From contig NZ_LT575483.1 in the NCBI RefSeq assembly GCF_900086705.1, forward strand, positions 879,709-943,708: a stretch of DNA of 64,000 bases. The letters are read 5' to 3'. Origin of the DNA: Massilibacillus massiliensis. GTDB taxonomy: Bacteria > Bacillota > Negativicutes > FLKF01. A program made the position numbers and the translations under genes. The number at the start of each line of letters is the position of its first letter. Position 1 is the stretch's first letter. The notes under the pieces were generated by a model. The model made no database searches and had not been told where the DNA came from. It saw nothing but the letters and a program-made list of their open reading frames with translations. Positions 1 through 64,000 of the stretch are shown here, one piece after another.

Positions 1-1
1 A

Positions 2-442
2 TCCGTCAGACAAAAACTATTACCGCAAATTACACAAAAAAACCAAGATTTTTCTATCCACATCGCCGATGATGTTCCAGCCTTTGAATCAAATTTTGAC
101 TGGATGATGCAGCTTATCATTAATTTAGTTGAAAATGCCATAAAATATACCCCAAATCAAGGAAAAATTTCACTCAATTGTTGGCAGAAAGATCACATGC
201 TTTGGATTCGCGTGCAAGATAGCGGGATTGGCATCGCACCAACAGATTTACCTTTTGTCTTTGAACGTTTCTATCGAGCCGATAAAGCACGTTCACGCGA
301 AGAAGGCGGTTCAGGGATTGGCTTATCACTCGCACGCTTCATCGTAGAAATATTCGGCGGCAAAATTACCGTAGAAAGCCAATTAAACCAAGGAACGACT
401 TTCACTTTTCATATTCCGTTAAAAATAAAAACTGAATCATAA
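2..442 (+). CDS. phoR: PhoR-type sensor histidine kinase, C-terminal part
   Basis: This is the 3' end of a gene that begins outside the window; the frame is open from base 2. The roughly 146 visible residues form the ATP-binding half of a histidine kinase. The N box (NLVENAIKYT), G1 box (DSGIGI), F box (FERFYRAD) and G2 box (GGSGIGLSLA) follow in the usual order. The sequence style is that of the PhoR/WalK/ResE class. The sensor and phospho-acceptor histidine regions are not visible. It faces phoU-pstB on the other strand, and a PhoP box lies in front of pstB, so a phosphate-sensing role is a reasonable inference. The kinase family is certain; the PhoR name is likely but not proven. Confidence 0.8.
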   Translation, partial: SVRQKLLPQITQKNQDFSIHIADDVPAFESNFDWMMQLIINLVENAIKYTPNQGKISLNCWQKDHMLWIRVQDSGIGIAPTDLPFVFERFYRADKARSREEGGSGIGLSLARFIVEIFGGKITVESQLNQGTTFTFHIPLKIKTES

Positions 443-461
443 ACGCCTATACATTCATCAT

Positions 462-505
462 AAAAAGCGGTATAACTAGTACTTTTACTAGTTATACCGC
501 TTTTT
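462..505. terminator. Bidirectional terminator between phoR and phoU
   Basis: A perfect 19-bp stem (462-480 with 487-505) with a 6-nt loop has A5 at one foot and T5 at the other. It can end transcripts from both convergent genes. Confidence 0.9.
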
Positions 506-528
506 CTCATTCACCATTTCATTTGATT

Positions 529-1194
529 TTATCTATTTTTACGAATCCGTTCTGCCGTCACAAGATAAATTACCCATTCGGCGATATTTGTTGCATGATC
601 GGCAACACGCTCTAAATAACGAGCAATAAAAATTAACTGCGTTGCTTGTTTTACCTTAATCGGATCATCCACAACGAATTTGGATAATTCTCTAAAAGTT
701 TTTGCATATAACATATCCACTCGGTCATCATCTAAACACACTTGTTCTGCCAAAGCAACATCAAATGTATTGTAGGCGAGAATTGCATCTTGTAACATCT
801 TGCCCGCATATTCTGCCATTTGAGGAATATCTACCAGTTTCTTTATAAACGCTTGTTCATCAAACTCTGTTGCAGTTTTTGCTATATCATGTGCATGATC
901 TCCAATGCGTTCCAAATCGGTTGAAATTTTAAGCCCGGTTGCAATAATTCTTAAATCTCTGGCAATTGGCTGTTGTCTGGCAATCAGCAGCATACAGCTA
1001 TCTTCTATTTTCACATTCATTTCATCAACTAAATCATCATTTAACATGACTTGTTTTGCTAGCTGTATATCGCGATTGACCAAAGCATTTATAGAGTCTC
1101 TCAAACCTTGATCGACAGCCATCCCCATTTTACTGATCTCTTTTCTCAATGCTTCCAGTTCCTCAATATACGCTTGTCTTGTAACCCCCACCAT
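529..1194 (-). CDS. phoU: Phosphate transport regulator PhoU
   Basis: The 221 residues match the usual PhoU length of two repeated three-helix bundles. Paired metal-site motifs of the family are visible in each half (DLVDEMN, then ARDLRIIATGLKISTDLERIGDHA in repeat one; DDDRVDMLYAK and ARYLERVADHATNIAEW in repeat two). PhoU couples the Pst transporter to the PhoR kinase and dampens Pho signalling when phosphate is plentiful. It lies 30 nt downstream of pstB in the same direction, so the two are probably co-transcribed. The transporter genes pstS, pstC and pstA are not next to it. Confidence 0.93.
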   Translation of the reverse strand: MVGVTRQAYIEELEALRKEISKMGMAVDQGLRDSINALVNRDIQLAKQVMLNDDLVDEMNVKIEDSCMLLIARQQPIARDLRIIATGLKISTDLERIGDHAHDIAKTATEFDEQAFIKKLVDIPQMAEYAGKMLQDAILAYNTFDVALAEQVCLDDDRVDMLYAKTFRELSKFVVDDPIKVKQATQLIFIARYLERVADHATNIAEWVIYLVTAERIRKNR

Positions 1195-1224
1195 AGAATA
1201 GATTCCCCCTTATTTTATGTCATC

Positions 1225-1980
1225 TCAGCCAAATCGTCCCGTAATATAATCCTCTGTCTTTTTATCAGACGGCCGAGTAAAAATTACATCGGTTTGATCG
1301 TGCTCAATTAAGCTGCCATTTAAAAAGAATGCAGTATAATCTGACACACGTGCTGCCTGCTGCATATTATGTGTCACCATAACAATTGTATATTTAGTTT
1401 TTAACTCAGTAACAAGTTCTTCTATTTTCATCGTAGAAATTGGATCAAGTGCTGAACACGGCTCATCCATCAACAGAACTTCCGGCTCCACTGCTAACAA
1501 TCTTGCAATACATAAACGCTGCTGCTGTCCACCGGACATTCCCATTGCAGAAGCATTCAACCGATCTTTCACTTCATCCCATAAAGCAGCGCCACGCAAA
1601 CTGCCTTCCACCAATTCATCCAGTTTCTTTTTATTCGTGCTTCCATGAATACGAGGTCCATAAGCGACATTATCATAAATAGACATTGGAAATGGATTTG
1701 GCCTCTGAAATACCATTCCCATGCGTTTACGAAGCATAACAACATCCGTATCAGGTTTATAAATATTTATATTGTCAAGCAAAACGTCGCCTTCAATGCG
1801 CACGTTCTCTACCAAATCATTCATTCGATTCAGCGTCTTTAAAAAAGTAGATTTACCGCAGCCGGACGGGCCAATTAAAGCTACAACTGTATTTGGTTCT
1901 ACATTTAAAGATATTTGCTTTAGCGCTTGCATTTGCCCATAGAATAAATTTACTTTATTCGCTTGAATTTTATAGTCCAT
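1225..1980 (-). CDS. pstB: Phosphate ABC transporter ATP-binding protein PstB
   Basis: A complete ABC ATPase: Walker A GPSGCGKS near residues 37-44, a Q-loop ([16 protein letters not shown]), the signature MSGGQQQRL and Walker [14 protein letters not shown]. The PNPFPMSI and LWDEVKDRL segments are typical of PstB. A longer frame reaches 2016, but the ATG at 1980 is preferred because GGAGGAG lies 8 nt before it; this gives 251 aa, the family norm. PstB powers phosphate import by PstSCA. A PhoP-type repeat array lies about 70-100 nt upstream. pstSCA are absent from the visible neighbourhood, so pstB-phoU is either detached from them or paired with genes outside the window. Confidence 0.95.
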
Positions 1981-2049
1981 AGATAGAACTCCTCCGTCAT
2001 GATTTTCTGTTTGCATACAGGAACTATATCATGAATCCTAAGATATATT

Positions 2050-2077
2050 TGTTATAAAATTGTTAAGATTGTGTTAA
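2050..2077 (-). promoter_or_regulatory. PhoP box upstream of pstB
   Basis: Read on the minus strand, three hexamers TTAACA, TTAACA and ATAACA start exactly 11 bp apart (2072-2077, 2061-2066, 2050-2055). A weaker fourth, ATCTTA, lies at 2039-2044. TTAACA-type direct repeats with 5-bp gaps are the established PhoP site of Bacillus. The position in front of pstB-phoU fits. Confidence 0.8.
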
Positions 2078-2104
2078 AATTCAAAAATTAAACATAATCT
2101 CAAC

Positions 2105-2193
2105 CTAGGGTGTGTCTAAAAGCTAGTGAAATGGTCAATGGCGCAAAAAGCGTCGTCAGTGACCGTTTTGATCGTTTTCAGACACGCCCCTAG
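2105..2193. repeat. MITE-like inverted-repeat element
   Basis: About 89 bp bounded by near-matching inverted termini. The left end CTAGGGTGTGTCTAAAA pairs with the right end read backwards, CTAGGGGCGTGTCTGAAAA. The interior also folds (AATGGTCA with TGACCGTT, then GGCGC with GCGTC), so nearly the whole element is one hairpin. CTAG at both outer ends could be a target duplication or part of the termini. It encodes nothing. It lies between the SDR terminator and the pstB promoter. Confidence 0.65.
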
Positions 2194-2221
2194 TATAAAC
2201 CAATAAAATTGACCTCATACA

Positions 2222-2252
2222 ACAAAAAAAGTGCCGCATTAAACTGCGACAC
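2222..2252 (-). terminator. Terminator of the SDR transcript
   Basis: On the minus strand, GTGTCGCA and TGCGGCAC form a short stem followed by T7, just after the SDR stop codon. Confidence 0.7.
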
Positions 2253-2267
2253 CCTCTTATAACTATA

Positions 2268-3032
2268 TTAATATGCGGTCACACCGCCATCGACGCTCCA
2301 AGCTGCGCCAACAACAAAACTCGCTTTATTGGATGCGAGAAAATAAATGACCTCTGCAGCTTCCTCTGCTCTGCCGATTCTGCCAATCGGATAAACACTG
2401 GCCATCTCTTGCAGCTGTGCTGCTGCATCTTTCTGATTTTTAAGCTGTGCTCTTGTCAGCGGTGTATCAATATCGCCCGGACAGACACAATTCACGCGAA
2501 TATGATACGGTGCTAATTCCAATGCCAATGCCTTGCTAAACACAGTAACAGCACCTTTTGAAGCGCAATAAGCCGAACAAAGAAAATTTCCATTGATCCC
2601 AGCATCTGAAGATACATTCACAATTGCACCCGCAGCGCTTTTCCGCAAATAGGCCACAGCTTGTTGACACATAAAATATGTCCCTTTTATATTAATATCC
2701 ATAATTTGCATGTAATCTTCTTCTGTCATGTCTTCAATGGATTTTTCATAATAAATCCCCGCAGAATTTACCAATACATCGATTTGTCCAAAGTGCTCAA
2801 TTGTCCGCCCAATTACCCGCTTACACGCATCGACACTGCGTATATCGTCTTGTATAAAAATCGCTAAGCTATCATGTGCCTTCAAGTACGTTAAGGCTCT
2901 GTCACCTTTATCTGCCGTACTTCCAATCAAAGCCACGCGATATCCATGTTCTAAAAAAATTCGCGCTGCAGCCAGCCCTATACCAGAGGTACCGCCTGTA
3001 ATAACCGCAACTTTTTTTGTTTCGCTTTTCAT
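2268..3032 (-). CDS. Short-chain dehydrogenase/reductase (SDR)
   Basis: A 254-residue classical SDR. The nucleotide-binding motif GGTSGIG is near residues 13-19, NSAG near 90, the catalytic Ser in NVSSDAG, and YCASK supplies the Tyr and Lys. The C-terminal VVGAAWSVDGG fits the FabG/glucose dehydrogenase branch. It is an NAD(P)-dependent oxidoreductase with unknown substrate. The start follows the OmpR-type regulator by 21 nt, so the two probably share a transcript with the zinc-ribbon gene upstream. A general SDR is certain; a specific reaction cannot be named. Confidence 0.85.
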   Translation of the reverse strand: MKSETKKVAVITGGTSGIGLAAARIFLEHGYRVALIGSTADKGDRALTYLKAHDSLAIFIQDDIRSVDACKRVIGRTIEHFGQIDVLVNSAGIYYEKSIEDMTEEDYMQIMDINIKGTYFMCQQAVAYLRKSAAGAIVNVSSDAGINGNFLCSAYCASKGAVTVFSKALALELAPYHIRVNCVCPGDIDTPLTRAQLKNQKDAAAQLQEMASVYPIGRIGRAEEAAEVIYFLASNKASFVVGAAWSVDGGVTAY

Positions 3033-3053
3033 GAAATTAACCTCATAGACCTC

Positions 3054-3746
3054 TTATTTAATATTCGTAAAACGATATCCTACACCACGAACGGTTTCAA
3101 TTGCTTCACTTAATTTCGGCTCACTACCTAATTTGGCACGCAAGTGCCTGATATGCACATCAACAGTTCTCGTATCGCCATAATACTCATAACCCCATAT
3201 TTGATCTAACAATTGCTCTCTTGAATACGCCTTCCCCATATTAGTTAAAAATAATTTTAAAAGTTCATATTCTTTAGGCGTTAATTCTAGCAGCTGATCC
3301 CCTAGGAAAACTTCATAACTGGCAAAATTCATCTTTAAATTTCCAACGCTAAGCTGACCCATAGGTAAGCTTCCTTTTACGCTTCTACGCAGTACTGCCT
3401 TAATTCGTGCCACCAATTCTCTCGGACTAAACGGCTTGGTAAGATAATCATCCGCCCCGAGTTCAAGTCCCAAAACTTTATCTATCTCTTCATCTTTTGC
3501 CGTCAACATGATAATTGGAATCCCTGCAGTTTGCGGCTGCGCCTTTAAACGCCGGCAAACTTCAATTCCATCAATCTTAGGCAGCATCAAGTCGAGCACG
3601 ACTAACGCTACTTTGTCATAGGCCAAGTCTATTGCTTCTAAACCGTCTTGTGCACCAATCACCTGATAACCAGCCTTTTCAAGATTAAATGTTATGAGTT
3701 CACGTATCGAAGCTTCATCATCCACAACCAAAATTTTCTGTTGCAT
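3054..3746 (-). CDS. OmpR/PhoB-family response regulator
   Basis: The N-terminal receiver has DDE, the phospho-acceptor Asp in VVLDLMLPKIDG, the switch Thr in MLTAKDE and Lys in TKPFSP. The C-terminal winged helix is of OmpR type (LTPKEYELLKLFLTN, GDTRTVDVHIRHLRAKLG, VRGVGYRF). The ATG at 3746 is chosen over a frame beginning 12 nt earlier, because GGAGGAAAG is an ideal ribosome site for it. It yields 230 aa. The sequence is close to PhoP/PhoB/WalR. No kinase is adjacent on this strand; the nearest is the PhoR-like kinase at the left edge. It may be PhoP, but that is inference. Confidence 0.88.
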   Translation of the reverse strand: MQQKILVVDDEASIRELITFNLEKAGYQVIGAQDGLEAIDLAYDKVALVVLDLMLPKIDGIEVCRRLKAQPQTAGIPIIMLTAKDEEIDKVLGLELGADDYLTKPFSPRELVARIKAVLRRSVKGSLPMGQLSVGNLKMNFASYEVFLGDQLLELTPKEYELLKLFLTNMGKAYSREQLLDQIWGYEYYGDTRTVDVHIRHLRAKLGSEPKLSEAIETVRGVGYRFTNIK

Positions 3747-3760
3747 ACTTTCCTCCATAA

Positions 3761-4054
3761 CTAATTAATTTTTGCAGAAAAATAATAAATTAGACCAGTT
3801 ATCATGATTCCAACAATCCCATAGAGAATTCCATATTCCATCCAAGCATAAACAGATACCAGCAAACACACCAGTGTTGCAAAACACCCTTGTTTTGCAT
3901 TCGCTTTTCTCATTTGAAATGTTTTATAATCAACACCCACACAGGCTTTAAAGCACGCTTCACAGAGAATCATTTTCTCATTGTTTTCTATATTCGTATT
4001 GACAAGCCCTTGTTCTTCATGCATACTTTTCCCACATTTTTGACATTGAATCAT
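3761..4054 (-). CDS. Small zinc-ribbon membrane protein
   Basis: A 97-residue protein of unknown function. The N-terminus has two CxxC pairs (CQKC near residues 4-7 and CEAC near 32-35), which would bind one zinc. The C-terminal half holds two hydrophobic segments (about 56-71 and 74-92). A good ribosome site (GCAGGAG) precedes the ATG. It ends 14 nt before the response regulator, so it is probably the first gene of that transcript. A membrane-tethered zinc-ribbon accessory protein is all that can be said. Confidence 0.6.
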   Translation of the reverse strand: MIQCQKCGKSMHEEQGLVNTNIENNEKMILCEACFKACVGVDYKTFQMRKANAKQGCFATLVCLLVSVYAWMEYGILYGIVGIMITGLIYYFSAKIN

Positions 4055-4221
4055 GAAATCACTCCTGCATCTTCACTAAACAACTTTATCATATCATTCT
4101 TTTTCAACAAAATAAATACATACCCTGCTAGCGATATAAAAATACAAGAGCTACTACTTTTACAAAATAACACACTGAAAATAGTCCTACACATTAAAAC
4201 GCAATTTTTCCTTCGAATCCC

Positions 4222-4262
4222 TTATAAAAAACAAAACCAGGTTCTTTATCAACCTGGTTTCA
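4222..4262 (-). terminator. Terminator of hup
   Basis: On the minus strand, AAACCAGGTT and AACCTGGTTT (4251-4260 with 4234-4243) flank a 7-nt loop and are followed by TTGTTTTTT. Confidence 0.9.
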
Positions 4263-4268
4263 TTTCTA

Positions 4269-4544
4269 TTACATATTAACAGCGTCTTTAAGACCTTTGC
4301 CTGCTTTAAATACAGGATTTTTAGATGCAGGAATCGTAATTTCTGCGCCAGTCTGTGGGTTACGGCCTTTTCTAGCTTCACGTTCTTTTACTTCAAAAGT
4401 ACCAAAACCAATGACTTGCACTTTATCATTTGCAACTAATGCTTCTTCCACACTCGCAAATAATGCATTTACCGCTTTTTCAGCATCTTTTTTCGTTAAG
4501 CCAGCTTTTTCTGCTACGCTAGCTACTAATTCAGTTTTATTCAC
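4269..4544 (-). CDS. hup: DNA-binding protein HU
   Basis: The 91 residues cover the whole HU fold: [24 protein letters not shown] at the N-terminus and the family signature [18 protein letters not shown] near residues 46-63, followed by the beta-arm segment [20 protein letters not shown] is a histone-like dimer that bends DNA and compacts the nucleoid. The start codon is GTG with AGGAGG 8 nt before it. It follows mazG in the order flippase-mazG-hup, which is conserved in many Bacillota. Confidence 0.97.
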
Positions 4545-4648
4545 AAAATTAGCCTCCTCTATGAAATGATTACGAATAGCTTAATTCGCTATTACTTGGT
4601 TTATTCCTCTTTATTTGGGAAAAAAATTGCCAAAATTTCGCGATATTC

Positions 4649-6106
4649 CTATAAATTTAATACTTTTGACTCATTCCAATACCGATTCAACTCCGCAATA
4701 GTTAAATCGTCCCATTTTTCCCCTTTCTTTTTTACATTATTTTCTATATAAGAAAATCGACGAATGAATTTATGATTCGTCCTATTTAAGGCAACTTCCG
4801 GATCAATATTTAGAAATCGCGATAAATTGACAATGGAAAATAGTACATCGCCAAATTCAGCTTCCATATTCACCTTATCATTTTCTTGTATCGCTTGTTT
4901 TAATTCGGCAACCTCTTCTCTTATTTTATCCCAAACCGGTGCAATATTATCCCAATCAAAACCAACTTTTGCAGCTTTATGTTGTAATTTATAAGCTTTC
5001 ATCAAACTTGGCAAATCTTTAGGAACACCATCTAAAATTGATTTACGCACATCTTTCTTTTCCTCTTTTTTAATTGCCTCCCAGTTTAAAACAACTTCCC
5101 CGGCATCCCGCACAGAAATGTCACCAAATACATGCGGGTGGCGGTGGATCATTTTTTCCGTTACACGATCGACTACATCTTGCATCGTAAACGCGCCAGT
5201 TTCTTCTGCCATACGCGCATGAAATACGATCTGTAATAATAGATCCCCCAACTCTTCACAAAGAAGCGCTGCATCTTCAAGATCAATTGCTTCTATCACT
5301 TCATAAACTTCCTCAATGATATAACGACGTAAAGATTTATGTGTCTGTTCAATATCCCAGACACAGCCTTCTGGCGAACGCAGCTTTGCCATTACATCAA
5401 CAATTGGTGAAAGTGAAAACGATTGTTCGCGCTCCTGAAGGGCCGGGACATAAACACTTGTCAAATGGTCTATATGCGGCTGCCGATCTAATTCATATAG
5501 CGGAATTGTTATAATTTCTTCATTCTCTAATCCTAAATTCTGTAGTAAGGTGATGTCAAAATCATCCGGATACCGTTCCATCAAGCTGAGTTTTAAATTT
5601 GATGCCACTTGCTGATTATATACTTGTGTTACAACAATCGCTGTAGGCAACCCCTCCGGCAAACCTTCAGCATCCTCACTATCAATGACTGTGAGTCCGT
5701 CAATGGGGTCAATCCCCAACTGCACATATAATACTTCGATAAAGCTCATTCCCGGTAAAATACGAAATTTTATATTTTCCTCTTTTGCCATATCACGAAT
5801 TAAAAGCACTGTTTTTTCAGCCACCAGCGGACTGCCAGGCACTGCATAGACGACTTGTTCCCCCTGCTTTGCTCTGCGAATTACATCTTGCGTAATTGTC
5901 TGGTATACATCCTCAAAAGTTGCTTTTGTATCGTAGATCTCATCATAAGAAGAAAACTCTATTTTATGCTTTCGCAATTCTTCTACCGTTGGATGTTTTG
6001 CTGTTCTCAGCAACAGTGTTTTAGCACTCGTTAGTTTGTCCCATGTCTCTAAAGTAATAAAGCCGAGCGAACCCGGCCCCAGTCCAACAATTATAATTTC
6101 TCCCAT
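4649..6106 (-). CDS. mazG: Nucleoside triphosphate pyrophosphohydrolase MazG with tetrapyrrole-methylase-like domain (YabN type)
   Basis: A 485-residue two-domain protein like Bacillus YabN. Residues about 1-220 form a tetrapyrrole (corrin/porphyrin) methylase fold (GEIIIVGLGPGSLG, VYAVPGSPLVAEKT). Residues about 230-485 hold two MazG units with EELGDLLLQIVFHAR and EAEFGDVLFSIVNLSR, the metal-binding ExxE/ExxD helices. MazG removes pyrophosphate from non-canonical or excess nucleotides. The role of the methylase-like domain is not known. It lies between the flippase and hup, as in related genomes. Confidence 0.94.
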   Translation of the reverse strand: MGEIIIVGLGPGSLGFITLETWDKLTSAKTLLLRTAKHPTVEELRKHKIEFSSYDEIYDTKATFEDVYQTITQDVIRRAKQGEQVVYAVPGSPLVAEKTVLLIRDMAKEENIKFRILPGMSFIEVLYVQLGIDPIDGLTVIDSEDAEGLPEGLPTAIVVTQVYNQQVASNLKLSLMERYPDDFDITLLQNLGLENEEIITIPLYELDRQPHIDHLTSVYVPALQEREQSFSLSPIVDVMAKLRSPEGCVWDIEQTHKSLRRYIIEEVYEVIEAIDLEDAALLCEELGDLLLQIVFHARMAEETGAFTMQDVVDRVTEKMIHRHPHVFGDISVRDAGEVVLNWEAIKKEEKKDVRKSILDGVPKDLPSLMKAYKLQHKAAKVGFDWDNIAPVWDKIREEVAELKQAIQENDKVNMEAEFGDVLFSIVNLSRFLNIDPEVALNRTNHKFIRRFSYIENNVKKKGEKWDDLTIAELNRYWNESKVLNL

Positions 6107-6129
6107 TCTTTCTGCTCCTCAATCTTTCT

Positions 6130-7722
6130 CTATTTCAGTTTATCATATAAAGCACTGATTTTTTTACCTACCACAGGAATACTTACCATATCTTGACTTG
6201 TTATGCTTCTCGTCAAAATCAAGGAAACCAGATATGTCATTCCACCAGCAAAAATCGCAAGCAAAGTAGCGAACGTATTATTCATTATATGTATCATAGC
6301 AAAATCGTAACTGATAAGTACAATCAACCCCATAACCGCAGTTGACACGATCACTTTACACGTATCTTTTATGTCAATTCCGACCCCGACATAACGGTAA
6401 ACAAAAATTAAGTTTAAAACCGCCGCTATCCCAAAATCAGCGTTCGTTGCCCATGCCGCACCTTTTATCCCTAAAACTGGATCGGCAGTCAGCCAATAGC
6501 TCAATCCCAATTTAGCAAGTGCCGAAATCACCATATTTACGAGCGGTATCGTCGTATGTCCCAAGCCTTGTAAAATACCGGTTGTAACTTGCCCTATACC
6601 AAGTAAAATTATACCAAAGGACAATATCGCAATACAAGTCCCTGCATTGGGTGTTGCATATAAAAGTTCTGAAATTGGAAAAGCTAATAAAAACAGTCCC
6701 ATAAAACTAGGAATTCCTAATAAATTTGCAATACGAAATGCCGTCTTCGTCCGTTGCCGAATTGCGTGCTGATCTTTTAATGTATAAGCCTCTGAAATCG
6801 CCGGAACCAAACTGGCTGCAAGCGACGCGGTTAAAATCGTCGGCAGATTGACCAGCGATACCGCCATTCCAGTTAAATAGCCGAACAATTCAGTGGCCTC
6901 TTCTACCGTATATCCAGCAGTTTCTAAACGAACAGGTACGATTAACAAATCAATATTTGCCGTCAGCGGCAGCATAATATTCGCAAGCGAAACCGGCAGT
7001 GCCAATTTGATAATATTTTTAATAATACGATAGCTGCTCTCTTGCTTATGATCGGTATTTCTTATTACGACTTTGGTTTTATTTTCCTTCTTGTAACGCC
7101 AATAATAATAAAGCAATACAATGACTCCAGCAACCGCCCCTGGTGCTGCACCGAAGCTGGCACCGGCTGCCGCGTAAGAAAGCCCATACGGCAATAAAAC
7201 AACTGCCAGCACAATCATCGTAATCACACGAAATAGTTGTTCAAAAATTTGCGATACAGCCGTTGGCGTCATACTTTGCATCCCTTGAAAAAATCCGCGA
7301 TAACTGGATAAAACCGTAACAAAAAAAATCGCCGGTGCAAGTGCAACAATAGAATAATAGGCACGTTGGTCACGTACAATATGCGCTTCAATTAGCCATC
7401 CGGCGCCAAAATATAGTAATAAACTAAATATAAGCCCCGTCATCACCATAACCTTCAATGAAACTTGAAAAATTCGCTTTGCACCATATACGTCTTTTAA
7501 GGCTAACTTTTCTGCGACTAAAATTGAAATTGCAACTGGAATGCCTGCAGATGAAACACTCAATGCCAATTGATACATCGGATATGCCATTTGATAAAGG
7601 CCAATACCCTCTCCACCAAGAAGCCTCGATAAAATAATACGATTGACAGAACCAATGACTTTTACAATAATACCAGCAATAGTTAAAATAAATGCTCCTT
7701 TTAAAAAGTCATTTTTGTGCAT
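6130..7722 (-). CDS. MOP-superfamily lipid flippase, MurJ/SpoVB type
   Basis: The 530 residues have about 14 hydrophobic segments. The N-terminus GAFILTIAGIIVKVIGSVNRIILSRLLGGEGIGLYQMAYP is characteristic of the polysaccharide-transport/SpoVB branch of the MOP superfamily. Members flip lipid-linked sugars such as lipid II across the membrane; SpoVB acts in spore cortex formation. The neighbours spoVT and mfd upstream and mazG and hup downstream match the yabM position of Bacillus. Whether it serves vegetative wall synthesis or only sporulation cannot be told. GGAGG precedes the ATG. Confidence 0.88.
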   Translation of the reverse strand: MHKNDFLKGAFILTIAGIIVKVIGSVNRIILSRLLGGEGIGLYQMAYPMYQLALSVSSAGIPVAISILVAEKLALKDVYGAKRIFQVSLKVMVMTGLIFSLLLYFGAGWLIEAHIVRDQRAYYSIVALAPAIFFVTVLSSYRGFFQGMQSMTPTAVSQIFEQLFRVITMIVLAVVLLPYGLSYAAAGASFGAAPGAVAGVIVLLYYYWRYKKENKTKVVIRNTDHKQESSYRIIKNIIKLALPVSLANIMLPLTANIDLLIVPVRLETAGYTVEEATELFGYLTGMAVSLVNLPTILTASLAASLVPAISEAYTLKDQHAIRQRTKTAFRIANLLGIPSFMGLFLLAFPISELLYATPNAGTCIAILSFGIILLGIGQVTTGILQGLGHTTIPLVNMVISALAKLGLSYWLTADPVLGIKGAAWATNADFGIAAVLNLIFVYRYVGVGIDIKDTCKVIVSTAVMGLIVLISYDFAMIHIMNNTFATLLAIFAGGMTYLVSLILTRSITSQDMVSIPVVGKKISALYDKLK

Positions 7723-7742
7723 AAGATCCTCCTTCCAAATAA

Positions 7743-7782
7743 CAATGGGGTTGTTACAAACATTTTTGCAACAACCCCTTCA
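7743..7782 (-). terminator. Hairpin after spoVT
   Basis: A 9-bp GGGGTTGTT/AACAACCCC stem (7747-7755 with 7770-7778) lies between spoVT and the flippase gene. The following minus-strand sequence is only moderately T-rich, so it may be a weak terminator or attenuator. Confidence 0.55.
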
Positions 7783-7803
7783 ATTTCTTTTCACACTGCA
7801 ACC

Positions 7804-8376
7804 TTATTGTGACATCTGTTTTGCTAAAAAACTTGCTGCTGTTTCTGCAAGTTTCAATTCCATATTTCCCATCTGGACATTGGCCTGCCTGGAGCAAATA
7901 ATAACAGCTCCAATTGCATCCCCCTCCACAATAATTGGTGCAATCACTTCTGCAGTGAACTTGTAAGACTCTTCTTCATCTTCTTCAATTTCAATCGGAC
8001 AAGCATGATCGTTTTTGTATTCACTTGGATTATTAATAAGTACCGCTTTACGCTCTTCCATAATCTTTTCTACGATTTTACCTAATGGTTTATTCAAAAA
8101 TTCCTTTTTAGCGGCACCGGCAACAGCTACCATAGCATCACGATCAGCAATTAATATGATATTTCCAATTGCTTCATATAAAGAATCACAATACTCTTTA
8201 GCAAAATCACCCAATTCACTTACCGGAGAATATTTTTTTAATATGACCTCTCCTTCACGATCAACATAAATTTCTAACGGATCGCCTTCTCTTATTCTCA
8301 GCGTCCGGCGAATTTCCTTTGGAATAACAACCCTTCCTAAATCATCAATTCTTCTAACTATACCTGTTGCTTTCAA
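7804..8376 (-). CDS. spoVT: Stage V sporulation protein T, AbrB-family regulator
   Basis: The N-terminal 50 residues are an AbrB/SpoVT swapped-hairpin DNA-binding domain (KATGIVRRIDDLGRVVIPKEIRRTLRIREGDPLEIYVDREGEVILKKYSPVSELGDF), almost the same as Bacillus SpoVT. The rest is the GAF domain that separates SpoVT from the short AbrB. A TTG start at 8376 with GGGGGG 6 nt upstream gives about 190 aa; the longer frame adds residues unlike the family. SpoVT tunes forespore sigma-G genes. A sigma-G-like promoter lies upstream. Its presence implies a spore former. Confidence 0.95.
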   Translation of the reverse strand: MKATGIVRRIDDLGRVVIPKEIRRTLRIREGDPLEIYVDREGEVILKKYSPVSELGDFAKEYCDSLYEAIGNIILIADRDAMVAVAGAAKKEFLNKPLGKIVEKIMEERKAVLINNPSEYKNDHACPIEIEEDEEESYKFTAEVIAPIIVEGDAIGAVIICSRQANVQMGNMELKLAETAASFLAKQMSQ

Positions 8377-8421
8377 ACTTATCCCCCCTTTTCTACAGTT
8401 TCTGACATCTGATTCCAATAA

Positions 8422-8452
8422 TAGTATATATCTACTTATTGAAATTTATTCA
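8422..8452 (-). promoter_or_regulatory. Candidate sigma-G promoter of spoVT
   Basis: On the minus strand, TGAATA (8452-8447), an 18-bp spacer and TATACTA (8428-8422) lie about 50 nt before the start codon. Known sigma-G promoters resemble TGAATA and CATACTA with this spacing, and spoVT is a sigma-G target in Bacillus. One base of the -10 differs. Confidence 0.6.
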
Positions 8453-8471
8453 TCAACCGTAGGGGATAAAA

Positions 8472-11400
8472 CTAATTTTTCCTATCTTGCAGAGCTAAAG
8501 TTTTTAATACTTTTTTTACAAACTCTAATACTTTTTTCATATAGTTCGGAGACAATTTCAAACTAATTACCTCTGGCGGTCCTGCAATAATTTTTACAAA
8601 ACCACCAAATAAATCTTTCAGTTTCAAAATGCCTTCTACTTCAATATTTGGATGCTCACTAAAAGTAAATTCAATCTTGGCAGGCCGCTGAATAATAGAC
8701 TGCAAACCTAAAGTCCGTGCTGTATTTTTAATTTCAGCAACCGCTAATAAATTGGTTACAGCTTCTGGCGGTTCTCCAAAACGATCAATCAATTCATCTA
8801 AAAGATCTTGTAAGTGATCTTGATTTCTAACTGCGGCAATCCGTTGGTATACTTCTATCTTATGCATGGCATCTTCAATATAGTCGCCAGGCAAATACGC
8901 TTCTACGTTCAATTCCAGAACAGGTTCTATTACAATCGGCTTTTCCTCACCACTCTTCAATCCCTGTACAGCTTCTTCAAGCAGCCTGCAATACATTTCG
9001 AACCCCACCGTGGCAATATGCCCATGCTGCTGCGCGCCAAGCAAATTTCCTGCTCCGCGAATTTCTAAATCACGCATAGCAATTTTAAATCCAGCACCCA
9101 ATTCAGCAAATTCTTTAATTGCCTGTAATCGTTTTTCCGCAACCTCTGTTAATACTTTATCCGCCTGATAAACAAAATATGCAAATGCCATATGATTAGA
9201 ACGACCAACACGTCCACGCATTTGATACAATTGTGACAAGCCAAACCGATCCGCATCATACACAATAATGGTATTTGCATTTGCTACATCCAATCCATTC
9301 TCAATAATACTTGTTGCCACCAAGATATCATCTTTGCCTTCGTAGAAATCCAACATGACCTGCTCAAGCAATTCTTCCGGCATCTGACCATGACCTGTCT
9401 GTATTTTGGCATCGGGAAGCATCTTTGCCAAATGCGAACTCATTTTATCAATTGTTTCTACCCGATTATAAACAAAATAAACCTGTCCGCTGCGTTTCAA
9501 TTCCCTTTTAATCGCATCACGCATAATCTCATCATTATTTTCAACTACATAAGTTTGTACCGGGAATCGCTCCTCCGGTGGTGTTTCAATAATGCTCATG
9601 TCTCTTGCACCCACGAGCGACATATGCAACGTACGTGGAATCGGGGTCGCACTTAACGTAAGCACATCAATTCCCTTACTTAGCTTTTTAATTTTTTCTT
9701 TTTGTGCAACACCAAACCGTTGTTCTTCATCTACAATTAATAAGCCTAAATCTTTGAACTGTACATTATTGGCGTTTAAGATACTATGCGTACCGATTAA
9801 AACGTCCACTTGTCCGGTTTTTACTTTTTCTAAGGTGTGTTTTTGCTGTTTTGCTGTTCTAAAGCGGCAAATCACATCCACGACCGGCCCAAATCCTGCA
9901 AATCGGCTTTTAAACGTCTGATAATGCTGCTGTGCAAGCACAGTAGTCGGAACCAATACCGCAACTTGCCTTCCGCTCATCACAGCCTTAAAAGCCGCAC
10001 GTATCGCTACCTCCGTTTTTCCAAAGCCAACATCACCACATAATAGCCGATCCATTGGTCGCGGCTTTTCCATATCCGCTTTTATTTCAGCAATCGCAGC
10101 GATTTGATCCGCAGTTTCTTCATACGGAAAAGCTTCCTCAAATTCTTTTTGCCATGGTGTATCCGATTCAAACGCGTATCCAGTTTCAATTTGCCGCTGC
10201 GCATAAAGTTTAATTAATTCTTTAGCGATGTCAGCAACAGCTGCTTTTGCCTTAGATTTCGCTTTATTCCATTCGTTACCGCCCATTTTATGCAGGCGAG
10301 GTACGTCGCCCTCCGAGCCAATATATTTCTGCAATAAATGCACCTGATCCGTAGGTACAAATAACTTATCATCGCCGCCATAGCGAATATGTAAATAATC
10401 ACGATGAATTCCAGCAACATCTAAGGTTTCTACGCCGACGTATTTACCGATCCCATGATTTACATGTACAACATAGTCTCCGATATTGATATCTCTAAAA
10501 TATGTAATTTTCTCTGCTTTTGCTACGCGTGGCAATGCTTTTTTCTTCTGTCTGCCAAATACGTCTTTTTCCGTAATAACAGCGATATGTGCTTGCGGCA
10601 GCTCAAACCCATTGACAAGTGTGCCGACAGTAACCAGTACTAACCCCTCAACCAGCGCTTTAAGTTCTGGCTGAAATTCGGCTGCAATCTGATGCTCTTT
10701 TAAAATTTCCAACATCGACATCGCCTTTTGCTCATTTGTCATGAACAAGACAACATGCATCTTATGTTCTTTCCAGCTTTTAATTTCACTACTTAAAATC
10801 TCCATCTGTTTATGAAACGGAGCGGCAGCCTTTGCAGTTACACTAATAATTTCATTTGGTTCAGTATAAGGATATTTTTGTAATAATAGCGATATATATA
10901 AGACATTTTTATTCTTTGCAATACTCGTAATATCATTCCAGTTAAACATACGTTTTTTCAACTCTGGATTTTCTTTCACAAGCATTGTCATTTGTTCACG
11001 AATTCTCGTGGGTTCGTCAAAAATAATGGTTGCTGTTTGTTCCAGATAAGATAAAAACATTGCCGGTTTGCCATCGCTGTCCATTTGAAATAATGGAAGG
11101 ACGTCTACATTGGTAATATTTTCAATCGACCGCTGCGAATTTATATCAAACTCACGTAAAGAGTCAATTTCATTATCAAAAAACTCTACGCGGATCGGTG
11201 CCTGACTATTAATCGGGAAAATATCAAGAATGCCACCGCGGGCACTAAATTTACCCAAACTATCGACTTGTTCTACCCGCTCATAGCCAAGTTGTACTAA
11301 TTTTTCTAAAATTTCATCCCGTTCAATTTCCATCCCCATTGTAATGTTCAAACTTGAACGCTCAAATTCCAGCTTTGACAACCCCTTTTGAATCGAAGCC

Positions 11401-11768
11401 GCTGCCGTTGCCAGTACAATCATTTTCTCCTTGCGTATTAACCGACCTAAAACATCCATACGCTTGGCCGCAAGCTCAATACTTTTTGCCGCCGCAGAAA
11501 ATGTAATCAGGTCTAGCGCGGGCAATTCCAGTATTGAAACCGCTGGTAATAACATTTCTAAATCCGATTTTAAAACCTCTAAAGAGGCATGATTACTCGT
11601 AATAATAACCGTCGTACGCGGGTGCTGATTGTAGCTGGCTGCAAGAACTGCCGCCTTTTGAGATCCTGATAAACCATACACCAAACTTTGCTCTTTTTCC
11701 ATGCCAAAACAGTCCACCACTCGCGTAATTGCTGGATCTGTCGTCAATAACTCAAAAAGTTTTTCCAT
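8472..11768 (-). CDS. mfd: Transcription-repair coupling factor Mfd
   Basis: The 1098 residues are close to the usual Mfd length. In order they contain a UvrB-like N-terminal region, an RNA polymerase-interacting domain (YFRDINIGDYVVHVNHGIGKYVGVETL), a RecG-like motor with Walker A GDVGFGKTE, Walker B VDEEQRFG and motif TLSATPIPRTL, the TRG region and the C-terminal D7 domain. Mfd pushes stalled RNA polymerase off DNA lesions and recruits UvrA. It lies between fin and spoVT, as in Bacillus. Its ATG has GAGGTG before it. Confidence 0.98.
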   Translation of the reverse strand: MEKLFELLTTDPAITRVVDCFGMEKEQSLVYGLSGSQKAAVLAASYNQHPRTTVIITSNHASLEVLKSDLEMLLPAVSILELPALDLITFSAAAKSIELAAKRMDVLGRLIRKEKMIVLATAAASIQKGLSKLEFERSSLNITMGMEIERDEILEKLVQLGYERVEQVDSLGKFSARGGILDIFPINSQAPIRVEFFDNEIDSLREFDINSQRSIENITNVDVLPLFQMDSDGKPAMFLSYLEQTATIIFDEPTRIREQMTMLVKENPELKKRMFNWNDITSIAKNKNVLYISLLLQKYPYTEPNEIISVTAKAAAPFHKQMEILSSEIKSWKEHKMHVVLFMTNEQKAMSMLEILKEHQIAAEFQPELKALVEGLVLVTVGTLVNGFELPQAHIAVITEKDVFGRQKKKALPRVAKAEKITYFRDINIGDYVVHVNHGIGKYVGVETLDVAGIHRDYLHIRYGGDDKLFVPTDQVHLLQKYIGSEGDVPRLHKMGGNEWNKAKSKAKAAVADIAKELIKLYAQRQIETGYAFESDTPWQKEFEEAFPYEETADQIAAIAEIKADMEKPRPMDRLLCGDVGFGKTEVAIRAAFKAVMSGRQVAVLVPTTVLAQQHYQTFKSRFAGFGPVVDVICRFRTAKQQKHTLEKVKTGQVDVLIGTHSILNANNVQFKDLGLLIVDEEQRFGVAQKEKIKKLSKGIDVLTLSATPIPRTLHMSLVGARDMSIIETPPEERFPVQTYVVENNDEIMRDAIKRELKRSGQVYFVYNRVETIDKMSSHLAKMLPDAKIQTGHGQMPEELLEQVMLDFYEGKDDILVATSIIENGLDVANANTIIVYDADRFGLSQLYQMRGRVGRSNHMAFAYFVYQADKVLTEVAEKRLQAIKEFAELGAGFKIAMRDLEIRGAGNLLGAQQHGHIATVGFEMYCRLLEEAVQGLKSGEEKPIVIEPVLELNVEAYLPGDYIEDAMHKIEVYQRIAAVRNQDHLQDLLDELIDRFGEPPEAVTNLLAVAEIKNTARTLGLQSIIQRPAKIEFTFSEHPNIEVEGILKLKDLFGGFVKIIAGPPEVISLKLSPNYMKKVLEFVKKVLKTLALQDRKN

Positions 11769-11787
11769 TTTTACACCTCACCCATGC

Positions 11788-11818
11788 GAAAAGGGGCTTT
11801 AGCTAAAGCTAAAGCCCT
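11788..11818 (-). terminator. Hairpin between fin and mfd
   Basis: A 10-bp GGGCTTTAGC/GCTAAAGCCC stem (11794-11803 with 11808-11817) is followed on the minus strand by CTTTTC. It probably ends or attenuates the fin transcript before mfd. Confidence 0.7.
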
Positions 11819-11851
11819 ACTATATCTATGAAAATAAATATTATGATATTC

Positions 11852-12073
11852 CTAATGTAATCTAATTTTTTCTCTATCCAACCCCAAACGTTTCACGCAA
11901 TCATCACATAATGACTTTACATGCATCGTATTTGCAAAATGATCAACTTCAATTATATCTTGACGTTCTTCACTCGTCAAGCAATCAAATCCTAATTTTA
12001 CTTCATCAACATATTCCATATCTAACATACCAATTGCTGCACCGCATAGTTCACAATGATAATATATTTTCAT
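11852..12073 (-). CDS. fin: Anti-sigma-F factor Fin (YabK family)
   Basis: A 73-residue protein with the Fin layout: an N-terminal CELC pair near residues 7-10, LGFDCLTSEERQDII in the middle, and a second pair CDDC near 56-59, making one zinc site. Bacillus Fin is 76 aa with the same core and also lies upstream of mfd. Fin is made in the forespore under sigma-F and inhibits sigma-F, helping the switch to sigma-G. A sigma-F-like promoter is visible upstream. A strong ribosome site (GGGGGA) precedes the ATG. Confidence 0.9.
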   Translation of the reverse strand: MKIYYHCELCGAAIGMLDMEYVDEVKLGFDCLTSEERQDIIEVDHFANTMHVKSLCDDCVKRLGLDREKIRLH

Positions 12074-12106
12074 AAAAATCCCCCAAATTGAAAATCAACT
12101 TTTACT

Positions 12107-12135
12107 TAGTATTTCCATTTGGAGAAAAACTATGC
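12107..12135 (-). promoter_or_regulatory. Candidate sigma-F promoter of fin
   Basis: On the minus strand, GCATA (12135-12131), a 14-bp gap and GGAAATACTA (12116-12107) fit the sigma-F pattern GYWTA and GGnrAnAnTw. The gap is one base short of the usual 15. It sits in the short space after the M23 peptidase gene. Confidence 0.5.
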
Positions 12136-12137
12136 GA

Positions 12138-13019
12138 TTACAATACATTTTCCGGATTGATCAATTCCCCGCGATGCCGTACTTCAAAATGAACATGCGG
12201 TCCAGTGGAATTCCCCGTATTGCCCATCTCACCAATGACCTGTCCACGGTTGACAAACTCATCTTTTACCACATGCATACTTTGTAAATGACCATACAAC
12301 GTTGAATATCCTTCCCTATGTTCCAGCATGATTGCATACCCATAGGCGCCAAGCCAGCCTGCATAAGTAACTTTTCCAGCCAATGCTGCCCGAATCGGAG
12401 TTCCTAAATCATCCGCAATATCAATCCCTTCATGCATTCGCCCCCATCTAGCGCCAAAAGGTGAACTTACAACCCCCGTTGCAGGCCTGATAAAGCCACT
12501 TGTCACCTGTCTTGAAGCTGGCACGGCAGCGGCTTCCACGACTCTTGGTTTAGCACCGGGAATAAATAATTTTTCTCCGACTTTTAAGAACTCTTCCGTT
12601 TTTTCATTTTGTTCTAGAATATTTTTTACTTCAACCTGAAATAATTTAGCAATGCGCCATAAAGAATCTCCTTCAGCTACAGTGTACAATACACCTTTCT
12701 GAGGTAAAACCAATAATTTATCACCAGGTTGGATGATATCGGTCAAATTTTCATTCGCACCGCGTAAAGTATCCACATCTACTTGATATAGAGAAGCAAT
12801 ATCCGATAATGTTTCCCCATCCTTGACAATGTGCATCCGCATTTTTACTCTTGGCGCCTTCGAAACAATTTCTTTATATTCACTAACCTCTAAAGCAGGT
12901 TCACGCACTGGTTCAAAATCACTGTATTCTAAAACAGCCCACCATACTAGCCCCATAAGCATACCAAAGCCAAGAACGATGCCCAGCATACGCATTTGTT
13001 TACCTTTATTCATATCCAT
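12138..13019 (-). CDS. Membrane-anchored LysM-M23 peptidoglycan endopeptidase
   Basis: A 293-residue exported protein. One N-terminal transmembrane segment (about 10-30) is followed by two LysM peptidoglycan-binding repeats (about 62-106 and 110-153) and a C-terminal M23 domain. The zinc ligands are present: the His and Asp of HEGIDIAD and the HVHFE motif, plus GNTGNSTG. It should cut cell-wall peptides outside the cytoplasmic membrane. The anchor-LysM-M23 layout occurs in both growth and sporulation hydrolases. Lying directly before fin hints at, but does not show, a sporulation role. Its ATG follows GAGG. Confidence 0.88.
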   Translation of the reverse strand: MDMNKGKQMRMLGIVLGFGMLMGLVWWAVLEYSDFEPVREPALEVSEYKEIVSKAPRVKMRMHIVKDGETLSDIASLYQVDVDTLRGANENLTDIIQPGDKLLVLPQKGVLYTVAEGDSLWRIAKLFQVEVKNILEQNEKTEEFLKVGEKLFIPGAKPRVVEAAAVPASRQVTSGFIRPATGVVSSPFGARWGRMHEGIDIADDLGTPIRAALAGKVTYAGWLGAYGYAIMLEHREGYSTLYGHLQSMHVVKDEFVNRGQVIGEMGNTGNSTGPHVHFEVRHRGELINPENVL

Positions 13020-13101
13020 TTATTTCGCCTCACTAGAAAATAACTTGATTCAAAAATAGCGTTCACGATAAAGACAAAAAATATACATTACGAAAAAACA
13101 G

Positions 13102-13149
13102 CAAAAAAAAGCATAGACAATACAAATATATCTTTGTATGATCTATGCT
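13102..13149 (-). terminator. Terminator of the zinc-ribbon gene
   Basis: On the minus strand, AGCATAGA and TCTATGCT, with inner ATACAAA/TTTGTAT pairing, form a long stem followed by T8. Confidence 0.9.
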
Positions 13150-13160
13150 TAAAATTTTAT

Positions 13161-13790
13161 TTAATCTAAGTCAATATTTTTTACCAAAACTCTTCCTTGG
13201 GTCAGTTCAATACATTCGGTTTCTTGCAGTTTTTCTAAATCTTCTTCATCTTTGGCTGAGATCGTACAATAGCTTCCGCAGTGTAAACACTCTAAAACCA
13301 AGGAATCCTTCGACAAGTCAGCGTCAATTGCCTCACTGCCGCAAGGGCAAATAATGCCGCCTTGTTCTGCAATATCATGTATTCTATTTATAATCTCAAG
13401 TAAAAGCTGTTGCTTTTCAATTCGTTCTTCATCGCTGATTATGCGTTCAAACTCTCGTTTTGTTCGCATTAAAATAGACTCTATAGCCTCTCGCCTTCCG
13501 ATATAACCAAGTTCAAAAAAATCTTTTGAACAATAAATCTTTTCTAACTTCACTTTAAAAAGATTTTTCATTTTATATTTTGTTTCATGCAAATGATTGC
13601 AAGAAGAACAAAGCATTTGCAGCTTAATATAGTTAGAAGCAGTACGCATAAGTGTCGCCTGTGGATGATTGCAACTACATCGCAGCGTTTTCACATTCTC
13701 TTTTTCCGCAAAATAAGACAGATCATGTATTTGAATTTTCCCACAACGTTGACAATACAAAGCGATAGACCAACCAGCATGAATTATCAC
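13161..13790 (-). CDS. Unknown protein with several zinc-ribbon motifs
   Basis: About 209 residues with no family I recognise. There are five CxC or CxxC motifs: CQRC near the N-terminus, CSC and CSSC in the first third, and CPC and CLHC in the last third. This suggests two or more zinc sites around a charged central helix. A GTG start at 13790 is preferred because AAGGAG lies 8 nt before it. It lies between spo0F and the M23 gene and has its own strong terminator. It could be a nucleic-acid-binding or regulatory protein; nothing shows which. Confidence 0.65.
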   Translation of the reverse strand: MIIHAGWSIALYCQRCGKIQIHDLSYFAEKENVKTLRCSCNHPQATLMRTASNYIKLQMLCSSCNHLHETKYKMKNLFKVKLEKIYCSKDFFELGYIGRREAIESILMRTKREFERIISDEERIEKQQLLLEIINRIHDIAEQGGIICPCGSEAIDADLSKDSLVLECLHCGSYCTISAKDEEDLEKLQETECIELTQGRVLVKNIDLD

Positions 13791-13887
13791 GTACCTCACT
13801 CCTTTCACTATAAAGTTAGTTCTTATTGCCTATTGATTGAGGAATTCGCCAATGACACTAAAAATCCTGCCTGTGTATTTTATAATA

Positions 13888-13920
13888 AAAGAAGCTGCCG
13901 CAAATTATTTTGCCAGCAGC
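13888..13920 (-). terminator. Terminator of spo0F
   Basis: On the minus strand, GCTGCTGGCAAA pairs with TTTGCGGCAGC and is followed by TTCTTTTATT, just after the spo0F stop. Confidence 0.8.
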
Positions 13921-13926
13921 CCACTC

Positions 13927-14316
13927 TTAACTAATCTTGATTTCGCCTTTATTTCCAGCAATATACCCCGATACCATTTCACAAAGTTTGATGATATCAA
14001 AAGGCTTTGTAACATAAGCAAATGCCCCCAACTCCTTTGCTTTTGTTACAAGTTCTAATTCTCCATATGCAGTCATCATAATTACACGCTCAGCCAGATT
14101 CAACGCTTTTAATTCCTTTAGCGCATCGATACCATCCATCCCCGGCATTTTCATATCCATTAAAATCACATCCGGCTGCACTTCTTTTGCTTTTTCTAAC
14201 GCATCATTTCCATTTGTAGCAATATTCACATCATAACCTTCATCCGTAAAAACTTCCAACAACAGACGACGAATTCCTGGCTGATCATCTACGACCAACA
14301 CTTTTGATTTACTCAC
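13927..14316 (-). CDS. spo0F: Sporulation phosphorelay response regulator Spo0F
   Basis: A 129-residue stand-alone receiver domain very close to Bacillus Spo0F. It has VVDDQPGIRRLLLEVF, the phospho-acceptor Asp in VILMDMKMPGMDGIDALK, MMTAYGELELV and TKPFDI. Spo0F takes phosphate from sporulation kinases and passes it to Spo0B and Spo0A, or in some anaerobes functions without Spo0B. Gene order with pyrG and rpoE nearby matches Bacillus. The start is GTG. A Spo0A-type box and a weak sigma-H-like promoter lie upstream. Confidence 0.9.
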   Translation of the reverse strand: MSKSKVLVVDDQPGIRRLLLEVFTDEGYDVNIATNGNDALEKAKEVQPDVILMDMKMPGMDGIDALKELKALNLAERVIMMTAYGELELVTKAKELGAFAYVTKPFDIIKLCEMVSGYIAGNKGEIKIS

Positions 14317-14338
14317 CTTTCTTTATCCACCTCACCCT

Positions 14339-14381
14339 ATTCATCAGTATATATAATTACCTATTCTTTACATTTCGACTA
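14339..14381 (-). promoter_or_regulatory. Candidate Spo0A box and sigma-H-like promoter of spo0F
   Basis: On the minus strand, TAGTCGAA (14381-14374) matches the 0A box TTGTCGAA at 7 of 8 bases. About 9 bp downstream are ATAGGTAAT (14364-14356) and GATGAAT (14345-14339), which resemble the sigma-H elements RnAGGAwWW and RnnGAAT. Their gap is 10 bp rather than 11-12. Bacillus spo0F is controlled in this way. Confidence 0.5.
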
Positions 14382-14524
14382 GTAAAATTAAAATCCTGCC
14401 TAAAAAAGAGGGTTTATTGTAAATTATTTTATTCCTCCCCTTCAATGTTACGCGTAAACGATACTTTTTCGTAACAAATAAATTCTTATTTTATAAGATA
14501 AATAAAGACACGATTTGAATTTCC

Positions 14525-14567
14525 AAAATAAAAAATAAGCGAAAGGCTTTTTAGTCTGCCTTTCGCG
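14525..14567 (-). terminator. Terminator of the sppA-yip1 transcript
   Basis: On the minus strand, GCGAAAGGC and GCCTTTCGC (14566-14558 with 14547-14539) are followed by TTATTTTTTATTTT. Confidence 0.9.
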
Positions 14568-14592
14568 TTGATAATTCTCAATAGAGGATCAA

Positions 14593-15183
14593 TTAAAATT
14601 GTGGTGGATTTGTAAGAATATCACTTGCAGCAGACATGAAAAATGCACTTGCTGAAAAAAACAGAATCAAAACAAGAGCGCCCATCATCAAAACTGGTAA
14701 AAAATATACAAAGGCAGCTCTACCTCCAGAAAATTGATAAACTTCCCGAATCGCCAATATTCCCAGTACAACAGACCAAACTGTAATGATAAGTGTCGCC
14801 AATAAAATAATCAAAAATCCAAAGGTGGGCAAAAAGCTTGCAATTAAATAAATCGGTATAATAAGCAGCTGTAGAAAATAAGTAAATCCGATTGCCGTAA
14901 GCAACCTTTTTACTGAACCGTGTCCACCGAGTAATTCTGCAAGCAAATGCCAAACAGCAGCACAAATCCCCCAAGTCAACACACTGCAAACGATTTGTGC
15001 AACCAAAATTATGCCCTTAAAAGTTCCCTCAAAAATCCCTGCCGAAGCTGCCAAGCTAGAAAATACTGTACTAAACAAGACAATTTGACACGCCTTTGAT
15101 ACTTTTCCTTCCCAAACAATCACTTTGAAAGCTGCTTTAGGCTTTACTAACATATCATAAAGAAGTTCCAATACATAACTCAT
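14593..15183 (-). CDS. Yip1-family membrane protein
   Basis: About 196 residues with five hydrophobic segments, typical of the bacterial Yip1/YIF1-like integral membrane family whose function is not known. The segment MLVKPKAAFKVI at the N-terminus matches the family opening. An ATG at 15183 has AGGTGA a few bases before it; an alternative GTG lies 9 nt upstream. That ribosome site overlaps the sppA stop region, so translation is probably coupled to sppA. Confidence 0.75.
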   Translation of the reverse strand: MSYVLELLYDMLVKPKAAFKVIVWEGKVSKACQIVLFSTVFSSLAASAGIFEGTFKGIILVAQIVCSVLTWGICAAVWHLLAELLGGHGSVKRLLTAIGFTYFLQLLIIPIYLIASFLPTFGFLIILLATLIITVWSVVLGILAIREVYQFSGGRAAFVYFLPVLMMGALVLILFFSASAFFMSAASDILTNPPQF

Positions 15184-15192
15184 GTTCTTCAC

Positions 15193-16128
15193 CTACCATT
15201 TTGCGGGTATTGCCATAGGCACTACAGATTTCACATCATTTTCTGCCGGAATAGTTTCTAATAAAGCCTTTAAAATTTCTGCTTTATCACTTGTCGTCAT
15301 TAACATAGAAAGAGGATTGTTTTTACCATATTCCTTAATTTTCGGTTTACCTTGTATGCCAGCCATTTCTGACAAACCATCAATGGCATCATATAAATTT
15401 CCAAGTTCATCAACTAAGCCAAGCTCTTTTGCCTGTTTTCCAGTATAAACGCGACCATCCGCAAGTCTTTTCACCGTTTCAAGCTCCATATGCCGACCTT
15501 CTGCAACAACTTCAACAAATCCCTGGTAAATTTCATCAACCATGGTCTGTAAAATCACACGTTCTTCCTCGGTCATTGGACGATCACTCGATAGAATATC
15601 CTTGTGAACTCCGCTTTTAATTTTTTCCTGACGTATTCCAATTTTTTTATATAATTCTTCCCAATTAGAATATGGCATATAAACACCAATACTGCCTGTT
15701 AAGGTGGTCGGATTTGCATAAATTTTATCGGTGCAAGCAGCCAGCCAGTATCCACCCGATGCGGCTACATCTCCCATGGAAGTGACAATTGGTTTCCCCT
15801 GCGCACGAATTTTTTTAATTTCTTCACCGACTTCTTCGGTTGCAGTTGAACTTCCGCCCGGACTATTAATCCTAAGTACAATGCCCTGAACAGAAGGATC
15901 ATCACTAGCCTCGTGCAGCTGTTTAATCAAATTATCCGTTCCGCCATTCTCTGATAATATACTGCTTGTACCACGTCCGCCGGTAATCGCTCCCTCTACA
16001 TAAATCACAGCAATTTTATTGCCTGTTGTAACGGATTGCTTACTTACGGTCTTATTTCCAAACGTCAGGATTCCCACAGACACAAGTATGACTACACTTA
16101 ATATCACCATAATAAGTTTCTTTCGCAT
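15193..16128 (-). CDS. sppA: Signal peptide peptidase SppA
   Basis: The 311 residues fit the short Gram-positive SppA. There is one N-terminal transmembrane segment (about 5-25). The S49 peptidase domain has INSPGGS, the nucleophile Ser in GDVAASGGYWLAA and the catalytic Lys region after TGSIGVYM (KSGVHKDILSSDRPMTEEE). SppA degrades leftover signal peptides in the membrane. It is followed directly by the Yip1-family gene and preceded by pyrG with a hairpin between. The ATG has GAGGTG upstream. Confidence 0.93.
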   Translation of the reverse strand: MRKKLIMVILSVVILVSVGILTFGNKTVSKQSVTTGNKIAVIYVEGAITGGRGTSSILSENGGTDNLIKQLHEASDDPSVQGIVLRINSPGGSSTATEEVGEEIKKIRAQGKPIVTSMGDVAASGGYWLAACTDKIYANPTTLTGSIGVYMPYSNWEELYKKIGIRQEKIKSGVHKDILSSDRPMTEEERVILQTMVDEIYQGFVEVVAEGRHMELETVKRLADGRVYTGKQAKELGLVDELGNLYDAIDGLSEMAGIQGKPKIKEYGKNNPLSMLMTTSDKAEILKALLETIPAENDVKSVVPMAIPAKW

Positions 16129-16149
16129 TGTTTACACCTCACTTTTAGC

Positions 16150-16184
16150 AAGCAAGACTGTTGGATTCTCCAACAGTCTTGCTT
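16150..16184. terminator. Hairpin between pyrG and sppA
   Basis: A perfect 16-bp stem AAGCAAGACTGTTGGA (16150-16165 with 16169-16184) has a 3-nt loop. The T-rich side is on the plus strand, so as a pyrG terminator it lacks a good U tract. Confidence 0.6.
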
Positions 16185-16195
16185 ATTTTCATAAA

Positions 16196-17818
<1,623 letters not shown>

Positions 17819-17889
17819 TCATTGCCCCTGCATTATTTCTATATCTTCAGTGAATCAATCTAAAATCGACACACTTCTTTTAAAAACAC

Positions 17890-17926
17890 GCCCACTATTG
17901 TATCCTTTTTTATAGCTTTCTGTCAA
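17890..17926 (-). promoter_or_regulatory. Sigma-A promoter of pyrG with GGGC at the start region
   Basis: On the minus strand, TTGACA (17926-17921), an 18-bp spacer and TACAAT (17902-17897) form a near-consensus promoter. GGGC follows at 17893-17890, near the expected start. Bacillus pyrG begins with GGGC and senses CTP there. Confidence 0.8.
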
Positions 17927-17928
17927 GC

Positions 17929-18285
17929 CTAGTCATTTTCTCTGTTTTTCACTACAACATCATGATCTTGAATTTCTTCTAATAATTTTTCGCGACGTTT
18001 CGTTCCTGTTTTGGCCGCTGCTTTCGATGCTACACTGCTATGAGAACGTTTCACTTCTTGCGGAATCCATTCTGTGAGTCCCCACATGCCTTTCCCATCA
18101 TAATGAAATCTACTATCCATATTAATCAATGTATAGACTTCTGAAATTGATTTAGATAAGGATTGAACCGGTTTGTGTTTTTTATCAATAACATCCATAA
18201 TCAACTCTTTAAAATAAACTGTCTCCCCTGCTTGACTTAAAATAAAATATGCGATATCCACTTCTGATTCTTGTGTAAAATCCAA
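17929..18285 (-). CDS. rpoE: RNA polymerase delta subunit
   Basis: The 118 residues begin with a HARE-HTH domain (EVDIAYFILSQAGETVYFKELIMDVI and FHYDGKGMWGLTEW). The C-terminal tail is charged but mixed, not the long acidic tail of Bacillus. Delta loosens non-specific polymerase-DNA contacts and helps polymerase recycle; it is confined to Bacillota. The start is TTG with GAGAGGGGA upstream. It lies between argS and pyrG, the usual place. The short tail is a mild oddity. Confidence 0.88.
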   Translation of the reverse strand: MDFTQESEVDIAYFILSQAGETVYFKELIMDVIDKKHKPVQSLSKSISEVYTLINMDSRFHYDGKGMWGLTEWIPQEVKRSHSSVASKAAAKTGTKRREKLLEEIQDHDVVVKNREND

Positions 18286-18372
18286 AATAAAAATCCCCTC
18301 TCATAATTAGAACCCAAAAACTATACGATCTATATAAAAACTATTTGATTGCTCCGATGATTACACGCTAAG

Positions 18373-18396
18373 ACTCCCGTCTTTTAAAACGGGAGT
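18373..18396. repeat. Isolated hairpin downstream of argS
   Basis: ACTCCCGT and ACGGGAGT (18373-18380 with 18389-18396) enclose CTTTTAAA. Neither side has a U tract after the stem, so it is not a normal terminator. The 233-nt gap between argS and rpoE holds nothing else I can name. Confidence 0.45.
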
Positions 18397-18519
18397 AAAA
18401 AACGGCTAAATCTCTGGACAATGCTAAACCAAAGGCTATAAAACTTCCCTCACCCTTAGCTTTTATTCATATAAAGAGAATAGCTCCTTTGTATCCTTTG
18501 TTTTTTTAATAAAATTTCA

Positions 18520-20178
18520 TTACATTTTCTCTGGTGCACTGATACCTAAAATACCAAGTGCATGCTGAATCATAGTTTGCACTGCACCCACAAGTGCGAG
18601 TCTGGCCATTGCCAAATCCGCTTCAACACCCATGATGCGACACTGATTATAAAAACTATGAAAAGCGCCGGCAAGTTCATGTACATAACGCGCAATACGA
18701 TGCGGTGCCCGTTCCTTCGCTGCATAAGCAATTTCTTCTTCATAAGCAGCCATTTTTTTAATTAACTCAATTTCAGATGGTGCTGTTAACAAAGTGAGGT
18801 TAGGCTGCGTACTCATCTTCATCCCAGCTTCCTCTGCTTGTCTAAAAATGCTGCAAATTCTTGCATGCGCGTATTGGATATAATAAACCGGATTCTCATT
18901 CGATTTTGATTTAGCCAAGTCTAAATCAAAATCAAGCTGACTGTCAATGGAACGCATAATGAAGAAAAATCTTGCTGCATCCGTACCAACTTCTTCAATC
19001 AGTTCCGCTAACGTAATACTTTGTCCCGTCCTTTTTGACATTTTAACCAATTCACCATTTTGATACAAACTCACCATTTGCAAAATTAGAACTTCCAAAG
19101 CCTTAGCTTTGTATCCCATCGCTTCAATCGCCGCTTTTACACGGCAAATATAACCATGATGATCCGCACCCCAAATATTGATTAAAGTATCAAATCCACG
19201 TTCTAATTTATTCCGATGATATGCAATATCGGCCGCTAAATACGTAGGAATACCATTATCACGAATCACAACACGATCTTTGTCATCGCCATAGGCAGTT
19301 GATTTAAGCCATAAAGCACCATCTTTTTCATAGATATTACCATTGCCAAGCAAAAAGTCACAAGTTTCTTGAATCGCATTTGCCTGATGTAAGGTGCGTT
19401 CACTAAACCATGCATCAAAGTGTACATTGAAAGCTGCTAGATCTTCCTTCAACGCTGCCAATTTTTCTTTTAAAGCCAATTCTTTAAAAACTGTCAAACG
19501 TTCCTCTGCAGTCATCTGTAAGTATTGATCCCCATGACGATCTATAATTCTTTGTGCAGTTGCTATAATATCTTGCCCATGATAACCGTTTTCCGGAAAT
19601 TCAAAACTCTTCCCAAGCAGCTCTAAATAACGCGCATTCACCGAAGCGGCTAAATTATCAATCTGATTGCCCGCATCATTGATATAATATTCACTCTGCA
19701 CTTCATAGCCTGCAGCACGCAATAAATTGACAAGTGCGCTGCCCACAGCCGCACCTCTTCCATGCCCTACGTGAAGAGGTCCGGTTGGATTGGCACTTAC
19801 ATATTCAACTTGAATTTTTTCCTCTTGCTGTTTTTTCAAATCGCCATAATGCGCACCAGCCTTGATGATCGCAGCCAAGGTATCATAAATAACCCCCGGC
19901 TTTAAATAAAAATTAATAAATCCAGGGCCTGCAATTTCAGCTTTTTCTAACCAATCTTCTTTTAAACGGGCAACAATCGCTTCCGCAATCAATCTAGGTT
20001 TCGTTCTGGCAGCTTTGGCAGCTTGCAGCGCAAAATTTGTTGCATAATCACCAAATTCTTTTTGCGGCGGTACTTCTAGAATAATCTGCGGCAGTTCTTC
20101 AGCACTAAATGCCCCATCAGCGATCGCCTGCTGTGCGGCAGTATATATTGCACGATTCAATAACTCTTTAATATCCAA
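18520..20178 (-). CDS. argS: Arginyl-tRNA synthetase
   Basis: A class I synthetase of 552 residues. The HIGH-type motif is HVGHGRG in SANPTGPLHVGHGRGAAVG (near residue 133), and KMSKRTG (near 380) is the KMSKS-type loop. The N-terminal Add-1 domain and C-terminal DALR domain (QYAHARICSIFR onward) are present. It charges tRNA-Arg. The start is TTG with AGGAGGA upstream. It follows the DUF1934 gene by 30 nt, the same order as ywiB-argS in Bacillus. Confidence 0.97.
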   Translation of the reverse strand: MDIKELLNRAIYTAAQQAIADGAFSAEELPQIILEVPPQKEFGDYATNFALQAAKAARTKPRLIAEAIVARLKEDWLEKAEIAGPGFINFYLKPGVIYDTLAAIIKAGAHYGDLKKQQEEKIQVEYVSANPTGPLHVGHGRGAAVGSALVNLLRAAGYEVQSEYYINDAGNQIDNLAASVNARYLELLGKSFEFPENGYHGQDIIATAQRIIDRHGDQYLQMTAEERLTVFKELALKEKLAALKEDLAAFNVHFDAWFSERTLHQANAIQETCDFLLGNGNIYEKDGALWLKSTAYGDDKDRVVIRDNGIPTYLAADIAYHRNKLERGFDTLINIWGADHHGYICRVKAAIEAMGYKAKALEVLILQMVSLYQNGELVKMSKRTGQSITLAELIEEVGTDAARFFFIMRSIDSQLDFDLDLAKSKSNENPVYYIQYAHARICSIFRQAEEAGMKMSTQPNLTLLTAPSEIELIKKMAAYEEEIAYAAKERAPHRIARYVHELAGAFHSFYNQCRIMGVEADLAMARLALVGAVQTMIQHALGILGISAPEKM

Positions 20179-20208
20179 AATCCGATCCTCCTGATTAAAA
20201 ATGCTTAT

Positions 20209-20652
20209 CTAATTTATATTACTACAAGTTACGCCATCAGCACAAACTTTTATCTGTAATTGATTATCGCTTTGCCACTTGCCATCAATGGATAATTCAT
20301 AGTCAATCTCAATATTTCCAGAAATTACACCATACTGGATATCAAGTTTCTTTGTCAAAACAGATAACTTCAATCGACCGTATGGCGTAGTATACGTACT
20401 CAAACTTTTTTTATCCAAAGCAAAATACTGTTCCTGCATAATCTTTCCCTTGCGAATTAACGAAACAGAATCATCCGCGACTTTCAGCAAAGTGGTGGTT
20501 CCCTCCATCCCGCTGATTTCGCTATCTTCATATAAAATATAATGGACACCATTCTTACAGTAGTGCTTGCCAACCGATATCAATTCAATCCGGTTTTCCT
20601 CACCAGCTTCATCTTTTTGTACTCCAATAACCGTAACTAATACTTTATTCAT
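20209..20652 (-). CDS. DUF1934 (YwiB-type) beta-barrel protein
   Basis: About 147 residues. MNKVLVTVIGVQKDEAGEENRIELISVGKHYCKNGVHYILYEDSE is the usual opening of the DUF1934 family, a small calycin-like beta-barrel of unknown function. The ATG at 20652 follows GAGGAG; a TTG lies one codon earlier. It is directly upstream of argS and likely shares its transcript, as in Bacillus. Confidence 0.8.
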   Translation of the reverse strand: MNKVLVTVIGVQKDEAGEENRIELISVGKHYCKNGVHYILYEDSEISGMEGTTTLLKVADDSVSLIRKGKIMQEQYFALDKKSLSTYTTPYGRLKLSVLTKKLDIQYGVISGNIEIDYELSIDGKWQSDNQLQIKVCADGVTCSNIN

Positions 20653-20807
20653 CAAAAAACTCCTCTATAACATATAGATATTATAGCGTAATGATTGAAG
20701 GTTGCCAATAATCTAAACGACTTTAATTTTACATTCTAGAGATTTTTCTACAATTTAATGCAAAATTAAGCCGTATACCATTCTTTTGCTCCCCGCTAAA
20801 AATAAAA

Positions 20808-20911
20808 AGACTGCCATTTCAGGCAGTCTATAAAAATCCGTAGCGCCGCGATTTATCTACTCTAAATAAACCTACGGCGCCTTGCATGGAAAGCTCCGCT
20901 CGCTTTCCATT
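20808..20911. repeat. Cluster of three hairpins
   Basis: Within the 404-nt gap between the DUF1934 and DUF2156 genes, three stems follow each other: AGACTGCC/GGCAGTCT (20808-20829); a long imperfect stem with ends GCGCCG/CGGCGC (about 20841-20880); and TGGAAAGC/GCTTTCCA (about 20888-20910). On the minus strand the first two are followed by T-rich runs, so at least one can terminate the DUF2156 transcript. The rest of the gap shows nothing I can name. Confidence 0.6.
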
Positions 20912-21056
20912 CGTAGTATATGCAACAAAATCAATAAAAATGTAAACTTTCTAGCACAAATTTCATAAATGCCAAATGTCTGCTTACAAATTGGCCATTT
21001 TATCCATACATAAAAAGTTTTGTTAAAATGAAAACATAAAAAATAAAAGCTTTTAC

Positions 21057-21962
21057 TTATAGTTCTTTTAATCTAACATTAAATTTTTCAATCATTTTTA
21101 TTGGCTTGTAACTTGTTTTTGCTTTTCTTAAGCCCGCCAATCCCATATCTTCTTCACGATTGATATACGTTAGATGAGACCAGGCAGCTTCGACAAACTC
21201 TTGATTAATCGCCGAATATGCGCCTCTAATATCAGGATCAGCTTTCTCTACATGAATGACTGCAGTATCTGTATTCAATTGTTCACCAAAAGTAAAGGCA
21301 ACCACACGATGATCCAATACAATGGCTCCACCTTGCAAATTAAGGTACTCAAAATTATTGAGAACTTCGATAATTGCATCACGTTCTGTTGTTAAAATAG
21401 GATCATCAAACGTACCATGTTTCTTATACCATCCATTGATATTTAATTTACATTGTGTAATTAGCTCATCCGTAATTGGCTTATATTCAGCCTCTGGATA
21501 ATTTTTTTTAAAACTATTTAAATGATTTTTTTTCGAATGATATTTACGACCTGCCAAGTGAATTAAATCTTGACTTTCATACACATAGTCAAAATTATCA
21601 CGATCTTCCTCAATTTCAAATTCCACACCTTTGAAGTTTTCCAATTCCACAACCATAGACTTCTCTACACCATACATGAAAAACGGTCTTTGCTGCTCTT
21701 TAAAGTAGTTCAGCCACGCTCCAATTGCTTGCTGCATTTTTTCTACTGGACCAAAAGGCTGCAGAGCAAATTCTTCATTTTCCCATGTGGCTTTTAAATA
21801 GAGTACGTCATCTTCAATCGCCCACATGATCTGATATGCATTACGCCACATAAATAAATTCGTGAAATTAAAATGGGAATTTTCATAATATCTATCGCTA
21901 AAAAACCGATCAAAAATACTTTTATCTTCTTTTTTTAATGCTTGAAAATTAATATAAATCAC
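21057..21962 (-). CDS. DUF2156 (LPG synthase C-terminal-like) protein
   Basis: The 301 residues match DUF2156: HFNFTNLFMWRNAYQIMW near the N-terminus and the RKYHSKKNHLNSFKKNYPEAEYKPI motif in the middle. This is a double GNAT-like fold, related to the aminoacyl-transfer domain of MprF but without its membrane part. It may transfer an aminoacyl or acyl group; the acceptor is unknown. It stands alone, with hairpins downstream. Confidence 0.8.
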   Translation of the reverse strand: MIYINFQALKKEDKSIFDRFFSDRYYENSHFNFTNLFMWRNAYQIMWAIEDDVLYLKATWENEEFALQPFGPVEKMQQAIGAWLNYFKEQQRPFFMYGVEKSMVVELENFKGVEFEIEEDRDNFDYVYESQDLIHLAGRKYHSKKNHLNSFKKNYPEAEYKPITDELITQCKLNINGWYKKHGTFDDPILTTERDAIIEVLNNFEYLNLQGGAIVLDHRVVAFTFGEQLNTDTAVIHVEKADPDIRGAYSAINQEFVEAAWSHLTYINREEDMGLAGLRKAKTSYKPIKMIEKFNVRLKEL

Positions 21963-22055
21963 TCCCTTGAATGAATATTATAACAGCAAAAGGTACTGAA
22001 TACAATTAATTCTTATCAATTCCATCGGATTAATCGGAAATATTTACAAAGAAAA

Positions 22056-22096
22056 TGAACCGTTTACGCCCCTTGTATTCTTTCGTAAACGGTTCA
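22056..22096 (-). terminator. Terminator downstream of purL
   Basis: A perfect 13-bp stem TGAACCGTTTACG (22056-22068 with 22084-22096) is followed on the minus strand by TTTTCTTTG. It is 80 nt after the purL stop. Confidence 0.8.
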
Positions 22097-22176
22097 TAAA
22101 AAGACTAAAAAAACTTTTTAAATAAACTTCAATACAAACTTGCCCCACTGCTTATCGTGGACAAAACGAGTCTGTT

Positions 22177-25100
22177 TTATTTATAATATCGGATACCTGC
22201 TTCAAAGATCTGTTGATCTTTATTCCCCGGAACATTCCTTCCTACAGAAGCTCCAATACGCTCAGAATGTCCCATTTTACCAAACACACGGCCATCCGGA
22301 CTTGTAATACCTTCAATCGCTTCCACAGAGCCATTTGGATTAAATGGAATATTAAGCGATGGATTTCCTGCGAAATCCACATATTGCGTTGCAATTTGCC
22401 CCTTCGCACGAAGTTTTGCCACGATTTCACTGCCCGCTACAAAACGTCCTTCTCCATGAGAAACAGCAATATCATGTACATCGCCGACTTTGACATTGTT
22501 AAACCACGGCGAAAGATTTGATACAACTTTCGTTTTTACCATGCACGAAATATGACGGCCAATTTGATTATGGGTTAAGGTCGGGCTATCGATCGTTAAG
22601 TCTGTAATTTCACCATATGGAACCAAGCCTAACTTAATCAAAGCTTGAAAACCATTGCAAATTCCGAGAATCAATCCATCACGCTGCTTTAAGAGTGCAG
22701 TGATCGCTTCTTTAATCCTTGGATTTCTAAACATTGCGGCAATAAACTTACCGGAACCATCGGGTTCATCACCTGCACTAAACCCGCCGGGCAGCATTAT
22801 AATTTGCGCCTGTGCAATTCCTTTTACGATAGCCTCTACCGATTCTTCTACCGCCCGTCCAGTCAAATTGCGAATTACTAAAGTTTCCGATTCCCCGCCA
22901 GCACGCTCAAATGCTCTGGCAGAATCATATTCACAGTTCGTGCCCGGGAATACAGGAATAAAAATTTTCGGTTTTGCATACGTTGCCGCAGCCGTAATTT
23001 TATTACCTGCTGTATATGGCACCACACCTACTTTTTTGCTGACTTCTTTTGTTTTTGTCGAAAAAATCTTTTCTAGTGTTCCATCAAACGCTTTTTCCGC
23101 TTTTGCAATGCTGACAATGGCATCGCCGAAAATGATATTTGGCTTTTCTGTTGTCACACCTAATTCATAATACTTTGTGCCTTCTAAATAATGATCTAGA
23201 TTCGTACCCGGTGCAATTTCTAAAATGATTGTACCGTAATCACACATAAACAAATCTTTTGCAGTCACACGGTCTGCAAATTTAAACCCGATTCCATTAC
23301 CAAATGTCATCTTACTGACAGCAGCTGCTATGCCGCCAATTCGCACACTATGTGCAGCAAGCACTTTTTCTTCTTGTATCATCTGACTGATCTTACTGAA
23401 ATTATGTTTCAATGAAGTAAAATCAGGCAGATCATATACATCACGTACAGCTGGAACAACAATCACTTTGCTTTGCATACGCTTAAATTCTGGAGAAATG
23501 ATTTTATCCGCCTTGACAATATCAACGGCAAAGGAGACTAAAGATGGCGGTACATCAATATCCTTGAATGTTCCTGACATACTATCCTTACCGCCAATCG
23601 CAGGGATTTCAAATCCGTGCTGCGCGTGCAATGCGCCTAGCAACGCACTAAATGGTTTTCCCCATCTCGCAGAGTCTGTCCCCAATTTTTCAAAGTATTC
23701 TTGTAAAGTAAGACGAATGCTCTGATATTTACCACCTAAAGCAACGATTTTTGCAACAGATTCCACAATGGCATACACTGCACCATGGAACGGGCTCCAT
23801 TCCATTAAATGTGGATTAAAACCATATGTCATTGCTGTTGCAGTATTCGTTTCACCACTTAGTATTGGCAGTTTTGCCACCATACCTTCCGCAGGGGTCT
23901 TCTGATATTTTCCGCCAAATGGCATCAATACAGTACCAGCACCGATTGTAGAATCAAAACGTTCTACAAGACCTTTTTGACTGCATACATTTAATTGCGC
24001 AAGATTTGCAATCCAAGCCTGTTCTAAATCCGTCAAATTCTCTACAATTACTTCCGGCGTGCGCTGCAGGTAATTTGTATCTATACTTGGTGTTGTCACT
24101 TTTACATCAACGGTTTGTTTTACACCGTTGGTGTTTAAAAACGCACGGCTTAAGTTTACAATATCTCTGCCGCGCCAGCACATTTTCAATCTCGCATCTT
24201 CTGTGACCGTTGCAACCTCAGTTGCTTCTAAATTTTCCGCATCAGCGAACTGGATAAAAGCCGCCGTATCTTGTTTTCTGATTACAACTGCCATACGTTC
24301 TTGTGATTCCGAAATCGCAAGCTCAGTCCCATCCAAGCCTTCATATTTTTTAGGTACTGCATCAAGATTGATTGCAAGGCCATCCGTTAACTCACCAATT
24401 GCAACTGATACCCCGCCAGCTCCAAAATCATTACAACGTTTGATCATCTTACTTACGGCTGGATTTCTGAATAACCGCTGAATTTTGCGTTCCGTTGGCG
24501 GATTCCCTTTTTGTACTTCTGCACCACAGCTTGTAAGCGATTCTTCTGTATGTTCTTTAGAAGATCCAGTTGCCCCACCACAGCCGTCGCGGCCAGTTTT
24601 TCCACCAACCAAGACAATTACATCCCCTACTTTAGGGACTTCACGCACCACATTACACTTTGGTGCCGCCGCAATGACCGCACCTACTTCCAAGCGTTTT
24701 GCAACAAAATTTTCGTGATAAACTTCAGCAACTTGTCCTGTTGCTAAACCAATTTGATTGCCATAGGAGCTGTAACCACGCGCTGCTCCCAAGGTAATTT
24801 TCTTTTGCGGCAATTTCCCCGGCATAGTCTCAGCAACGCTTTTTCTTGGATCGGCTGCACCGGTAACACGCATTGCTTGATAAACATAGGAACGTCCGGA
24901 AAGCGGATCGCGAATCGCACCGCCAAGACAGGTCGCAGCACCGCCAAATGGTTCGATTTCAGTCGGATGATTATGTGTCTCATTCTTAAACATAACCAGC
25001 CACTCTTCATTTTTCCCGTCAATATCAGCGTTAACCACAATGCTGCAAGCATTGATTTCTTCTGACACATCTAAATCTTCCAATTTACCCAGCTTTCTAA

Positions 25101-25953
25101 GCTGCTTCATCCCAATTACAGCAATATCCATTAACGTAACATCACGTTCTTTATCGCCATAAACCAACTTTCGATCTTCCAAATAAGCTTTATACGCATT
25201 CTTTATAGGCTCAGAAAAATATCCTTCTTCGATCTCAACCGCTTCTACCTTTGTCATAAAAGTTGTATGACGGCAATGATCTGACCAATAGGTATCAATG
25301 ACTTTAATTTCAGTAATACTTGGATCACGTTTTTCCGTATCTCTAAAATACGTTTGACAGAATTTCAAGTCCTGGAAGCTCATCGCAAATCCTTGTTCAT
25401 CCATAAAACGTTGAAGTTCGCCTTCACTTTTATCGATAAAACCAGTTAAAATTTCTACATCAGCCGGTACCTCTGCTGTCAGATTCAATGTTTCTGGTTT
25501 TTCCAAAGACGCTTGGCGACTTTCTACTTCGTTAATGCAATAAGATTTGATCTTATCAAATTCTTCGTCTGTCACTTCACCAACGAGTACGATTACGCGT
25601 GCAGTCGTAATCACCGGACGCTCTTTCTGCGTCAACAGCTGCACGCATTGTGCAGCCGAGTCAGCGGTTTGATCATATTGACCCGGTAAAAATTCTACTG
25701 CAAACATCCGCGAATTAGGAAAATTCGGCAAAGTTTCATCATATACAACATCCACGGTAGGCTCAGAAAAAACAATATTACGCGCCAATGCGTATTCTTC
25801 TTCACTTACTCCCTCTATATCATAACGATTGATCACACGTACTGCTTTTAATTTTGATAAATTAAAACTCTCCACTAAATCTGCGCACAAAGCTTGCGCC
25901 GGTATATCAAAAAAGCCTTGACGCTTTTCCACATAAATTCTTCTTACACTCAT
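22177..25953 (-). CDS. purL: Phosphoribosylformylglycinamidine synthase, fused large form
   Basis: About 1258 residues, holding both the PurL synthetase and the PurQ glutaminase in one chain, rather than the split PurS-PurQ-PurL of Bacillus. An N-terminal PurS-like region is followed by the synthetase (DTYWSDHCRHTTF, FKNETHNHPTEIEPFGGAATCLGGAIRD, CNDFGAGGVSVAIGEL) and a C-terminal class I glutaminase (PGTNCEYD, LPGGFSAGDEPDGSGKF, the Cys in LGICNGFQ). It turns FGAR into FGAM in purine synthesis. The ATG at 25953 follows GGAGGATGGAAA; an earlier frame start at 25980 lacks support. No other pur gene is adjacent. Confidence 0.97.
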   Translation of the reverse strand: MSVRRIYVEKRQGFFDIPAQALCADLVESFNLSKLKAVRVINRYDIEGVSEEEYALARNIVFSEPTVDVVYDETLPNFPNSRMFAVEFLPGQYDQTADSAAQCVQLLTQKERPVITTARVIVLVGEVTDEEFDKIKSYCINEVESRQASLEKPETLNLTAEVPADVEILTGFIDKSEGELQRFMDEQGFAMSFQDLKFCQTYFRDTEKRDPSITEIKVIDTYWSDHCRHTTFMTKVEAVEIEEGYFSEPIKNAYKAYLEDRKLVYGDKERDVTLMDIAVIGMKQLRKLGKLEDLDVSEEINACSIVVNADIDGKNEEWLVMFKNETHNHPTEIEPFGGAATCLGGAIRDPLSGRSYVYQAMRVTGAADPRKSVAETMPGKLPQKKITLGAARGYSSYGNQIGLATGQVAEVYHENFVAKRLEVGAVIAAAPKCNVVREVPKVGDVIVLVGGKTGRDGCGGATGSSKEHTEESLTSCGAEVQKGNPPTERKIQRLFRNPAVSKMIKRCNDFGAGGVSVAIGELTDGLAINLDAVPKKYEGLDGTELAISESQERMAVVIRKQDTAAFIQFADAENLEATEVATVTEDARLKMCWRGRDIVNLSRAFLNTNGVKQTVDVKVTTPSIDTNYLQRTPEVIVENLTDLEQAWIANLAQLNVCSQKGLVERFDSTIGAGTVLMPFGGKYQKTPAEGMVAKLPILSGETNTATAMTYGFNPHLMEWSPFHGAVYAIVESVAKIVALGGKYQSIRLTLQEYFEKLGTDSARWGKPFSALLGALHAQHGFEIPAIGGKDSMSGTFKDIDVPPSLVSFAVDIVKADKIISPEFKRMQSKVIVVPAVRDVYDLPDFTSLKHNFSKISQMIQEEKVLAAHSVRIGGIAAAVSKMTFGNGIGFKFADRVTAKDLFMCDYGTIILEIAPGTNLDHYLEGTKYYELGVTTEKPNIIFGDAIVSIAKAEKAFDGTLEKIFSTKTKEVSKKVGVVPYTAGNKITAAATYAKPKIFIPVFPGTNCEYDSARAFERAGGESETLVIRNLTGRAVEESVEAIVKGIAQAQIIMLPGGFSAGDEPDGSGKFIAAMFRNPRIKEAITALLKQRDGLILGICNGFQALIKLGLVPYGEITDLTIDSPTLTHNQIGRHISCMVKTKVVSNLSPWFNNVKVGDVHDIAVSHGEGRFVAGSEIVAKLRAKGQIATQYVDFAGNPSLNIPFNPNGSVEAIEGITSPDGRVFGKMGHSERIGASVGRNVPGNKDQQIFEAGIRYYK

Positions 25954-26001
25954 TTTCCATCCTCCAATATATCTTAACAATTCCCTTGATCGATCGTTTT
26001 A

Positions 26002-26080
26002 AATTTCCCACGCAGGAAAAAGCTCCGTTACCCCTTAGACACATCCACCTAGGATTTTCTGCTAAACCTTGGGTAAAATT
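26002..26080 (-). promoter_or_regulatory. Structured leader of purL, class unknown
   Basis: In the purL 5' region a closing stem (AATTT..CCCA with TGGGAAATT) encloses a second stem (GCAGAAAATCC with GGAGCTTTTTCCTGC) and a 25-nt apical region. The nested fold looks like an RNA aptamer. It does not match the purine riboswitch motifs I know. No clear terminator follows it. Confidence 0.4.
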
Positions 26081-26097
26081 CAGTCTTCATTTATCTT

Positions 26098-26187
26098 ATA
26101 GACAAGCTATTTTCCAAAATAGTTTGTCTATGAAACAAATGTAACTTAGCTCCCAAACAAAAAGCCTCGATGCATTTGGAAACTAAG
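26098..26187 (-). terminator. Two hairpins after speD
   Basis: The first (about 26145-26187) pairs AACTTAG and TTCCAAA with TTTGGGA and CTAAGTT. The second is a near-perfect 16-bp stem ATAGACAA.CTATTTT (26098-26113 with 26116-26131). Neither has a long U run, so speD termination is probable but not certain. Confidence 0.5.
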
Positions 26188-26193
26188 TTGTTA

Positions 26194-26976
26194 TTATAAA
26201 GTTCCTTTTACTTTTGGAATATTACGCCCATAGAAAATTTCCGCCATTTCTTTTTTCAAGCGTTGTTTAATTTTCTTTTTTTCTCCAAGCATTAATTCAT
26301 TCTTTGGCGTGCCAAAAAGATAATTATCCAAATCAAATTCTCTGAGCAACATTTTCGTATGGAAAATATGTTCTTGATAAACATTTACATCAATCATTTG
26401 ATATTGATTCCTAATTTTAGGTTCAATATAGTTTTGTATCGAATTAATTTTGTGATCAATAAAATATTTTTTTCCATTGACATCACGCGTAAATCCTCTT
26501 ACCCGATAATCAACCATCGCTATATCTGAACAAAAAGATTTCAAAAGATAATTCAGTGCTTTTAATGGTGATATCATACCGCAAGTAGAAACATCAATAT
26601 CGGCACGAAAAGTAGTAATTCCCTGGTCAGGATGACTTTCTGGATACGTATGCACTGTAATATGACTTTTATCTAAATGACACACGACCGCATCTGACAT
26701 CGGCTCGACAGGTTCTTCAGAAATCAGCATCGTTACACTAGCGCCCTGGGGTTCATAATCTTGTTTCGCAATATTTAAAATGTTAGCGCCTATGATATGT
26801 GCAACCTCAGTTAAAATAGCCGTAAGCCGCTCAGCATTATATTCTTCATCAATATATTCTATATATGCTTTTTTATGCTCTGCCGTTTTTGCGTAACAAA
26901 TGTCATACATGTTAAAGCTTAATGTCTTCGTCAAATTATTAAATCCATAAAGTTTTAATTTGTTTTTAGTATCCAA
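26194..26976 (-). CDS. speD: S-adenosylmethionine decarboxylase proenzyme, E. coli type
   Basis: The 260 residues fit the long SpeD form. The self-cleavage site is Lys103-Ser104 in [16 protein letters not shown], where the Ser becomes the pyruvoyl cofactor, and the [24 protein letters not shown] block follows. It makes decarboxylated SAM, the aminopropyl donor for spermidine. No spermidine synthase gene is next to it. This form differs from the short Bacillus SpeD. Confidence 0.95.
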
Positions 26977-27101
26977 TCTAATCCACCTTACTTTTAAAAT
27001 TAACTACCGAAGTAGAAATAGCTCATTTACTATTCTACAAAAAACACTAAAAACCTTTTTATTTCTCCATTTTCGTCATTATGATCTTATTTTTAGAAAA
27101 A

Positions 27102-27584
27102 TTAAGCTGTTTTTAGCGATTTAACGTTGATTTTTATAACAAATTTTACAACATCCTCCGGTTTTTCCGCACTGCAGCCTGGACGATGTACATCTGTCGG
27201 ATATAACACCGCATAAGTGCCTGCCCCTAAAATAATCTGACTTTCTGCTGGCAGATTTTTATAAAAACATGCATCGCGATCTTTTAAACAATCTTCCTCA
27301 ATTTCAAGAGATGGATGGTATGCACATTGCCCCATAACCTCTTTACCTTTCGCTAAAAATTGTATGTCCAAATACTCTGCATGTGTTTCAGCGCGACAAT
27401 CTTTTTTCTCTTTTGTTCTATACTCCTGCACCAGAGCAAAAATATCAGCCTCGGCATCAATTACATATTTTCCCGGTTTGAGATTTGCGCAATCATTCTC
27501 CTGCAAAAAAGCCAAAGCTTTTCTTATTGCTTCAGGAAACTGACAGATTTCTTTGTCCAAATTGTTCACATTTCCAACGATCAT
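27102..27584 (-). CDS. YhcH/YjgK/YiaL family protein
   Basis: The 160 residues match the YhcH/EbgC cupin-like family (DUF386): ETHAEYLDIQFLAKGKE and LYPTDVHRPGC contain the conserved His/Glu ligands expected to hold a metal. Relatives occur in sialic acid and sugar operons, but their reaction is not settled. Here it stands alone, divergent from the T-box operon. The sugar link is therefore not supported locally. Confidence 0.85.
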   Translation of the reverse strand: MIVGNVNNLDKEICQFPEAIRKALAFLQENDCANLKPGKYVIDAEADIFALVQEYRTKEKKDCRAETHAEYLDIQFLAKGKEVMGQCAYHPSLEIEEDCLKDRDACFYKNLPAESQIILGAGTYAVLYPTDVHRPGCSAEKPEDVVKFVIKINVKSLKTA

Positions 27585-27740
27585 TCAAACCAACCCCTTA
27601 TGATATAATTTTAATCTATGTAACAGACCGCCAAAGAATATTTTGAAAATTGTTATTGCATTCTCCTTTTGGCCTATGTTATTATTTTATACAAATATAT
27701 CAATATAAGCAATGACTGGATAAGTATAAAAATAAATTCT

Positions 27741-27937
27741 TTACAGAGAGCCGATGGTGCTGTGAATCGGTAAGAATATTTTTAGAAAGCTGCCCATGAG
27801 CTGTGAGCCGAACCTTCTTGAAGTAGGCTTTACCGTAGAATCGGCGTTAACGATAGCTAAGTGAGCTTTATGCTAACTAAGGTGGTACCGCGGGAACAGT
27901 TCTCGTCCTTATTTCAAGGATGGAGAACTTTTTTTAT
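27741..27937 (+). ncRNA. T-box leader of the lrp-aminotransferase operon
   Basis: A full T-box leader. Stem I begins with AGAGAG at 27745-27750 and carries the GTAGG-type apical segment. The T-box core AAGGTGGTACCGCGG is at 27879-27893. A terminator follows (AGTTCTC and TCCTT with AAGGA and GAGAACT, then T6, 27898-27935). At the expected specifier position, GAAAGCTGCCCATGAGC holds GCT and GCC side by side (27789-27794), both alanine codons. It should sense uncharged tRNA-Ala. The rest of the 381-nt gap upstream holds only the promoter region. Confidence 0.93.
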
Positions 27938-27965
27938 TGTAAAAAAATTTTAGGAGTGGATTAGG

Positions 27966-28445
27966 ATGAGAGAGTTACTCGAATTATTAGAACATGATGC
28001 AAAAAGACCGGTCGAAGAACTCGCCGCCATGTTGCATAAATCAGAGTATGAAATAGAAGAACAAATCAAAAAGCTCGAAAAAGATAAAGTCATCTTAAGT
28101 TATAACACCTTGATTAATTGGGAAAAATTTGGTGATGACACCGTTACAGCTACAATCGAAGTAAAAGTTACCCCGCAGCGAGAAGTAGGCTTTGATGCAA
28201 TCGCCGAACGGATCTATCGCTTTGATGAGGTCCGTTCCGTCTATCTCATGTCAGGTGGTTTTGATCTCCTCGTCATGATTGAAGGAAAATCCTTAAAAGA
28301 CGTTTCTAACTTTGTAGCAACACGTCTTGCTACAATTGAAGGCGTGATCAGTACGCGCAGCAACTTTATGTTGAAACCCTATAAAAAAGACGGGGTTATT
28401 ATCGACGATCAAGAAAAAGACCGTAGATTGGTGGTGTCGCCATGA
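27966..28445 (+). CDS. Lrp/AsnC-family transcriptional regulator
   Basis: The 159 residues contain an N-terminal winged-helix domain (RPVEELAAMLHKSEYEIEEQIKKLEKDKVI) and a C-terminal RAM/AsnC ligand domain (VRSVYLMSGGFDLLVMIEGKSLKDVSNFV). Lrp-type proteins sense amino acids. Its last four bases (ATGA) overlap the start of the aminotransferase, so the two are translationally coupled. The pair resembles alaR-alaT of Bacillus, where the regulator activates alanine synthesis. The T-box in front points to alanine as well. Confidence 0.9.
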   Translation: MRELLELLEHDAKRPVEELAAMLHKSEYEIEEQIKKLEKDKVILSYNTLINWEKFGDDTVTATIEVKVTPQREVGFDAIAERIYRFDEVRSVYLMSGGFDLLVMIEGKSLKDVSNFVATRLATIEGVISTRSNFMLKPYKKDGVIIDDQEKDRRLVVSP

Positions 28446-29614
28446 ATTGGGCATCTCGTATCTCGCCTTCTGTAAATGCAATTGCTCCTTCTGGTATTCG
28501 CCGTTTTTTTGATATTGCTGCTGAAATGGATGATGTGGTATCCCTAGGCGTCGGTGAACCAGATTTTATAACACCTTGGCATATTCGTGAAAGCTGCGTA
28601 TATGGATTAGAACAAGGTTATACAGCCTATACTTCAAATCACGGACTTTTAGAACTTCGCGAAGAAATCGTAAATTTATTAAAAAGGGATCATGATGTAA
28701 CCTACTGCCCTCAAAATGAAGTTCTCATCACTGTCGGTGTGAGTGAAGCACTGGATCTGGCTTTGCGTGCAGTAGTATCTCCAGGAGATGAAGTATTGAT
28801 TCCTGAGCCTTGCTACGTATCTTACAAAGCTTGTGTTACACTTGCTGGGGGCATAGCTGTGGGCGTACCAACCACAATCGAAAATGAATTTCGTATTACC
28901 GCCGAGGAGTTAGAAAAATATCTTACGCCTAAAACCAAAGTATTACTCATTGGCTATCCAAACAACCCAACCGGCGCAATTATGAGCAAAGATAACCTAG
29001 CGCAAATTGCTGATTTCGCCGAAAAACACGATTTAATCGTTATATCGGATGAAATTTATTCTAATCTCACCTATGGTGGGGCAAAGCATACTTGTTTCTC
29101 TGCCTTGCCTCGTATGCGTGAACGAACCATTTTATTAAACGGCTTTTCAAAATCTTATGCCATGACAGGCTGGCGTATTGGTTATGCTCTGGCAAATCCA
29201 ACCTTCATTGCTGCGATGACAAAGATTCATCAATATACCATGCTTTGTGCACCAATCACAGCACAAATCGGTGCTGTAGAAGCACTCCGGCATGGAGAAA
29301 AGCATATGAAGAAAATGGTCACTGAATATGATCATCGTCGTCATCTTATTTTAGACGGCATACGTAATATGGGATTAGAGTGTTTTGAACCGAAAGGTGC
29401 TTTTTATATTTTTCCTTCTATAAAAAACACCGAACTTACTTCGGAAGAATTTGCTGAAAAATTACTTCGCTCTGAGCGAGTTGCTTTAGTTCCAGGAACA
29501 GCCTTTGGTGCATGTGGTGAAGGATTTATCCGTTGTTCTTATGCCACTTCAGTAGATAAAATCTCAGAAGCTTTATCCAGAATCGAAAATTTTGTAAAGA
29601 AGCATAAAAAATAG
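28442..29614 (+). CDS. PLP aminotransferase, probably alanine type
   Basis: A 390-residue class I/II fold-type I aminotransferase. It has GVGEPDF and YTAYTSNHG near the N-terminus, NNPTGAIMSKDNL, SDEIYSNLTYGG, the PLP Lys in GFSKSYAMTGWRIGYA and the C-terminal RCSYATS. It is near PatA/AlaT and aspartate/aromatic aminotransferases. Coupling to an Lrp-type gene and the alanine codons in the T-box favour pyruvate-to-alanine transfer; a substrate cannot be read from the sequence alone. Confidence 0.88.
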   Translation: MNWASRISPSVNAIAPSGIRRFFDIAAEMDDVVSLGVGEPDFITPWHIRESCVYGLEQGYTAYTSNHGLLELREEIVNLLKRDHDVTYCPQNEVLITVGVSEALDLALRAVVSPGDEVLIPEPCYVSYKACVTLAGGIAVGVPTTIENEFRITAEELEKYLTPKTKVLLIGYPNNPTGAIMSKDNLAQIADFAEKHDLIVISDEIYSNLTYGGAKHTCFSALPRMRERTILLNGFSKSYAMTGWRIGYALANPTFIAAMTKIHQYTMLCAPITAQIGAVEALRHGEKHMKKMVTEYDHRRHLILDGIRNMGLECFEPKGAFYIFPSIKNTELTSEEFAEKLLRSERVALVPGTAFGACGEGFIRCSYATSVDKISEALSRIENFVKKHKK

Positions 29615-29630
29615 CTGCAATATCCACGCA

Positions 29631-29675
29631 AAATACCGTTATAAAACGATCTTGTTTTATAACGGTATTTTTTAT
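29631..29675. terminator. Bidirectional terminator
   Basis: A perfect 17-bp stem AAATACCGTTATAAAAC (29631-29647 with 29654-29670) and a 6-nt loop, with T-rich and A-rich flanks, serves the aminotransferase and the convergent cheX. Confidence 0.93.
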
Positions 29676-30130
29676 TTTAGTGCAATATTGATTTCTACGG
29701 CATGTCCATCTACTACCATTTCAATTACAAGATATTGCCCATCACTAATTTTCACTGTAAATCCATCACCGATTGTCAAGCTAGGTGTCGAAATATCAGC
29801 CTCAATTCCCAGAGTAGTTAAATTGGTCGCAGCATTTGCTGTTAGCATATTAGACAGTTCAGAAATCGCGCTTTGTGCCATTTCATCGAACGAAGCCACC
29901 GGCATACCGCACATCATCGTCGAAGCGATAAAACGTGCAGTTTCATCAGACATATTATATGCCACATTCCCTCGTATCTCTTTTGTTATACCAACTAAAA
30001 CGGTAACGCCTAAACTGTCAGCCGCCTTATCCTTTACTGCAACTTTACCTCTGACAATATTCTGAAACCCCATTTGCGGCATTACTGTAGTCATTGCATC
30101 AATAAATGGGTTAACTAATTTTGCGTCCAA
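29672..30130 (-). CDS. cheX: CheX-type chemotaxis phosphatase
   Basis: A 152-residue single-domain CheX/CheC-like protein. The ISELSNMLTANAATNL helix carries the family Glu-Asn motif, and KVAVKDKAADSLGVTVLVGITKEIRGNVAYNMS matches the CheX opening. CheX removes phosphate from CheY-type receivers. It starts 2 nt after the stop of the receiver-CheX fusion gene, so the two probably act together. Confidence 0.85.
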   Translation of the reverse strand: MDAKLVNPFIDAMTTVMPQMGFQNIVRGKVAVKDKAADSLGVTVLVGITKEIRGNVAYNMSDETARFIASTMMCGMPVASFDEMAQSAISELSNMLTANAATNLTTLGIEADISTPSLTIGDGFTVKISDGQYLVIEMVVDGHAVEINIALK

Positions 30131-30132
30131 TG

Positions 30133-31005
30133 TTACTCCCCTCCAGCGAATCCAATATTCATTTTTAAATCTCCAAAACTCGTACTTGCCAGCACATTAA
30201 AAGCAATAAGTTTTGGATTGACCATACTAAGCTTTTCCCCAATGATAATGCCTGGAGGTGTAATCCTTAATTCTTTATCCTTAAAAGCATCATTAATCAT
30301 TGACACGCTATGCCCTGCAATAATATTCGCAGTCTCTTCTATGCAAGCGCTCGCTTCGTCTTCCGTAATCTCATCATCATCCCCTTTGGCAAGGATAATT
30401 CTTGCCAAACTATGCATCGTTTTTAAATCCGTATGTAAAATAATTCGACCTACCGGCATTCCAGTAAGACCAATCAAAATTCCAATTCCATTGATTTCTA
30501 TCTTCTCTTCTTTTGCAATTTCGGCTGTAATCTTACAATGCACGCCTGCCAAACTAAATAAATTTTTTTGTATGACCTTCACAAAAGCTTGCACATAAGA
30601 TTCTTCTAGTCGTTTGACCGTAATCTCATCGTTTGACTGGCAAACCATAATTAAGGTGTCAATCAGATCATTCGGCGACAAGGGTTTTTGTAAGAATGAA
30701 CGAATGCCAATTGCACGGCCTTGTATCATTAAACTCGTATCTTTCATCGCACTAATCATAATGATTTTTGCTTGTGGATTTATCGTTAAAATTCTTTTAC
30801 TGCACTCAAGTCCATCAGCATCCGGCAAATTCATATCCATTGTAACTACATCCGGTTGCAATTCTTGATATTTTTCTACAGCTGTTTCGCAATTCATTGC
30901 ATAACCACAAATTTCGAAATTTGTTTTCGACATGATTCCATCTAGCATCATATGACTCATTTTAGAATCGTCAACAACCAATACACGAACTTTTTTCACA
31001 TACAT
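30133..31005 (-). CDS. Receiver domain fused to a CheX-like domain
   Basis: About 290 residues. Residues 1-125 are a CheY-like receiver (VVDDSKMSHMMLDG, acceptor Asp in VVTMDMNLPDADG, Lys in QKPLSPNDL). Residues about 135-290 are a CheX-like domain with CIEETANIIAGHSVSMIND, keeping the Glu-Asn-Gly pattern. The protein may be a receiver with a built-in phosphatase, or a receiver that binds another CheX. It is paired with a stand-alone cheX directly downstream, and no other chemotaxis gene adjoins. ATG at 31005 is used; a GTG three codons later is possible. Confidence 0.82.
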   Translation of the reverse strand: MYVKKVRVLVVDDSKMSHMMLDGIMSKTNFEICGYAMNCETAVEKYQELQPDVVTMDMNLPDADGLECSKRILTINPQAKIIMISAMKDTSLMIQGRAIGIRSFLQKPLSPNDLIDTLIMVCQSNDEITVKRLEESYVQAFVKVIQKNLFSLAGVHCKITAEIAKEEKIEINGIGILIGLTGMPVGRIILHTDLKTMHSLARIILAKGDDDEITEDEASACIEETANIIAGHSVSMINDAFKDKELRITPPGIIIGEKLSMVNPKLIAFNVLASTSFGDLKMNIGFAGGE

Positions 31006-31114
31006 CACCTTCTTGTATAATCAGACTCAAATACTTTGTTGTATTTATATATTTATACAAATGTGACAAAAGTCCTGCAAACGTCACTTAAATAATAACA
31101 TATATTACCTCATA

Positions 31115-31168
31115 TTTTTTATAAAATAACAAACCCAGTATGCAGCATTTCAGCTGTATACTGGGTTT
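31115..31168 (-). terminator. Terminator of glnB
   Basis: On the minus strand, AAACCCAGTATaCAGC pairs with GCTGcATACTGGGTTT (31168-31131) and is followed by GTTATTTTAT. Confidence 0.88.
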
Positions 31169-31208
31169 AAAAATCATCAAAGTATCTTTTAGGGGAAGAT
31201 ATTCTTGC

Positions 31209-31571
31209 TCATTTTTGGTCAATAATTGCGATATCGCCTGATTCGCCCGTACGGATTCGTATGGCATTTTCAACATCATAGACAAATATTTTTCCATCAC
31301 CGATTTTTCCTGTTTTTAATACTTTTTGTGCCACATCCAAAACCTTTTCAACAGGAACTTCACACACGACAGTTTCGACTTTTACTTTGGGCACTAAATT
31401 AATCGTATACTCCTGACCTCTGTACACTTCCTTATGTCCCTTTTGTAACCCACAGCCATAAACTTGGCTTACAGTCATTCCCGCGACACCAATTGCATTT
31501 AATGCCTCTTTTAATTCCTCGAGTTTCCCCGGTCTCGTTATAATATCAATCTTCGTTAGCTTTCTCATCAT
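31209..31571 (-). CDS. glnB: Nitrogen regulatory protein P-II
   Basis: A 120-residue P-II protein. The T-loop has VYRGQEYTINL with Tyr55 equivalent to the classical Tyr51, and the B- and C-loop motif GKIGDGKIFVYDVENAIRIRTGESG is complete. P-II trimers bind ATP, ADP and 2-oxoglutarate and block or release the ammonium channel. It follows amt by 147 nt in the same direction, the usual amt-glnK pair, so GlnK is an equally good name. Confidence 0.96.
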   Translation of the reverse strand: MMRKLTKIDIITRPGKLEELKEALNAIGVAGMTVSQVYGCGLQKGHKEVYRGQEYTINLVPKVKVETVVCEVPVEKVLDVAQKVLKTGKIGDGKIFVYDVENAIRIRTGESGDIAIIDQK

Positions 31572-31718
31572 ACAACCTCTCTTTATATTCTAAATTTAAT
31601 CGAGCTTATATTGAGCAGTCCGCCAAACCCAAATTTATCGTTTTTTATCCTGCCAATCGTCTTACAAATCAAAAACTTTATGCACATCCTATTCTAGACT
31701 TTGCCGTCTACTAGAAAG

Positions 31719-33080
31719 TTACATTTTTACGTCTTGACCTCCAATGACTGGATGGCCAGCAATAATTGTTTGTCCGTATGCACTTTCACCATGCCCGCTA
31801 AGATCCGTACCAGCGATTTCATCAGCTTCATCCACTCTAATTTGCATAAAACAGCCAATGAGTTTTACGAGGATGAAAGTACCGACAATCGCAAAAATCC
31901 ATGCAGCTACTACCGAAATCAATTGAATTACAACCAAATCAGGATTGCCGTAAAAAAGGCCATCCGCACCAGCTTCATTTACAGAAGTAGTTGCCCAAAG
32001 TCCAGTTGCAATCGCACCCCATGTACCACCAATGCCATGTACGCCAAAGGCATCCAAAGAATCATCGTAACCAAGTTTTGCTTTTAGAACCGCAACAGAA
32101 AAATAGCATACTACACCACCGACAAGACCAATCAAAACCGCCGGTAATGTCGTTACAAATCCAGCTGCAGGCGTAATCGCAACTAACCCGGCAATACAGC
32201 CGCTTGCTGCACCAAATAAGGTAGGTTTTCCATTATAGATCCACTCAGCAAAAACCCAAGATATCGTTGCAGCCGCAGCAGCAGCTTGCGTAACAACAAA
32301 GGCACTTGCAGCTAAACCATTGGCACCAAGTGCACTCCCAGCATTAAAACCAAACCAGCCAAACCACAGTAATGTCGCGCCAAGAACAATCATTGGTATG
32401 TTATGCGGTACAATCGGTGATTTTCCATAACCACGTCTCTTGCCAATCATTAAACAAAATACTAGCCCAGAAACACCAGATAAGATATGAATGACAAGAC
32501 CGCCTGCAAAATCAAGTGCACCTAGTTTTGCTAACCAGCCACCGCCCCAAACCCAATGCGCCATTGGATTATAAATGAAAACTGCCCATAACAAAATAAA
32601 AACTAAAAATGCCGGAAATTTAACTCTTTCAGCAAAAGCACCCGTAATCAATGCCGGTGTAATCACTGCGAACATACATTGAAAAGCCACAAAAGCAAAT
32701 TCAGGAATCGTGCCATTCTCTAAAACCGTAGCTACGCCAATTCCAGCCAGCCCAACTTTATCAAAATTACCAATCAAGCCTGAAACATCACCACTAAATG
32801 TTAAAGAATAACCAAATAATACCCATTCAACAGAAATAAGTGCAACAATAAAAAAGCTTTGCATAATCGTGGATAAAACATTTTTACTTCGTACCATGCC
32901 GCCATAGAAAAACCCAAGACCCGGCGTCATAATAAATACCAATGCCGCACTAATTAGTACCCAAGCAGTATCTCCTGCATCAATTTTCGCAGCAGCTTCT
33001 GCATCTGCAGCAAAAGCCACAGGAGCCATCATGCACACGAGCATAACCGAGGTTAAAATTGTAGACCATAACTTTTTCAT
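31719..33080 (-). CDS. amt: Ammonium transporter Amt
   Basis: The 453 residues have an N-terminal signal-like segment (MKKLWSTILTSVMLVCMMAPVAFA) and eleven transmembrane helices. Motifs include TPGLGFFYGGMVRSKN, NPMAHWVWGGGW, FAGGLVIHILSGVSGLV with the first pore His, and FGVHGIGGTWGAIATGLW with the second. Amt conducts ammonium into the cell and is gated by P-II, whose gene follows. Binding of P-II is expected near the C-terminal tail. GAGGGTATTAAG precedes the ATG. Confidence 0.97.
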   Translation of the reverse strand: MKKLWSTILTSVMLVCMMAPVAFAADAEAAAKIDAGDTAWVLISAALVFIMTPGLGFFYGGMVRSKNVLSTIMQSFFIVALISVEWVLFGYSLTFSGDVSGLIGNFDKVGLAGIGVATVLENGTIPEFAFVAFQCMFAVITPALITGAFAERVKFPAFLVFILLWAVFIYNPMAHWVWGGGWLAKLGALDFAGGLVIHILSGVSGLVFCLMIGKRRGYGKSPIVPHNIPMIVLGATLLWFGWFGFNAGSALGANGLAASAFVVTQAAAAAATISWVFAEWIYNGKPTLFGAASGCIAGLVAITPAAGFVTTLPAVLIGLVGGVVCYFSVAVLKAKLGYDDSLDAFGVHGIGGTWGAIATGLWATTSVNEAGADGLFYGNPDLVVIQLISVVAAWIFAIVGTFILVKLIGCFMQIRVDEADEIAGTDLSGHGESAYGQTIIAGHPVIGGQDVKM

Positions 33081-33220
33081 CTTAATACCCTCTTTCCCCT
33101 CATAATTTAAACAAAATGAAATAAAAAAAATAAACGTCTGAGTTTAAGTAATCTATGTATACACACATCGTATTACCTAAAATCTCAAGACGTCATTGTC
33201 TCTTCAAACAAGATTCGAAA

Positions 33221-33258
33221 ATAGAAAAAGCCTCCGCAATAAAATCTGCGGAGGCTTC
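33221..33258 (-). terminator. Terminator of the TRIC/UPF0126 gene
   Basis: On the minus strand, AAGCCTCCGCA and TGCGGAGGCTT (33257-33247 with 33239-33229) are followed by TTTCTATTTT. It lies in the 260-nt gap before amt. Confidence 0.9.
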
Positions 33259-33340
33259 ATTGCCTCAAAACTATCTTGTTGATGTTCCTAATTATATACA
33301 GGATGTTAAGTTCTGTCAAGTTGCATACATGTATACATGA

Positions 33341-33988
33341 TTACCTATTTTTGATAAAACATTCTGCCTTTTTTCTCTCTATTTGTGACCCGATGGATTG
33401 AATAATCGGCAGATGAATATTGTATTTCATCGCAATCAAGCGTGATAGTGTCGTTACGATAAAGGCAACATACATCGCCAGCTGCAACGAAACATGCGGA
33501 TAAATATAATAAAAGCATACAGAACCTACCAAAGACGCAACAGCATAGATTTCCTTACAGAACACTCCGGGAATTTCCTGTATGAAAATATCCCTGATTA
33601 CGCCGCCACCGACACCGGTAACCACTGCAAAAAAAGTAACAGACAACAAGTTGTTCAGCCCAAAATCAATCGCCATATTTGCGCCCGCCACAGTAAAAGC
33701 CCCTAAACCAATAGCATCACATACTTGAATCGTAAAATTAAATTTATCAATGGATCGGTGTATTGCCATCACAAAGACCGCGGACATAATACTGATTATT
33801 ACGAACTCATAAGCTCTAACCGCGATCGGTGGCGTATTGCCTATCATAATATCTCGCATCAGGCCACCGCCCATAGCCGTTGTCACTGCTAAAATAAACA
33901 CACCAAAAATATCAAGTTTTTTTTGTATTGCTGTTAATGCGCCAGCCATTGCAAAAGCAATTGTTCCAATAATATCAAAAACAAACAT
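33341..33988 (-). CDS. TRIC/UPF0126 (YicG-type) membrane protein
   Basis: The 215 residues contain seven hydrophobic helices in two repeats. The repeat motifs DIIGTIAFAMAGALTA, GGGLMRDIMIG and GAFTVAGANMAID, GGGVIRDIFI are diagnostic. Relatives form trimeric potassium-selective channels, and some are proposed to help amino acid uptake. It stands alone here. Its function in bacteria is not settled. Confidence 0.87.
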   Translation of the reverse strand: MFVFDIIGTIAFAMAGALTAIQKKLDIFGVFILAVTTAMGGGLMRDIMIGNTPPIAVRAYEFVIISIMSAVFVMAIHRSIDKFNFTIQVCDAIGLGAFTVAGANMAIDFGLNNLLSVTFFAVVTGVGGGVIRDIFIQEIPGVFCKEIYAVASLVGSVCFYYIYPHVSLQLAMYVAFIVTTLSRLIAMKYNIHLPIIQSIGSQIERKKAECFIKNR

Positions 33989-34208
33989 AATGAAAAATCA
34001 AAATCCTTACTTCTATAAATTGTTTTCAGCCGTATAAAGATCGCACAGATCGACTTCGATCTAGAAAAGATTTCAAATAACCTCTTTATTTCCTCTTTAT
34101 CGCCTTATCATGTATTGTAACATAACAATAAACATCTCACAATTTATTTATCCCAAACTAACTCAAATCATAGAGTCTGCATTGCACAACGATTAAAACG
34201 TCCTCTAT

Positions 34209-35591
34209 TTATTGCTTCACACGTTCCAAAATCGTTCTTGCCACATATACACCACTTGCACCCGCTTGTGATAAACCGCGTGTCACGCCAGCACCATCCC
34301 CAATTGCGAAAAAGTTTGCAATTTTCGTCTCTAATTTTTTATTAAGTTCCAATCTAGCACTATAAAATTTAACTTCTACACCATACAATAATGTGTCATC
34401 ATTTGCCGTTCCCGGCGCAATCTTATCTAAAATATAAATCATTTCTATAATATTATCCAAATGACGTTTCGGCAGTACTAAACTAAGATCGCCAGGCGTT
34501 GCTTTTAAGGTAGGCTTTGTAAAACTTTTTGCTAAGCGCTGTTCATTCGTACGCCGCCCCTTAATTAAGTCACCAAATCGTTGTACCAATACCCCTCCAC
34601 CAAGCATATTAGAAAAAGAAGCAATGCGCTTTCCATATTGATGCGGTTCATTGAAAGGCTCAGTAAATTTGTTACTGACTAGTAACGCAAAATTTGTATT
34701 CTTGCTATGCATCCTTTCATCGCGGAAACTATGTCCGTTCACTGTAACAATGCCATCCGTATTCTCTGCTACAACATACCCTTTTGGATTCATACAAAAC
34801 GTTCGCACTAAATTTCCATATTGTTTGGTTCGATAGACCAGCTTTGCTTCATATACTTCATCCGTTATATGTTCAAATACAATCGCCGGCAATTCTACTC
34901 TTACACCAACATCAACCTGATTATTCAGAAGCTGCAACCCTAATGTTTTACATTGCTCCGTAAACCATTCTGAACCAGCTCTGCCGGGTGCAGCGATTAA
35001 ATACGCTGCCTCTATAGACTGCCCATTATCAAGCTCTAGGGTAAAACCATTTGTCTTCGGCTTTATATTTTCTACAGTCGTCTCAAACAGCAGCGTAACT
35101 TTTTCTCTCAACACTTCATAGATTGCCTGCAGCATTTTCAGATTATTTTCTGTACCGAGATGACGCACCTTCGCATCCAACAAATGTAAGCCGCAAGCAA
35201 TCGCCTTCTTTCCCAGCGAGCTGTTGCTTGTACTGAACATTTCTTTCGGCGCACCATAAGACAGGTTAATTTCATCCACATATGCAATCAATTCTAAAAT
35301 CTCATCGTCAGATAAATATTCATTCAGCCAACCGCCAAATTGTGCCGTAAAATTATATTTACCATCCGAAAAAGCACCGGCCCCGCCAAAACCACGCATG
35401 ATGCTGCATGGCTTGCAGTTGATACAATGTTCCACCTTTTTATCAGTAATTGGGCAATGGCGCTGATAAATATCTTTACCAGTTTCAATGATTGCTACTT
35501 TTAGTGTAGGTTTTTTCAACATAAGTTCATACGCAGCAAAAATTCCTGCTGGGCCACTTCCTATGATTGCTATATCAAAATTATCATGCAT
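34209..35591 (-). CDS. FAD-dependent dehydrogenase of unknown substrate
   Basis: The 460 residues start with a dinucleotide-binding motif (IAIIGSGPAGIFAAYEL). A CINCKPCSIMRGFGGAGAFSDGKYN segment near residues 57-81 is typical of the COG2509 flavoprotein group, with three Cys close together. The C-terminus FAIGDGAGVTRGLSQAGASG closes the FAD site. Relatives are annotated only as FAD-dependent oxidoreductases. The Cys motif might be redox-active. It is monocistronic with a good ribosome site (GAGAGGAG). Confidence 0.8.
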   Translation of the reverse strand: MHDNFDIAIIGSGPAGIFAAYELMLKKPTLKVAIIETGKDIYQRHCPITDKKVEHCINCKPCSIMRGFGGAGAFSDGKYNFTAQFGGWLNEYLSDDEILELIAYVDEINLSYGAPKEMFSTSNSSLGKKAIACGLHLLDAKVRHLGTENNLKMLQAIYEVLREKVTLLFETTVENIKPKTNGFTLELDNGQSIEAAYLIAAPGRAGSEWFTEQCKTLGLQLLNNQVDVGVRVELPAIVFEHITDEVYEAKLVYRTKQYGNLVRTFCMNPKGYVVAENTDGIVTVNGHSFRDERMHSKNTNFALLVSNKFTEPFNEPHQYGKRIASFSNMLGGGVLVQRFGDLIKGRRTNEQRLAKSFTKPTLKATPGDLSLVLPKRHLDNIIEMIYILDKIAPGTANDDTLLYGVEVKFYSARLELNKKLETKIANFFAIGDGAGVTRGLSQAGASGVYVARTILERVKQ

Positions 35592-35703
35592 CTTTGCAGC
35601 ACTCCTCTCGACACTATGCCATACACAATTTTATTATAACGTATACTCTTCCTATTATCTACCAGCGGACAATAACATAAACGAGTTTATATACGGTTAT
35701 TGA

Positions 35704-35733
35704 TTGCATTCCGCATACATTTATATGTATAAT
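35704..35733 (+). promoter_or_regulatory. Candidate promoter of putP
   Basis: TTGCAT (35704-35709), an 18-bp gap and a perfect TATAAT (35728-35733) lie 34 nt before the putP start. Confidence 0.6.
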
Positions 35734-35767
35734 ATGAACTATCTTTATAAATTGGAGGAAGTATTTT

Positions 35768-37249
35768 ATGTTAACCGAGAATTTTTATATTATATTGGCC
35801 ATTGTTCTTTATCTAGCGCTTATGATGGCTATCGGCATTTATTTTTATAGACGTACAAAGAAAATGTCAGATTACATATTAGGCGATCGTCAGCTTGGAG
35901 CCTGGATAACCTCTCTAAGTGCCGAAGCCTCTGATATGAGTGGCTGGATGCTTATGGGATTGCCGGGTTATGCTTATGTTGCCGGACTTGGTGCTGGATG
36001 GATCGCACTTGGATTGGCAATAGGAACTTATGCAAATTGGAGGTTCATCGCGACGAGATTTCGCAGATATACGGAAATTGCCAATAATTCTTTAACAATG
36101 CCCGACTATTTTCAAAATCGTTTTCACGATACATCAAATTATTTAAGAATCATTTCCGCTGTATTCATTCTGATCTTTTTCATCATCTATACTTCTTCTG
36201 GCTTTGTAGCCGGAGGAAAACTATTTCATACAGTCTTTGGTATACCTTACGAATACGCTTTGATTTTTGGAGCTTTTGTCGTTGTATTTTATACGTTTAT
36301 CGGTGGATTCCTCGCTGTGTGCTGGACTGATTTTATTCAAGGTATTATGATGTTCTTCGCCATTGTTGCAGTTCCCCTATTAGGTGCCTATGCCTTTGGA
36401 GGTATCACACCTACCTTCACTGCGCTCTATATGATAGATCCCGAATATTTTAATCCCTTTACAAAACAAGACGGCAGTATTTTCAGTGCAATAGAAATTA
36501 TTTCTTTATTAGCATGGGGACTTGGTTACTTCGGACAACCACATATCTTAGTCCGTTTTATGGCCAGCAAATCCTCCCGCGAAATTAAACAAGCAACACG
36601 TATTGCGATGACTTGGGTTATTATATCCTTAGCAGCAGCAGTTCTCGTCGGTATGGTTGGCAAAGTTTTTTTAAGTACCGAACTCACTGGTTCTGATGTC
36701 GAAACTGTATTTATGTTAATGACAGATCAATTATTCTCACCATTTTTCTATGGACTCATTATCTCTGCTGTTCTTGCTGCTATTATGAGTACCGCTTCTT
36801 CGCAGCTGCTGGTAGCCGCATCTGCTTTTTCCCAAGACTTTTACAAAGCAATCTTTCATAAAAATGCATCTGACAAAGAATTGGTTTGGACGAGCCGCAT
36901 ATCGGTTCTCGTAATTTCTATCATCGCTATTATCATTGGTTTAAACCCTAATAGCTTAATTCTAGATATGGTTGCATACGCCTGGGCAGGTTTTGGCGCC
37001 TCCTTCGGCCCCGCGATTTTGCTTTCACTTTACTGGCGCCGCACAACACGCAATGGCATCCTAGCCGGTATTATTGTGGGCGGTGTTACCGTACTTATCT
37101 GGAAGCAATTTTCCTGGTTTGGTCTGTATGAAATCGTACCCGGCTTTCTTTTATCTTTATTATCTATTTACTTTGTAAGCAAATACGATACCCCACCCGA
37201 TCAAAAAACACTCGACGTTTTTGATTCTGTAGACAAGAGTACTATATAA
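35768..37249 (+). CDS. putP: Sodium/proline symporter PutP
   Basis: The 493 residues form the 13-helix SSS-family symporter. LGDRQLGAWITSLSAEASDMSGWMLMGLPG near the N-terminus and SAVLAAIMSTASSQLLVAASAFSQD, which holds sodium-site residues, are close to PutP. It imports proline with sodium, for nutrition or osmoprotection. No proline catabolic gene is adjacent. GGAGG precedes the ATG. Confidence 0.94.
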   Translation: MLTENFYIILAIVLYLALMMAIGIYFYRRTKKMSDYILGDRQLGAWITSLSAEASDMSGWMLMGLPGYAYVAGLGAGWIALGLAIGTYANWRFIATRFRRYTEIANNSLTMPDYFQNRFHDTSNYLRIISAVFILIFFIIYTSSGFVAGGKLFHTVFGIPYEYALIFGAFVVVFYTFIGGFLAVCWTDFIQGIMMFFAIVAVPLLGAYAFGGITPTFTALYMIDPEYFNPFTKQDGSIFSAIEIISLLAWGLGYFGQPHILVRFMASKSSREIKQATRIAMTWVIISLAAAVLVGMVGKVFLSTELTGSDVETVFMLMTDQLFSPFFYGLIISAVLAAIMSTASSQLLVAASAFSQDFYKAIFHKNASDKELVWTSRISVLVISIIAIIIGLNPNSLILDMVAYAWAGFGASFGPAILLSLYWRRTTRNGILAGIIVGGVTVLIWKQFSWFGLYEIVPGFLLSLLSIYFVSKYDTPPDQKTLDVFDSVDKSTI

Positions 37250-37253
37250 ATGA

Positions 37254-37284
37254 GAGGGGGCCGCATTTTTAATGCGGCCCCCTC
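37254..37284 (+). terminator. GC-rich hairpin after putP
   Basis: A perfect 14-bp stem GAGGGGGCCGCATT (37254-37267 with 37271-37284) begins 4 nt after the putP stop. No U run follows, so it may stabilise the mRNA end rather than terminate. Confidence 0.6.
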
Positions 37285-37307
37285 AGCGTGTAAACAAACT
37301 ATGGACA

Positions 37308-37450
37308 GATAGGCAGCGGGTCGATGATAAGCACTCATCTGCGTCGTTACAGTAAGGTGCTGCGCGTCGACGTACGGAAGTACGACACCTTCACAACCCC
37401 TTATTACTGTGCCTAGCATTTGAGCACCTCTCACCAACCGGCAACCTATC
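37308..37450. repeat. Large nested palindrome
   Basis: GATAGG (37308) pairs with CCTATC (37445). Inside it, ACAGTAA (37349) pairs with TTACTGT (37404), AAGGTG with CACCTT (37386), and GTAC with GTAC at the tip. The block is visibly more GC-rich than its surroundings. It encodes no credible protein. It is the main content of the 421-nt gap between putP and the ArsB/NhaD-type gene. Confidence 0.6.
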
Positions 37451-37529
37451 TTCGTTCTAGTTTATAATTGAAACGAATTTCGTTATTTTCTAAGTTATCT
37501 ACATAAATATATTATTTGTCTATAGTCCG

Positions 37530-37567
37530 AGCTGTCGCACTAAAATGCGACAGCTTTTGTTTTTATT
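37530..37567 (+). terminator. Plus-strand terminator
   Basis: AGCTGTCGCA and TGCGACAGCT (37530-37539 with 37546-37555) are followed by TTTGTTTTTATT. The T run is on the plus strand, so transcripts from putP or from the palindrome end here. Confidence 0.88.
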
Positions 37568-37670
37568 CCCATATTCTACAGTAAAATACGTTCATGCCAA
37601 AAGGACATCCTCGTTTAATTGTACATTCAGTTTTACAAAAAAGTTCTTAATATAGCAACCCCATATCGAT

Positions 37671-38957
37671 TTATAGATATCGAATGTAAATATAGATACT
37701 CGATAAAACAATGGATAAGAGCATCAATGGAAAACAGATCATCATATAACGAATGAACGAAAGATGATAGCCTCTCTGTTCTGCCATTCCGGCAACAATA
37801 ATATTCGCACTTGCACCAATTAAAGTCCCATTTCCCCCAAGACAGGCACCTAAAGATAGTGCCCACCATAAAGGCTCTAAATTATCAAATCCTAATACGC
37901 TCATTTCACGAATCATAGGAATCATCGTTGCAACAAAAGGTATATTATCAATAAACGCGGAAGCAATTGCGCTCATCCACAAAATCAACATCGCTGTAAA
38001 CGTCACATTTCCCTGTGTTAACTGCATCATTCCAGCGGCAATTTGCCCAACCACACCAGTTTCCACCAATGCGCCAACTAAAATAAATAATCCAATAAAG
38101 AAAAATATCGCCAACCATTCTACCTTACAGAACACTTTTGTGAGCATTGCTTCATCACGTGCAATCGTAATCGCCATCAAAAAACTTGCACCGGTTAATG
38201 CTGCCGTTGCAGTCTCAATATGTAATAAACTATGCACCAAAAACAACATCATAGTCAACGCTAAAACTGCTAAACATTTTTTCAACAGCGGCATATTTAC
38301 AATTTGATTTTCTTCTCGCATTGCCATAATTTTTTCTTTCAGCTCATCCGTTGTATGTAAACTTTGACGATACACAATTCTTAAGATTGCCAATGTTACA
38401 AACTCAATCACAATGCAAATCAAAGTAAGATTTGATAAAAATGTCATGAAATCAAGCTCAGGTACCGCGCTGCCAATCATAATATTCGGTGGATCACCAA
38501 TCAAAGTTGCAGTACCGCCAATATTTGCTGAAAGGATCTGCGCGATGAGGAATGGTTTCGGAGAAACTTTCAATTGCGAAGTAATACTAAACGTTACCGG
38601 CACTGTCAGCAAAACAGTCGTAACATTATCCAAAAAAGCCGAACAAATCGCTGTAAGTAGACTCAGTGCTACTAAAACCTTAAACGGCTCTCCCTTTACT
38701 TTTTTCGCTGACCAAATTGCTAGATAATTGAATATCCCCGTTTCACTCGTAATATTGACAATAATCATCATGCCAATTAATAATCCAATTGTATTAAAAT
38801 CAATATAACGAAGTGCAGCTTCTTGATTTAAGACGTCCAACAAAAGAATCAAAACGGCACCTGTCAACGCGACCACTGTGCGATGAATTGTCTCTGACAC
38901 AATCAGTGTATAAGCAGCGATGAAAATAACCACTGCCAATATTGCATTACTCTCCAC
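37671..38957 (-). CDS. ArsB/NhaD-type ion transporter
   Basis: About 428 residues and some 11-12 membrane helices of the ion-transporter superfamily. The duplicated hairpin motifs are ICSAFLDNVTTVLLTVPV followed by NIGGTATLIGDPPNIMIG, and IASAFIDNIPFVATMIPM followed by LGGNGTLIGASANIIVAG. These are typical of the ArsB/NhaD/P-protein group. A GTG start at 38957 with GGAAGAAG 8 nt before it is preferred over a frame 46 codons longer. The substrate may be sodium, arsenite or a dicarboxylate. No ars gene is near, so arsenic resistance is unsupported. Confidence 0.85.
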   Translation of the reverse strand: MESNAILAVVIFIAAYTLIVSETIHRTVVALTGAVLILLLDVLNQEAALRYIDFNTIGLLIGMMIIVNITSETGIFNYLAIWSAKKVKGEPFKVLVALSLLTAICSAFLDNVTTVLLTVPVTFSITSQLKVSPKPFLIAQILSANIGGTATLIGDPPNIMIGSAVPELDFMTFLSNLTLICIVIEFVTLAILRIVYRQSLHTTDELKEKIMAMREENQIVNMPLLKKCLAVLALTMMLFLVHSLLHIETATAALTGASFLMAITIARDEAMLTKVFCKVEWLAIFFFIGLFILVGALVETGVVGQIAAGMMQLTQGNVTFTAMLILWMSAIASAFIDNIPFVATMIPMIREMSVLGFDNLEPLWWALSLGACLGGNGTLIGASANIIVAGMAEQRGYHLSFIRYMMICFPLMLLSIVLSSIYIYIRYL

Positions 38958-39136
38958 AACATTCACTTCTTCCAAACAATAAAATTTCTTCTCTATACCC
39001 TCAAAACGAATTTTCTTTCTGCAGAAAAACGTATCATCTATGGCACACCCACGTAAAAACAATAAAATGCTTCCATATAAAACATGGCTAACCATATCAA
39101 AGCACTTATGCTAGATCCGTTAGCCATAGAATCATA

Positions 39137-39451
39137 CTATTTATTTTTTTTCTTGCTTGCAACCGCTGAAAGTACAATCTTCTTTCCTTCGCGTGTTACT
39201 TTCAGATCATACTCAACTAAACCTTCTTTAAATAAATCCAGCTTTAAGTCCAATAAAGCCTTCCCTATTTTTTCTTGAAGTTCCTTTGTCAAAAAAGCTG
39301 TTGATAAATCTTCTTTTTCTTTTTTCTTATGTATTGCTGGTTTATCTTCTATCTGAGTGTCGGCTTCCAGAAAAGTATGCTCAAATGTTTTTTCTTCTTT
39401 AAATCCAACAAACATTTCTTTATCACTTAAATTTTTTGGTATCTTTGCCAT
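39137..39451 (-). CDS. Small charged protein of unknown function
   Basis: A 104-residue Lys/Glu-rich protein. The first half looks disordered (FKEEKTFEHTFLEADTQIEDKPAIHKKKEKEDL); the second half predicts a helix (LTKELQEKIGKALLDLKLDLFKEG) and beta strands (VEYDLKVTREGKKIVLSAV). I recognise no family. It follows glnS by 78 nt on the same strand. A ribosome site (GGGGAAG) precedes the ATG, which supports it being real. Confidence 0.6.
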   Translation of the reverse strand: MAKIPKNLSDKEMFVGFKEEKTFEHTFLEADTQIEDKPAIHKKKEKEDLSTAFLTKELQEKIGKALLDLKLDLFKEGLVEYDLKVTREGKKIVLSAVASKKKNK

Positions 39452-39529
39452 ACGCTTCCCCTCTCTCCCTCAAAAATTCATGGGAAAGTTTCTGCCGGCA
39501 GAAACTTACGCTTCTCGAAAAATTTATAT

Positions 39530-41209
39530 TTAACTTTTATTTGCTTTGGCCCAAGAATCACGCAGTCCAACAATTCGATTAAAGACCAATTTCTCTTTTG
39601 TAGAATCCTTATCTACACAAAAATATCCCTGACGTAAGAACTGATAACGTGTACCTGGAGCTGCCCACGCGATACTTGGCTCCACCATACAATTTGCAAT
39701 CACTTCCAAGGAGTTTTTATTAATTGTACGCATGAAATCAGCAGTATCCGTTTCTTCATCTTCATTTAGCAATAAATAATCATATAAACGTACTTCCGCT
39801 TTTATGGAATGTTTCGCCGAAACCCAATGAAGTGTTCCCTTTACCTTGCGTCCACTGTTTCCCTTGCTGCCGCTTTTTGTATCCGCATCATACTTGCAGT
39901 GAAGTTCTATGATATTTCCATTTTCATCTTTGATAACTTCTTCACATTGAATAATATATGCATTTTTCAGCCGAACTTCTCCACCTGGTTTTAAACGGAA
40001 AAATTTCTTCGGCGCTTCTTCCATAAAATCTTCTTGCTCGATATAAATTTCACGACCAAACGGCATATAACGTTTTGCTGTAGAATGCGGATGATTTTCA
40101 GCAATCACATACTCTACCTGATCTTCAGGGTAATTTGTGATGATAACCTTTAACGGATGTAAAACTGCCATAACACGGTCTGCACGATCATTTAAATCTT
40201 CACGGATACAATGTTCAAGCATTGCAACATCCACTAAACTATTACTCTTTGCCACACCAATCCGTTCACAAAAATCACGAATTGATTCTGCTGTGTAACC
40301 ACGCCGACGAAGACCAGAAATGGTTGGCATACGAGGATCGTCCCATCCGGATACCACACCTTCTTCTACAAGCATTCTTAATTTTCTTTTACTCATTACA
40401 CTATTTGTTAGATTCAATCTCGCAAATTCAATTTGCTTTGGTCTTGTATTCTGATCAAAACCAAGTGCTTCTAAGGTCCAGTCATAAAGAGGACGATGAT
40501 CCTCAAACTCTAATGTACAAATCGAATGCGTAATGCCTTCAATTGCATCTGAAATTGGATGTGCATAATCATACATCGGATAAATACACCATGCATCCCC
40601 TGTACGATGATGTATTGTATGAGAAATACGATAAATGACAGGATCACGCATGTTCATATTAGGCGAAGACATATCGATCTTTGCTCTGAGCACACGTTCA
40701 CCATCTTTAAACTCACCATTTTTCATCCGCATGAATAAATCAAGATTTTCCTCTACACTACGGTTACGATATGGACTTTCTTTGCCAGGTTCGGTTAAAG
40801 TCCCACGATATTCACGCATCTCAGTTGCTGTTAAATCACATACATAAGCTTTTCCAGCCTTGATTAACTCAATTGTAGCATCAAATATTTTCGGGAAATA
40901 ATTCGATGCATAGAACATCCTGTCTCCCCAATCAAAACCTAACCATTTGACATCTTCCTGGATGGAGTCCACATACTCTACGTCTTCCTTAGTAGGATTT
41001 GTATCATCAAACCGTAGATTGCAAAGTCCCTGATTATGCATCGCTAGTCCAAAGTTTAAGCAAATTGATTTTGCATGACCAATATGTAAATAGCCATTTG
41101 GTTCCGGCGGAAAACGGGTATGAATACCTTCACTATATTTTCCATTCTTTAAGTCTTCATCAATAATGTTTTGTACAAAATTTGAAGTTATTGCAGTACT
41201 CTCTGACAT
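39530..41209 (-). CDS. glnS: Glutaminyl-tRNA synthetase
   Basis: The 559 residues form a class I synthetase. The HIGH motif is in [18 protein letters not shown] (near residue 41-44) and VMSKRKL (near 270) is the KMSKS-type loop. The catalytic part has [12 protein letters not shown] and [38 protein letters not shown], which favours GlnRS over GluRS, and a C-terminal anticodon-binding beta-barrel is present. It charges tRNA-Gln directly. Most Bacillota lack this enzyme and use GatCAB, so it is informative about lineage. Confidence 0.95.
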
Positions 41210-41343
41210 AAAACTTACCCCTTTATGATTTATCTATTCACTTCAAAAGTAATCCTAAGTTATAAAATATTCCAATATGTAATTAAATATACAAATAGTT
41301 TATATTCGTCTTTTTATTACATATTCCTTCTTTATACTAGATT

Positions 41344-42108
41344 TTAGCCTAAAAAGTGTTGCTCTGATAAGCTGATTCTTGTTTTTATATACGTATTTAA
41401 GTTCTCAATCCCCTTTTTTGTTATCTCATTTTCAGGTAAACACTTTATAATATTCTCAATATGTTTACGCGCAAGCAATTGGCGAATTGTCCAAGCAAAA
41501 TACATATTATATACCCAAAGTAATCTTACCAATTTACGATCATCCTGCGTTTTGATATCAGAATAATCACATTGTATTCCTTCTAAAAAACTTTTCATAA
41601 ATTTATCACTATATCCGCTTCCGTCAGAAGGAATCAAAGTTGGTTCAAGAACGCGATAAATATCTAATTTATCCGCATCACGAATTATTTTAGCAAAAAG
41701 ATAAGCACGTTCATTCTCTGTATTCTGTATTTCAATCGCGTTATGATTTGCAATCGCGAACTCAAATATTTCACGATCCTCCGAACTCAACTGACGCAGT
41801 AAAGTTAAATTCTTAATTTCTTTCAATCCAAGTAACGCATGATTCTCTGACAATCGATCATTAAAAGTCTGATAAATACTATATTGTTTAAATCTTCCGA
41901 TATCATGAAACAAACCTATGATCATTGCTAAGATTTCATCATGTGTACTCAACTTCAGCACTTTGGCAAGCGATTTGCAATTTTGAATTACATAGTTCGT
42001 ATGTTCTTGCTTTAGTATAATATTTGCTTGAATATTTTCTTCTGATGTATAAAATGACTGAATATAAGACTCTGTCCAAACAAGCATGTCCTGAAACAAA
42101 TCTTTCAA
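41344..42108 (-). CDS. HD-domain phosphohydrolase
   Basis: The 254 residues contain an HD domain: HTNYVIQNCKSLAKVL supplies the first His, LFHDIGRFKQY the HD pair, and IIRDADKLDIYRVL the last Asp. The family hydrolyses phosphate esters of nucleotides or related molecules; this subfamily's substrate is unknown. The start is TTG with GGAGGTG upstream. It stands alone, next to repeat element A. Confidence 0.75.
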   Translation of the reverse strand: MKDLFQDMLVWTESYIQSFYTSEENIQANIILKQEHTNYVIQNCKSLAKVLKLSTHDEILAMIIGLFHDIGRFKQYSIYQTFNDRLSENHALLGLKEIKNLTLLRQLSSEDREIFEFAIANHNAIEIQNTENERAYLFAKIIRDADKLDIYRVLEPTLIPSDGSGYSDKFMKSFLEGIQCDYSDIKTQDDRKLVRLLWVYNMYFAWTIRQLLARKHIENIIKCLPENEITKKGIENLNTYIKTRISLSEQHFLG

Positions 42109-42190
42109 TACTTACACCTCCCACCATATACTCACCACAGGGATTTTAGCAATGTGAATATAAGGGGCTTTCACACTAAAATAAAGTAAC

Positions 42191-42340
42191 TTTTCTTTTC
42201 GTACCTGGTCTTTTCCGGAAAGCTACGTTCCGAAGGATGAAAAATAATCGGCTTACGTTAAGAAATCCGTTTGTTTGAGCGAAGCGAGTTAAGGATTTTA
42301 GTAAACCGGTTATTTTTCAAGTAGCTTGGAGGTTTAAGGC
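42191..42340 (+). repeat. Structured repeat element, copy A
   Basis: About 150 bp shared with copy B at 43582-43729 in the opposite orientation. The core is an 18-bp stem (42239-42256 with 42301-42318; one mismatch and one G-T pair) plus an inner AATCC/GGATT stem (42264-42268 with 42293-42297). The loop sequence around GTTTGTTTGAGCGAAGC is identical in both copies. It lies 3' of tcdA. A further 10-bp hairpin GTTCTTTTGG/CCAAAAGAAC is at 42352-42377. Confidence 0.85.
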
Positions 42341-42457
42341 CTAGCTTTTTGGTTCTTTTGGGCAATGCCAAAAGAACATCTATTCGCTTATTCTTCCATT
42401 AAGATTTTTATAAGTACAAATCTAGATGCAACAGCGCCCGTTACGAGCGTTGTATGC

Positions 42458-43183
42458 CTATTTCTTTAAACGATCAAATACGATATCTTTAATGACTTCT
42501 CCGGCAATAATTAAACCTACAACAGATGGCACGAAGGCGATACTTCCCGGACAATCGGCCTGTACCATTTCACCTTGCTCATTTTTCATCATTGGAACCA
42601 ATGGTTGTTCTTTAGAATAAACGACTTTTAACGTATCAATGCCACGTTTTTTTAATTCACGGCGCATGACTTTTGCCAAAGGACAAACCGATGTTTTCTT
42701 TATATCAGCAACTTGAAACCTGGTTGGATCTAATTTATTGCCTGCACCCATGCTGCTGATCAACGGAATTTTGCGTTCCGTTGTCTGCACCGCCAAATCA
42801 ATTTTTGCGGTTACATTATCAATTGCATCCACAACATAATCTAAATCATCTTTCAAAAAATCATCTGCCATACCTGGTAAGTAAAACTCTTGCCGTACCT
42901 CGATCTTAATATCAGGTGCAATCGCAAGCACACGCTCGCGCATAACTTCTACTTTCGATTGACCGACAGTCAAAGTTGTCGCAGGAAGCTGCCGATTCAC
43001 ATTACTGATAGAAATATCATCTTTATCAACAAGCACTAAATGCCCCGCCCCAGAACGAGCCAATGCCTCTACAACAAAACTGCCAACCCCTCCGACTCCA
43101 AACACCATGACTTTACTGTTTTTAAGTTTTGTAATCCCTTCATTGCCTAATAATAATTCTGTTCTTGTTAATCTATGTTCCAT
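42458..43183 (-). CDS. tcdA: tRNA threonylcarbamoyladenosine dehydratase
   Basis: A 241-residue E1-like (ThiF fold) enzyme. VFGVGGVGSFVVEALARSGAGHLVLVDKDDISISNVNRQ binds ATP, and SSMGAGNKLDPTRFQVADIKKTSVCPLAKVMRRELKKRGI is diagnostic of TcdA/CsdL. It uses ATP to cyclise t6A at position 37 of tRNAs reading ANN codons to ct6A. AGGTGATAAGAA precedes the ATG. It lies between the two copies of the structured repeat. Confidence 0.93.
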   Translation of the reverse strand: MEHRLTRTELLLGNEGITKLKNSKVMVFGVGGVGSFVVEALARSGAGHLVLVDKDDISISNVNRQLPATTLTVGQSKVEVMRERVLAIAPDIKIEVRQEFYLPGMADDFLKDDLDYVVDAIDNVTAKIDLAVQTTERKIPLISSMGAGNKLDPTRFQVADIKKTSVCPLAKVMRRELKKRGIDTLKVVYSKEQPLVPMMKNEQGEMVQADCPGSIAFVPSVVGLIIAGEVIKDIVFDRLKK

Positions 43184-43311
43184 TTCTTATCACCTACATT
43201 ATTAAAATTACTGTATTCTTTGTCATTGTATCATAAATGTCAGCGCCAGCAAATTTCTCTCCAGCCCAATTGCCCGTTTTTTCTATAAAGTTCCCATGTG
43301 CGTTATGATTA

Positions 43312-43322
43312 CATAGTATAAT
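43312..43322 (+). promoter_or_regulatory. Candidate -10 element(s) before the small peptide gene
   Basis: A perfect TATAAT (43317-43322) overlaps CATAGTATA (43312-43320), which fits the sigma-K/sigma-E -10 CATAnnnTA. No convincing -35 is visible for either, so the sigma factor cannot be decided. Confidence 0.35.
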
Positions 43323-43364
43323 AATAGCTTCAAATCTTTATACACAAAAAAGAAGGTGAAAAAT

Positions 43365-43577
43365 TTGGAACCTTATGAAAATCCCGAACTCATTGACTGG
43401 GATGAAACAATACCCCCGAACAGTCGAGCTTTTGGCTTTTTACCCATTTTTGCACTTGGCTCATTATCAAGCGCCACTCTGCTAAGCGTGAGCGGTGGAA
43501 ATTTCAATTGTAAACCTCGCTGGCGAGATTACTATACTTGTTCACCCAGATATATCTGTTATCCAAGGCCTTACTAA
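43365..43577 (+). CDS. Small peptide with Cys/Tyr/Arg-rich tail, unknown
   Basis: A 70-residue product starting at TTG, with AGAAGG 8 nt upstream. An acidic Pro-containing head (EPYENPELIDWDETIPPNSRA) leads to a small hydrophobic stretch (FGFLPIFALGSLSSATLLSVSGG). The tail, FNCKPRWRDYYTCSPRYICYPRPY, has three Cys spaced by 9 and 5 residues. I recognise no family. It could be a spore-coat or surface peptide, or a modified-peptide precursor; no maturation gene is visible. The good ribosome site and Arg/Tyr/Cys bias support a real gene. Confidence 0.55.
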   Translation: MEPYENPELIDWDETIPPNSRAFGFLPIFALGSLSSATLLSVSGGNFNCKPRWRDYYTCSPRYICYPRPY

Positions 43578-43581
43578 TTAG

Positions 43582-43729
43582 CATGGCCCTCCAGAATACT
43601 TGAAAAAAGACCAACTTACTAAAATCCTAAACGTGCTTCGCTCAAACAAACGGATTTCTTAACGTAAGTTGATCTTTTTTCATCTTTCGGAACGCATCTT
43701 GCCAGAAAGTCCGGAGAACGAAAACAAAA
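43582..43729 (-). repeat. Structured repeat element, copy B
   Basis: The inverted copy of element A. Its core stem (43602-43619 with 43664-43681) pairs at all 18 positions with one G-T. Compared with A, four base pairs have changed on both sides at once, so pairing is kept while sequence is not. It lies just 3' of the small peptide gene and convergent to ybaK. Confidence 0.85.
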
Positions 43730-43762
43730 GTTCCCGAATTTTTTAGCTGACAATCCGTATTT

Positions 43763-44239
43763 TTATAAGATTATTTTACAAACATCAATCCATGCATTAC
43801 TTTTTGCATAAATAAAAAGTTCATCGCAAGTTAACTCAATTGCACTATTACTGCTGCCACAGGCAGGGAATATTGTGTCAAAACGCTGCAAAGAAACATC
43901 TGTATATACTTTTGTACTCGGATGTTCAATTGCAAATGGACAGACCCCGCCAATCGCATGTCCCGTTAGCTCAATTACTTTATCAGCGTCTAACATCTTT
44001 GCTTTAATGCCAAACTGTTGCTTAAATTTAGCATTATCGATTTTCATATCACCAGCAGTTGCTATCAAAATACAGCCGCCGTTTCCATCATGAAAAGAAA
44101 TTGTTTTCGCGATTCTTGCTGGAATTACACCGGCTGCTTCTGCAGCCAACAAAACGGTCGCACTGGATTGTTCAAATTCTATAACTCTATGCCCCGCATC
44201 CCATTGCTTCAAATAGTTTTTTACTTTTTCTACTGACAT
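43763..44239 (-). CDS. YbaK/ProX-type aminoacyl-tRNA deacylase
   Basis: The 158 residues match the YbaK/EbsC fold: ARIAKTISFHDGNGGCILIATAGDMKIDNAKFKQQFG, then GHAIGGVCPFAIEHPSTKVYTDVSLQRFDTIFPACGSSNSAIEL. These proteins hydrolyse mischarged aminoacyl-tRNAs such as Cys- or Ala-tRNA-Pro. Which one is cleared here cannot be told. It follows the metallophosphoesterase by 16 nt and probably shares its transcript. Confidence 0.88.
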   Translation of the reverse strand: MSVEKVKNYLKQWDAGHRVIEFEQSSATVLLAAEAAGVIPARIAKTISFHDGNGGCILIATAGDMKIDNAKFKQQFGIKAKMLDADKVIELTGHAIGGVCPFAIEHPSTKVYTDVSLQRFDTIFPACGSSNSAIELTCDELFIYAKSNAWIDVCKIIL

Positions 44240-44255
44240 TGCTTCATTCTTCCCT

Positions 44256-45431
44256 CTATTTTGTTTTTAATGTAAATATAGCTACTTCAGCCGGACATCC
44301 TATCCGGAACGGAAACCAACTGCCTGCTCCGGTGCTGACATACCCATACTGCTGCTCTGTTTTATACATTCCACGCATGTATTTATATCGTACAGGCAAT
44401 AACGACTGACCCAAAATTGCAATCTGCCCCCCATGCGTATGTCCGGTTAAAGTAAGATCAATCCCCTGCTCGTAAGCAGCATCAATACACCCGGGATGAT
44501 GGCTCAACAAAACCTTTGTTGCATCAGCCGGTACGGCTTCCATTGCCTGTTCTGTCATATCCTTGCATTTCTGAATTTGTGCTTGTCCTTCATCCGCCCA
44601 CGGGTAATCTACCCCAAGAAGATAAAGTGGACGCTTCGCCTCGACTAATACTTCACTACGATTTCTCAATATCGTAACTTTACTCGCATTTAATGCTTGT
44701 TCAATTTTCGCGAAATTTCTAAAATACTCATGATTTCCCCATGAAAAATAAATGCCCTTCTGGAATGCCGGTGCATATTCATTCAAGACGTCGACGGTCT
44801 GTTCTATCACTCCAACTTCATCAATCAAATCACCCGTAATAACAAGTACATCTGGGTTTTCTGCCTTAAGCCGGTCTAAAATCAATCTAAATTTACGAAC
44901 AGAAAAAAACATACCAATATGGGCATCGCTGATTTGTGCAATTTTAAAATTTTCTAAAGATGGATCCAAATTTTGCAAAAGAATATCGTGTTTTAATACT
45001 TCTACCTGTCTACTTCCATAAAGTGCTCCATAGGAACTCATGCCTACAGAAGCCAGCGGTAATGAAACCGCAATGCCTTTAATCAATCTACGTCTTGTCA
45101 TATCTACCTCCACGGTTTGATCACTAAAAAATTTGGAAATAGCTTTCTTTACGATATAACAAACTGGCAGCAACAACAGTACAAAAATTTGCGACATAAA
45201 CCAAATCACAGTTACCTCTACAAATATGCCCGAAAACGAGTACATATCAAATCTGCCGCGGCCAAAAACAAGACCAATAAAAGCAATAAAATTCAAACAC
45301 CAATAGATCTTTTTAAGTTTTACTTCGCGATAGAATGGAAATACTCGCATTGCTAATGTAATAGACAAATAAGAAATCAACATCATAACTAGCATAATAC
45401 TAAATAAAAAATAAATTGACGGACCTTTCAC
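44256..45431 (-). CDS. Membrane-anchored metallophosphoesterase
   Basis: About 391 residues. Four N-terminal membrane helices (about 1-115) lead to a calcineurin-like domain with all metal motifs: ISDAHIG, VITGDLIDEV, WGNHEYF, LLSHHPG and LTGHTHGGQ. This layout is like YkuE/YaeI, which act on phospholipid-linked substrates; the domain probably faces the outside or the membrane surface. A GTG start at 45431 with TGGAGG 5 nt upstream is preferred over an ATG five codons earlier that contains this ribosome site. Confidence 0.87.
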   Translation of the reverse strand: MKGPSIYFLFSIMLVMMLISYLSITLAMRVFPFYREVKLKKIYWCLNFIAFIGLVFGRGRFDMYSFSGIFVEVTVIWFMSQIFVLLLLPVCYIVKKAISKFFSDQTVEVDMTRRRLIKGIAVSLPLASVGMSSYGALYGSRQVEVLKHDILLQNLDPSLENFKIAQISDAHIGMFFSVRKFRLILDRLKAENPDVLVITGDLIDEVGVIEQTVDVLNEYAPAFQKGIYFSWGNHEYFRNFAKIEQALNASKVTILRNRSEVLVEAKRPLYLLGVDYPWADEGQAQIQKCKDMTEQAMEAVPADATKVLLSHHPGCIDAAYEQGIDLTLTGHTHGGQIAILGQSLLPVRYKYMRGMYKTEQQYGYVSTGAGSWFPFRIGCPAEVAIFTLKTK

Positions 45432-45534
45432 AGTGACCTCCAGCATTATAACATTATTTTTATTATGTTCAAAATAAAAAAAAACATCAAAGAATTACAT
45501 ATTTTATTATATAGCAACTTAAACAATCTATCAT

Positions 45535-45575
45535 CAAAAATTTCAAAAAAAGAGAATCGACCAAAGTCGATTCTA
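45535..45575 (-). terminator. Terminator of the 79-residue gene
   Basis: On the minus strand, AGAATCGAC and GTCGATTCT (45574-45566 with 45561-45553) are followed by CTTTTTTTG. Confidence 0.9.
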
Positions 45576-45628
45576 GATTGTGAACTATAATTTTAGTGTA
45601 TTTTTTAATGTTACGTACTTGTTTTAGA

Positions 45629-45868
45629 TTAAACTTCACCACGTAGATGAGCCAGTTCAGCTTGTTTCTCACAATAATACCATCTAACCGAATTACCGAT
45701 AGCACAACGGACTGCATCTAGCTTGCCTTGCTGGGCAAGTTTCTTTAACCTACATGCATCAAAACCACTGACTGATAAATAACTTGCGGAAATGAAACCT
45801 CCCCTTTTCAAAAGACTGCGATAGCTGCTGCTATCCTTACGGTCCATTTCAATGTTTTTTATTGCCAT
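45629..45868 (-). CDS. Small protein, possibly HTH-like, unknown
   Basis: A 79-residue basic protein. The segment FISASYLSVSGFDACRLKKLAQQGKLDAVRCAIGNSVRWYY reads like a short helix-turn-helix of the excisionase/MerR type with a wing, but the match is weak. The ATG at 45868 has GGGGGGAG 6 nt upstream; an earlier Met at 45925 does not. It has its own terminator. No phage or plasmid genes are near, so it may be a stand-alone small DNA-binding protein. Confidence 0.6.
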   Translation of the reverse strand: MAIKNIEMDRKDSSSYRSLLKRGGFISASYLSVSGFDACRLKKLAQQGKLDAVRCAIGNSVRWYYCEKQAELAHLRGEV

Positions 45869-46027
45869 AAAAGCTCCCCCCATCAATCTATGTGAGATAA
45901 ATTTACAGCTCAACTGTGATGACACCTACATTATAATACATTATTGTAAATTTGTACACTATTTTTTTACTTTTCCTAGTTCCTGCTTAGCTTCATATAC
46001 TGATGCTTTGATACTGAATGACATAAA

Positions 46028-46070
46028 GAAAAGTACCCGCTGATAAACATGATCCAGCAAAGTACTTTTC
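46028..46070 (-). terminator. Terminator of the chemoreceptor gene
   Basis: On the minus strand, GAAAAGTAC (46070-46062) pairs with GTACTTTTC (46036-46028), with an inner GCTG/CAGC stem, and TTTATG follows. Confidence 0.65.
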
Positions 46071-46085
46071 TTAAAAACTTCTCTA

Positions 46086-48125
46086 TTACATTTTAAATCT
46101 ACCAACAAATTGCATCAATTCTTCGGACAGTTTCGCCAGTGCCTGCCCAGAAGACGCAATTTCTTCCATAGCAGCCGATTGCTCTTCCGTAGCAGCAGAT
46201 ACAGTTTGTGTTTGCCCTGTTGTATCCTTACTGATACGATCAATATTTTTTACCGATGCTACAATTTGCTGACTGCCATTTGCCAGCTCTTTCACAGTAC
46301 CTGCAATTTCTTGAATTTGGCTAGATACTGCCAAAATATACTGATCTATTTCTTTAAAACTTTGCCCCGCATGCTGTACCACATCTGCGCCGACATGAAC
46401 CTCTCTCGTTCCGTCTTCCATGGCAGCAACCGCATGATCGGTATCTTCTTGAATCTTCGCAATTAAATCGGCAATTTGTTTTGCAGCCTCTTGTGACTGT
46501 TCAGCTAACTTACGAACTTCATCCGCAACTACGGCAAAACCACGCCCCTGCTCACCAGCTCTTGCGGCCTCAATGGCAGCATTTAATGCCAATAAATTGG
46601 TTTGTCCTGCAATGCCAGAAATTGCATCTACAATTTGACCAATCTCTTTTGAACTTTCGCCAAGCCGCGTTACGACTTGCGCAGATTTTAACACCGTTTT
46701 TTCAATCTGCGCCATTTGATTTACAGCTTCATCCACCGCTTTGCTGCCCGCTTGTGCAGCTCCCGTCGATTTTGCCGACGTACCCGCAACTAAATTTATA
46801 TTCGCATCAATTTGCTGAATTCCCGCTGACATTTGCTCAACTGCCAATGTCGTATGATTCACAGCTTGCGCCTGCGTTTGAGCACCATCAGCAACATCAC
46901 TGATAACTGCTGCCACCTGATTAACTGCCTGCGCAGTTTGCTCAGCACTTGCGGTTAACTCTTCCGAGGCTGCCGCTACTTGCTCCGAAGAGTTTGCAAC
47001 CCCCTGCATAAGGTCGCGTAAATTATGTAACATTGTATTAAACCCAACAGCCAATCTACCAATTTCATCTTGGCTTTTTATATCAAGTGCAGTAACCGTA
47101 AGATTTCCCTTTGCAACCTCCATAATCTTCTCCAAGATACTTTGCAATGGTTTTAACAGACGGCGAATAAAAATAGTTGCGGCAAACATCACTACGATCA
47201 GTGCCAGTAATGAAACAAACAACGTCCGATAGGTAAGTGTTTGACTTATTTGTTCCATAAACGATGTTGGTATCTGAGATGCAACCATACCAATGACTTT
47301 GCCATTTGCACCAATCAAAGGACCATACGCAACAGTATACGCTATTCCTTCTACTTGGTTCTGCCCCAAATACGTCGTTCCCTTTGTAAGTACTGTATCC
47401 ACAACATCGGCTTGCTCTAGCAGCATGCCCACGCTTCTCTTATCTTTTTGATCGGTAATCGTAGATGCTACACTTTCATTTTTTAAATACAACGTGAAAT
47501 CAGCACCCAGCATCTTCTTCGCACTATCTACAATCTCATTTTGACTGATCACATAGCCCGTAGAAACTACACCAAGTAGAGCGCCGGCTTCATCATAAAT
47601 TGGTGCGCCAGCGCGCACAGAAAGTTTCACGACCTTCCCTTCTTCAATACCAACAAAAGGAGTCCCTTTGATCGCTTGTGCTACATTCATTTGATTGGCA
47701 ATACTATCATCCGCTTTTGGAATGACACCTGGCTCATGCGTCCGAATCAGCGCATACCCTTTCGGATCCGTAATCACCATATAATCCAGATGGCCTTCCT
47801 TCATTAAAGGCGTCGTTATCGAAAACAAAGCTTGTCTATCCCGTCGTTTAAGCGCATCTATAAGCTGTGGGTGTTTTGCAAGCGTGTTCGCATGCCCTAA
47901 CGCGTTGACTTTATAAATATCAAATAACTGTGTAATTCCATTGTAACGTTCATTCACATTCTCATAAGCATCTTTTTGCAAATAATCCCGCGTGGTATAA
48001 ATCGCAAACCCCGCGATTAAAAGAGCACTCATTAACAGACTTATCACAATCCCCAAAATAATTCTAAATTGAAGACTCTTGCCAGCAATTCCTGTAAAAT
48101 CCCTTTCCCCGATAGAATACTTCAT
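46086..48125 (-). CDS. Methyl-accepting chemotaxis protein with Cache sensor
   Basis: The 679 residues run as a first transmembrane helix (about 24-47), an extracellular Cache-type sensor (about 50-300, with [19 protein letters not shown] and [22 protein letters not shown]), a second helix (about 302-323), a HAMP domain and a long signalling coiled coil. The signalling tip contains [41 protein letters not shown]. It senses a small molecule outside the cell and controls CheA. The ligand is unknown. It lies alone downstream of the molybdenum cofactor genes. Confidence 0.95.
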
Positions 48126-48228
48126 ATCGTAAAACCTCTCCTTATTTTTAGGAATTATTTTACTTGCTCATAAACTCCATTATTAAAAGCCTTGCCATTT
48201 ATACTTATTCAATTGTTAGGAAAAATCT

Positions 48229-48714
48229 TTATCTGGCACATTCACCAGTCTGACCACACATGATTTTTAAACCATGTTCCAATTCCGGCAAAATAAATTC
48301 CAAACATTCACGCACCGCTTTTGGACTTCCCGGCAAATTTATAATCAAAGTTTTATCTTTAATCCCGGCAACCGCACGACTCAACATTGCCCGCTTTGTG
48401 ATTTGAAGGCTTAAGTAACGCATTGCTTCCGGTATGCCGGGTACTTGCCGCTCTACTACAGCCAATGTGGCTTCCGGCGTACAATCCCGCGGTGAAAATC
48501 CTGTTCCGCCAGTCGTTAAAATCAAATCAACCTGCGCTTCACACAAAGCCTGCATTTTTTCAATCAACAACTCTTTTTCATCCGGCAATATCGTATAACT
48601 ATGGGTGACATACCCTTGCTTTTGCATAATTTCGCAGATCAGCTTTCCGCTCAGGTCTTCACGTTCTCCCCTTGACCCTTTGTCACTTGCAGTAATAACA
48701 GCTACTTGAAACAT
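48229..48714 (-). CDS. mogA: Molybdopterin adenylyltransferase MogA/MoaB type
   Basis: The 161 residues contain the MPT-binding fold with ITASDKGSRGEREDLSG near the N-terminus and LTTGGTGFSPRDCTPEAT. This subfamily adenylates molybdopterin before metal insertion. It is the last gene of the cofactor cluster, 12 nt after the MOSC gene. MogA and MoaB are hard to tell apart from sequence alone. AAAGGAGG precedes the ATG. Confidence 0.92.
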   Translation of the reverse strand: MFQVAVITASDKGSRGEREDLSGKLICEIMQKQGYVTHSYTILPDEKELLIEKMQALCEAQVDLILTTGGTGFSPRDCTPEATLAVVERQVPGIPEAMRYLSLQITKRAMLSRAVAGIKDKTLIINLPGSPKAVRECLEFILPELEHGLKIMCGQTGECAR

Positions 48715-48726
48715 AGAGTGCCTCCT

Positions 48727-49158
48727 TTATTCAACGATTTCCATAGCATCATCTACAGCGATGGTTCCTTCGTGAAGGATTTTTACAAAAACACCTTCAC
48801 GCGGCATAATACAATCGCCCATCGTCTTATAAATTTCACAATGTGCATGACATTCTTTGCCGATTTGCGTAACTTCCATTTCCACATCATTGCATTTTAA
48901 TCGCGTTCCCACAGGCAGCGTTTTAAAATCAATCCCCGCTACCACCAGATTTTCACCAAAATCACCATGGATAACTTCCGCACCTTTTGCCCGAAATGCT
49001 TCCACTTTATCAAAGGACAATAAACTCACCTGACGATGCCAATTCCCTGCATGTGCATCACCAACCAATCCATGATTCACCTGAAATTCGCCCTGAAAAA
49101 CATTGCGTTTTTTCGTTCCTTTTTTTTCACTCATGCATACTGCCATAACGCGTCCCAT
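48727..49158 (-). CDS. MOSC-domain protein
   Basis: The 143 residues are a single MOSC domain (HGLVGDAHAGNWHRQVSLLSFD, HGDFGENLVVAGIDFKTLPVGTRLKC, CHAHCEIYKTMGDCIMPREGVF with several Cys and His). MOSC proteins bind the molybdenum cofactor or act in its sulfuration and transfer. Small stand-alone versions beside moaA and mog are common in anaerobes. It could be a cofactor carrier or final modifier. Confidence 0.88.
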   Translation of the reverse strand: MGRVMAVCMSEKKGTKKRNVFQGEFQVNHGLVGDAHAGNWHRQVSLLSFDKVEAFRAKGAEVIHGDFGENLVVAGIDFKTLPVGTRLKCNDVEMEVTQIGKECHAHCEIYKTMGDCIMPREGVFVKILHEGTIAVDDAMEIVE

Positions 49159-49170
49159 TTAAATGTCCTC

Positions 49171-50148
49171 CTATCCCCCAACTTGAAACATCTTGCGTTG
49201 ATCTGTCTTTGCAGTAGTGCCGCAATCAAAAGCATGTTCAAGTGGTTTTGAAAATATATTTTTTTCAATACTATTTTTTATAACTAAATCATCGGTATGA
49301 TTTCTCAGCAGTTCTCTCAAATCTATTCCTGTATCATATTGCAGACACAATTTTAAAAATCCATTTGCAGTCAAACGTACACGATTACATTGACCACAAA
49401 ATTTATGATGCACGGCTTCAATAAATCCAATTTTGCCTTTAAATCCTTGAATCGAAAAATAGTTTGCCGGACCATTTCCTAATTTTCCATCCCAAGGAAT
49501 TAATTTACCGTAGGCTTTAGAAATTGTTTCGCGTAATATTGTTTTATCAATCGCGGTATAATCGGTTGCCATGCCAATTGGCATAAGTTCAATAAACCGA
49601 ACTGCAATCGGATAATCCTTTGCAAAAGATGCAATATAAGCAATCTGATCCCCGTTGATTTGGGCAATTGGCACACAATTAATTTTTATTTTATCGTACT
49701 TCAATTTTACCAATTGATAAATTCCTTGCATCACTTTTTCTAATTGATCCCGCCTCGTCAGTTTTTTAAACTTTTCTTTTTTCACCGTATCTAAACTGAT
49801 ATTAATACCATCAACACCAGAACGAATTAATTCTTCAGCCATAGATGCCAGCAAAACACCATTCGTCGTAATCGTGACCTGCTCAATGCCTTCAACTGCC
49901 TTAATCTCCGCAATTAATTTACATATATCTAAACGAACCAGAGGTTCTCCCCCTGTAATTTTCACTTTTTTTATACCAAGCGAAGCAAAGATACGGCATA
50001 ACCGGATGATTTCTTCATAGGACAAAACATCTTTGCACTTAAATTGTTCTACCCCTTCTGCCGGCATACAATACACGCAGCGTAAATTACAACGATCCGT
50101 CACAGAAATTCTTATATAATCTATTGTTCGTCCAAATTGGTCAAGCAT
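49171..50148 (-). CDS. moaA: GTP 3',8-cyclase MoaA
   Basis: A radical SAM enzyme of 325 residues. The N-terminal cluster motif is CNLRCVYC in [19 protein letters not shown], and the C-terminal second cluster uses the Cys residues of [23 protein letters not shown]. It begins cofactor synthesis from GTP together with MoaC. The ATG at 50148 has AAGGAAG upstream and overlaps the end of moaC by 8 nt, so the two are coupled. Confidence 0.95.
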
Positions 50149-50653
50149 AGTTTCCGCTTCCTTTACATGAATCAATTGTGTGATTTAGAAAATCACCGCT
50201 TTTACCGCCGGATTTTTGCACCAAGCAGACATTTGCGATTCTCATCGTCTTATCCAAGGCTTTACACATATCATAAATCGTTAGCAAAGCCCCTGTTACT
50301 GCAGTTAAAGCCTCCATCTCAACGCCCGTTTGACCATTGACTTTTACCGTTGCAACTGCCTCAACTGCCAATTCTTCCGGAAGCAGCGTAAAATCCACAC
50401 TGCATTTGGTAATCAGCAGTGGATGACACATCGGGATTAAATCGCTGGTTTTCTTCGCTGCCATAATTCCAGCAACTCTGGCAACACCAAGAACATCCCC
50501 CTTTTTAACACTGCCTGCACAAATTGCATCATATACCATTTGATTTACAATAATTTTTCCTTTGGCAATCGCAACTCTATGCGACGCACTTTTCTCACTC
50601 ACATCCACCATAACGGCATTACCCTGTCCATCAAAATGTGTTAATCCACTCAT
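50141..50653 (-). CDS. moaC: Cyclic pyranopterin monophosphate synthase MoaC
   Basis: The 170 residues include the family motifs [35 protein letters not shown] and [29 protein letters not shown]. The catalytic Lys and Asp are in the last two. MoaC makes cPMP from the MoaA product. It is 11 nt after moeA and overlaps moaA. The C-terminus runs slightly past the family core. Confidence 0.95.
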
Positions 50654-50664
50654 CCTTATGCTCC

Positions 50665-51870
50665 CTACAATTTTATAATTTCGACTTCTGTTCCACGCAT
50701 AATTGCCGGCGTTCCCGGTGGAATATCAATTAAGGCATTGCAACCGACCGCTGAAAACAAAGACCCCGATGAATGATTTTCAGAAGGAAGATATACCTTT
50801 CCTTCTGCATATTTTGCGCGAATAAATCTCCGTCCCGCGCTCTTTTTCAAAAAATCATCCTGTAAAATTGCAGGAATACGCGTGTACGCAATTTCACGCT
50901 TGCGGCTTAACTTTGCCAAGACCGGACGTACCAGCAACTCAAAAGTGGCTAAAGCAGCAAATGGATTTCCTGATAACCCAATACAAAGTTTGCCTTGATA
51001 TACATAGCTTAAAATTGGTGTCCCCGGTTTCATGTTGACACGCCAAAATAAACGTTTCGCCGGCAGACACGCAATCACATCATGCATAATATCCTTCTTG
51101 CCTACGGATACACCACCCGTAGTCAGAATTAAATCGGCTTCACGCACCTGTGCCTGAATCACCGCTGCAACCGATTCTGCACAATCTTCAACCATACCTA
51201 AAACAATCGGCTCCACACCAAGCTCTTTTAATCGTGCTGCCAGCAGATATAAATTGCTGTTATAAATTTTTCCCGTAGCCAATGCTTCTCCCACATCGAC
51301 CAATTCATCACCCGTACTGCAAATTGCAACTTTAATTCTTTTATAAACCGTTACAGTTTGCTGCCCAATACTTGCTAAAGTAGCAATATGTGCAGCCGTA
51401 AGAGATGAACCTGCCGCAACTAATAAAGTCTTTGCTTTAAAGTCTTCACCTTGAAAACAATAATTTTCGTGATGCTGCATCGGTTCTGTAATCCAAAGTT
51501 GATCCCCATCTGCCTGTACATCTTCTTGGCGTACTACACAATCACAAGGAAACGGTATCGGCGCGCCAGTCATAATGCGTACGGCTTGCCGCGTCCCTAC
51601 TTTTCCCGCGAAAACATGTCCCGCACAAACTTCACCTACAATTTCCAATTTAACAGGCATCTCTTTTGTTGCCGTGGCAGTCGCTTCTGCAATAAAAGTA
51701 TAGCCGTCTAAGGGCGAACGATCAAAAGGTGGATTGTCAATTGGAGACCAAACGTCGTCAGCAATTACGCGCCCCACACCATCCAATAAAGAAACCGATT
51801 CTGTTACTCGCGGTGCCTTTACTTGCTTTAAAAGAAGATCAATCGCTGTTTCTAAGTCAATTCCTACCAT
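50665..51870 (-). CDS. moeA: Molybdopterin molybdotransferase MoeA
   Basis: The 401 residues show the full four-domain MoeA: the N-terminal linker region, [27 protein letters not shown], then the MPT-binding domain [13 protein letters not shown] with [12 protein letters not shown], and [19 protein letters not shown]. It inserts molybdate into adenylated molybdopterin. It lies between a second, divergent MoeA-like gene and moaC in one operon. Confidence 0.94.
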
Positions 51871-51877
51871 CTCTTAT

Positions 51878-52903
51878 CTAGACCCCCTTGCCAAAGCTGC
51901 AAGCTGGATACGTACAAACAGGACATTCAAGGCAGAGTCCGCCATGACCTAGTTTCATCAATTCCATCTTTTCTATCTTTTCGCCGGCGATAACGCGTGG
52001 CAGAACCAAATCAAAGATCGTTGTTTTCGCGTACATTACGCATCCCGGCAACCCCATAATCGGCAGCTTACCTTGATAATACGCAAGCAAAAACATCGCA
52101 CCAGGCAGAACAGGCACACCATACGTTATCATTTGTGCACCGGTTGCTTTTATCGCAGCTGGCGTCATATCATCCGGATCCACACTCATCCCGCCCGTAC
52201 AAAGAATCAGATCCACGCCACAGGCAATCAGCTCTTCAATCGCCTTCGTAATCTTGTCTGGATCATCGTTAACAATCCGATGCTCTTGTACGACAGCACC
52301 ATAACTTTCTAACTTCTGCATGAGAACAGGTGTAAAAGTATCTTGAATTCTTCCATAAAAGACTTCATTCCCTGTCGTAACTACGCCTGCCTTCATCTTC
52401 TGATAAGGCAGTAATTGAAAAATACTTTGTTCTCCGGCAATCTCTTTTGCCTTCTGTACTTTTTTTTCATCAATTACCAGTGGAACCACACGCATCCCAG
52501 CCAGTTTATCGCCCTTCTTTACCGGCGTATGATTATGCCTTGTCGCGATTGTGATTTCATCTAGCGCATTGATTGCATGCAATTTATCTACATCTATTTT
52601 TAAAACACCGTCACAAGCTGCCGACAGCTCAATTTTGCCTTCTTTCACCGGTGACGCAATCATATGGTCACTCTGACAGATTTCTCGTAAAATCTCAGCT
52701 GCCTCATTTTCGTGCAGCATACCTTCCTTCTTCTCCCATACATAAAGATGATCTTTTCCTAATGATAAAAGAACCGGAATATCTTCTTGGGTTACAACAT
52801 GTCCTTTACGAAAACGTGCATCTTTGGTTACACCTTTAATAATCTGCGTAATATCATGGCATAGCACATGACCAACAGCATCTATTGTTTTTATACTTTT
52901 CAT
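51878..52903 (-). CDS. MoeA-like molybdopterin-binding protein with Cys tail
   Basis: A 341-residue divergent MoeA paralogue. The N-terminal half has VGHVLCHDITQIIKG and KKGDKLAGMRVVPLVIDE; the MPT-binding domain has VVTTGNEVFYGR and LCTGGMSVDPDDMTPAAI; GLPGCVMYAKTTIFDLVLPR matches the last MoeA motif. The C-terminus ends in CLECPVCTYPACSFGKG, four closely spaced Cys. This type is common in anaerobic Bacillota and may help insert molybdenum or tungsten into particular enzymes. It heads the cofactor operon behind a structured leader. Confidence 0.82.
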   Translation of the reverse strand: MKSIKTIDAVGHVLCHDITQIIKGVTKDARFRKGHVVTQEDIPVLLSLGKDHLYVWEKKEGMLHENEAAEILREICQSDHMIASPVKEGKIELSAACDGVLKIDVDKLHAINALDEITIATRHNHTPVKKGDKLAGMRVVPLVIDEKKVQKAKEIAGEQSIFQLLPYQKMKAGVVTTGNEVFYGRIQDTFTPVLMQKLESYGAVVQEHRIVNDDPDKITKAIEELIACGVDLILCTGGMSVDPDDMTPAAIKATGAQMITYGVPVLPGAMFLLAYYQGKLPIMGLPGCVMYAKTTIFDLVLPRVIAGEKIEKMELMKLGHGGLCLECPVCTYPACSFGKGV

Positions 52904-52934
52904 TTTATAAAACTCCTCATTTATCAGATTACAT

Positions 52935-52982
52935 AGAAAAAAGCTGTTTTTCTACCTCAATTGAGCACGCGAAAACAGCTTT
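52935..52982 (-). terminator. Leader terminator before the cofactor operon
   Basis: On the minus strand, AAGCTGTTTTC (52982-52972) pairs with GAAAAACAGCTT and is followed by T6. It sits in the 5' leader, about 30 nt before the first start codon, where it can act as an attenuator. Confidence 0.88.
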
Positions 52983-52999
52983 CATATAAATTATGAAAT

Positions 53000-53128
53000 A
53001 AGCAAATCTCCTTCTCAACTTAGGAAGGCAATGGAATTTCTCCCATTCCCCTGTGAATGAAATTTCATTCAGGCGCAATACCTTAGGCAATCAGCCCTTA
53101 GACATTTTTGCACGGAGCACATATGAAA
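53000..53128 (-). promoter_or_regulatory. Riboswitch-like leader of the cofactor operon
   Basis: The 337-nt gap upstream of the cofactor operon folds into several helices on the minus strand: GCTCC with GGAG as a likely closing stem, an 8-bp GAATGAAA/TTTCATTC hairpin (53056-53071), and AATGG/CCATT (about 53030-53047). Purine-rich conserved-looking stretches (GTCTAAGGG, GCCTAAGG) join them. With the terminator just downstream, this is the layout of a ligand-sensing riboswitch. Position suggests the molybdenum/tungsten cofactor family, but I could not match its consensus with certainty. Confidence 0.55.
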
Positions 53129-53240
53129 TTATAAACTATCACTTTATTCAAATGCGAAAATGCCTATTTCTATTGAAATCTAGAAGTTTTATAGAACAAA
53201 AACAGTCACTCAGATGGATGTTACACGTACACGAATAAAA

Positions 53241-54248
53241 TTAATAGATCGACTGCAATTTTTTTATACGTTTTTGTTCGCATTTTCGGCAAATTGTATA
53301 AATTCCTTTTATAATAGCACCACATTTTTCACAAATCGTCAAGTGTTTTTGCAAGATACTGACATATTCTTTACAAAAAACATTTTCCAATGTGCTATTT
53401 TTATCGGAAATTTCTAAGGATTTTTGCGGACAAACATGTTGACAAACCCCGCAGCCACTACAAGCACTCTGTTTGTGCTGCAGCATCATCCATTGATTTT
53501 TTTCATCTTCAACAATTCGCATCGCTTGCTTCCGACAAGCCCGAACGCAAACACCACACATATTGCAGTCCTCGGTTACTTTTGCTCCTTTAAAAAGGGG
53601 CGCAGCGCCCCCTTTTACCTGAGGCAGCTTACACTTCAATTCATCTATAAGTAATTCCCTAAAACTTAAAACTTGTGCAGTTACGGGAAGCACTTCACCA
53701 ATCGATTGCTTTGCTTTCGTAAAGAAGAAATTTAATAAATCGCGTCGATTTAATTTTTCTGCAACTTTTTTCCGTTCTCCTAAGAAAACAATTTGTTTGA
53801 TACCCACTGCGGACAAAAATGCATTCACCTGTTTCACCATTCGCTGTACATATACAACTGCATTTGCATTACACTGACCACATTCCGCTTGATCAAAACA
53901 GAGGATCACTTCTGCTTGGATTGCTAAATAAGCAAGTTCATATGGATCAAGCTTAGCCAAACAAGCGATATAGCCATCACATTTGATTTGATTGCAGAAA
54001 ATTTCCAGTGTTCCCTTTTTCATTTTTAAAGGATACCGCTGCTGCTCTTTCCATGAAAAAACTTGCGCAGGACATTTACTGAAACACAAACCGCACGCTG
54101 TACAATTTTGCTGAATTAAAATCTGTCCAGACGGATTTATCTCAATTGCCTCATGTGGACAAATCTCTTGGCATTTTGTACAATGCATATCCCGCATCCG
54201 CTGATTTACACAGGAAGATTGTCTGACCAGCATTTCATCTACGCCCAT
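53241..54248 (-). CDS. Multi-cluster ferredoxin-like protein
   Basis: The 335 residues carry four 4Fe-4S motifs: two near residues 20-60 (CTKCQEICP; CTACGLCFSKCP) and two near 230-275 (CNMCGVCVRACRK; CSGCGVCQHVCP). Between them is a region with CNQIKCDGYIACL and CFDQAECGQC that resembles heterodisulfide-reductase-linked iron-sulfur proteins. The C-terminus has a zinc ribbon (CEKCG, CRKC). It is the last gene of the Psr-like operon, 50 nt after nrfD. It probably carries electrons for the reductase or delivers a cluster or cofactor. Confidence 0.82.
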   Translation of the reverse strand: MGVDEMLVRQSSCVNQRMRDMHCTKCQEICPHEAIEINPSGQILIQQNCTACGLCFSKCPAQVFSWKEQQRYPLKMKKGTLEIFCNQIKCDGYIACLAKLDPYELAYLAIQAEVILCFDQAECGQCNANAVVYVQRMVKQVNAFLSAVGIKQIVFLGERKKVAEKLNRRDLLNFFFTKAKQSIGEVLPVTAQVLSFRELLIDELKCKLPQVKGGAAPLFKGAKVTEDCNMCGVCVRACRKQAMRIVEDEKNQWMMLQHKQSACSGCGVCQHVCPQKSLEISDKNSTLENVFCKEYVSILQKHLTICEKCGAIIKGIYTICRKCEQKRIKKLQSIY

Positions 54249-54298
54249 ATCTTACACCTTCATTTATAAATGACGACTCTACTAGACTGCCCATTTGC

Positions 54299-55276
54299 TT
54301 AATAAAAAATTTGTCCCGCATATAGCATATAAAACCGCAGCAACATAACACCAGTCAGTACCAATACAGAATTCACTAACAATGTCCCCACTGGAACTGG
54401 TGCACTTTCGCTTTGTTCATAATGATGTAACGAAAATGCAATCACAAGCAACGGCCCAATTAAGCCAACGCCAATAATGCCAAACCAAAACACTTTTGCC
54501 CAAATGCCGATCGTTAATGCCTGATGCCCAACAACTGCATACTGTCCGCCCATGTTAAACAATCCGGTAAACATGACAAACAAAATGAATAACTCGGTTG
54601 GTATTAATTTCGTATCCAATGAAAGCAAATATTTTAAATTGCTTTCTCGTACAGATTCTTTAAATACCGTAACACTTAACGCAATGCAAGCTGCTACACC
54701 GGAAGAAATACCAGACACCAAGAACAATACTGGAAGCAAAGGCACATTGAGCAAAGGTTTCGCCACCAACGCCGACAATAAAAACCCGGTATAAGCCGCA
54801 ATCCCCAATGCAAGCACCACCATAATCCAGTCAAACCATCTGCCAGCCTTTTCAAACCATTCAACAATAAAAAGAAAAGGTTTTACCGCCCATGCTGTTA
54901 AAGAATACTCCAAAAGTTCTTTTTTAAAGATAACAACACCAAAAATCGTCATGAAAAGAGAATATATGCTTAATAAAATAACACCAATTGACATTACAGA
55001 GTTTAAATTAAAATGCAGCATCAAAAGCCAAAAACTAAGCGGTTTACCCAAATCTACAATTAACAAAGCCAGACCTAAACTAATCGCCGGCAAAGCAATC
55101 ACTGCGCCAGCTTTCATAATCCCATCATAACCTTGACTTAAATTCGAGCGCCATTTTACTAAAATCGCTGATATCAAAGCACCCGCACTAAGTCCGGCTA
55201 AAAATAGATACACAGCAATCTCCCAACCCCAAATAATTTTGGTATACTGTGCCATACTTCCCCAAATTTGATCCAT
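54299..55276 (-). CDS. NrfD/PsrC-type membrane subunit
   Basis: The 325 residues form about nine membrane helices of the NrfD/PsrC family (AVYLFLAGLSAGALISAILV near the N-terminus, FLVSGISSGVAACIAL in the middle). This subunit oxidises quinol or menaquinol and passes electrons to the FeS subunit. Its ATG shares the TAATG overlap with the stop of the upstream FeS gene, so the two are tightly coupled. Confidence 0.9.
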   Translation of the reverse strand: MDQIWGSMAQYTKIIWGWEIAVYLFLAGLSAGALISAILVKWRSNLSQGYDGIMKAGAVIALPAISLGLALLIVDLGKPLSFWLLMLHFNLNSVMSIGVILLSIYSLFMTIFGVVIFKKELLEYSLTAWAVKPFLFIVEWFEKAGRWFDWIMVVLALGIAAYTGFLLSALVAKPLLNVPLLPVLFLVSGISSGVAACIALSVTVFKESVRESNLKYLLSLDTKLIPTELFILFVMFTGLFNMGGQYAVVGHQALTIGIWAKVFWFGIIGVGLIGPLLVIAFSLHHYEQSESAPVPVGTLLVNSVLVLTGVMLLRFYMLYAGQIFY

Positions 55277-55848
55277 TATTTTTCACCTCCGTGCCGATTT
55301 GGAATCACAATGAGCTTCGGATTGGTATGCAAGGATTCCTTATATTTTACGGTGAATTGTTGCTTGATCGCTTTACAGATCGCACTATTTTGATCATTTA
55401 AATCACCAAAGACAAGTGCTCCCGTCGGACACATGGATACACAAGCAGGCTTCTCCCCTTGCTGCACCCTGTTTTCATAACAAAACGTACACTTATCCAC
55501 AGCACCGGTTTTAGGATCCAGATAACGTGATTGGTACGGACAGGCAGCAATACAATAGCCGCAGCCGACACATTTTTCTTCATCTACCATGTTAATGCCT
55601 TCTTCATTTGTATAAGAAGCCCCGGTAGGACACACAGGTACACATGGTGCATCATCGCACATCACACAGGATTGACGGTGAAAGTCCATACGTAAATTGG
55701 GAAATTCTCCTTTTGGTCCTTCAATTCTCACTTGCAGTCTATGCACGTCATCGTGCACTTTATTTTCAGCCCGACAGGCAATTGAACATGCTTGGCACCC
55801 AATACAAGCATTGCTGTCATATAGCATTCCATATCGTTTATTTGCCAT
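55276..55848 (-). CDS. 4Fe-4S electron-transfer subunit, PsrB/PhsB/DmsB type
   Basis: The 190 residues hold four 4Fe-4S motifs: CIGCQACSIACR, CVMCDDAPCVPVCP, CVGCGYCIAACP and CTFCYENR...CVSMCP. This is the normal four-cluster subunit of the DMSO-reductase superfamily. It links the NrfD subunit to the molybdopterin subunit. An ATG at 55848 with AGGGGAG upstream is preferred to one 18 nt earlier. Confidence 0.93.
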   Translation of the reverse strand: MANKRYGMLYDSNACIGCQACSIACRAENKVHDDVHRLQVRIEGPKGEFPNLRMDFHRQSCVMCDDAPCVPVCPTGASYTNEEGINMVDEEKCVGCGYCIAACPYQSRYLDPKTGAVDKCTFCYENRVQQGEKPACVSMCPTGALVFGDLNDQNSAICKAIKQQFTVKYKESLHTNPKLIVIPNRHGGEK

Positions 55849-55871
55849 CTTTCTTCTCCCCTCCAACTACA

Positions 55872-58178
55872 CTAAATTTTCTTTATATCAATACCTGCCG
55901 TATGCAAGGACATCGCACAAACTGGTGCAAATGCTGTAGGCAACATAATATTAGAATTCGTTCCTTTTTTATGTGCACGTTTCATTTCCGGTGCCACTCT
56001 GCCAAATCCAAAATACGTGAACGCAGAATCCGGACGAATTCCCTGACTCACCAAAATCGTCGCAGGCTGTTTACCAAACTCCGAAGAAATCTCAACCTTA
56101 TCCCCATTCTGTAAACCACGTTTTCCCGCAGTCTCCGGATGCATCCACAGTCTATTTTCCGGCATCAATTCATTCAGCCAAGGCACATTATGCGTATGCG
56201 CATTCGTGTGTACGGCAACTTTTCCCTGAATAAAATACAGCTGGTCATCCTCTTTTAGCTTCACTTCACGATATTTTGGCACCTCACGCCCCGGGAATAA
56301 TTCTTCCACTTCGCTAGAAGCCATCTCCATCTTTTTACTTGGTGTTTTTAAGCTTAATAGTGGACTCGGAATGATGCCCTGCTCATTCACTTTAGATGCC
56401 GCTGCCGGAAATTTTTTCACAAAAGCTGCCACCGATTTTGGATCACGTAAATATACAGAAGGCACCCCAAAATCAAGAAAACCTTTTTCTTTTGCCTTTT
56501 CTACTAAATCTTTGCGTCCGCCCATTTGTATGCGTCTCATTTCTTCGATGTCTTTCCATGGGAAATATGCACCCAAGCCCATTTTTTCAGCAAGTTCTTT
56601 GAAAATCTGCCAATTCGGCTTCGTATCATATACTGGCTCCACCGTCTTCTGACGCAATGTATATTTCGGTGCTCCGCCAGAGGCATCATTAAAGCCTTCA
56701 TCGCGCTCTAAGAATGTACTTTCCGGTAAAACAACATCTGCAAAATGTGCTGTATCTGTAATATACAAATCAGAGACAACGAGCAAGTCCAATTTTAGTA
56801 AAGATTCTCTGACTCGATTGGTATTCGATTGACTGATCATCGGATTATTCCGATAGACAAACCAACCTTTGATTGGATATGGTTTTTCCGTTAAAATCGC
56901 TTCCGGCAAATAGTGAACTACGCCATCACCTTTCGGTATAAAATAGTTTTGATGCCCCTTGACACCTGCACCATCTACTCGCTGTTTCATCTTTGGAAAT
57001 TTAGGAAGTTTTGGCGATTTAATGGTCGGAACCACTTCACTGCCAACCAATTTATTTATCATTGCAGCATTCTTGCCAAAGAATATCCCCCCTGGGACTT
57101 CACAATTGCCGATCAGCAGATTTACGTTAATCGCAGCTCTTCTAAATTCAAATTCTTCCGGTGTAGTGCCTGTGCGCCACCCCCAGTCAAGTGCTGCTTG
57201 CGGGCTGGCAGCTGCAAATTCTTTCGCAATACGTTCAATATCTTTTGCCGCTATTCCCGTTTCTTTTTCTGCCCATTCCGGCGTGGTTGTTTCAACAGAA
57301 GCTTGAATTGCATCAAACCCAACTGTAAATGTATCCACGAATGCTTTATCATACAATCTATCGCGAATGATTACGTGTGTCAGTGCCAAAATAAACGCCA
57401 AATCAGTTCCAGGTTTTATCGGATGCCATTCCGTTGCCTTCGCGGAAGTCACCGAAAATCTAGGATCAATTGAAATCAGTTTCGCACCTTTTCTAAGTGC
57501 ATTCATCAGTGAACGCGCTTGTGAAACATTGATCCCTTCAAAAAGATTTCGGCCTAATGTGATTAAATATTTTACATTACCATAATCAACATTGACTGAA
57601 TTCGTACCAAAAACAATATCTCTGGCAACAGTTCGTCCAAACGGACAAGTCGATTCATGTGTAAAAGTATTGGGTGAACCATATGCATTTGCAAACGTAT
57701 CCATATATTTTTTATGAATCCCGCCACGACACGAAAATGCCATCGACTCCGGACCATACTTCTCTTTTATTTCCGTCATTTTTTCTGCTATATAATCATA
57801 CGCTTCCTCCCAGGAAACTTCTTTCCACTTATTTTCGCCACGCTCACCTTGACGAATCAATGGTTTTTTTACCCGTTCCTGATCATAGGTTTGAGATAAA
57901 GCTGCGGCACCGCGGGCACAAAGCGTTCCCCCTGTAGAAGACCATTCCGGATTACCGGCAATGAAATCAACCTTACCATCTTTTACGCTGACTTCCATTG
58001 GACAACGTGTCGTACACATTTCACAATATGTACGGATCTTTTTTCTCTCCCCTTGTTTGCTTTCATCCGCTGCAAACAAAACGTTTTTTTCTAAATTGCT
58101 CGCCATTGCTACCGTTACGGCAGTCGCCCCAGATAACTTCAAAAAAGTCCTGCGCGAAATATTCTTTTTCATTTTCAA
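55872..58178 (-). CDS. Molybdopterin oxidoreductase, thiosulfate/polysulfide reductase type
   Basis: The 768 residues start with a Tat signal (SRRTFLK, then a hydrophobic stretch), so the enzyme acts outside the cytoplasm. A 4Fe-4S motif follows (CEMCTTRCPMEV...LCARG). The likely metal ligand is the Cys of HESTCPFGR near residue 175, as in PsrA/PhsA. The C-terminal molydopterin-binding domain is complete (NALMPENRLW region onward). The substrate may be polysulfide, thiosulfate, tetrathionate or an arsenic oxyanion; sequence alone does not decide. The start is TTG after GGAGGGAG, with an ATG two codons later. It is followed by its FeS and membrane subunits. Confidence 0.9.
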   Translation of the reverse strand: MKMKKNISRRTFLKLSGATAVTVAMASNLEKNVLFAADESKQGERKKIRTYCEMCTTRCPMEVSVKDGKVDFIAGNPEWSSTGGTLCARGAAALSQTYDQERVKKPLIRQGERGENKWKEVSWEEAYDYIAEKMTEIKEKYGPESMAFSCRGGIHKKYMDTFANAYGSPNTFTHESTCPFGRTVARDIVFGTNSVNVDYGNVKYLITLGRNLFEGINVSQARSLMNALRKGAKLISIDPRFSVTSAKATEWHPIKPGTDLAFILALTHVIIRDRLYDKAFVDTFTVGFDAIQASVETTTPEWAEKETGIAAKDIERIAKEFAAASPQAALDWGWRTGTTPEEFEFRRAAINVNLLIGNCEVPGGIFFGKNAAMINKLVGSEVVPTIKSPKLPKFPKMKQRVDGAGVKGHQNYFIPKGDGVVHYLPEAILTEKPYPIKGWFVYRNNPMISQSNTNRVRESLLKLDLLVVSDLYITDTAHFADVVLPESTFLERDEGFNDASGGAPKYTLRQKTVEPVYDTKPNWQIFKELAEKMGLGAYFPWKDIEEMRRIQMGGRKDLVEKAKEKGFLDFGVPSVYLRDPKSVAAFVKKFPAAASKVNEQGIIPSPLLSLKTPSKKMEMASSEVEELFPGREVPKYREVKLKEDDQLYFIQGKVAVHTNAHTHNVPWLNELMPENRLWMHPETAGKRGLQNGDKVEISSEFGKQPATILVSQGIRPDSAFTYFGFGRVAPEMKRAHKKGTNSNIMLPTAFAPVCAMSLHTAGIDIKKI

Positions 58179-58193
58179 AACTCTCCCTCCACT

Positions 58194-59117
58194 TTATTCC
58201 GATTTAGCAACTTTTGAAGCCTTATCCTTTATTTTTTGAATTCCCATCGTTGTTGCTAAACTCGTGTAGTCCGACATATCATTCGGAACAAGCACAATTC
58301 CCCCTCTTTCTTTTACACTTTCATAGAGTAAACTCATAGATTTTAATTTAACCGCGATATCATTTTCCTCATAAATTTTTGCAGCATTCACAAAATTTTC
58401 AGCAATTTCACATTCTGCCGAAGCAAGAATAATTCTCGCTCTTCGTTCACGTTCTGCCTGCGCTTCTCGTGACATAGCATCTTGCAGCGCTTCTGGAATA
58501 ATAACATCACGAATTTCCACCGATTGTACAGCGATGCCCCAAGCTTCAGTTCTTTGATCAATCATGTTCTGTAAATGTATATCAATATTTTCTCTTCCAG
58601 CCAGCATATCCGATAACATCGTCTTTCCAATCACATCTCTAAGGGCTGTTTGTGCTGCCCATGAAACAGCCTCCAAATAATCAGCGACTTCTAATGCTGC
58701 TTTTTCAGCATCCCATACAACCCAAAATAAGATCGCATCCACATCGACTGGTACATTATCCTTTGTCAACGTCTGCTCTGCGTTAAATGCACTCGCATGA
58801 ATCCGCTGGTCAATCCAATATGGAACTGTATCAATTAACGGAATTGTAAAAAACAAGCCTGGGCCTGCTAACCGGTGAAATTTTCCCAGTCTTAAAACCA
58901 CGGCTTTTTCCCATTGCTGTGCAACTTTCAATGATTGTGAAGCAATAACCGCCAAAATAAATCCGGCAACAATCCATAAGCACTCATCTTGTACATATGC
59001 GTAACGGAAAAAGCCGGCAAAAACTGCCAAAAATATAACAAATGGCAAAAAGGTTTTTGGCGTATTTGATTTCTTGGTCGAAATTTTTATATTCTGCTTA
59101 TTTGAAAAACTCTCCAT
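58194..59117 (-). CDS. Slipin (SPFH/band 7 membrane protein)
   Basis: The 307 residues have two N-terminal hydrophobic segments (about 23-40 and 46-62) followed by an SPFH/PHB domain (EKAVVLRLGKFHRLAGPGLFFTIPLIDTVPYWIDQRIHASAFNAEQTLTKDNVPVDVDAILFWVV) and a coiled-coil tail with AMSREAQAERERRARIILA. Slipins form membrane ring assemblies and organise membrane patches. It lies 13 nt after the GntR gene and 15 nt before the molybdoenzyme gene, so it is part of that operon. A role in housing the respiratory complex is inference. Confidence 0.92.
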   Translation of the reverse strand: MESFSNKQNIKISTKKSNTPKTFLPFVIFLAVFAGFFRYAYVQDECLWIVAGFILAVIASQSLKVAQQWEKAVVLRLGKFHRLAGPGLFFTIPLIDTVPYWIDQRIHASAFNAEQTLTKDNVPVDVDAILFWVVWDAEKAALEVADYLEAVSWAAQTALRDVIGKTMLSDMLAGRENIDIHLQNMIDQRTEAWGIAVQSVEIRDVIIPEALQDAMSREAQAERERRARIILASAECEIAENFVNAAKIYEENDIAVKLKSMSLLYESVKERGGIVLVPNDMSDYTSLATTMGIQKIKDKASKVAKSE

Positions 59118-59130
59118 ATCTCTAGCACCT

Positions 59131-59514
59131 CTATTTTCTATCTTTGATTTTATTTGTTAATCTTTCTATAATGTACGCTTCAGTAAATCCTAAAGATAAT
59201 GTCGTCTTGATAAACTCCTCCAAAATTTTATCAAGTTCTTTCTCTTTTTCATCATTCTCAACCCCCGTTGGAATTGCACATACAAAAGTTCCTCGCCCTT
59301 GCTGGGTTGAAATGATTCCCTCTCGCTCTAATTCTGAATACGACCGTGCCACCGTATTACTGTTCACCCTTAAATCCACGGCCATTTGTCGAACAGTTGG
59401 CAATTTTGCACCTTGTACATATACGCCTGTAAGAATTAGCAGCTTTAGCCCTTCTTTTAGCTGAATGTATACTGGCACACCACTCTTTGTATCTATCTTA
59501 ATCAGTAAAACCAC
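59131..59514 (-). CDS. GntR-family regulator, YtrA subfamily
   Basis: The 127 residues include a winged helix (GVPVYIQLKEGLKLLILTGVYVQGAKLPTVRQMAVDLRVNSNTVARSYSELEREGIISTQQGRGTFV) and only a short C-terminal helical tail, as in YtrA. YtrA-type proteins repress their own operon, often with transport or membrane genes. The start is unclear: GTG at 59514 is too close to AAAGGAAG, and an in-frame CTG three codons later has better spacing. A palindromic operator candidate lies upstream. Confidence 0.88.
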   Translation of the reverse strand: MVLLIKIDTKSGVPVYIQLKEGLKLLILTGVYVQGAKLPTVRQMAVDLRVNSNTVARSYSELEREGIISTQQGRGTFVCAIPTGVENDEKEKELDKILEEFIKTTLSLGFTEAYIIERLTNKIKDRK

Positions 59515-59581
59515 TTCCTTTGAGCGCGAATCATCTATAAATACACATGATTATGTAGAATTATCTGTAAAGATTATAACA

Positions 59582-59603
59582 TTGTATTAATGTATTAGTA
59601 CAA
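59582..59603. promoter_or_regulatory. Palindromic operator candidate for the GntR regulator
   Basis: A 22-bp palindrome with half sites TTGTATTAATG and TTGTACTAATA (9 of 11 matching) lies between the GntR and glutamate-synthase-like genes. TATAAT (minus strand) follows it toward GntR, so a repressor here would block that promoter. The 355-nt divergent gap holds nothing else I can name apart from AT-rich promoter sequence. Confidence 0.65.
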
Positions 59604-59869
59604 TATTATAATCTTATTACAATTTATGATCGCAATAAATAAATCTAATTGATGGATTTTTTTGTACTGTGCATATTTTTATCTGTAAACTCTATGAAAC
59701 CAGCCAAATTTATTCCCATCCTATCACTTATCAACAAAGCTACATAAATTTGCACAAACTTTTGTTGATAACTTCCTTTGTTCGTTTTTTACACGAATAC
59801 AAAAACTGCATCCTATTGGTTTATTTCTTCATAAATCGCATATACTACTAAAAAAACAAAGGAAACATT

Positions 59870-61264
59870 ATGAAAATAACAGCTTATCTTAACTGGATTT
59901 TGATATTGACATCTTTTTTAACAATTTTAATACTTACTTTACTGGTTTTGGCAAAACCTATTTTTCGGTTTGCAACAAAAAAAATAACCAATCATGCCTT
60001 AAATCTTTTACTTACAGAAACCTATACGAAAAATATAATCGAAATACTGCCCTCTTTTAAACGTTTTTCTATTCTAAATTTTTTAGAATTAAGCCTGCGT
60101 GCAGAAGAAGGAAAAATCATCAATCGCCCCCTTGGTTCCGTTAAACATTTTCCGGGCTATGATAACTTAATGTTCAATCCGCGCCAGCTTACAAAACTTT
60201 CACTTCCATTTGATACACCGATTGATATGTCTGTAACCATAGGTCCAAATGTACAAAAGCCTATGACGATAAAAATCCCCCTAATGATTGGCGGCATGGC
60301 CTATGGCTTATCCTTAAGCGAGGAAGCTAAGACAGCCTTAGCCAAAGCATCAAAACGATTACATACAGCCACTTGTTCTGGCGAAGGTCCTTTTCTGCCC
60401 GCAGAGGCAGCAGAAGCTGGCAAATTTGTTTTACAAATTTGTCAATGGTCGTGGGGTGCGAGAACCAACGAACAAATTCAATCGGCTGCTATGTTGGAAG
60501 TCAAAATGGGACAAGGTGCGGATCTAGGCACAACGACCATCGAAGCAGCAGACTTTGCCGGTAAAGCGCAAGTACTTTCGGGATTAAGACCAAATGAGAA
60601 TGCAGTCTCTCTACCGGCACCACCAGGTGTTGAAAAAAAAGAAGATTGGCCGGCATTTATGCAAAACTTACGTCAGCGAGCCAACGGAATCCCAATTGCA
60701 TTAAAACTTATGGCAACAGACCGAATCGAAAAGGAATTGGCTTTTGCTGTGGAACTAGGCTTTGATGCAATCGTAATCGGCGGCGCTGAAGGCGGCTCTC
60801 ATGGAACACCGCCAATTAAGCAAGATGACTTTGGTATACCGGGGTTAATTGCTTTAACACGTGCAAAACATTACTTAGGCGATAGACCTATCAGCTTAAT
60901 TGCCGCTGGCGGTTATTTTACACCGGGCCAATGTCTGAAAGCCTTAGCCTTAGGCGCAGACGCCATTTACCTCGGCACTGTCCCTCTATTTGCACTGACA
61001 CATAATCAAATCGAAAAAATACTTCCGTGGGAACCGCCAACTACATTGGTTTATTATAATTCTTCAACGAAAACACAGCTAAACATAGAACAGTCAGCAG
61101 TCAGCGTAACAAATACCTTTACTTCCATGATTTTGGAAATGCAAGAAGCAATGCGTGCATTGGGCAAAGCCTCCTTAAAAGAACTAAGTTCTAATGATCT
61201 CGTTGCCTTAGACAGCTTCAGTGCAAAAGCGGCAGGGGTCAAACGAACCTCATTTTTAAGATAA
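59870..61264 (+). CDS. FMN-binding glutamate-synthase-like membrane protein
   Basis: The 464 residues start with one membrane helix (about 9-30). The rest matches the FMN-binding barrel of glutamate synthase large subunit (IPLMIGGMAYGLSLSEEAKTALAKA, ATCSGEGPFLPAE, MGQGADLGTT, IVIGGAEGGSHGTPP, LIAAGGYFTPGQCLKALALGADAIYLGT). The glutaminase and FeS parts are missing, so it is not a full glutamate synthase. These truncated, membrane-tethered forms are widespread and their reaction is unknown. AAAGGAAAC precedes the ATG. Confidence 0.87.
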   Translation: MKITAYLNWILILTSFLTILILTLLVLAKPIFRFATKKITNHALNLLLTETYTKNIIEILPSFKRFSILNFLELSLRAEEGKIINRPLGSVKHFPGYDNLMFNPRQLTKLSLPFDTPIDMSVTIGPNVQKPMTIKIPLMIGGMAYGLSLSEEAKTALAKASKRLHTATCSGEGPFLPAEAAEAGKFVLQICQWSWGARTNEQIQSAAMLEVKMGQGADLGTTTIEAADFAGKAQVLSGLRPNENAVSLPAPPGVEKKEDWPAFMQNLRQRANGIPIALKLMATDRIEKELAFAVELGFDAIVIGGAEGGSHGTPPIKQDDFGIPGLIALTRAKHYLGDRPISLIAAGGYFTPGQCLKALALGADAIYLGTVPLFALTHNQIEKILPWEPPTTLVYYNSSTKTQLNIEQSAVSVTNTFTSMILEMQEAMRALGKASLKELSSNDLVALDSFSAKAAGVKRTSFLR

Positions 61265-61360
61265 TAAACTGACGATGCCTCACACCGCCAACACAATAGA
61301 TAAACTGCATAGCAAGTATTCAATCATTCACACTGCCGCTGTATCAAAAGTTCTGTAAAT

Positions 61361-61398
61361 AAAAAAGAAACTCCTGAAAATTCAGGAGTTTCTTTTTT
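61361..61398 (+). terminator. Terminator of the glutamate-synthase-like gene
   Basis: An 18-bp stem AAAAAAGAAACTCCTGAA (61361-61378 with 61381-61398) ends in T6 on the plus strand. Confidence 0.93.
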
Positions 61399-61466
61399 AT
61401 ATTCGCTAAATCATAACCAACAAACGCACGCGCTTGCAACTCAGATTTATTACATTTTAAGGTACA

Positions 61467-61555
61467 TGGTGCCGAGGACCGGAATCGAACCGGTACGGAT
61501 ATTTCTATCCGCGGGATTTTAAGTCCCGTGCGTCTGCCAGTTCCGCCACCCCGGC
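61467..61555 (-). tRNA. tRNA-Leu (anticodon TAA)
   Basis: Minus-strand cloverleaf with acceptor GCCGGGG/CCTCGGC and encoded CCA. The anticodon loop CTTAAAA gives TAA. The long variable arm (CGGATAGAAATATCCG) and GGTTCGATTCC T arm are typical of a class II tRNA. Confidence 0.97.
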
Positions 61556-61563
61556 ATTATAAA

Positions 61564-61637
61564 TGGAGCGGGTGAAGGGAATCGAACCCTCGTGACTAGC
61601 TTGGAAGGCTAGGGCTCTACCATTGAGCTACACCCGC
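61564..61637 (-). tRNA. tRNA-Gly (anticodon TCC)
   Basis: Minus-strand cloverleaf with acceptor GCGGGTG/CACCCGC and encoded CCA. The anticodon loop CTTCCAA gives TCC. It lies 8 nt before tRNA-Leu, so the two are processed from one transcript. Confidence 0.97.
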
Positions 61638-61716
61638 ATGCAATACTTAATTGCTTGTATATGTTAACATAAAAATCGCAGCTTGTAAATATAAAAAATG
61701 CAGAAATATAAATAAA

Positions 61717-62280
61717 TTATCTTCGATTATCCAAATAACCGGCTGCAAGATCGGCCATATGGAGTAATGTTACAATTCTATGTTGTTCCATTGCTTTGGA
61801 TAAAGATTGTGTTGTCGTATAATCTGATCCTGAAAAACTTCCCATATGCCAGCGTATCGCCATGATTTCATCCAAAGTCAGCGCAATAAATTGCTGCAGC
61901 ATAATCACTGATTTTTCTCCGTGCCCCAACGGAACTGTATCATCAATTCGATAAAAAGCAACTTGTTCCCAAACGCCTTTTTCATTTTTTCTGTTACGAT
62001 AATCAATTTTGTAAAAATTCACCTTACATATATCATGCAGTAAAGAAGTAATGATAACACTTGCTTCACTGATATCATCCAATTCATACATATGACAAAG
62101 TTTACTCATATGATCGTATACATCAAGACTATGTTCCAGCAAACCGCCTTCATACGCACCATGATACTTCGTACTCGCAGGTGCTGTAAAAAAATCTGTT
62201 TGGTTTTCTAAATAGTTTATAAAATTTTCTATGCCATCGCGATTCGTAGAACGTAATAAACTCAAAAACTTTTCTTTCAA
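61717..62280 (-). CDS. HD-domain hydrolase
   Basis: About 187 residues of an HD-domain protein: YEGGLLEHSLDVYDHM supplies the first His, SLLHDICKVNFYK the HD pair, and LLHMADLAAGYL the last Asp. It resembles the HD proteins that act on nucleotides or oligonucleotide ends, but the substrate is unknown. A TTG start at 62280 is chosen, because GAGGTGA lies 5 nt before it; an upstream TTG has no ribosome site. It lies just downstream of nothing on its strand and before the tRNAs. Confidence 0.75.
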   Translation of the reverse strand: MKEKFLSLLRSTNRDGIENFINYLENQTDFFTAPASTKYHGAYEGGLLEHSLDVYDHMSKLCHMYELDDISEASVIITSLLHDICKVNFYKIDYRNRKNEKGVWEQVAFYRIDDTVPLGHGEKSVIMLQQFIALTLDEIMAIRWHMGSFSGSDYTTTQSLSKAMEQHRIVTLLHMADLAAGYLDNRR

Positions 62281-62420
62281 AATCGTCACCTCAATCAAGT
62301 TAATAAAAACTTATTATATCATATTTATTTGCAACTTTTATCAAAAATTTTGCAATAAAATATACTATATCCAAATACCTCTTTTTTATTACACCTTGAT
62401 GAACACTCGTAAGAAATCAT

Positions 62421-62470
62421 AAAAATCACGTCTGCTTAATTGATACATGAATTAAACAGACGTGATTTTT
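62421..62470. terminator. Bidirectional terminator after the transporter gene
   Basis: A 21-bp imperfect stem AAAAATCACGTCTGcTTAATT (62421-62441 with 62450-62470) has A5 and T5 feet. Confidence 0.9.
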
Positions 62471-62499
62471 TCATGCTTATATTTATTTGCTGGACTTCT

Positions 62500-63858
62500 C
62501 TACATCGCCCTAGTATGAATTTCTGTTATAATCTGGCCATGTCTGTCATCACTTAAATCATACAAAAACTTAATAACTAAAGCCGCACAAAAAATCGTAA
62601 CCGCCGGATATAATAACAATAATCCTTTTATCCCTAATAAGGCTGTACCTGACTGCTGTGCATTCGGAATATAGCCAACTAAAGAAAGCCCTATTCCCGA
62701 AGCAAAACCCGATAAAGATTGGGCAATTTTACGAGAAAAATTGAAGAATGAAAAAGTAATACCTTCTCGTCTTTCACCTGTTTTCCATTCGCCATAGTCA
62801 ATTGCATCAGATACAAATGCCCAAGTAATTCCATTCGGAATACTGATTCCAACGAAAGCAATACTTGCTAAAATTGTAAAAGTAATCAGATCTCCAGGAA
62901 TCATAAAATTAATTAAATCTGCAATTGTACTAATTGCAAAACCAATTAAAGCCGTATTCTTTTTACCAAAACGTTTTGCTAGCCTAGGAATCAAAGTAAT
63001 TCCAAGACATGAACAACCAATTGTGATGAAACTAATATAAGGCATAAAACTAATATCGCCAAGATTATATTGACAATAATAAATTAGCATTGCGGATTTT
63101 ATATTGTAAGCAGAAATCGTAAATAAGGTCATAAAAATCAAGATTAGAAGTGGCTTATTGGTATATACAGCCCGTGCCATGGCCTTAAATGAAAATTGTT
63201 TATCCGCACTTATTTTTTTCGCAACCACAACTTCTTTACAATTTTTATAACAAAAATAAAAAGCAATCACTCCGATGCAAGATGTAAGCGCTACTACAGA
63301 TGGCCAAGCAATCTGTGGATTATCAAACTGCTTAATCAATGGAACAACAATAACACTCGTAATAAGCAAAGCGCCTAATGAACCAGCTTGCCGCCAGGAA
63401 GCCAATGAAGCACGATCCAGCGGATTTTGTGTCATTGCGGCACCAAGTGCCCCGTAAGGTACATTCGTGAAAGAATAGCCAACCCCCCACGCCATATAAG
63501 TTAGATAGCCAAAAATAATTTTAGATGTGGTCGACATCTCTGGAGATAAAAACACAAAAATAGATAAAACGCCTAATACAATACTGCTGAGAAACATAAC
63601 TTTTCTGAATTTCCCCTTTTCAGCGTCATCCGGTCTTCCATCAATCACAGCGCCGGCAATAGGATCCATAAAAGCATCAAAAATCTTTGTTATTAAAAAA
63701 ATACTCCCCGCAGCAGCCGCAGGTATCCCAAACACATCTGTATAAAACTTAAGTAAATAAATTTGCCCCATATCAAACATAAAACCATTACCAAAATCCC
63801 CTAGACCATAAGAAAACTTTTCCTTTAACGTCAACCTTTTTTCTTCAGTACACATCAA
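62500..63858 (-). CDS. GPH-family sugar:cation symporter (MelB-like)
   Basis: The 452 residues form 12 membrane helices. KEKFSYGLGDFGNGFMFDMGQIYLLKFYTDVFG at the N-terminus, FDAFMDPIAGAVIDGR and TNVPYGALGAAMTQNPLDRASLASWRQAGS are hallmarks of the glycoside-pentoside-hexuronide family. It imports a sugar or uronide with sodium or protons. No sugar enzyme is visible beside it, so the substrate is open. AGGAGG precedes the start (TTG at 63858, with ATG one codon later). The 142 nt beyond it to the window edge show nothing I can name. Confidence 0.9.
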   Translation of the reverse strand: MMCTEEKRLTLKEKFSYGLGDFGNGFMFDMGQIYLLKFYTDVFGIPAAAAGSIFLITKIFDAFMDPIAGAVIDGRPDDAEKGKFRKVMFLSSIVLGVLSIFVFLSPEMSTTSKIIFGYLTYMAWGVGYSFTNVPYGALGAAMTQNPLDRASLASWRQAGSLGALLITSVIVVPLIKQFDNPQIAWPSVVALTSCIGVIAFYFCYKNCKEVVVAKKISADKQFSFKAMARAVYTNKPLLILIFMTLFTISAYNIKSAMLIYYCQYNLGDISFMPYISFITIGCSCLGITLIPRLAKRFGKKNTALIGFAISTIADLINFMIPGDLITFTILASIAFVGISIPNGITWAFVSDAIDYGEWKTGERREGITFSFFNFSRKIAQSLSGFASGIGLSLVGYIPNAQQSGTALLGIKGLLLLYPAVTIFCAALVIKFLYDLSDDRHGQIITEIHTRAM

Positions 63859-64000
63859 ACATTAGCCTCCTGGTTTTTTCTAATATCGATTTTGATTTAA
63901 AAATAAATTCTTGTACTGTTATGATTATTCTGATTATTTTGGTACGATATGCTTCTCCAATTTGGAACATTACACTTCTAAAAATCCCACCTCCAAGCCC

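Follow-up and report, generated by a model that had tools for sequence, protein, structure and literature searches.

The window, by which we mean the whole 64,000-nt stretch analyzed (C6:879709–943708 of the Massilibacillus massiliensis genome, G000, which totals 4,000,026 bases), contains two hairpin elements, A and B, on either side of a minus-strand gene for a ThiF-family (tcdA-like) protein (42458..43183; PF00899, E 1.8e-44), which is included for context only. The main imperfect hairpin of the elements, termed H2, spans 42207..42341 on the plus strand in copy A (model match C6:921915–922049, 156.5 bits), where it is also defined by alignment and folding and lies on the G.U-tolerant strand, and 43579..43713 on the minus strand in copy B (C6:923287–923421, 122.2 bits), which likewise folds. 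Both elements had been reported in the initial annotation; they were located at those positions by sequence and matched by a covariance model, and the loop GTTTGTTTGAGCGAAGC is, as claimed, identical in the two. The apex of each hairpin is a GC-GAA-GC mini-hairpin with a GNA loop, read from the sequence at 42279..42285 (+) in copy A and at 43635..43641 (−) in copy B. Copy A is preceded by a 5′ lead, CGTACCT (42200..42206, +), similar by eye to the CGTWCC-like sequence in many other copies and genera, and farther upstream by a decayed remnant (GGGRCTGTCGCAT..., 42164..42182, +) of a 5′ hairpin module that precedes many copies in this genome. Beyond H2 it continues into a 3′ module, H3 (42342..42377, +), with TAGC and a T run ahead of the hairpin GTTCTTTTGG/CCAAAAGAAC. 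Copy B ends without the 3′ module (43571..43578, −) and abuts the stop codon of a 73-codon ORF (43356–43577). The elements are real, but the length of about 150 bp first assigned to them falls short for copy A, whose conserved unit reaches ~42377 through the 3′ hairpin. Together the copies form a 155-nt inverted repeat with 79% complementarity, and they are decayed members of one dispersed repeat family. The window also has a T-box leader (27703–27913) and a Moco riboswitch (52992–53129), both identified as Rfam matches.

In folding comparisons with shuffled sequences, copies A and B gave z-scores of −3.96 and −4.34 as RNA and −2.41 and −3.60 as DNA. Their opposite strands gave similar z-scores (RNA −4.01 and −3.84; DNA −2.80 and −3.27), with a weaker RNA energy (−31 vs −45 kcal/mol). 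Non-Watson–Crick cells in the alignment of H2 on the given strand were G.U or U.G in 62 cases and A.C or C.A in 6 (26 and 6 without column pairs 56–95 and 69–83); this excess suggests that the folding strand is the one corresponding to copy A plus. At both A and B, the favored strand is antisense to the gene that the initial annotation had named beside the element.

The conserved unit comprises H2 (~135 nt) and H3 (~35 nt), arranged 5′ to 3′ as the lead CGTWCC, H2 with its GC-GNA-GC apex, GGCC-TAG, a pyrimidine run, and the hairpin H3; the exception is genus g10, in which the outer stem is longer and the H3 module was not seen. Across 45 pairs in 30 distinct copies, 98.4% of cells hold standard pairs. 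Changes on both sides occur in 19 of the 45 pairs and account for 87 cells, vs a shuffled mean of 25.0, in an alignment whose copies form subtypes by stem sequence, so that these are not counts of independent events. None of 500 shuffles reached any of five covariation measures, and shifting the pair partner by 1 to 3 columns destroyed the signal. The double changes first noticed in the outer stem of A and B are part of this genome-wide pattern, which also bears out the earlier suggestion that selection, or palindrome-preserving copying, keeps the fold. The outer pair of the apical mini-hairpin itself varies in the 30 copies (G-C 22, A-U 5, G-U 3). The apical loop is GAA in 51 of the 57 copies read from this genome, and among the matches listed from named genomes the middle base of GNA is A in 62, C in 38, T in 26, and G in 8. 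In one copy (L087, 1865–2000), the hairpin base and the apical part above it have opposite orientations.

A BLASTN search with copy A returned at least 40 matches in its own genome (the best 40 of 85 candidates scored), the weakest with an E value of 5.4e-35. A covariance-model search, as the initial annotation had proposed, was made with a model built from 30 own-genome copies and found at least 72 copies in the 4.0-Mb genome at E 0.002 or better, with stems that stay paired; at least 50 of them are near full length (≥140 bits). The two outcomes that the initial annotation had named as refuting it, an absence of other copies and stems that fail to pair, were clearly not observed. The search scored 150 of 2981 first-look candidates, so more copies may exist than were counted. 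It produced 116 rows, and the 72 copies are those that remained after 44 were removed: 2 echoes on the opposite strand above the E 0.002 line, and 42 rows below that line, made up of echoes and four weak matches. Within the class, model matches occur in 16 of 60 genomes including its own, i.e., in 15 of the 59 others, one of which (G037) has 45. The exact motif was present in 6 of 199 genomes drawn from the phylum, its own included; either the family is patchy in the phylum or the exact motif is too strict.

The 3′ tail contains a second set of covarying elements. In 54 of 75 modules, taken from its own genome, the class, and a few named-genome loci, the GNN that follows TA or TT recurs as its complement in the H3 loop or at its edge (shuffled controls: mean 22.7, maximum 35 of 5000), and 18 of 28 distinct combinations do so, vs a shuffled mean of 6.4 and a maximum of 14. 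The named genomes provided 56 distinct modules, and 53 with a second stem were used; the first stem reaches at least 5 bp in 29 of these, compared with a shuffled mean of 8.3 and a maximum of 17 of 1000. Its variants include CTTGAY/RTCAAG in many Bacteroidota, TCGCC/GGCGA in many Burkholderiales, and GGGAC/GTCCC in Luteimonas. The tail thus shows two stems in the crossing order of an H-type pseudoknot, the first through covariation and the second through pairing. Because covariation links the first stem to the loop of the second across groups, the H3 tail is best read as a predicted H-type pseudoknot. Copy A is likewise predicted to form one, on the basis of first-stem covariation in other copies, from a first-stem remnant in which GCU would pair with GGC in the hairpin loop. 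As regards a possible terminator role, one of the options in the initial annotation, about five T residues in a row start five bases past the base of H2, but the predicted tail pseudoknot uses these residues as its loop 1; among the copies viewed, the tail hairpin is not followed by a T run.

Telomerase RNA and ENE elements contain triple-helix H-type pseudoknots in which a pyrimidine loop 1 lies opposite an A-rich second stem. The H3 tail resembles these by prediction only. When its pyrimidine loop was set against the second-stem purine strand in parallel register in 52 modules, the match was 310 (shuffled mean 259, maximum 278 of 2000), a value that comes from about five distinct loop/stem combinations in which C moves in step with G and that is nearly equaled by a reversed-loop control (304). 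A major-groove triple helix in the tail would need such C/G tracking, and it is kept as a lead.

Upstream of the lead, a 5′ hairpin motif was found with two or fewer mismatches in 38 of 50 full own-genome copies and in 11 of 50 controls. Terminal inverted repeats (GGGRCTGTCGCA) around these copies, such as a MITE would have, had looked convincing by eye and were set aside when the right end failed a simple control: the right end-like motif occurs in 20 of 50 copies (control 25) and both ends in 18 of 50. GGGRCTGTCGCA is kept only as a 5′ hairpin module. No target duplication was found at the sites compared between relatives. A further long structured module lies upstream in 23 of the 24 copies viewed and contains GGACAGAT or a close variant. 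In examples such as L007, L017, and L024 this module begins near GGACAGAT and finishes near CTATCTTCGTACTAGTTTATAAG, and it is often joined by a hairpin with a TATTCAC..GTGAATA apex and a freely varying stem; these three loci have no Rfam match to E 1. Several other arrangements were observed. At two contig starts of G026 (L151 and L153), units follow 5S rRNA genes with a repeat resembling GCCGGTGAGGG...CACCGGGTGGCAGTAG in between; the tails of three own-genome copies (C6 1717113, 1677801, and 1306106) are interrupted at GGCTAGTACC by a different insert, in one case a short palindromic form; and at L079 and L081 palindromic units give ORFs with the words SERSEF and DTKDTKK, of a type that we take to be common in mis-annotated proteins.

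Own-genome copies are absent from a 935-kb arc (3.77–3.99 and 0–0.70 Mb), a gap not reproduced in any of 20000 random placements. The arc includes the GC-skew switch taken as the terminus; sampled loci alone were used to place both origin and terminus. Of the full copies, 33 of 50 are oriented with the leading strand (p 0.03), as are 44 of all 72 copies (p 0.08). Gene context was counted for 66 copies (the first 68 of the 72, with 2 skipped), using plain ORFs of at least 80 codons and excluding by construction any ORF that overlaps a unit by more than 40 nt, so that the count is silent on units inside genes. The neighboring ORFs were same/same in 28 cases and convergent in 21; 15 copies had an opposite/opposite context, and the raw count of divergent contexts was 2. 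In seven rows the downstream ORF is an IS110 transposase. All but two of the copies (64 of 66) lie on the 3′ side of at least one neighboring ORF. A position 3′ of the neighboring gene with the same polarity, as initially described, holds for A and B, but it is no rule across the 66 copies.

Where units occur in arrays, they alternate. Arrays picked by eye in two class genomes (G013 and G029) contain 11 adjacent pairs, of which 7 are head-to-head, 4 tail-to-tail, and none same-way, and each pair joins two subtypes in alternation. The named-genome loci gave 11 pairs, 9 of them inverted (7 head-to-head and 2 tail-to-tail) and 2 same-way. Comparisons between relatives showed that unit sites turn over, by loss at least. 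At the places matching four G037 units in 133 kb, the congeneric genome G027 has no complete unit, and two of the four hold what we read as truncated units. Of three sites compared between G037 and G045 (97–99% identical), one is shared, one lacks a unit, and one carries a different unit. At one locus compared between G026 and G008, a hairpin is lost in each genome, but from a different unit. Given the truncated units in G027 and the hairpin losses in G026 and G008, much of the site difference may be loss. The cleanest filled/empty pair (G037 vs G009) could just as well have arisen if the palindrome was deleted between short repeats of GGC, and no clean insertion junction or pre-insertion site was found in G037/G045/G027/G009 or in G026/G008/G044.

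Beyond the class, the apical pattern was found in at least 117 stretches of named genomes. The carriers include Bacteroidota, beta-, gamma-, and desulfo-lineages (Pseudomonadota being among the groups), Fusobacterium, Lachnospiraceae, Selenomonas, Nitrospirales, Gastranaerophilales, one Magasanikbacteria MAG, and others; many of them are MAGs, in which single contigs may be misbinned. Among the 134 motif matches listed, 122 had room to fold, and 98 of these apices lie inside at least 25 enclosing pairs, compared with 58 of 365 control places; the remaining 24 are not in a hairpin predicted to be long, whereas 16% of control places are. The tail pattern follows 3′ of the apex in 53 of 113 listed matches and was found upstream in 1 and at random places in 3. 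No plasmid or phage had a blastn match to an own-genome copy; a Variovorax copy matches one plasmid record, and the motif is present in 6 viral contigs.

No transposase or other linked gene emerged when 1860 ORFs from the 117 named loci were clustered, which yielded as shared genes only generic ones and ORFs lying over the units, and one weak Y1 match. Y1_Tnp matches occur in 46 of the 60 class genomes (its own included), with none in G037, and 6 of 19 named unit-bearing genomes lack one. The model detected no unit in 30 Y1 loci from the class, which were mostly IS200-like and partly from unit-free genomes, and neither the model nor the motif detected one in 10 Y1 regions from class genomes that carry units. 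Among named genomes with units, 30 Y1 loci contained two weak relaxed-motif hairpins (L401 and L402). With neither linkage to the units nor co-occurrence with them, a RAYT was set aside as the mover. A transposon of the IS110 family (PF01548, E 3.6e-34; ~1.54 kb) occupies the same position in H3 in all seven inserted own-genome copies (L378–L384; C6 3208717, 3625878, 1251165, 2022484, 1392098, 1867025, and 3022350), and the inserts show slight sequence variants. It is possible that the H3 tail is a natural target of an IS110 bridge-RNA recombinase; IS621 and other IS110 members are described as targeting REPs in the excerpted text of PMC1525189.

The units resemble REP/BIME/REPIN elements in being dispersed many-copy hairpins with single-strand polarity, in forming alternating inverted arrays of two subtypes, and in serving as an IS110-family target. 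They differ in size, REPs being 20–40 nt and these units 135–190 nt with a pseudoknotted 3′ tail, and the RAYT-flanked arrangement of REPs was not seen in the Y1 loci examined, the weak L401 and L402 apart. With size and RAYT linkage both unlike those of REPs, the units are not filed as REP/BIME, although their behavior is REP-like. A Bacteroidota TnpA-REP subclass is flanked by "atypical secondary structures," in the words excerpted from PMC6006769, and these structures could be such units. The palindromic repeats bcr1 (Bacillus cereus group), ERIC, and YPAL (100–170 bp) are alike in size, folding, and tens to hundreds of copies; the excerpt of PMC2267715 lists them for single groups, and the comparison is of descriptions and not of sequences. 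CGTC-tagged palindromic repeats likewise occur in several phyla and as dimers with no dedicated transposase known, but have stems of 8–9 bp and loops of 4–5 nt, as given in part of PMC3733652. Integron attC arrays run one way behind cassette genes, whereas arrays of these units alternate. IS200/IS605 elements show a strong insertion bias to the lagging-strand template; the bias of these units, with 33 of 50 full copies and 44 of all 72 oriented with the leading strand, is weak.

Skipping-rope RNA (RF02924) has a long hairpin. It is also comparable to the units in being a bacterial RNA family with a pseudoknot (excerpt of PMC7779021); none of the loci scanned matched RF02924 at its gathering score, nor did it appear in E-value scans of L006, L007, L017, and L024. 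At the gathering cut-off, no Rfam family covered the element in the window, in 13 class loci, or in 18 named loci, and a scan of L006 to E 10 gave weak chance-level matches (e.g., mir-556, 19 bits vs a cut-off of 84). Literature searches by motif letters returned unrelated papers only, and those by topic returned no description of these units. The best description of the units is as a new superfamily among palindromic repeats, one whose tail is unusual and whose spread is very wide.

We favor, with modest confidence, the view that this is a dispersed non-autonomous mobile repeat acting as a folded single strand. Among the options in the initial annotation, a small mobile element is the best supported of four, given the dispersed copies, the alternating arrays, and the sites that differ between relatives; a 3′-UTR RNA would agree with where most copies lie, though not with the mixture of their orientations. 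Mobility explains the units best but is not proved, and weighing the G027 remnants lowered our confidence in it. We infer that the sites are explained by transposition, and not merely by recombination copying and loss, and that an enzyme acting in trans reads the fold. An intact unit would consist of a long GNA-capped hairpin with fixed internal loops followed by the pseudoknotted 3′ tail; the enzyme would recognize the tip, internal loops, and tail on one strand, presented as single-stranded DNA at replication or as an RNA copy, and would copy or move the unit, and the units would become targets for other transposons. The stems would covary because their sequence is free as long as pairing holds, and units would accumulate on the 3′ side of genes because selection would remove those inserted between divergent promoters.

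The same features can be viewed differently. A functional structured RNA, with the hairpin and pseudoknot tail serving as a 3′-end stabilizer, sponge, or ribonucleoprotein scaffold, is a possible but less probable explanation. It would draw on the one-strand G.U tolerance, the predicted H-type pseudoknot whose loop C positions track G positions in the second-stem purine strand, the location of 64 of 66 copies 3′ of a neighboring ORF, and the excess of same/same over opposite/opposite contexts (28 vs 15). In its details, transcription would come from neighboring genes or from own promoters, with recombination spreading copies and selection on the RNA keeping them, and we doubt this version similarly: orientation to genes is mixed, every second array unit is inverted, congeners carry units at different sites, Rfam gave nothing at the gathering cut-off and only chance-level matches below it, and the triplex register comes from about five combinations with a control at 304. 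A replication-linked ssDNA signal (a protein-binding hairpin, nucleoid, or gyrase site) spread by selection and not by mobility is improbable. The GC-GNA-GC tip, with any N, fits the sequence rule for DNA mini-hairpins of extraordinary stability (Hirao 1994; Yoshizawa 1997; as cited in the excerpt of PMC6479982), and the copy-free arc at the presumed terminus and the leading-strand excess (33/50, p 0.03; 44/72, p 0.08) would suit such a signal; the strand bias is nevertheless weak and may follow gene direction, origin and terminus were set from sampled loci only, sites differ between relatives, and the subtypes and composite modules within one genome resemble element families. That the units are true REP elements mobilized by a RAYT/TnpA-REP transposase is very improbable given the lack of Y1_Tnp in G037 despite its 45 model matches, its lack in 6 of 19 named unit-bearing genomes, and Y1 loci without flanking units save the weak L401 and L402, even if dispersed palindromes, head-to-head and tail-to-tail arrays, and IS110 insertion are REP-like and the excerpted TnpA-REP subclass with atypical flanking structures (PMC6006769) could carry such units. 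The family might also be a SINE-like, bacteria-wide small RNA with a GNA-tipped hairpin and a triple-helix pseudoknot tail, inserted as RNA or ssDNA by an enzyme, which we consider rather unlikely; it is equally doubtful that such a SINE-like family has spread through many phyla, hidden so far among spurious ORFs.

Most palindromic repeats are known from individual groups, and here one architecture of tip and pseudoknot tail, the latter as predicted, spans phyla. As far as the literature was searched, an architecture common to Bacteroidota, Pseudomonadota, Bacillota, Fusobacteria, and others has not been described. If a dedicated enzyme reads the fold, the units would represent a new mobility system of very wide reach; if the RNA reading is true, they would be a very widespread unannotated structured RNA. 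The units may explain many spurious ORFs, and they may be natural targets of bridge-RNA recombinases of the IS110 type.

Follow-up and report, generated by a model that had tools for sequence, protein, structure and literature searches.

Within a 64,000-nucleotide stretch of the Massilibacillus massiliensis genome (hereafter the window), we find that a YtrA-type GntR-family regulator and a slipin head an operon predicted to encode a thiosulfate or polysulfide reductase. Comparison of sequences among relatives supports both the linkage of these genes and their regulation by a local repressor. With respect to the physical role of the slipin, we infer that it may form a dome that corrals or stabilises NrfD-anchored reductases as an accessory component, and we hold this reading of the operon to be nearly an even call. 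We rate the combination as new and recurrent, although its parts are known. An earlier, sequence-only reading of the window knew of no description of such an operon, and as far as our incomplete coverage of the literature reaches, no paper was found that joins a YtrA/GntR regulator with a slipin or stomatin, or with this operon.

An operon for a predicted sulfur-compound reductase

The six genes lie on the minus strand from 59514 to 53241 in the order GntR, slipin, molybdoenzyme, NrfC-like, NrfD and polyferredoxin (Table 1), and all were found as described in the sequence-only reading. The gaps are 13 nt (GntR-slipin), 15 nt (slipin-phsA), 23 nt (phsA-nrfC, with an ATG start at 55848) and 50 nt (nrfD-polyferredoxin), and nrfC and nrfD overlap by 1 nt, so the spacing is -1 to 50 nt where 0-50 nt had been claimed. 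The domains found are GntR in the regulator, Band_7/SPFH in the slipin, Molybdopterin, Molydop_binding, Fe4S4 and a TAT signal in the catalytic subunit, a Fer4_11-type iron-sulfur protein, NrfD, and Fer4 repeats in the polyferredoxin. No ABC-transporter genes lie within the GntR-slipin-phs operon. By sequence, the only other phs operon with a polyferredoxin is that of one Sporomusa genome (G146), at 34% identity.

Table 1. Features of the operon and its surroundings (positions in the window).
Feature	Position	Strand	Description
YtrA-type GntR-family transcriptional regulator	59131..59514	-	127 aa by GTG, short C-terminal domain; PF00392, 54.8 bits
Slipin (stomatin/SPFH, eoslipin-like)	58194..59117	-	307 aa; Band_7, 119 bits
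PhsA/PsrA-type molybdopterin catalytic subunit with twin-arginine signal	55872..58178	-	768 aa; NF012032 PhsA, 1018.5 bits
NrfC/PsrB-like iron-sulfur subunit	55276..55848	-	190 aa by ATG; four 4Fe-4S motifs; without a signal of its own
NrfD/PsrC-like membrane anchor, predicted quinol-reactive	54299..55276	-	325 aa; PF03916, 238.8 bits
Polyferredoxin-like protein	53241..54248	-	335 aa; optional operon member
Molybdenum-cofactor (Moco) riboswitch	52992..53129	-	RF01055, 61.1 bits (gathering 36); neighbour, outside the operon
46-nt imperfect palindrome	59570..59615	.	20/22 arm pairs; predicted operator of the GntR repressor

The reductase had been called psrA-type. This stands in so far as the closest solved relative of the catalytic subunit is PsrA of Thermus thermophilus (2vpw), but the subunit scores as a thiosulfate reductase PhsA, above the NCBIfam cut-off (1018.5 vs 694 bits, NF012032), as do the PhsA homologues from four relatives. 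TAT_signal and Molybdop_Fe4S4 were found, the Fe-S cysteines align with those of 2vpw, and at the Mo-ligand position the Cys in ...HESTCPFGRTVA... is aligned to the Cys of ...SVSLCTAPREVA... in 2vpw. A four-cluster iron-sulfur subunit and an NrfD anchor, the latter without a match when queried against solved structures, complete the PhsABC/PsrABC subunit set. We predict from these features a thiosulfate or polysulfide reductase, the choice between the two substrates being beyond sequence. Downstream, the Moco riboswitch heads a cofactor operon (a MoCF-domain protein, moeA, moaC, moaA, MOSC-like and mog-like genes), and a molybdenum-cofactor synthesis operon at this place fits a molybdoenzyme.

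Conservation of the linkage in the class

A search within the window genome's own order returned that genome only, and conservation was therefore tested at the class and phylum levels. PhsA (threshold E <= 1e-150) is carried by 8 of 380 genomes of the class. The order GntR-slipin-phsA-nrfC-nrfD is found in six of these eight, from five families (the window genome G000, two Sporomusa genomes, G002, G006 and G063), and GntR-slipin or a remnant of it in all eight. The sequence-only reading had set beforehand, as the check that could refute it, whether slipin and reductase are linked in relatives; they are linked in several families, and chance juxtaposition of the two was rejected on this conserved gene order.

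The two remaining genomes show how the pair can come apart. In G022, slipin and phsA are on separate contigs that both end in transposase-like sequence, which we read as an insertion element between them. In G001, whose PhsA is the most similar (83%), all but approximately 39 codons of the slipin have been deleted between an intact GntR gene and phsA; GntR, the operator described below and phsABC are retained, and a search of the rest of this genome (84% complete) gave no Band_7 protein. The slipin is normally retained in phs genomes, yet it would seem to be an accessory, dispensable component rather than an essential one, since this one relative has kept the reductase without it.

Genes for hydrogenase maturation (for HypD, Pfam confirms this) and an rpoN-like gene precede GntR-slipin in G002, G022 and G006 (L099, L100, L103), which suggests another tie to anaerobic metabolism.

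A predicted operator that moves with the reductase

The regulator has the traits of the YtrA subfamily, defined by GntR proteins of 120-130 aa with a C-terminal domain of ~50 aa (PMC6746942): its GntR domain spans residues 18-78, its length falls within this range, and its gene is the first of the operon. Another trait of the subfamily, a long palindromic operator at the regulator's own promoter and few targets, is matched by one near-perfect site of 22-24 bp per genome. The 22-bp palindrome reported earlier at the head of the operon (TTGTATTAATGTATTAGTACAA, 59582-59603) was recovered as the core of the longer palindrome in Table 1, and it has 0 mismatches to the motif common to the relatives, for which 0.05 matches with <=3 mismatches are expected by chance within the window. 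The arm pairing of 20/22 compares with a best of 18 in 40 windows simulated by a first-order Markov model. We used only sites with 0-2 mismatches, because matches with 3 mismatches are at noise level, a reversed control pattern giving similar counts.

Of ten genomes of the class searched, nine have a single copy of the motif TTGTAYTAATNNATTARTACAA at 0-1 mismatch (2 in G063; none in G090), always at the GntR-slipin/phs locus, and the motif is found at the phs operon in all eight PhsA genomes. Its place differs: GntR follows it in G001, in the two Sporomusa genomes (G118, G146) and in the window genome; G002, G006 and G063 have it between slipin and phsA; and in G022 it directly precedes phsA. 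That the operator moves with the reductase among relatives is strong comparative evidence that GntR controls phsABC; we consider the regulatory link well supported, and the earlier claim that the operon has its own operator strongly so. The reductase's own copy of the operator in G002, G006, G063 and G022 implies a separate transcript there.

Several further elements were seen around these sites. Because TATAAT is present on both strands in the outer arms of the 46-nt palindrome, the operator might also act on a divergent gene for a glutamate-synthase-domain FMN protein (59870-61264, plus strand), a gene not seen at the equivalent place in the relatives examined. A direct repeat of the operator half-site (59595-59631) adjoins the palindrome. 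A consensus promoter scan was uninformative (21 sites vs 19.8 expected). An operator-like palindrome with 2 mismatches at 31039-31060, beside response-regulator and P-II-like genes, is doubtful and may be due to chance. A single copy of a different palindrome, perfect over 22 bp (TTGGATTAATGGATTAATCCAA), is present in each of G118, G146, G022, G002 and G130 (loci L131, L132, L133 and L135, plus a site in L134); it lies near a longer GntR regulator and a gene like that of the small subunit of B12-dependent glutamate mutase, and is probably the operator of these genes.

The slipin and its respiratory neighbours

The best matches of the slipin to solved structures are Pyrococcus stomatin (3bk6, 1.9e-38) and the human stomatin domes (about 1e-37). 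A structure model of moderate quality (mean pLDDT 71, pTM 0.44), used for the layout of hairpin and helix only, places an N-terminal helical hairpin (24-43/47-77) before the SPFH domain and a long helix. An SPFH domain closest to stomatin and a predicted N-terminal membrane hairpin assign the protein to the stomatin family, with basic residues on the flanks of the hairpin suggesting a cytoplasmic position for the SPFH domain. Within the window genome no Band_7 protein other than the slipin was found, and in all six of the seven phs genomes with an intact slipin have it as their sole Band_7 protein; among these slipins the identity is 53-66%. Eoslipins are usually paired with NfeD (PMC2636767, PMC2258279), and SPFH1 proteins without NfeD were noted earlier in 50 genomes, without a YtrA or reductase partner (PMC2636767). 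Here, no NfeD gene lies beside the slipin in the 20 genomes examined, all of which have NfeD domains elsewhere (in the window genome a single one, about 440 kb from the slipin), and a classical eoslipin-NfeD operon was rejected on this account.

In a phylum sample of 39 Bacillota slipins, with the expectation derived from genome-wide NrfD and NapC/NirT positions, NrfD lies within 8 kb of 14 slipins (0.46 expected) and, outside the phs group, of 8/32 (0.37 expected), and NapC/NirT cytochromes lie within 3 kb of 5/39 (0.2 expected); the Poisson values for these counts treat related genomes as independent and overstate the significance, the enrichment amounting to about three or four clades. The respiratory neighbourhood of the Bacillota GntR-slipin is far above chance, and 20/39 slipins have neither neighbour at these distances. 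The neighbours themselves vary: MopB-TorD-NrfC-NrfD-GntR-slipin in G404, a convergent TorD/NrfC/MopB/NrfD set near the slipin in G573, and a MopB/NrfC/TorD/NrfD set adjoining GntR-slipin-moeA in G090. At the edge of a contig, G595 has NrfD-GntR-slipin; in G609, G585 and G561 the set beside the slipin is divergent, with the order histidine kinase-regulator-cytochrome-NrfC-NrfD; and the neighbours in G488, G381, G493, G457 and G452 are NapC/NirT multiheme cytochromes.

In a maximum-likelihood tree, the seven phs slipins cluster with the four from molybdoenzyme/NrfD loci (G090, G404, G573, G595; support 92/89), and this clade holds only slipins beside molybdoenzyme/NrfD genes. The slipins of the kinase-regulator-NrfD loci form one clade (100/98), and four of the five NapC slipins form another together with one unassigned slipin (99/98). 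These groupings imply that the respiratory association reflects about three or four lineages, and that the reductase partner changed inside the first of them.

Possible roles of the slipin

As we picture it from the comparative sequence data, the YtrA-type repressor would bind a single operator of 22-24 bp within the promoter region and so control GntR-slipin-phsABC together; in some relatives, phsABC would be controlled through an operator copy of its own. As is established for the enzyme family, PhsA would be exported via Tat together with PhsB and face the outer side of the membrane, with NrfD anchoring it and supplying electrons from quinol. With its N-terminal hairpin and cytoplasmic SPFH domain, the slipin may assemble into an oligomeric, stomatin-like dome at the cytoplasmic face, around or alongside the NrfD anchors, which would be stabilised or confined to a defined membrane patch. 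With the SPFH domain cytoplasmic and PhsA outward by Tat, such a dome could cover NrfD from inside with no clash with PhsAB. An envelope or redox cue would release the repressor, so that scaffold and reductase appear together. The earlier proposal that the slipin hosts the complex gains from the linkage in relatives, but is weakened by GntR-slipin pairs that lack a reductase and by the G001 reductase that lacks most of the slipin. A broader version, which we find possible but rather doubtful, is that NfeD-less, YtrA-linked slipins are dedicated membrane scaffolds of anaerobic respiration, forming domes that corral quinol-reacting anchors of the NrfD or NapC type, the terminal reductase being swapped from lineage to lineage while scaffold and repressor are kept.

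The main rival, which has a real though lesser than even chance of being right, is that GntR-slipin is a general envelope-stress pair in which the slipin protects the membrane, and that phsABC came under the operator of this pair because membrane stress arises from the reductase or from its products (sulfide, polysulfide), with no physical contact between slipin and reductase. Indeed, the pair is older and wider than the phs link. GntR is directly upstream of the slipin in nearly all of 80 genome loci with a slipin, the majority of them from Anaerolineae without any phs gene; pairs without reductase occur in other Bacillota (G130, G531, G523) and throughout Chloroflexota, and the pair is also present in Thermincola and Armatimonadota. 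The operator precedes the reductase-less pairs of G130, G531 and G523 (in G531 and G523, from other classes of the phylum, as a perfect copy) and, in a less perfect copy, that of G610; the Chloroflexota palindromes ahead of GntR, as a group, do not match the Bacillota operator. In Chloroflexota, an SdpI-like protein is next in 51/73 loci and an ABC-transporter ATPase nearby in 24/73. The phs operon of G001 persists without the slipin, and for another SPFH protein, B. subtilis YqfA, a role in resistance against toxic peptides has been reported (PMC2636767). Envelope stress alone, however, predicts neither the recurrent proximity of slipins to different NrfD or NapC/NirT complexes nor a clade of phs slipins limited to molybdoenzyme/NrfD neighbours. 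Separately, the Anaerolineae loci in which an SdpI/DUF1648 membrane protein, often with an ABC transporter, follows GntR-slipin (L018-L095, e.g. L055:8957-9604) are candidates for an envelope-stress or peptide-immunity operon.

SdpI sequesters SdpR at the membrane in B. subtilis. By analogy, the slipin could be a sensor arm that binds or sequesters the small YtrA-type repressor, so that the state of the membrane sets phs expression. We regard this as improbable: the tightest and widest linkage of the slipin is indeed with GntR and not with the reductase, and SdpI-like genes follow the pair in Chloroflexota, yet G001 retains repressor and operator without the slipin, and slipins without an adjoining GntR gene occur in several groups (G609, G585, G382, G511 and the second copy of G561). 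The very small effector domain of YtrA regulators has been proposed to lack a ligand pocket (PMC6746942), in which case a protein partner could give the signal. Lastly, that the slipin has no part in respiration and is only carried along with the regulator gene would agree with its loss in G001 and the insertion element in G022, but is very improbable given its intact state and identity in the other phs genomes, where it is mostly the sole Band_7 protein, and the several unrelated respiratory contexts of slipins.

The accessory-scaffold reading touches on a largely open field, the functions and membrane cargo of bacterial stomatin-like proteins. The operon pairs the only Band_7 protein of a genome with a defined, assayable respiratory complex and thereby makes the question of cargo directly testable, the more so as a relative without the slipin occurs in nature and the repressor has one predicted site. 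Scaffold genes beside varied anaerobic respiratory enzymes also allow a test of whether respiration in bacteria is organised by such scaffolds.

Comparison with known systems

The operon shares with PhsABC/PsrABC the subunit set, the Tat-exported catalytic subunit, the four-cluster iron-sulfur subunit, the NrfD anchor and a score above the PhsA cut-off, but differs in the GntR and slipin genes ahead of phsA and, in the window genome, the polyferredoxin gene behind. We know of no PhsABC or PsrABC operon with such a regulator-plus-slipin head. Like YtrA of S. acidocaldarius and the bacterial ytr operons, the regulator has 120-130 aa, is first in an autoregulated operon with a membrane-protein gene, and has a very small regulon and a ~24-bp palindromic operator (here predicted from sequence); the half-site repeat resembles the secondary half-sites described for archaeal YtrA. 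The typical, though not universal, partner of YtrA is an ABC transporter, which is found downstream of GntR-slipin in G610 and in some Chloroflexota loci, and pairing with unidentified membrane proteins is already known (PMC6746942), whereas here the partners are a slipin and a respiratory complex.

With the eoslipin-NfeD1b operons (SPFH1b; Pyrococcus PH1510/PH1511), the slipin shares its stomatin-like, non-paraslipin type, Pyrococcus and human stomatin being its best solved matches, but it lacks an adjoining gene for an NfeD/ClpP-type protease. The human stomatin domes enclose the multi-spanning membrane proteins AQP1 and UT-B (PMC12407830), and as in these domes and in the HflK/C cage around FtsH, a related SPFH protein would enclose membrane proteins in a patch, with the difference that the cargo here, the bacterial respiratory anchor NrfD, is only predicted. 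A bacterial respiratory cargo, if true, would extend the stomatin-dome principle (PMC12407830) to energy metabolism.
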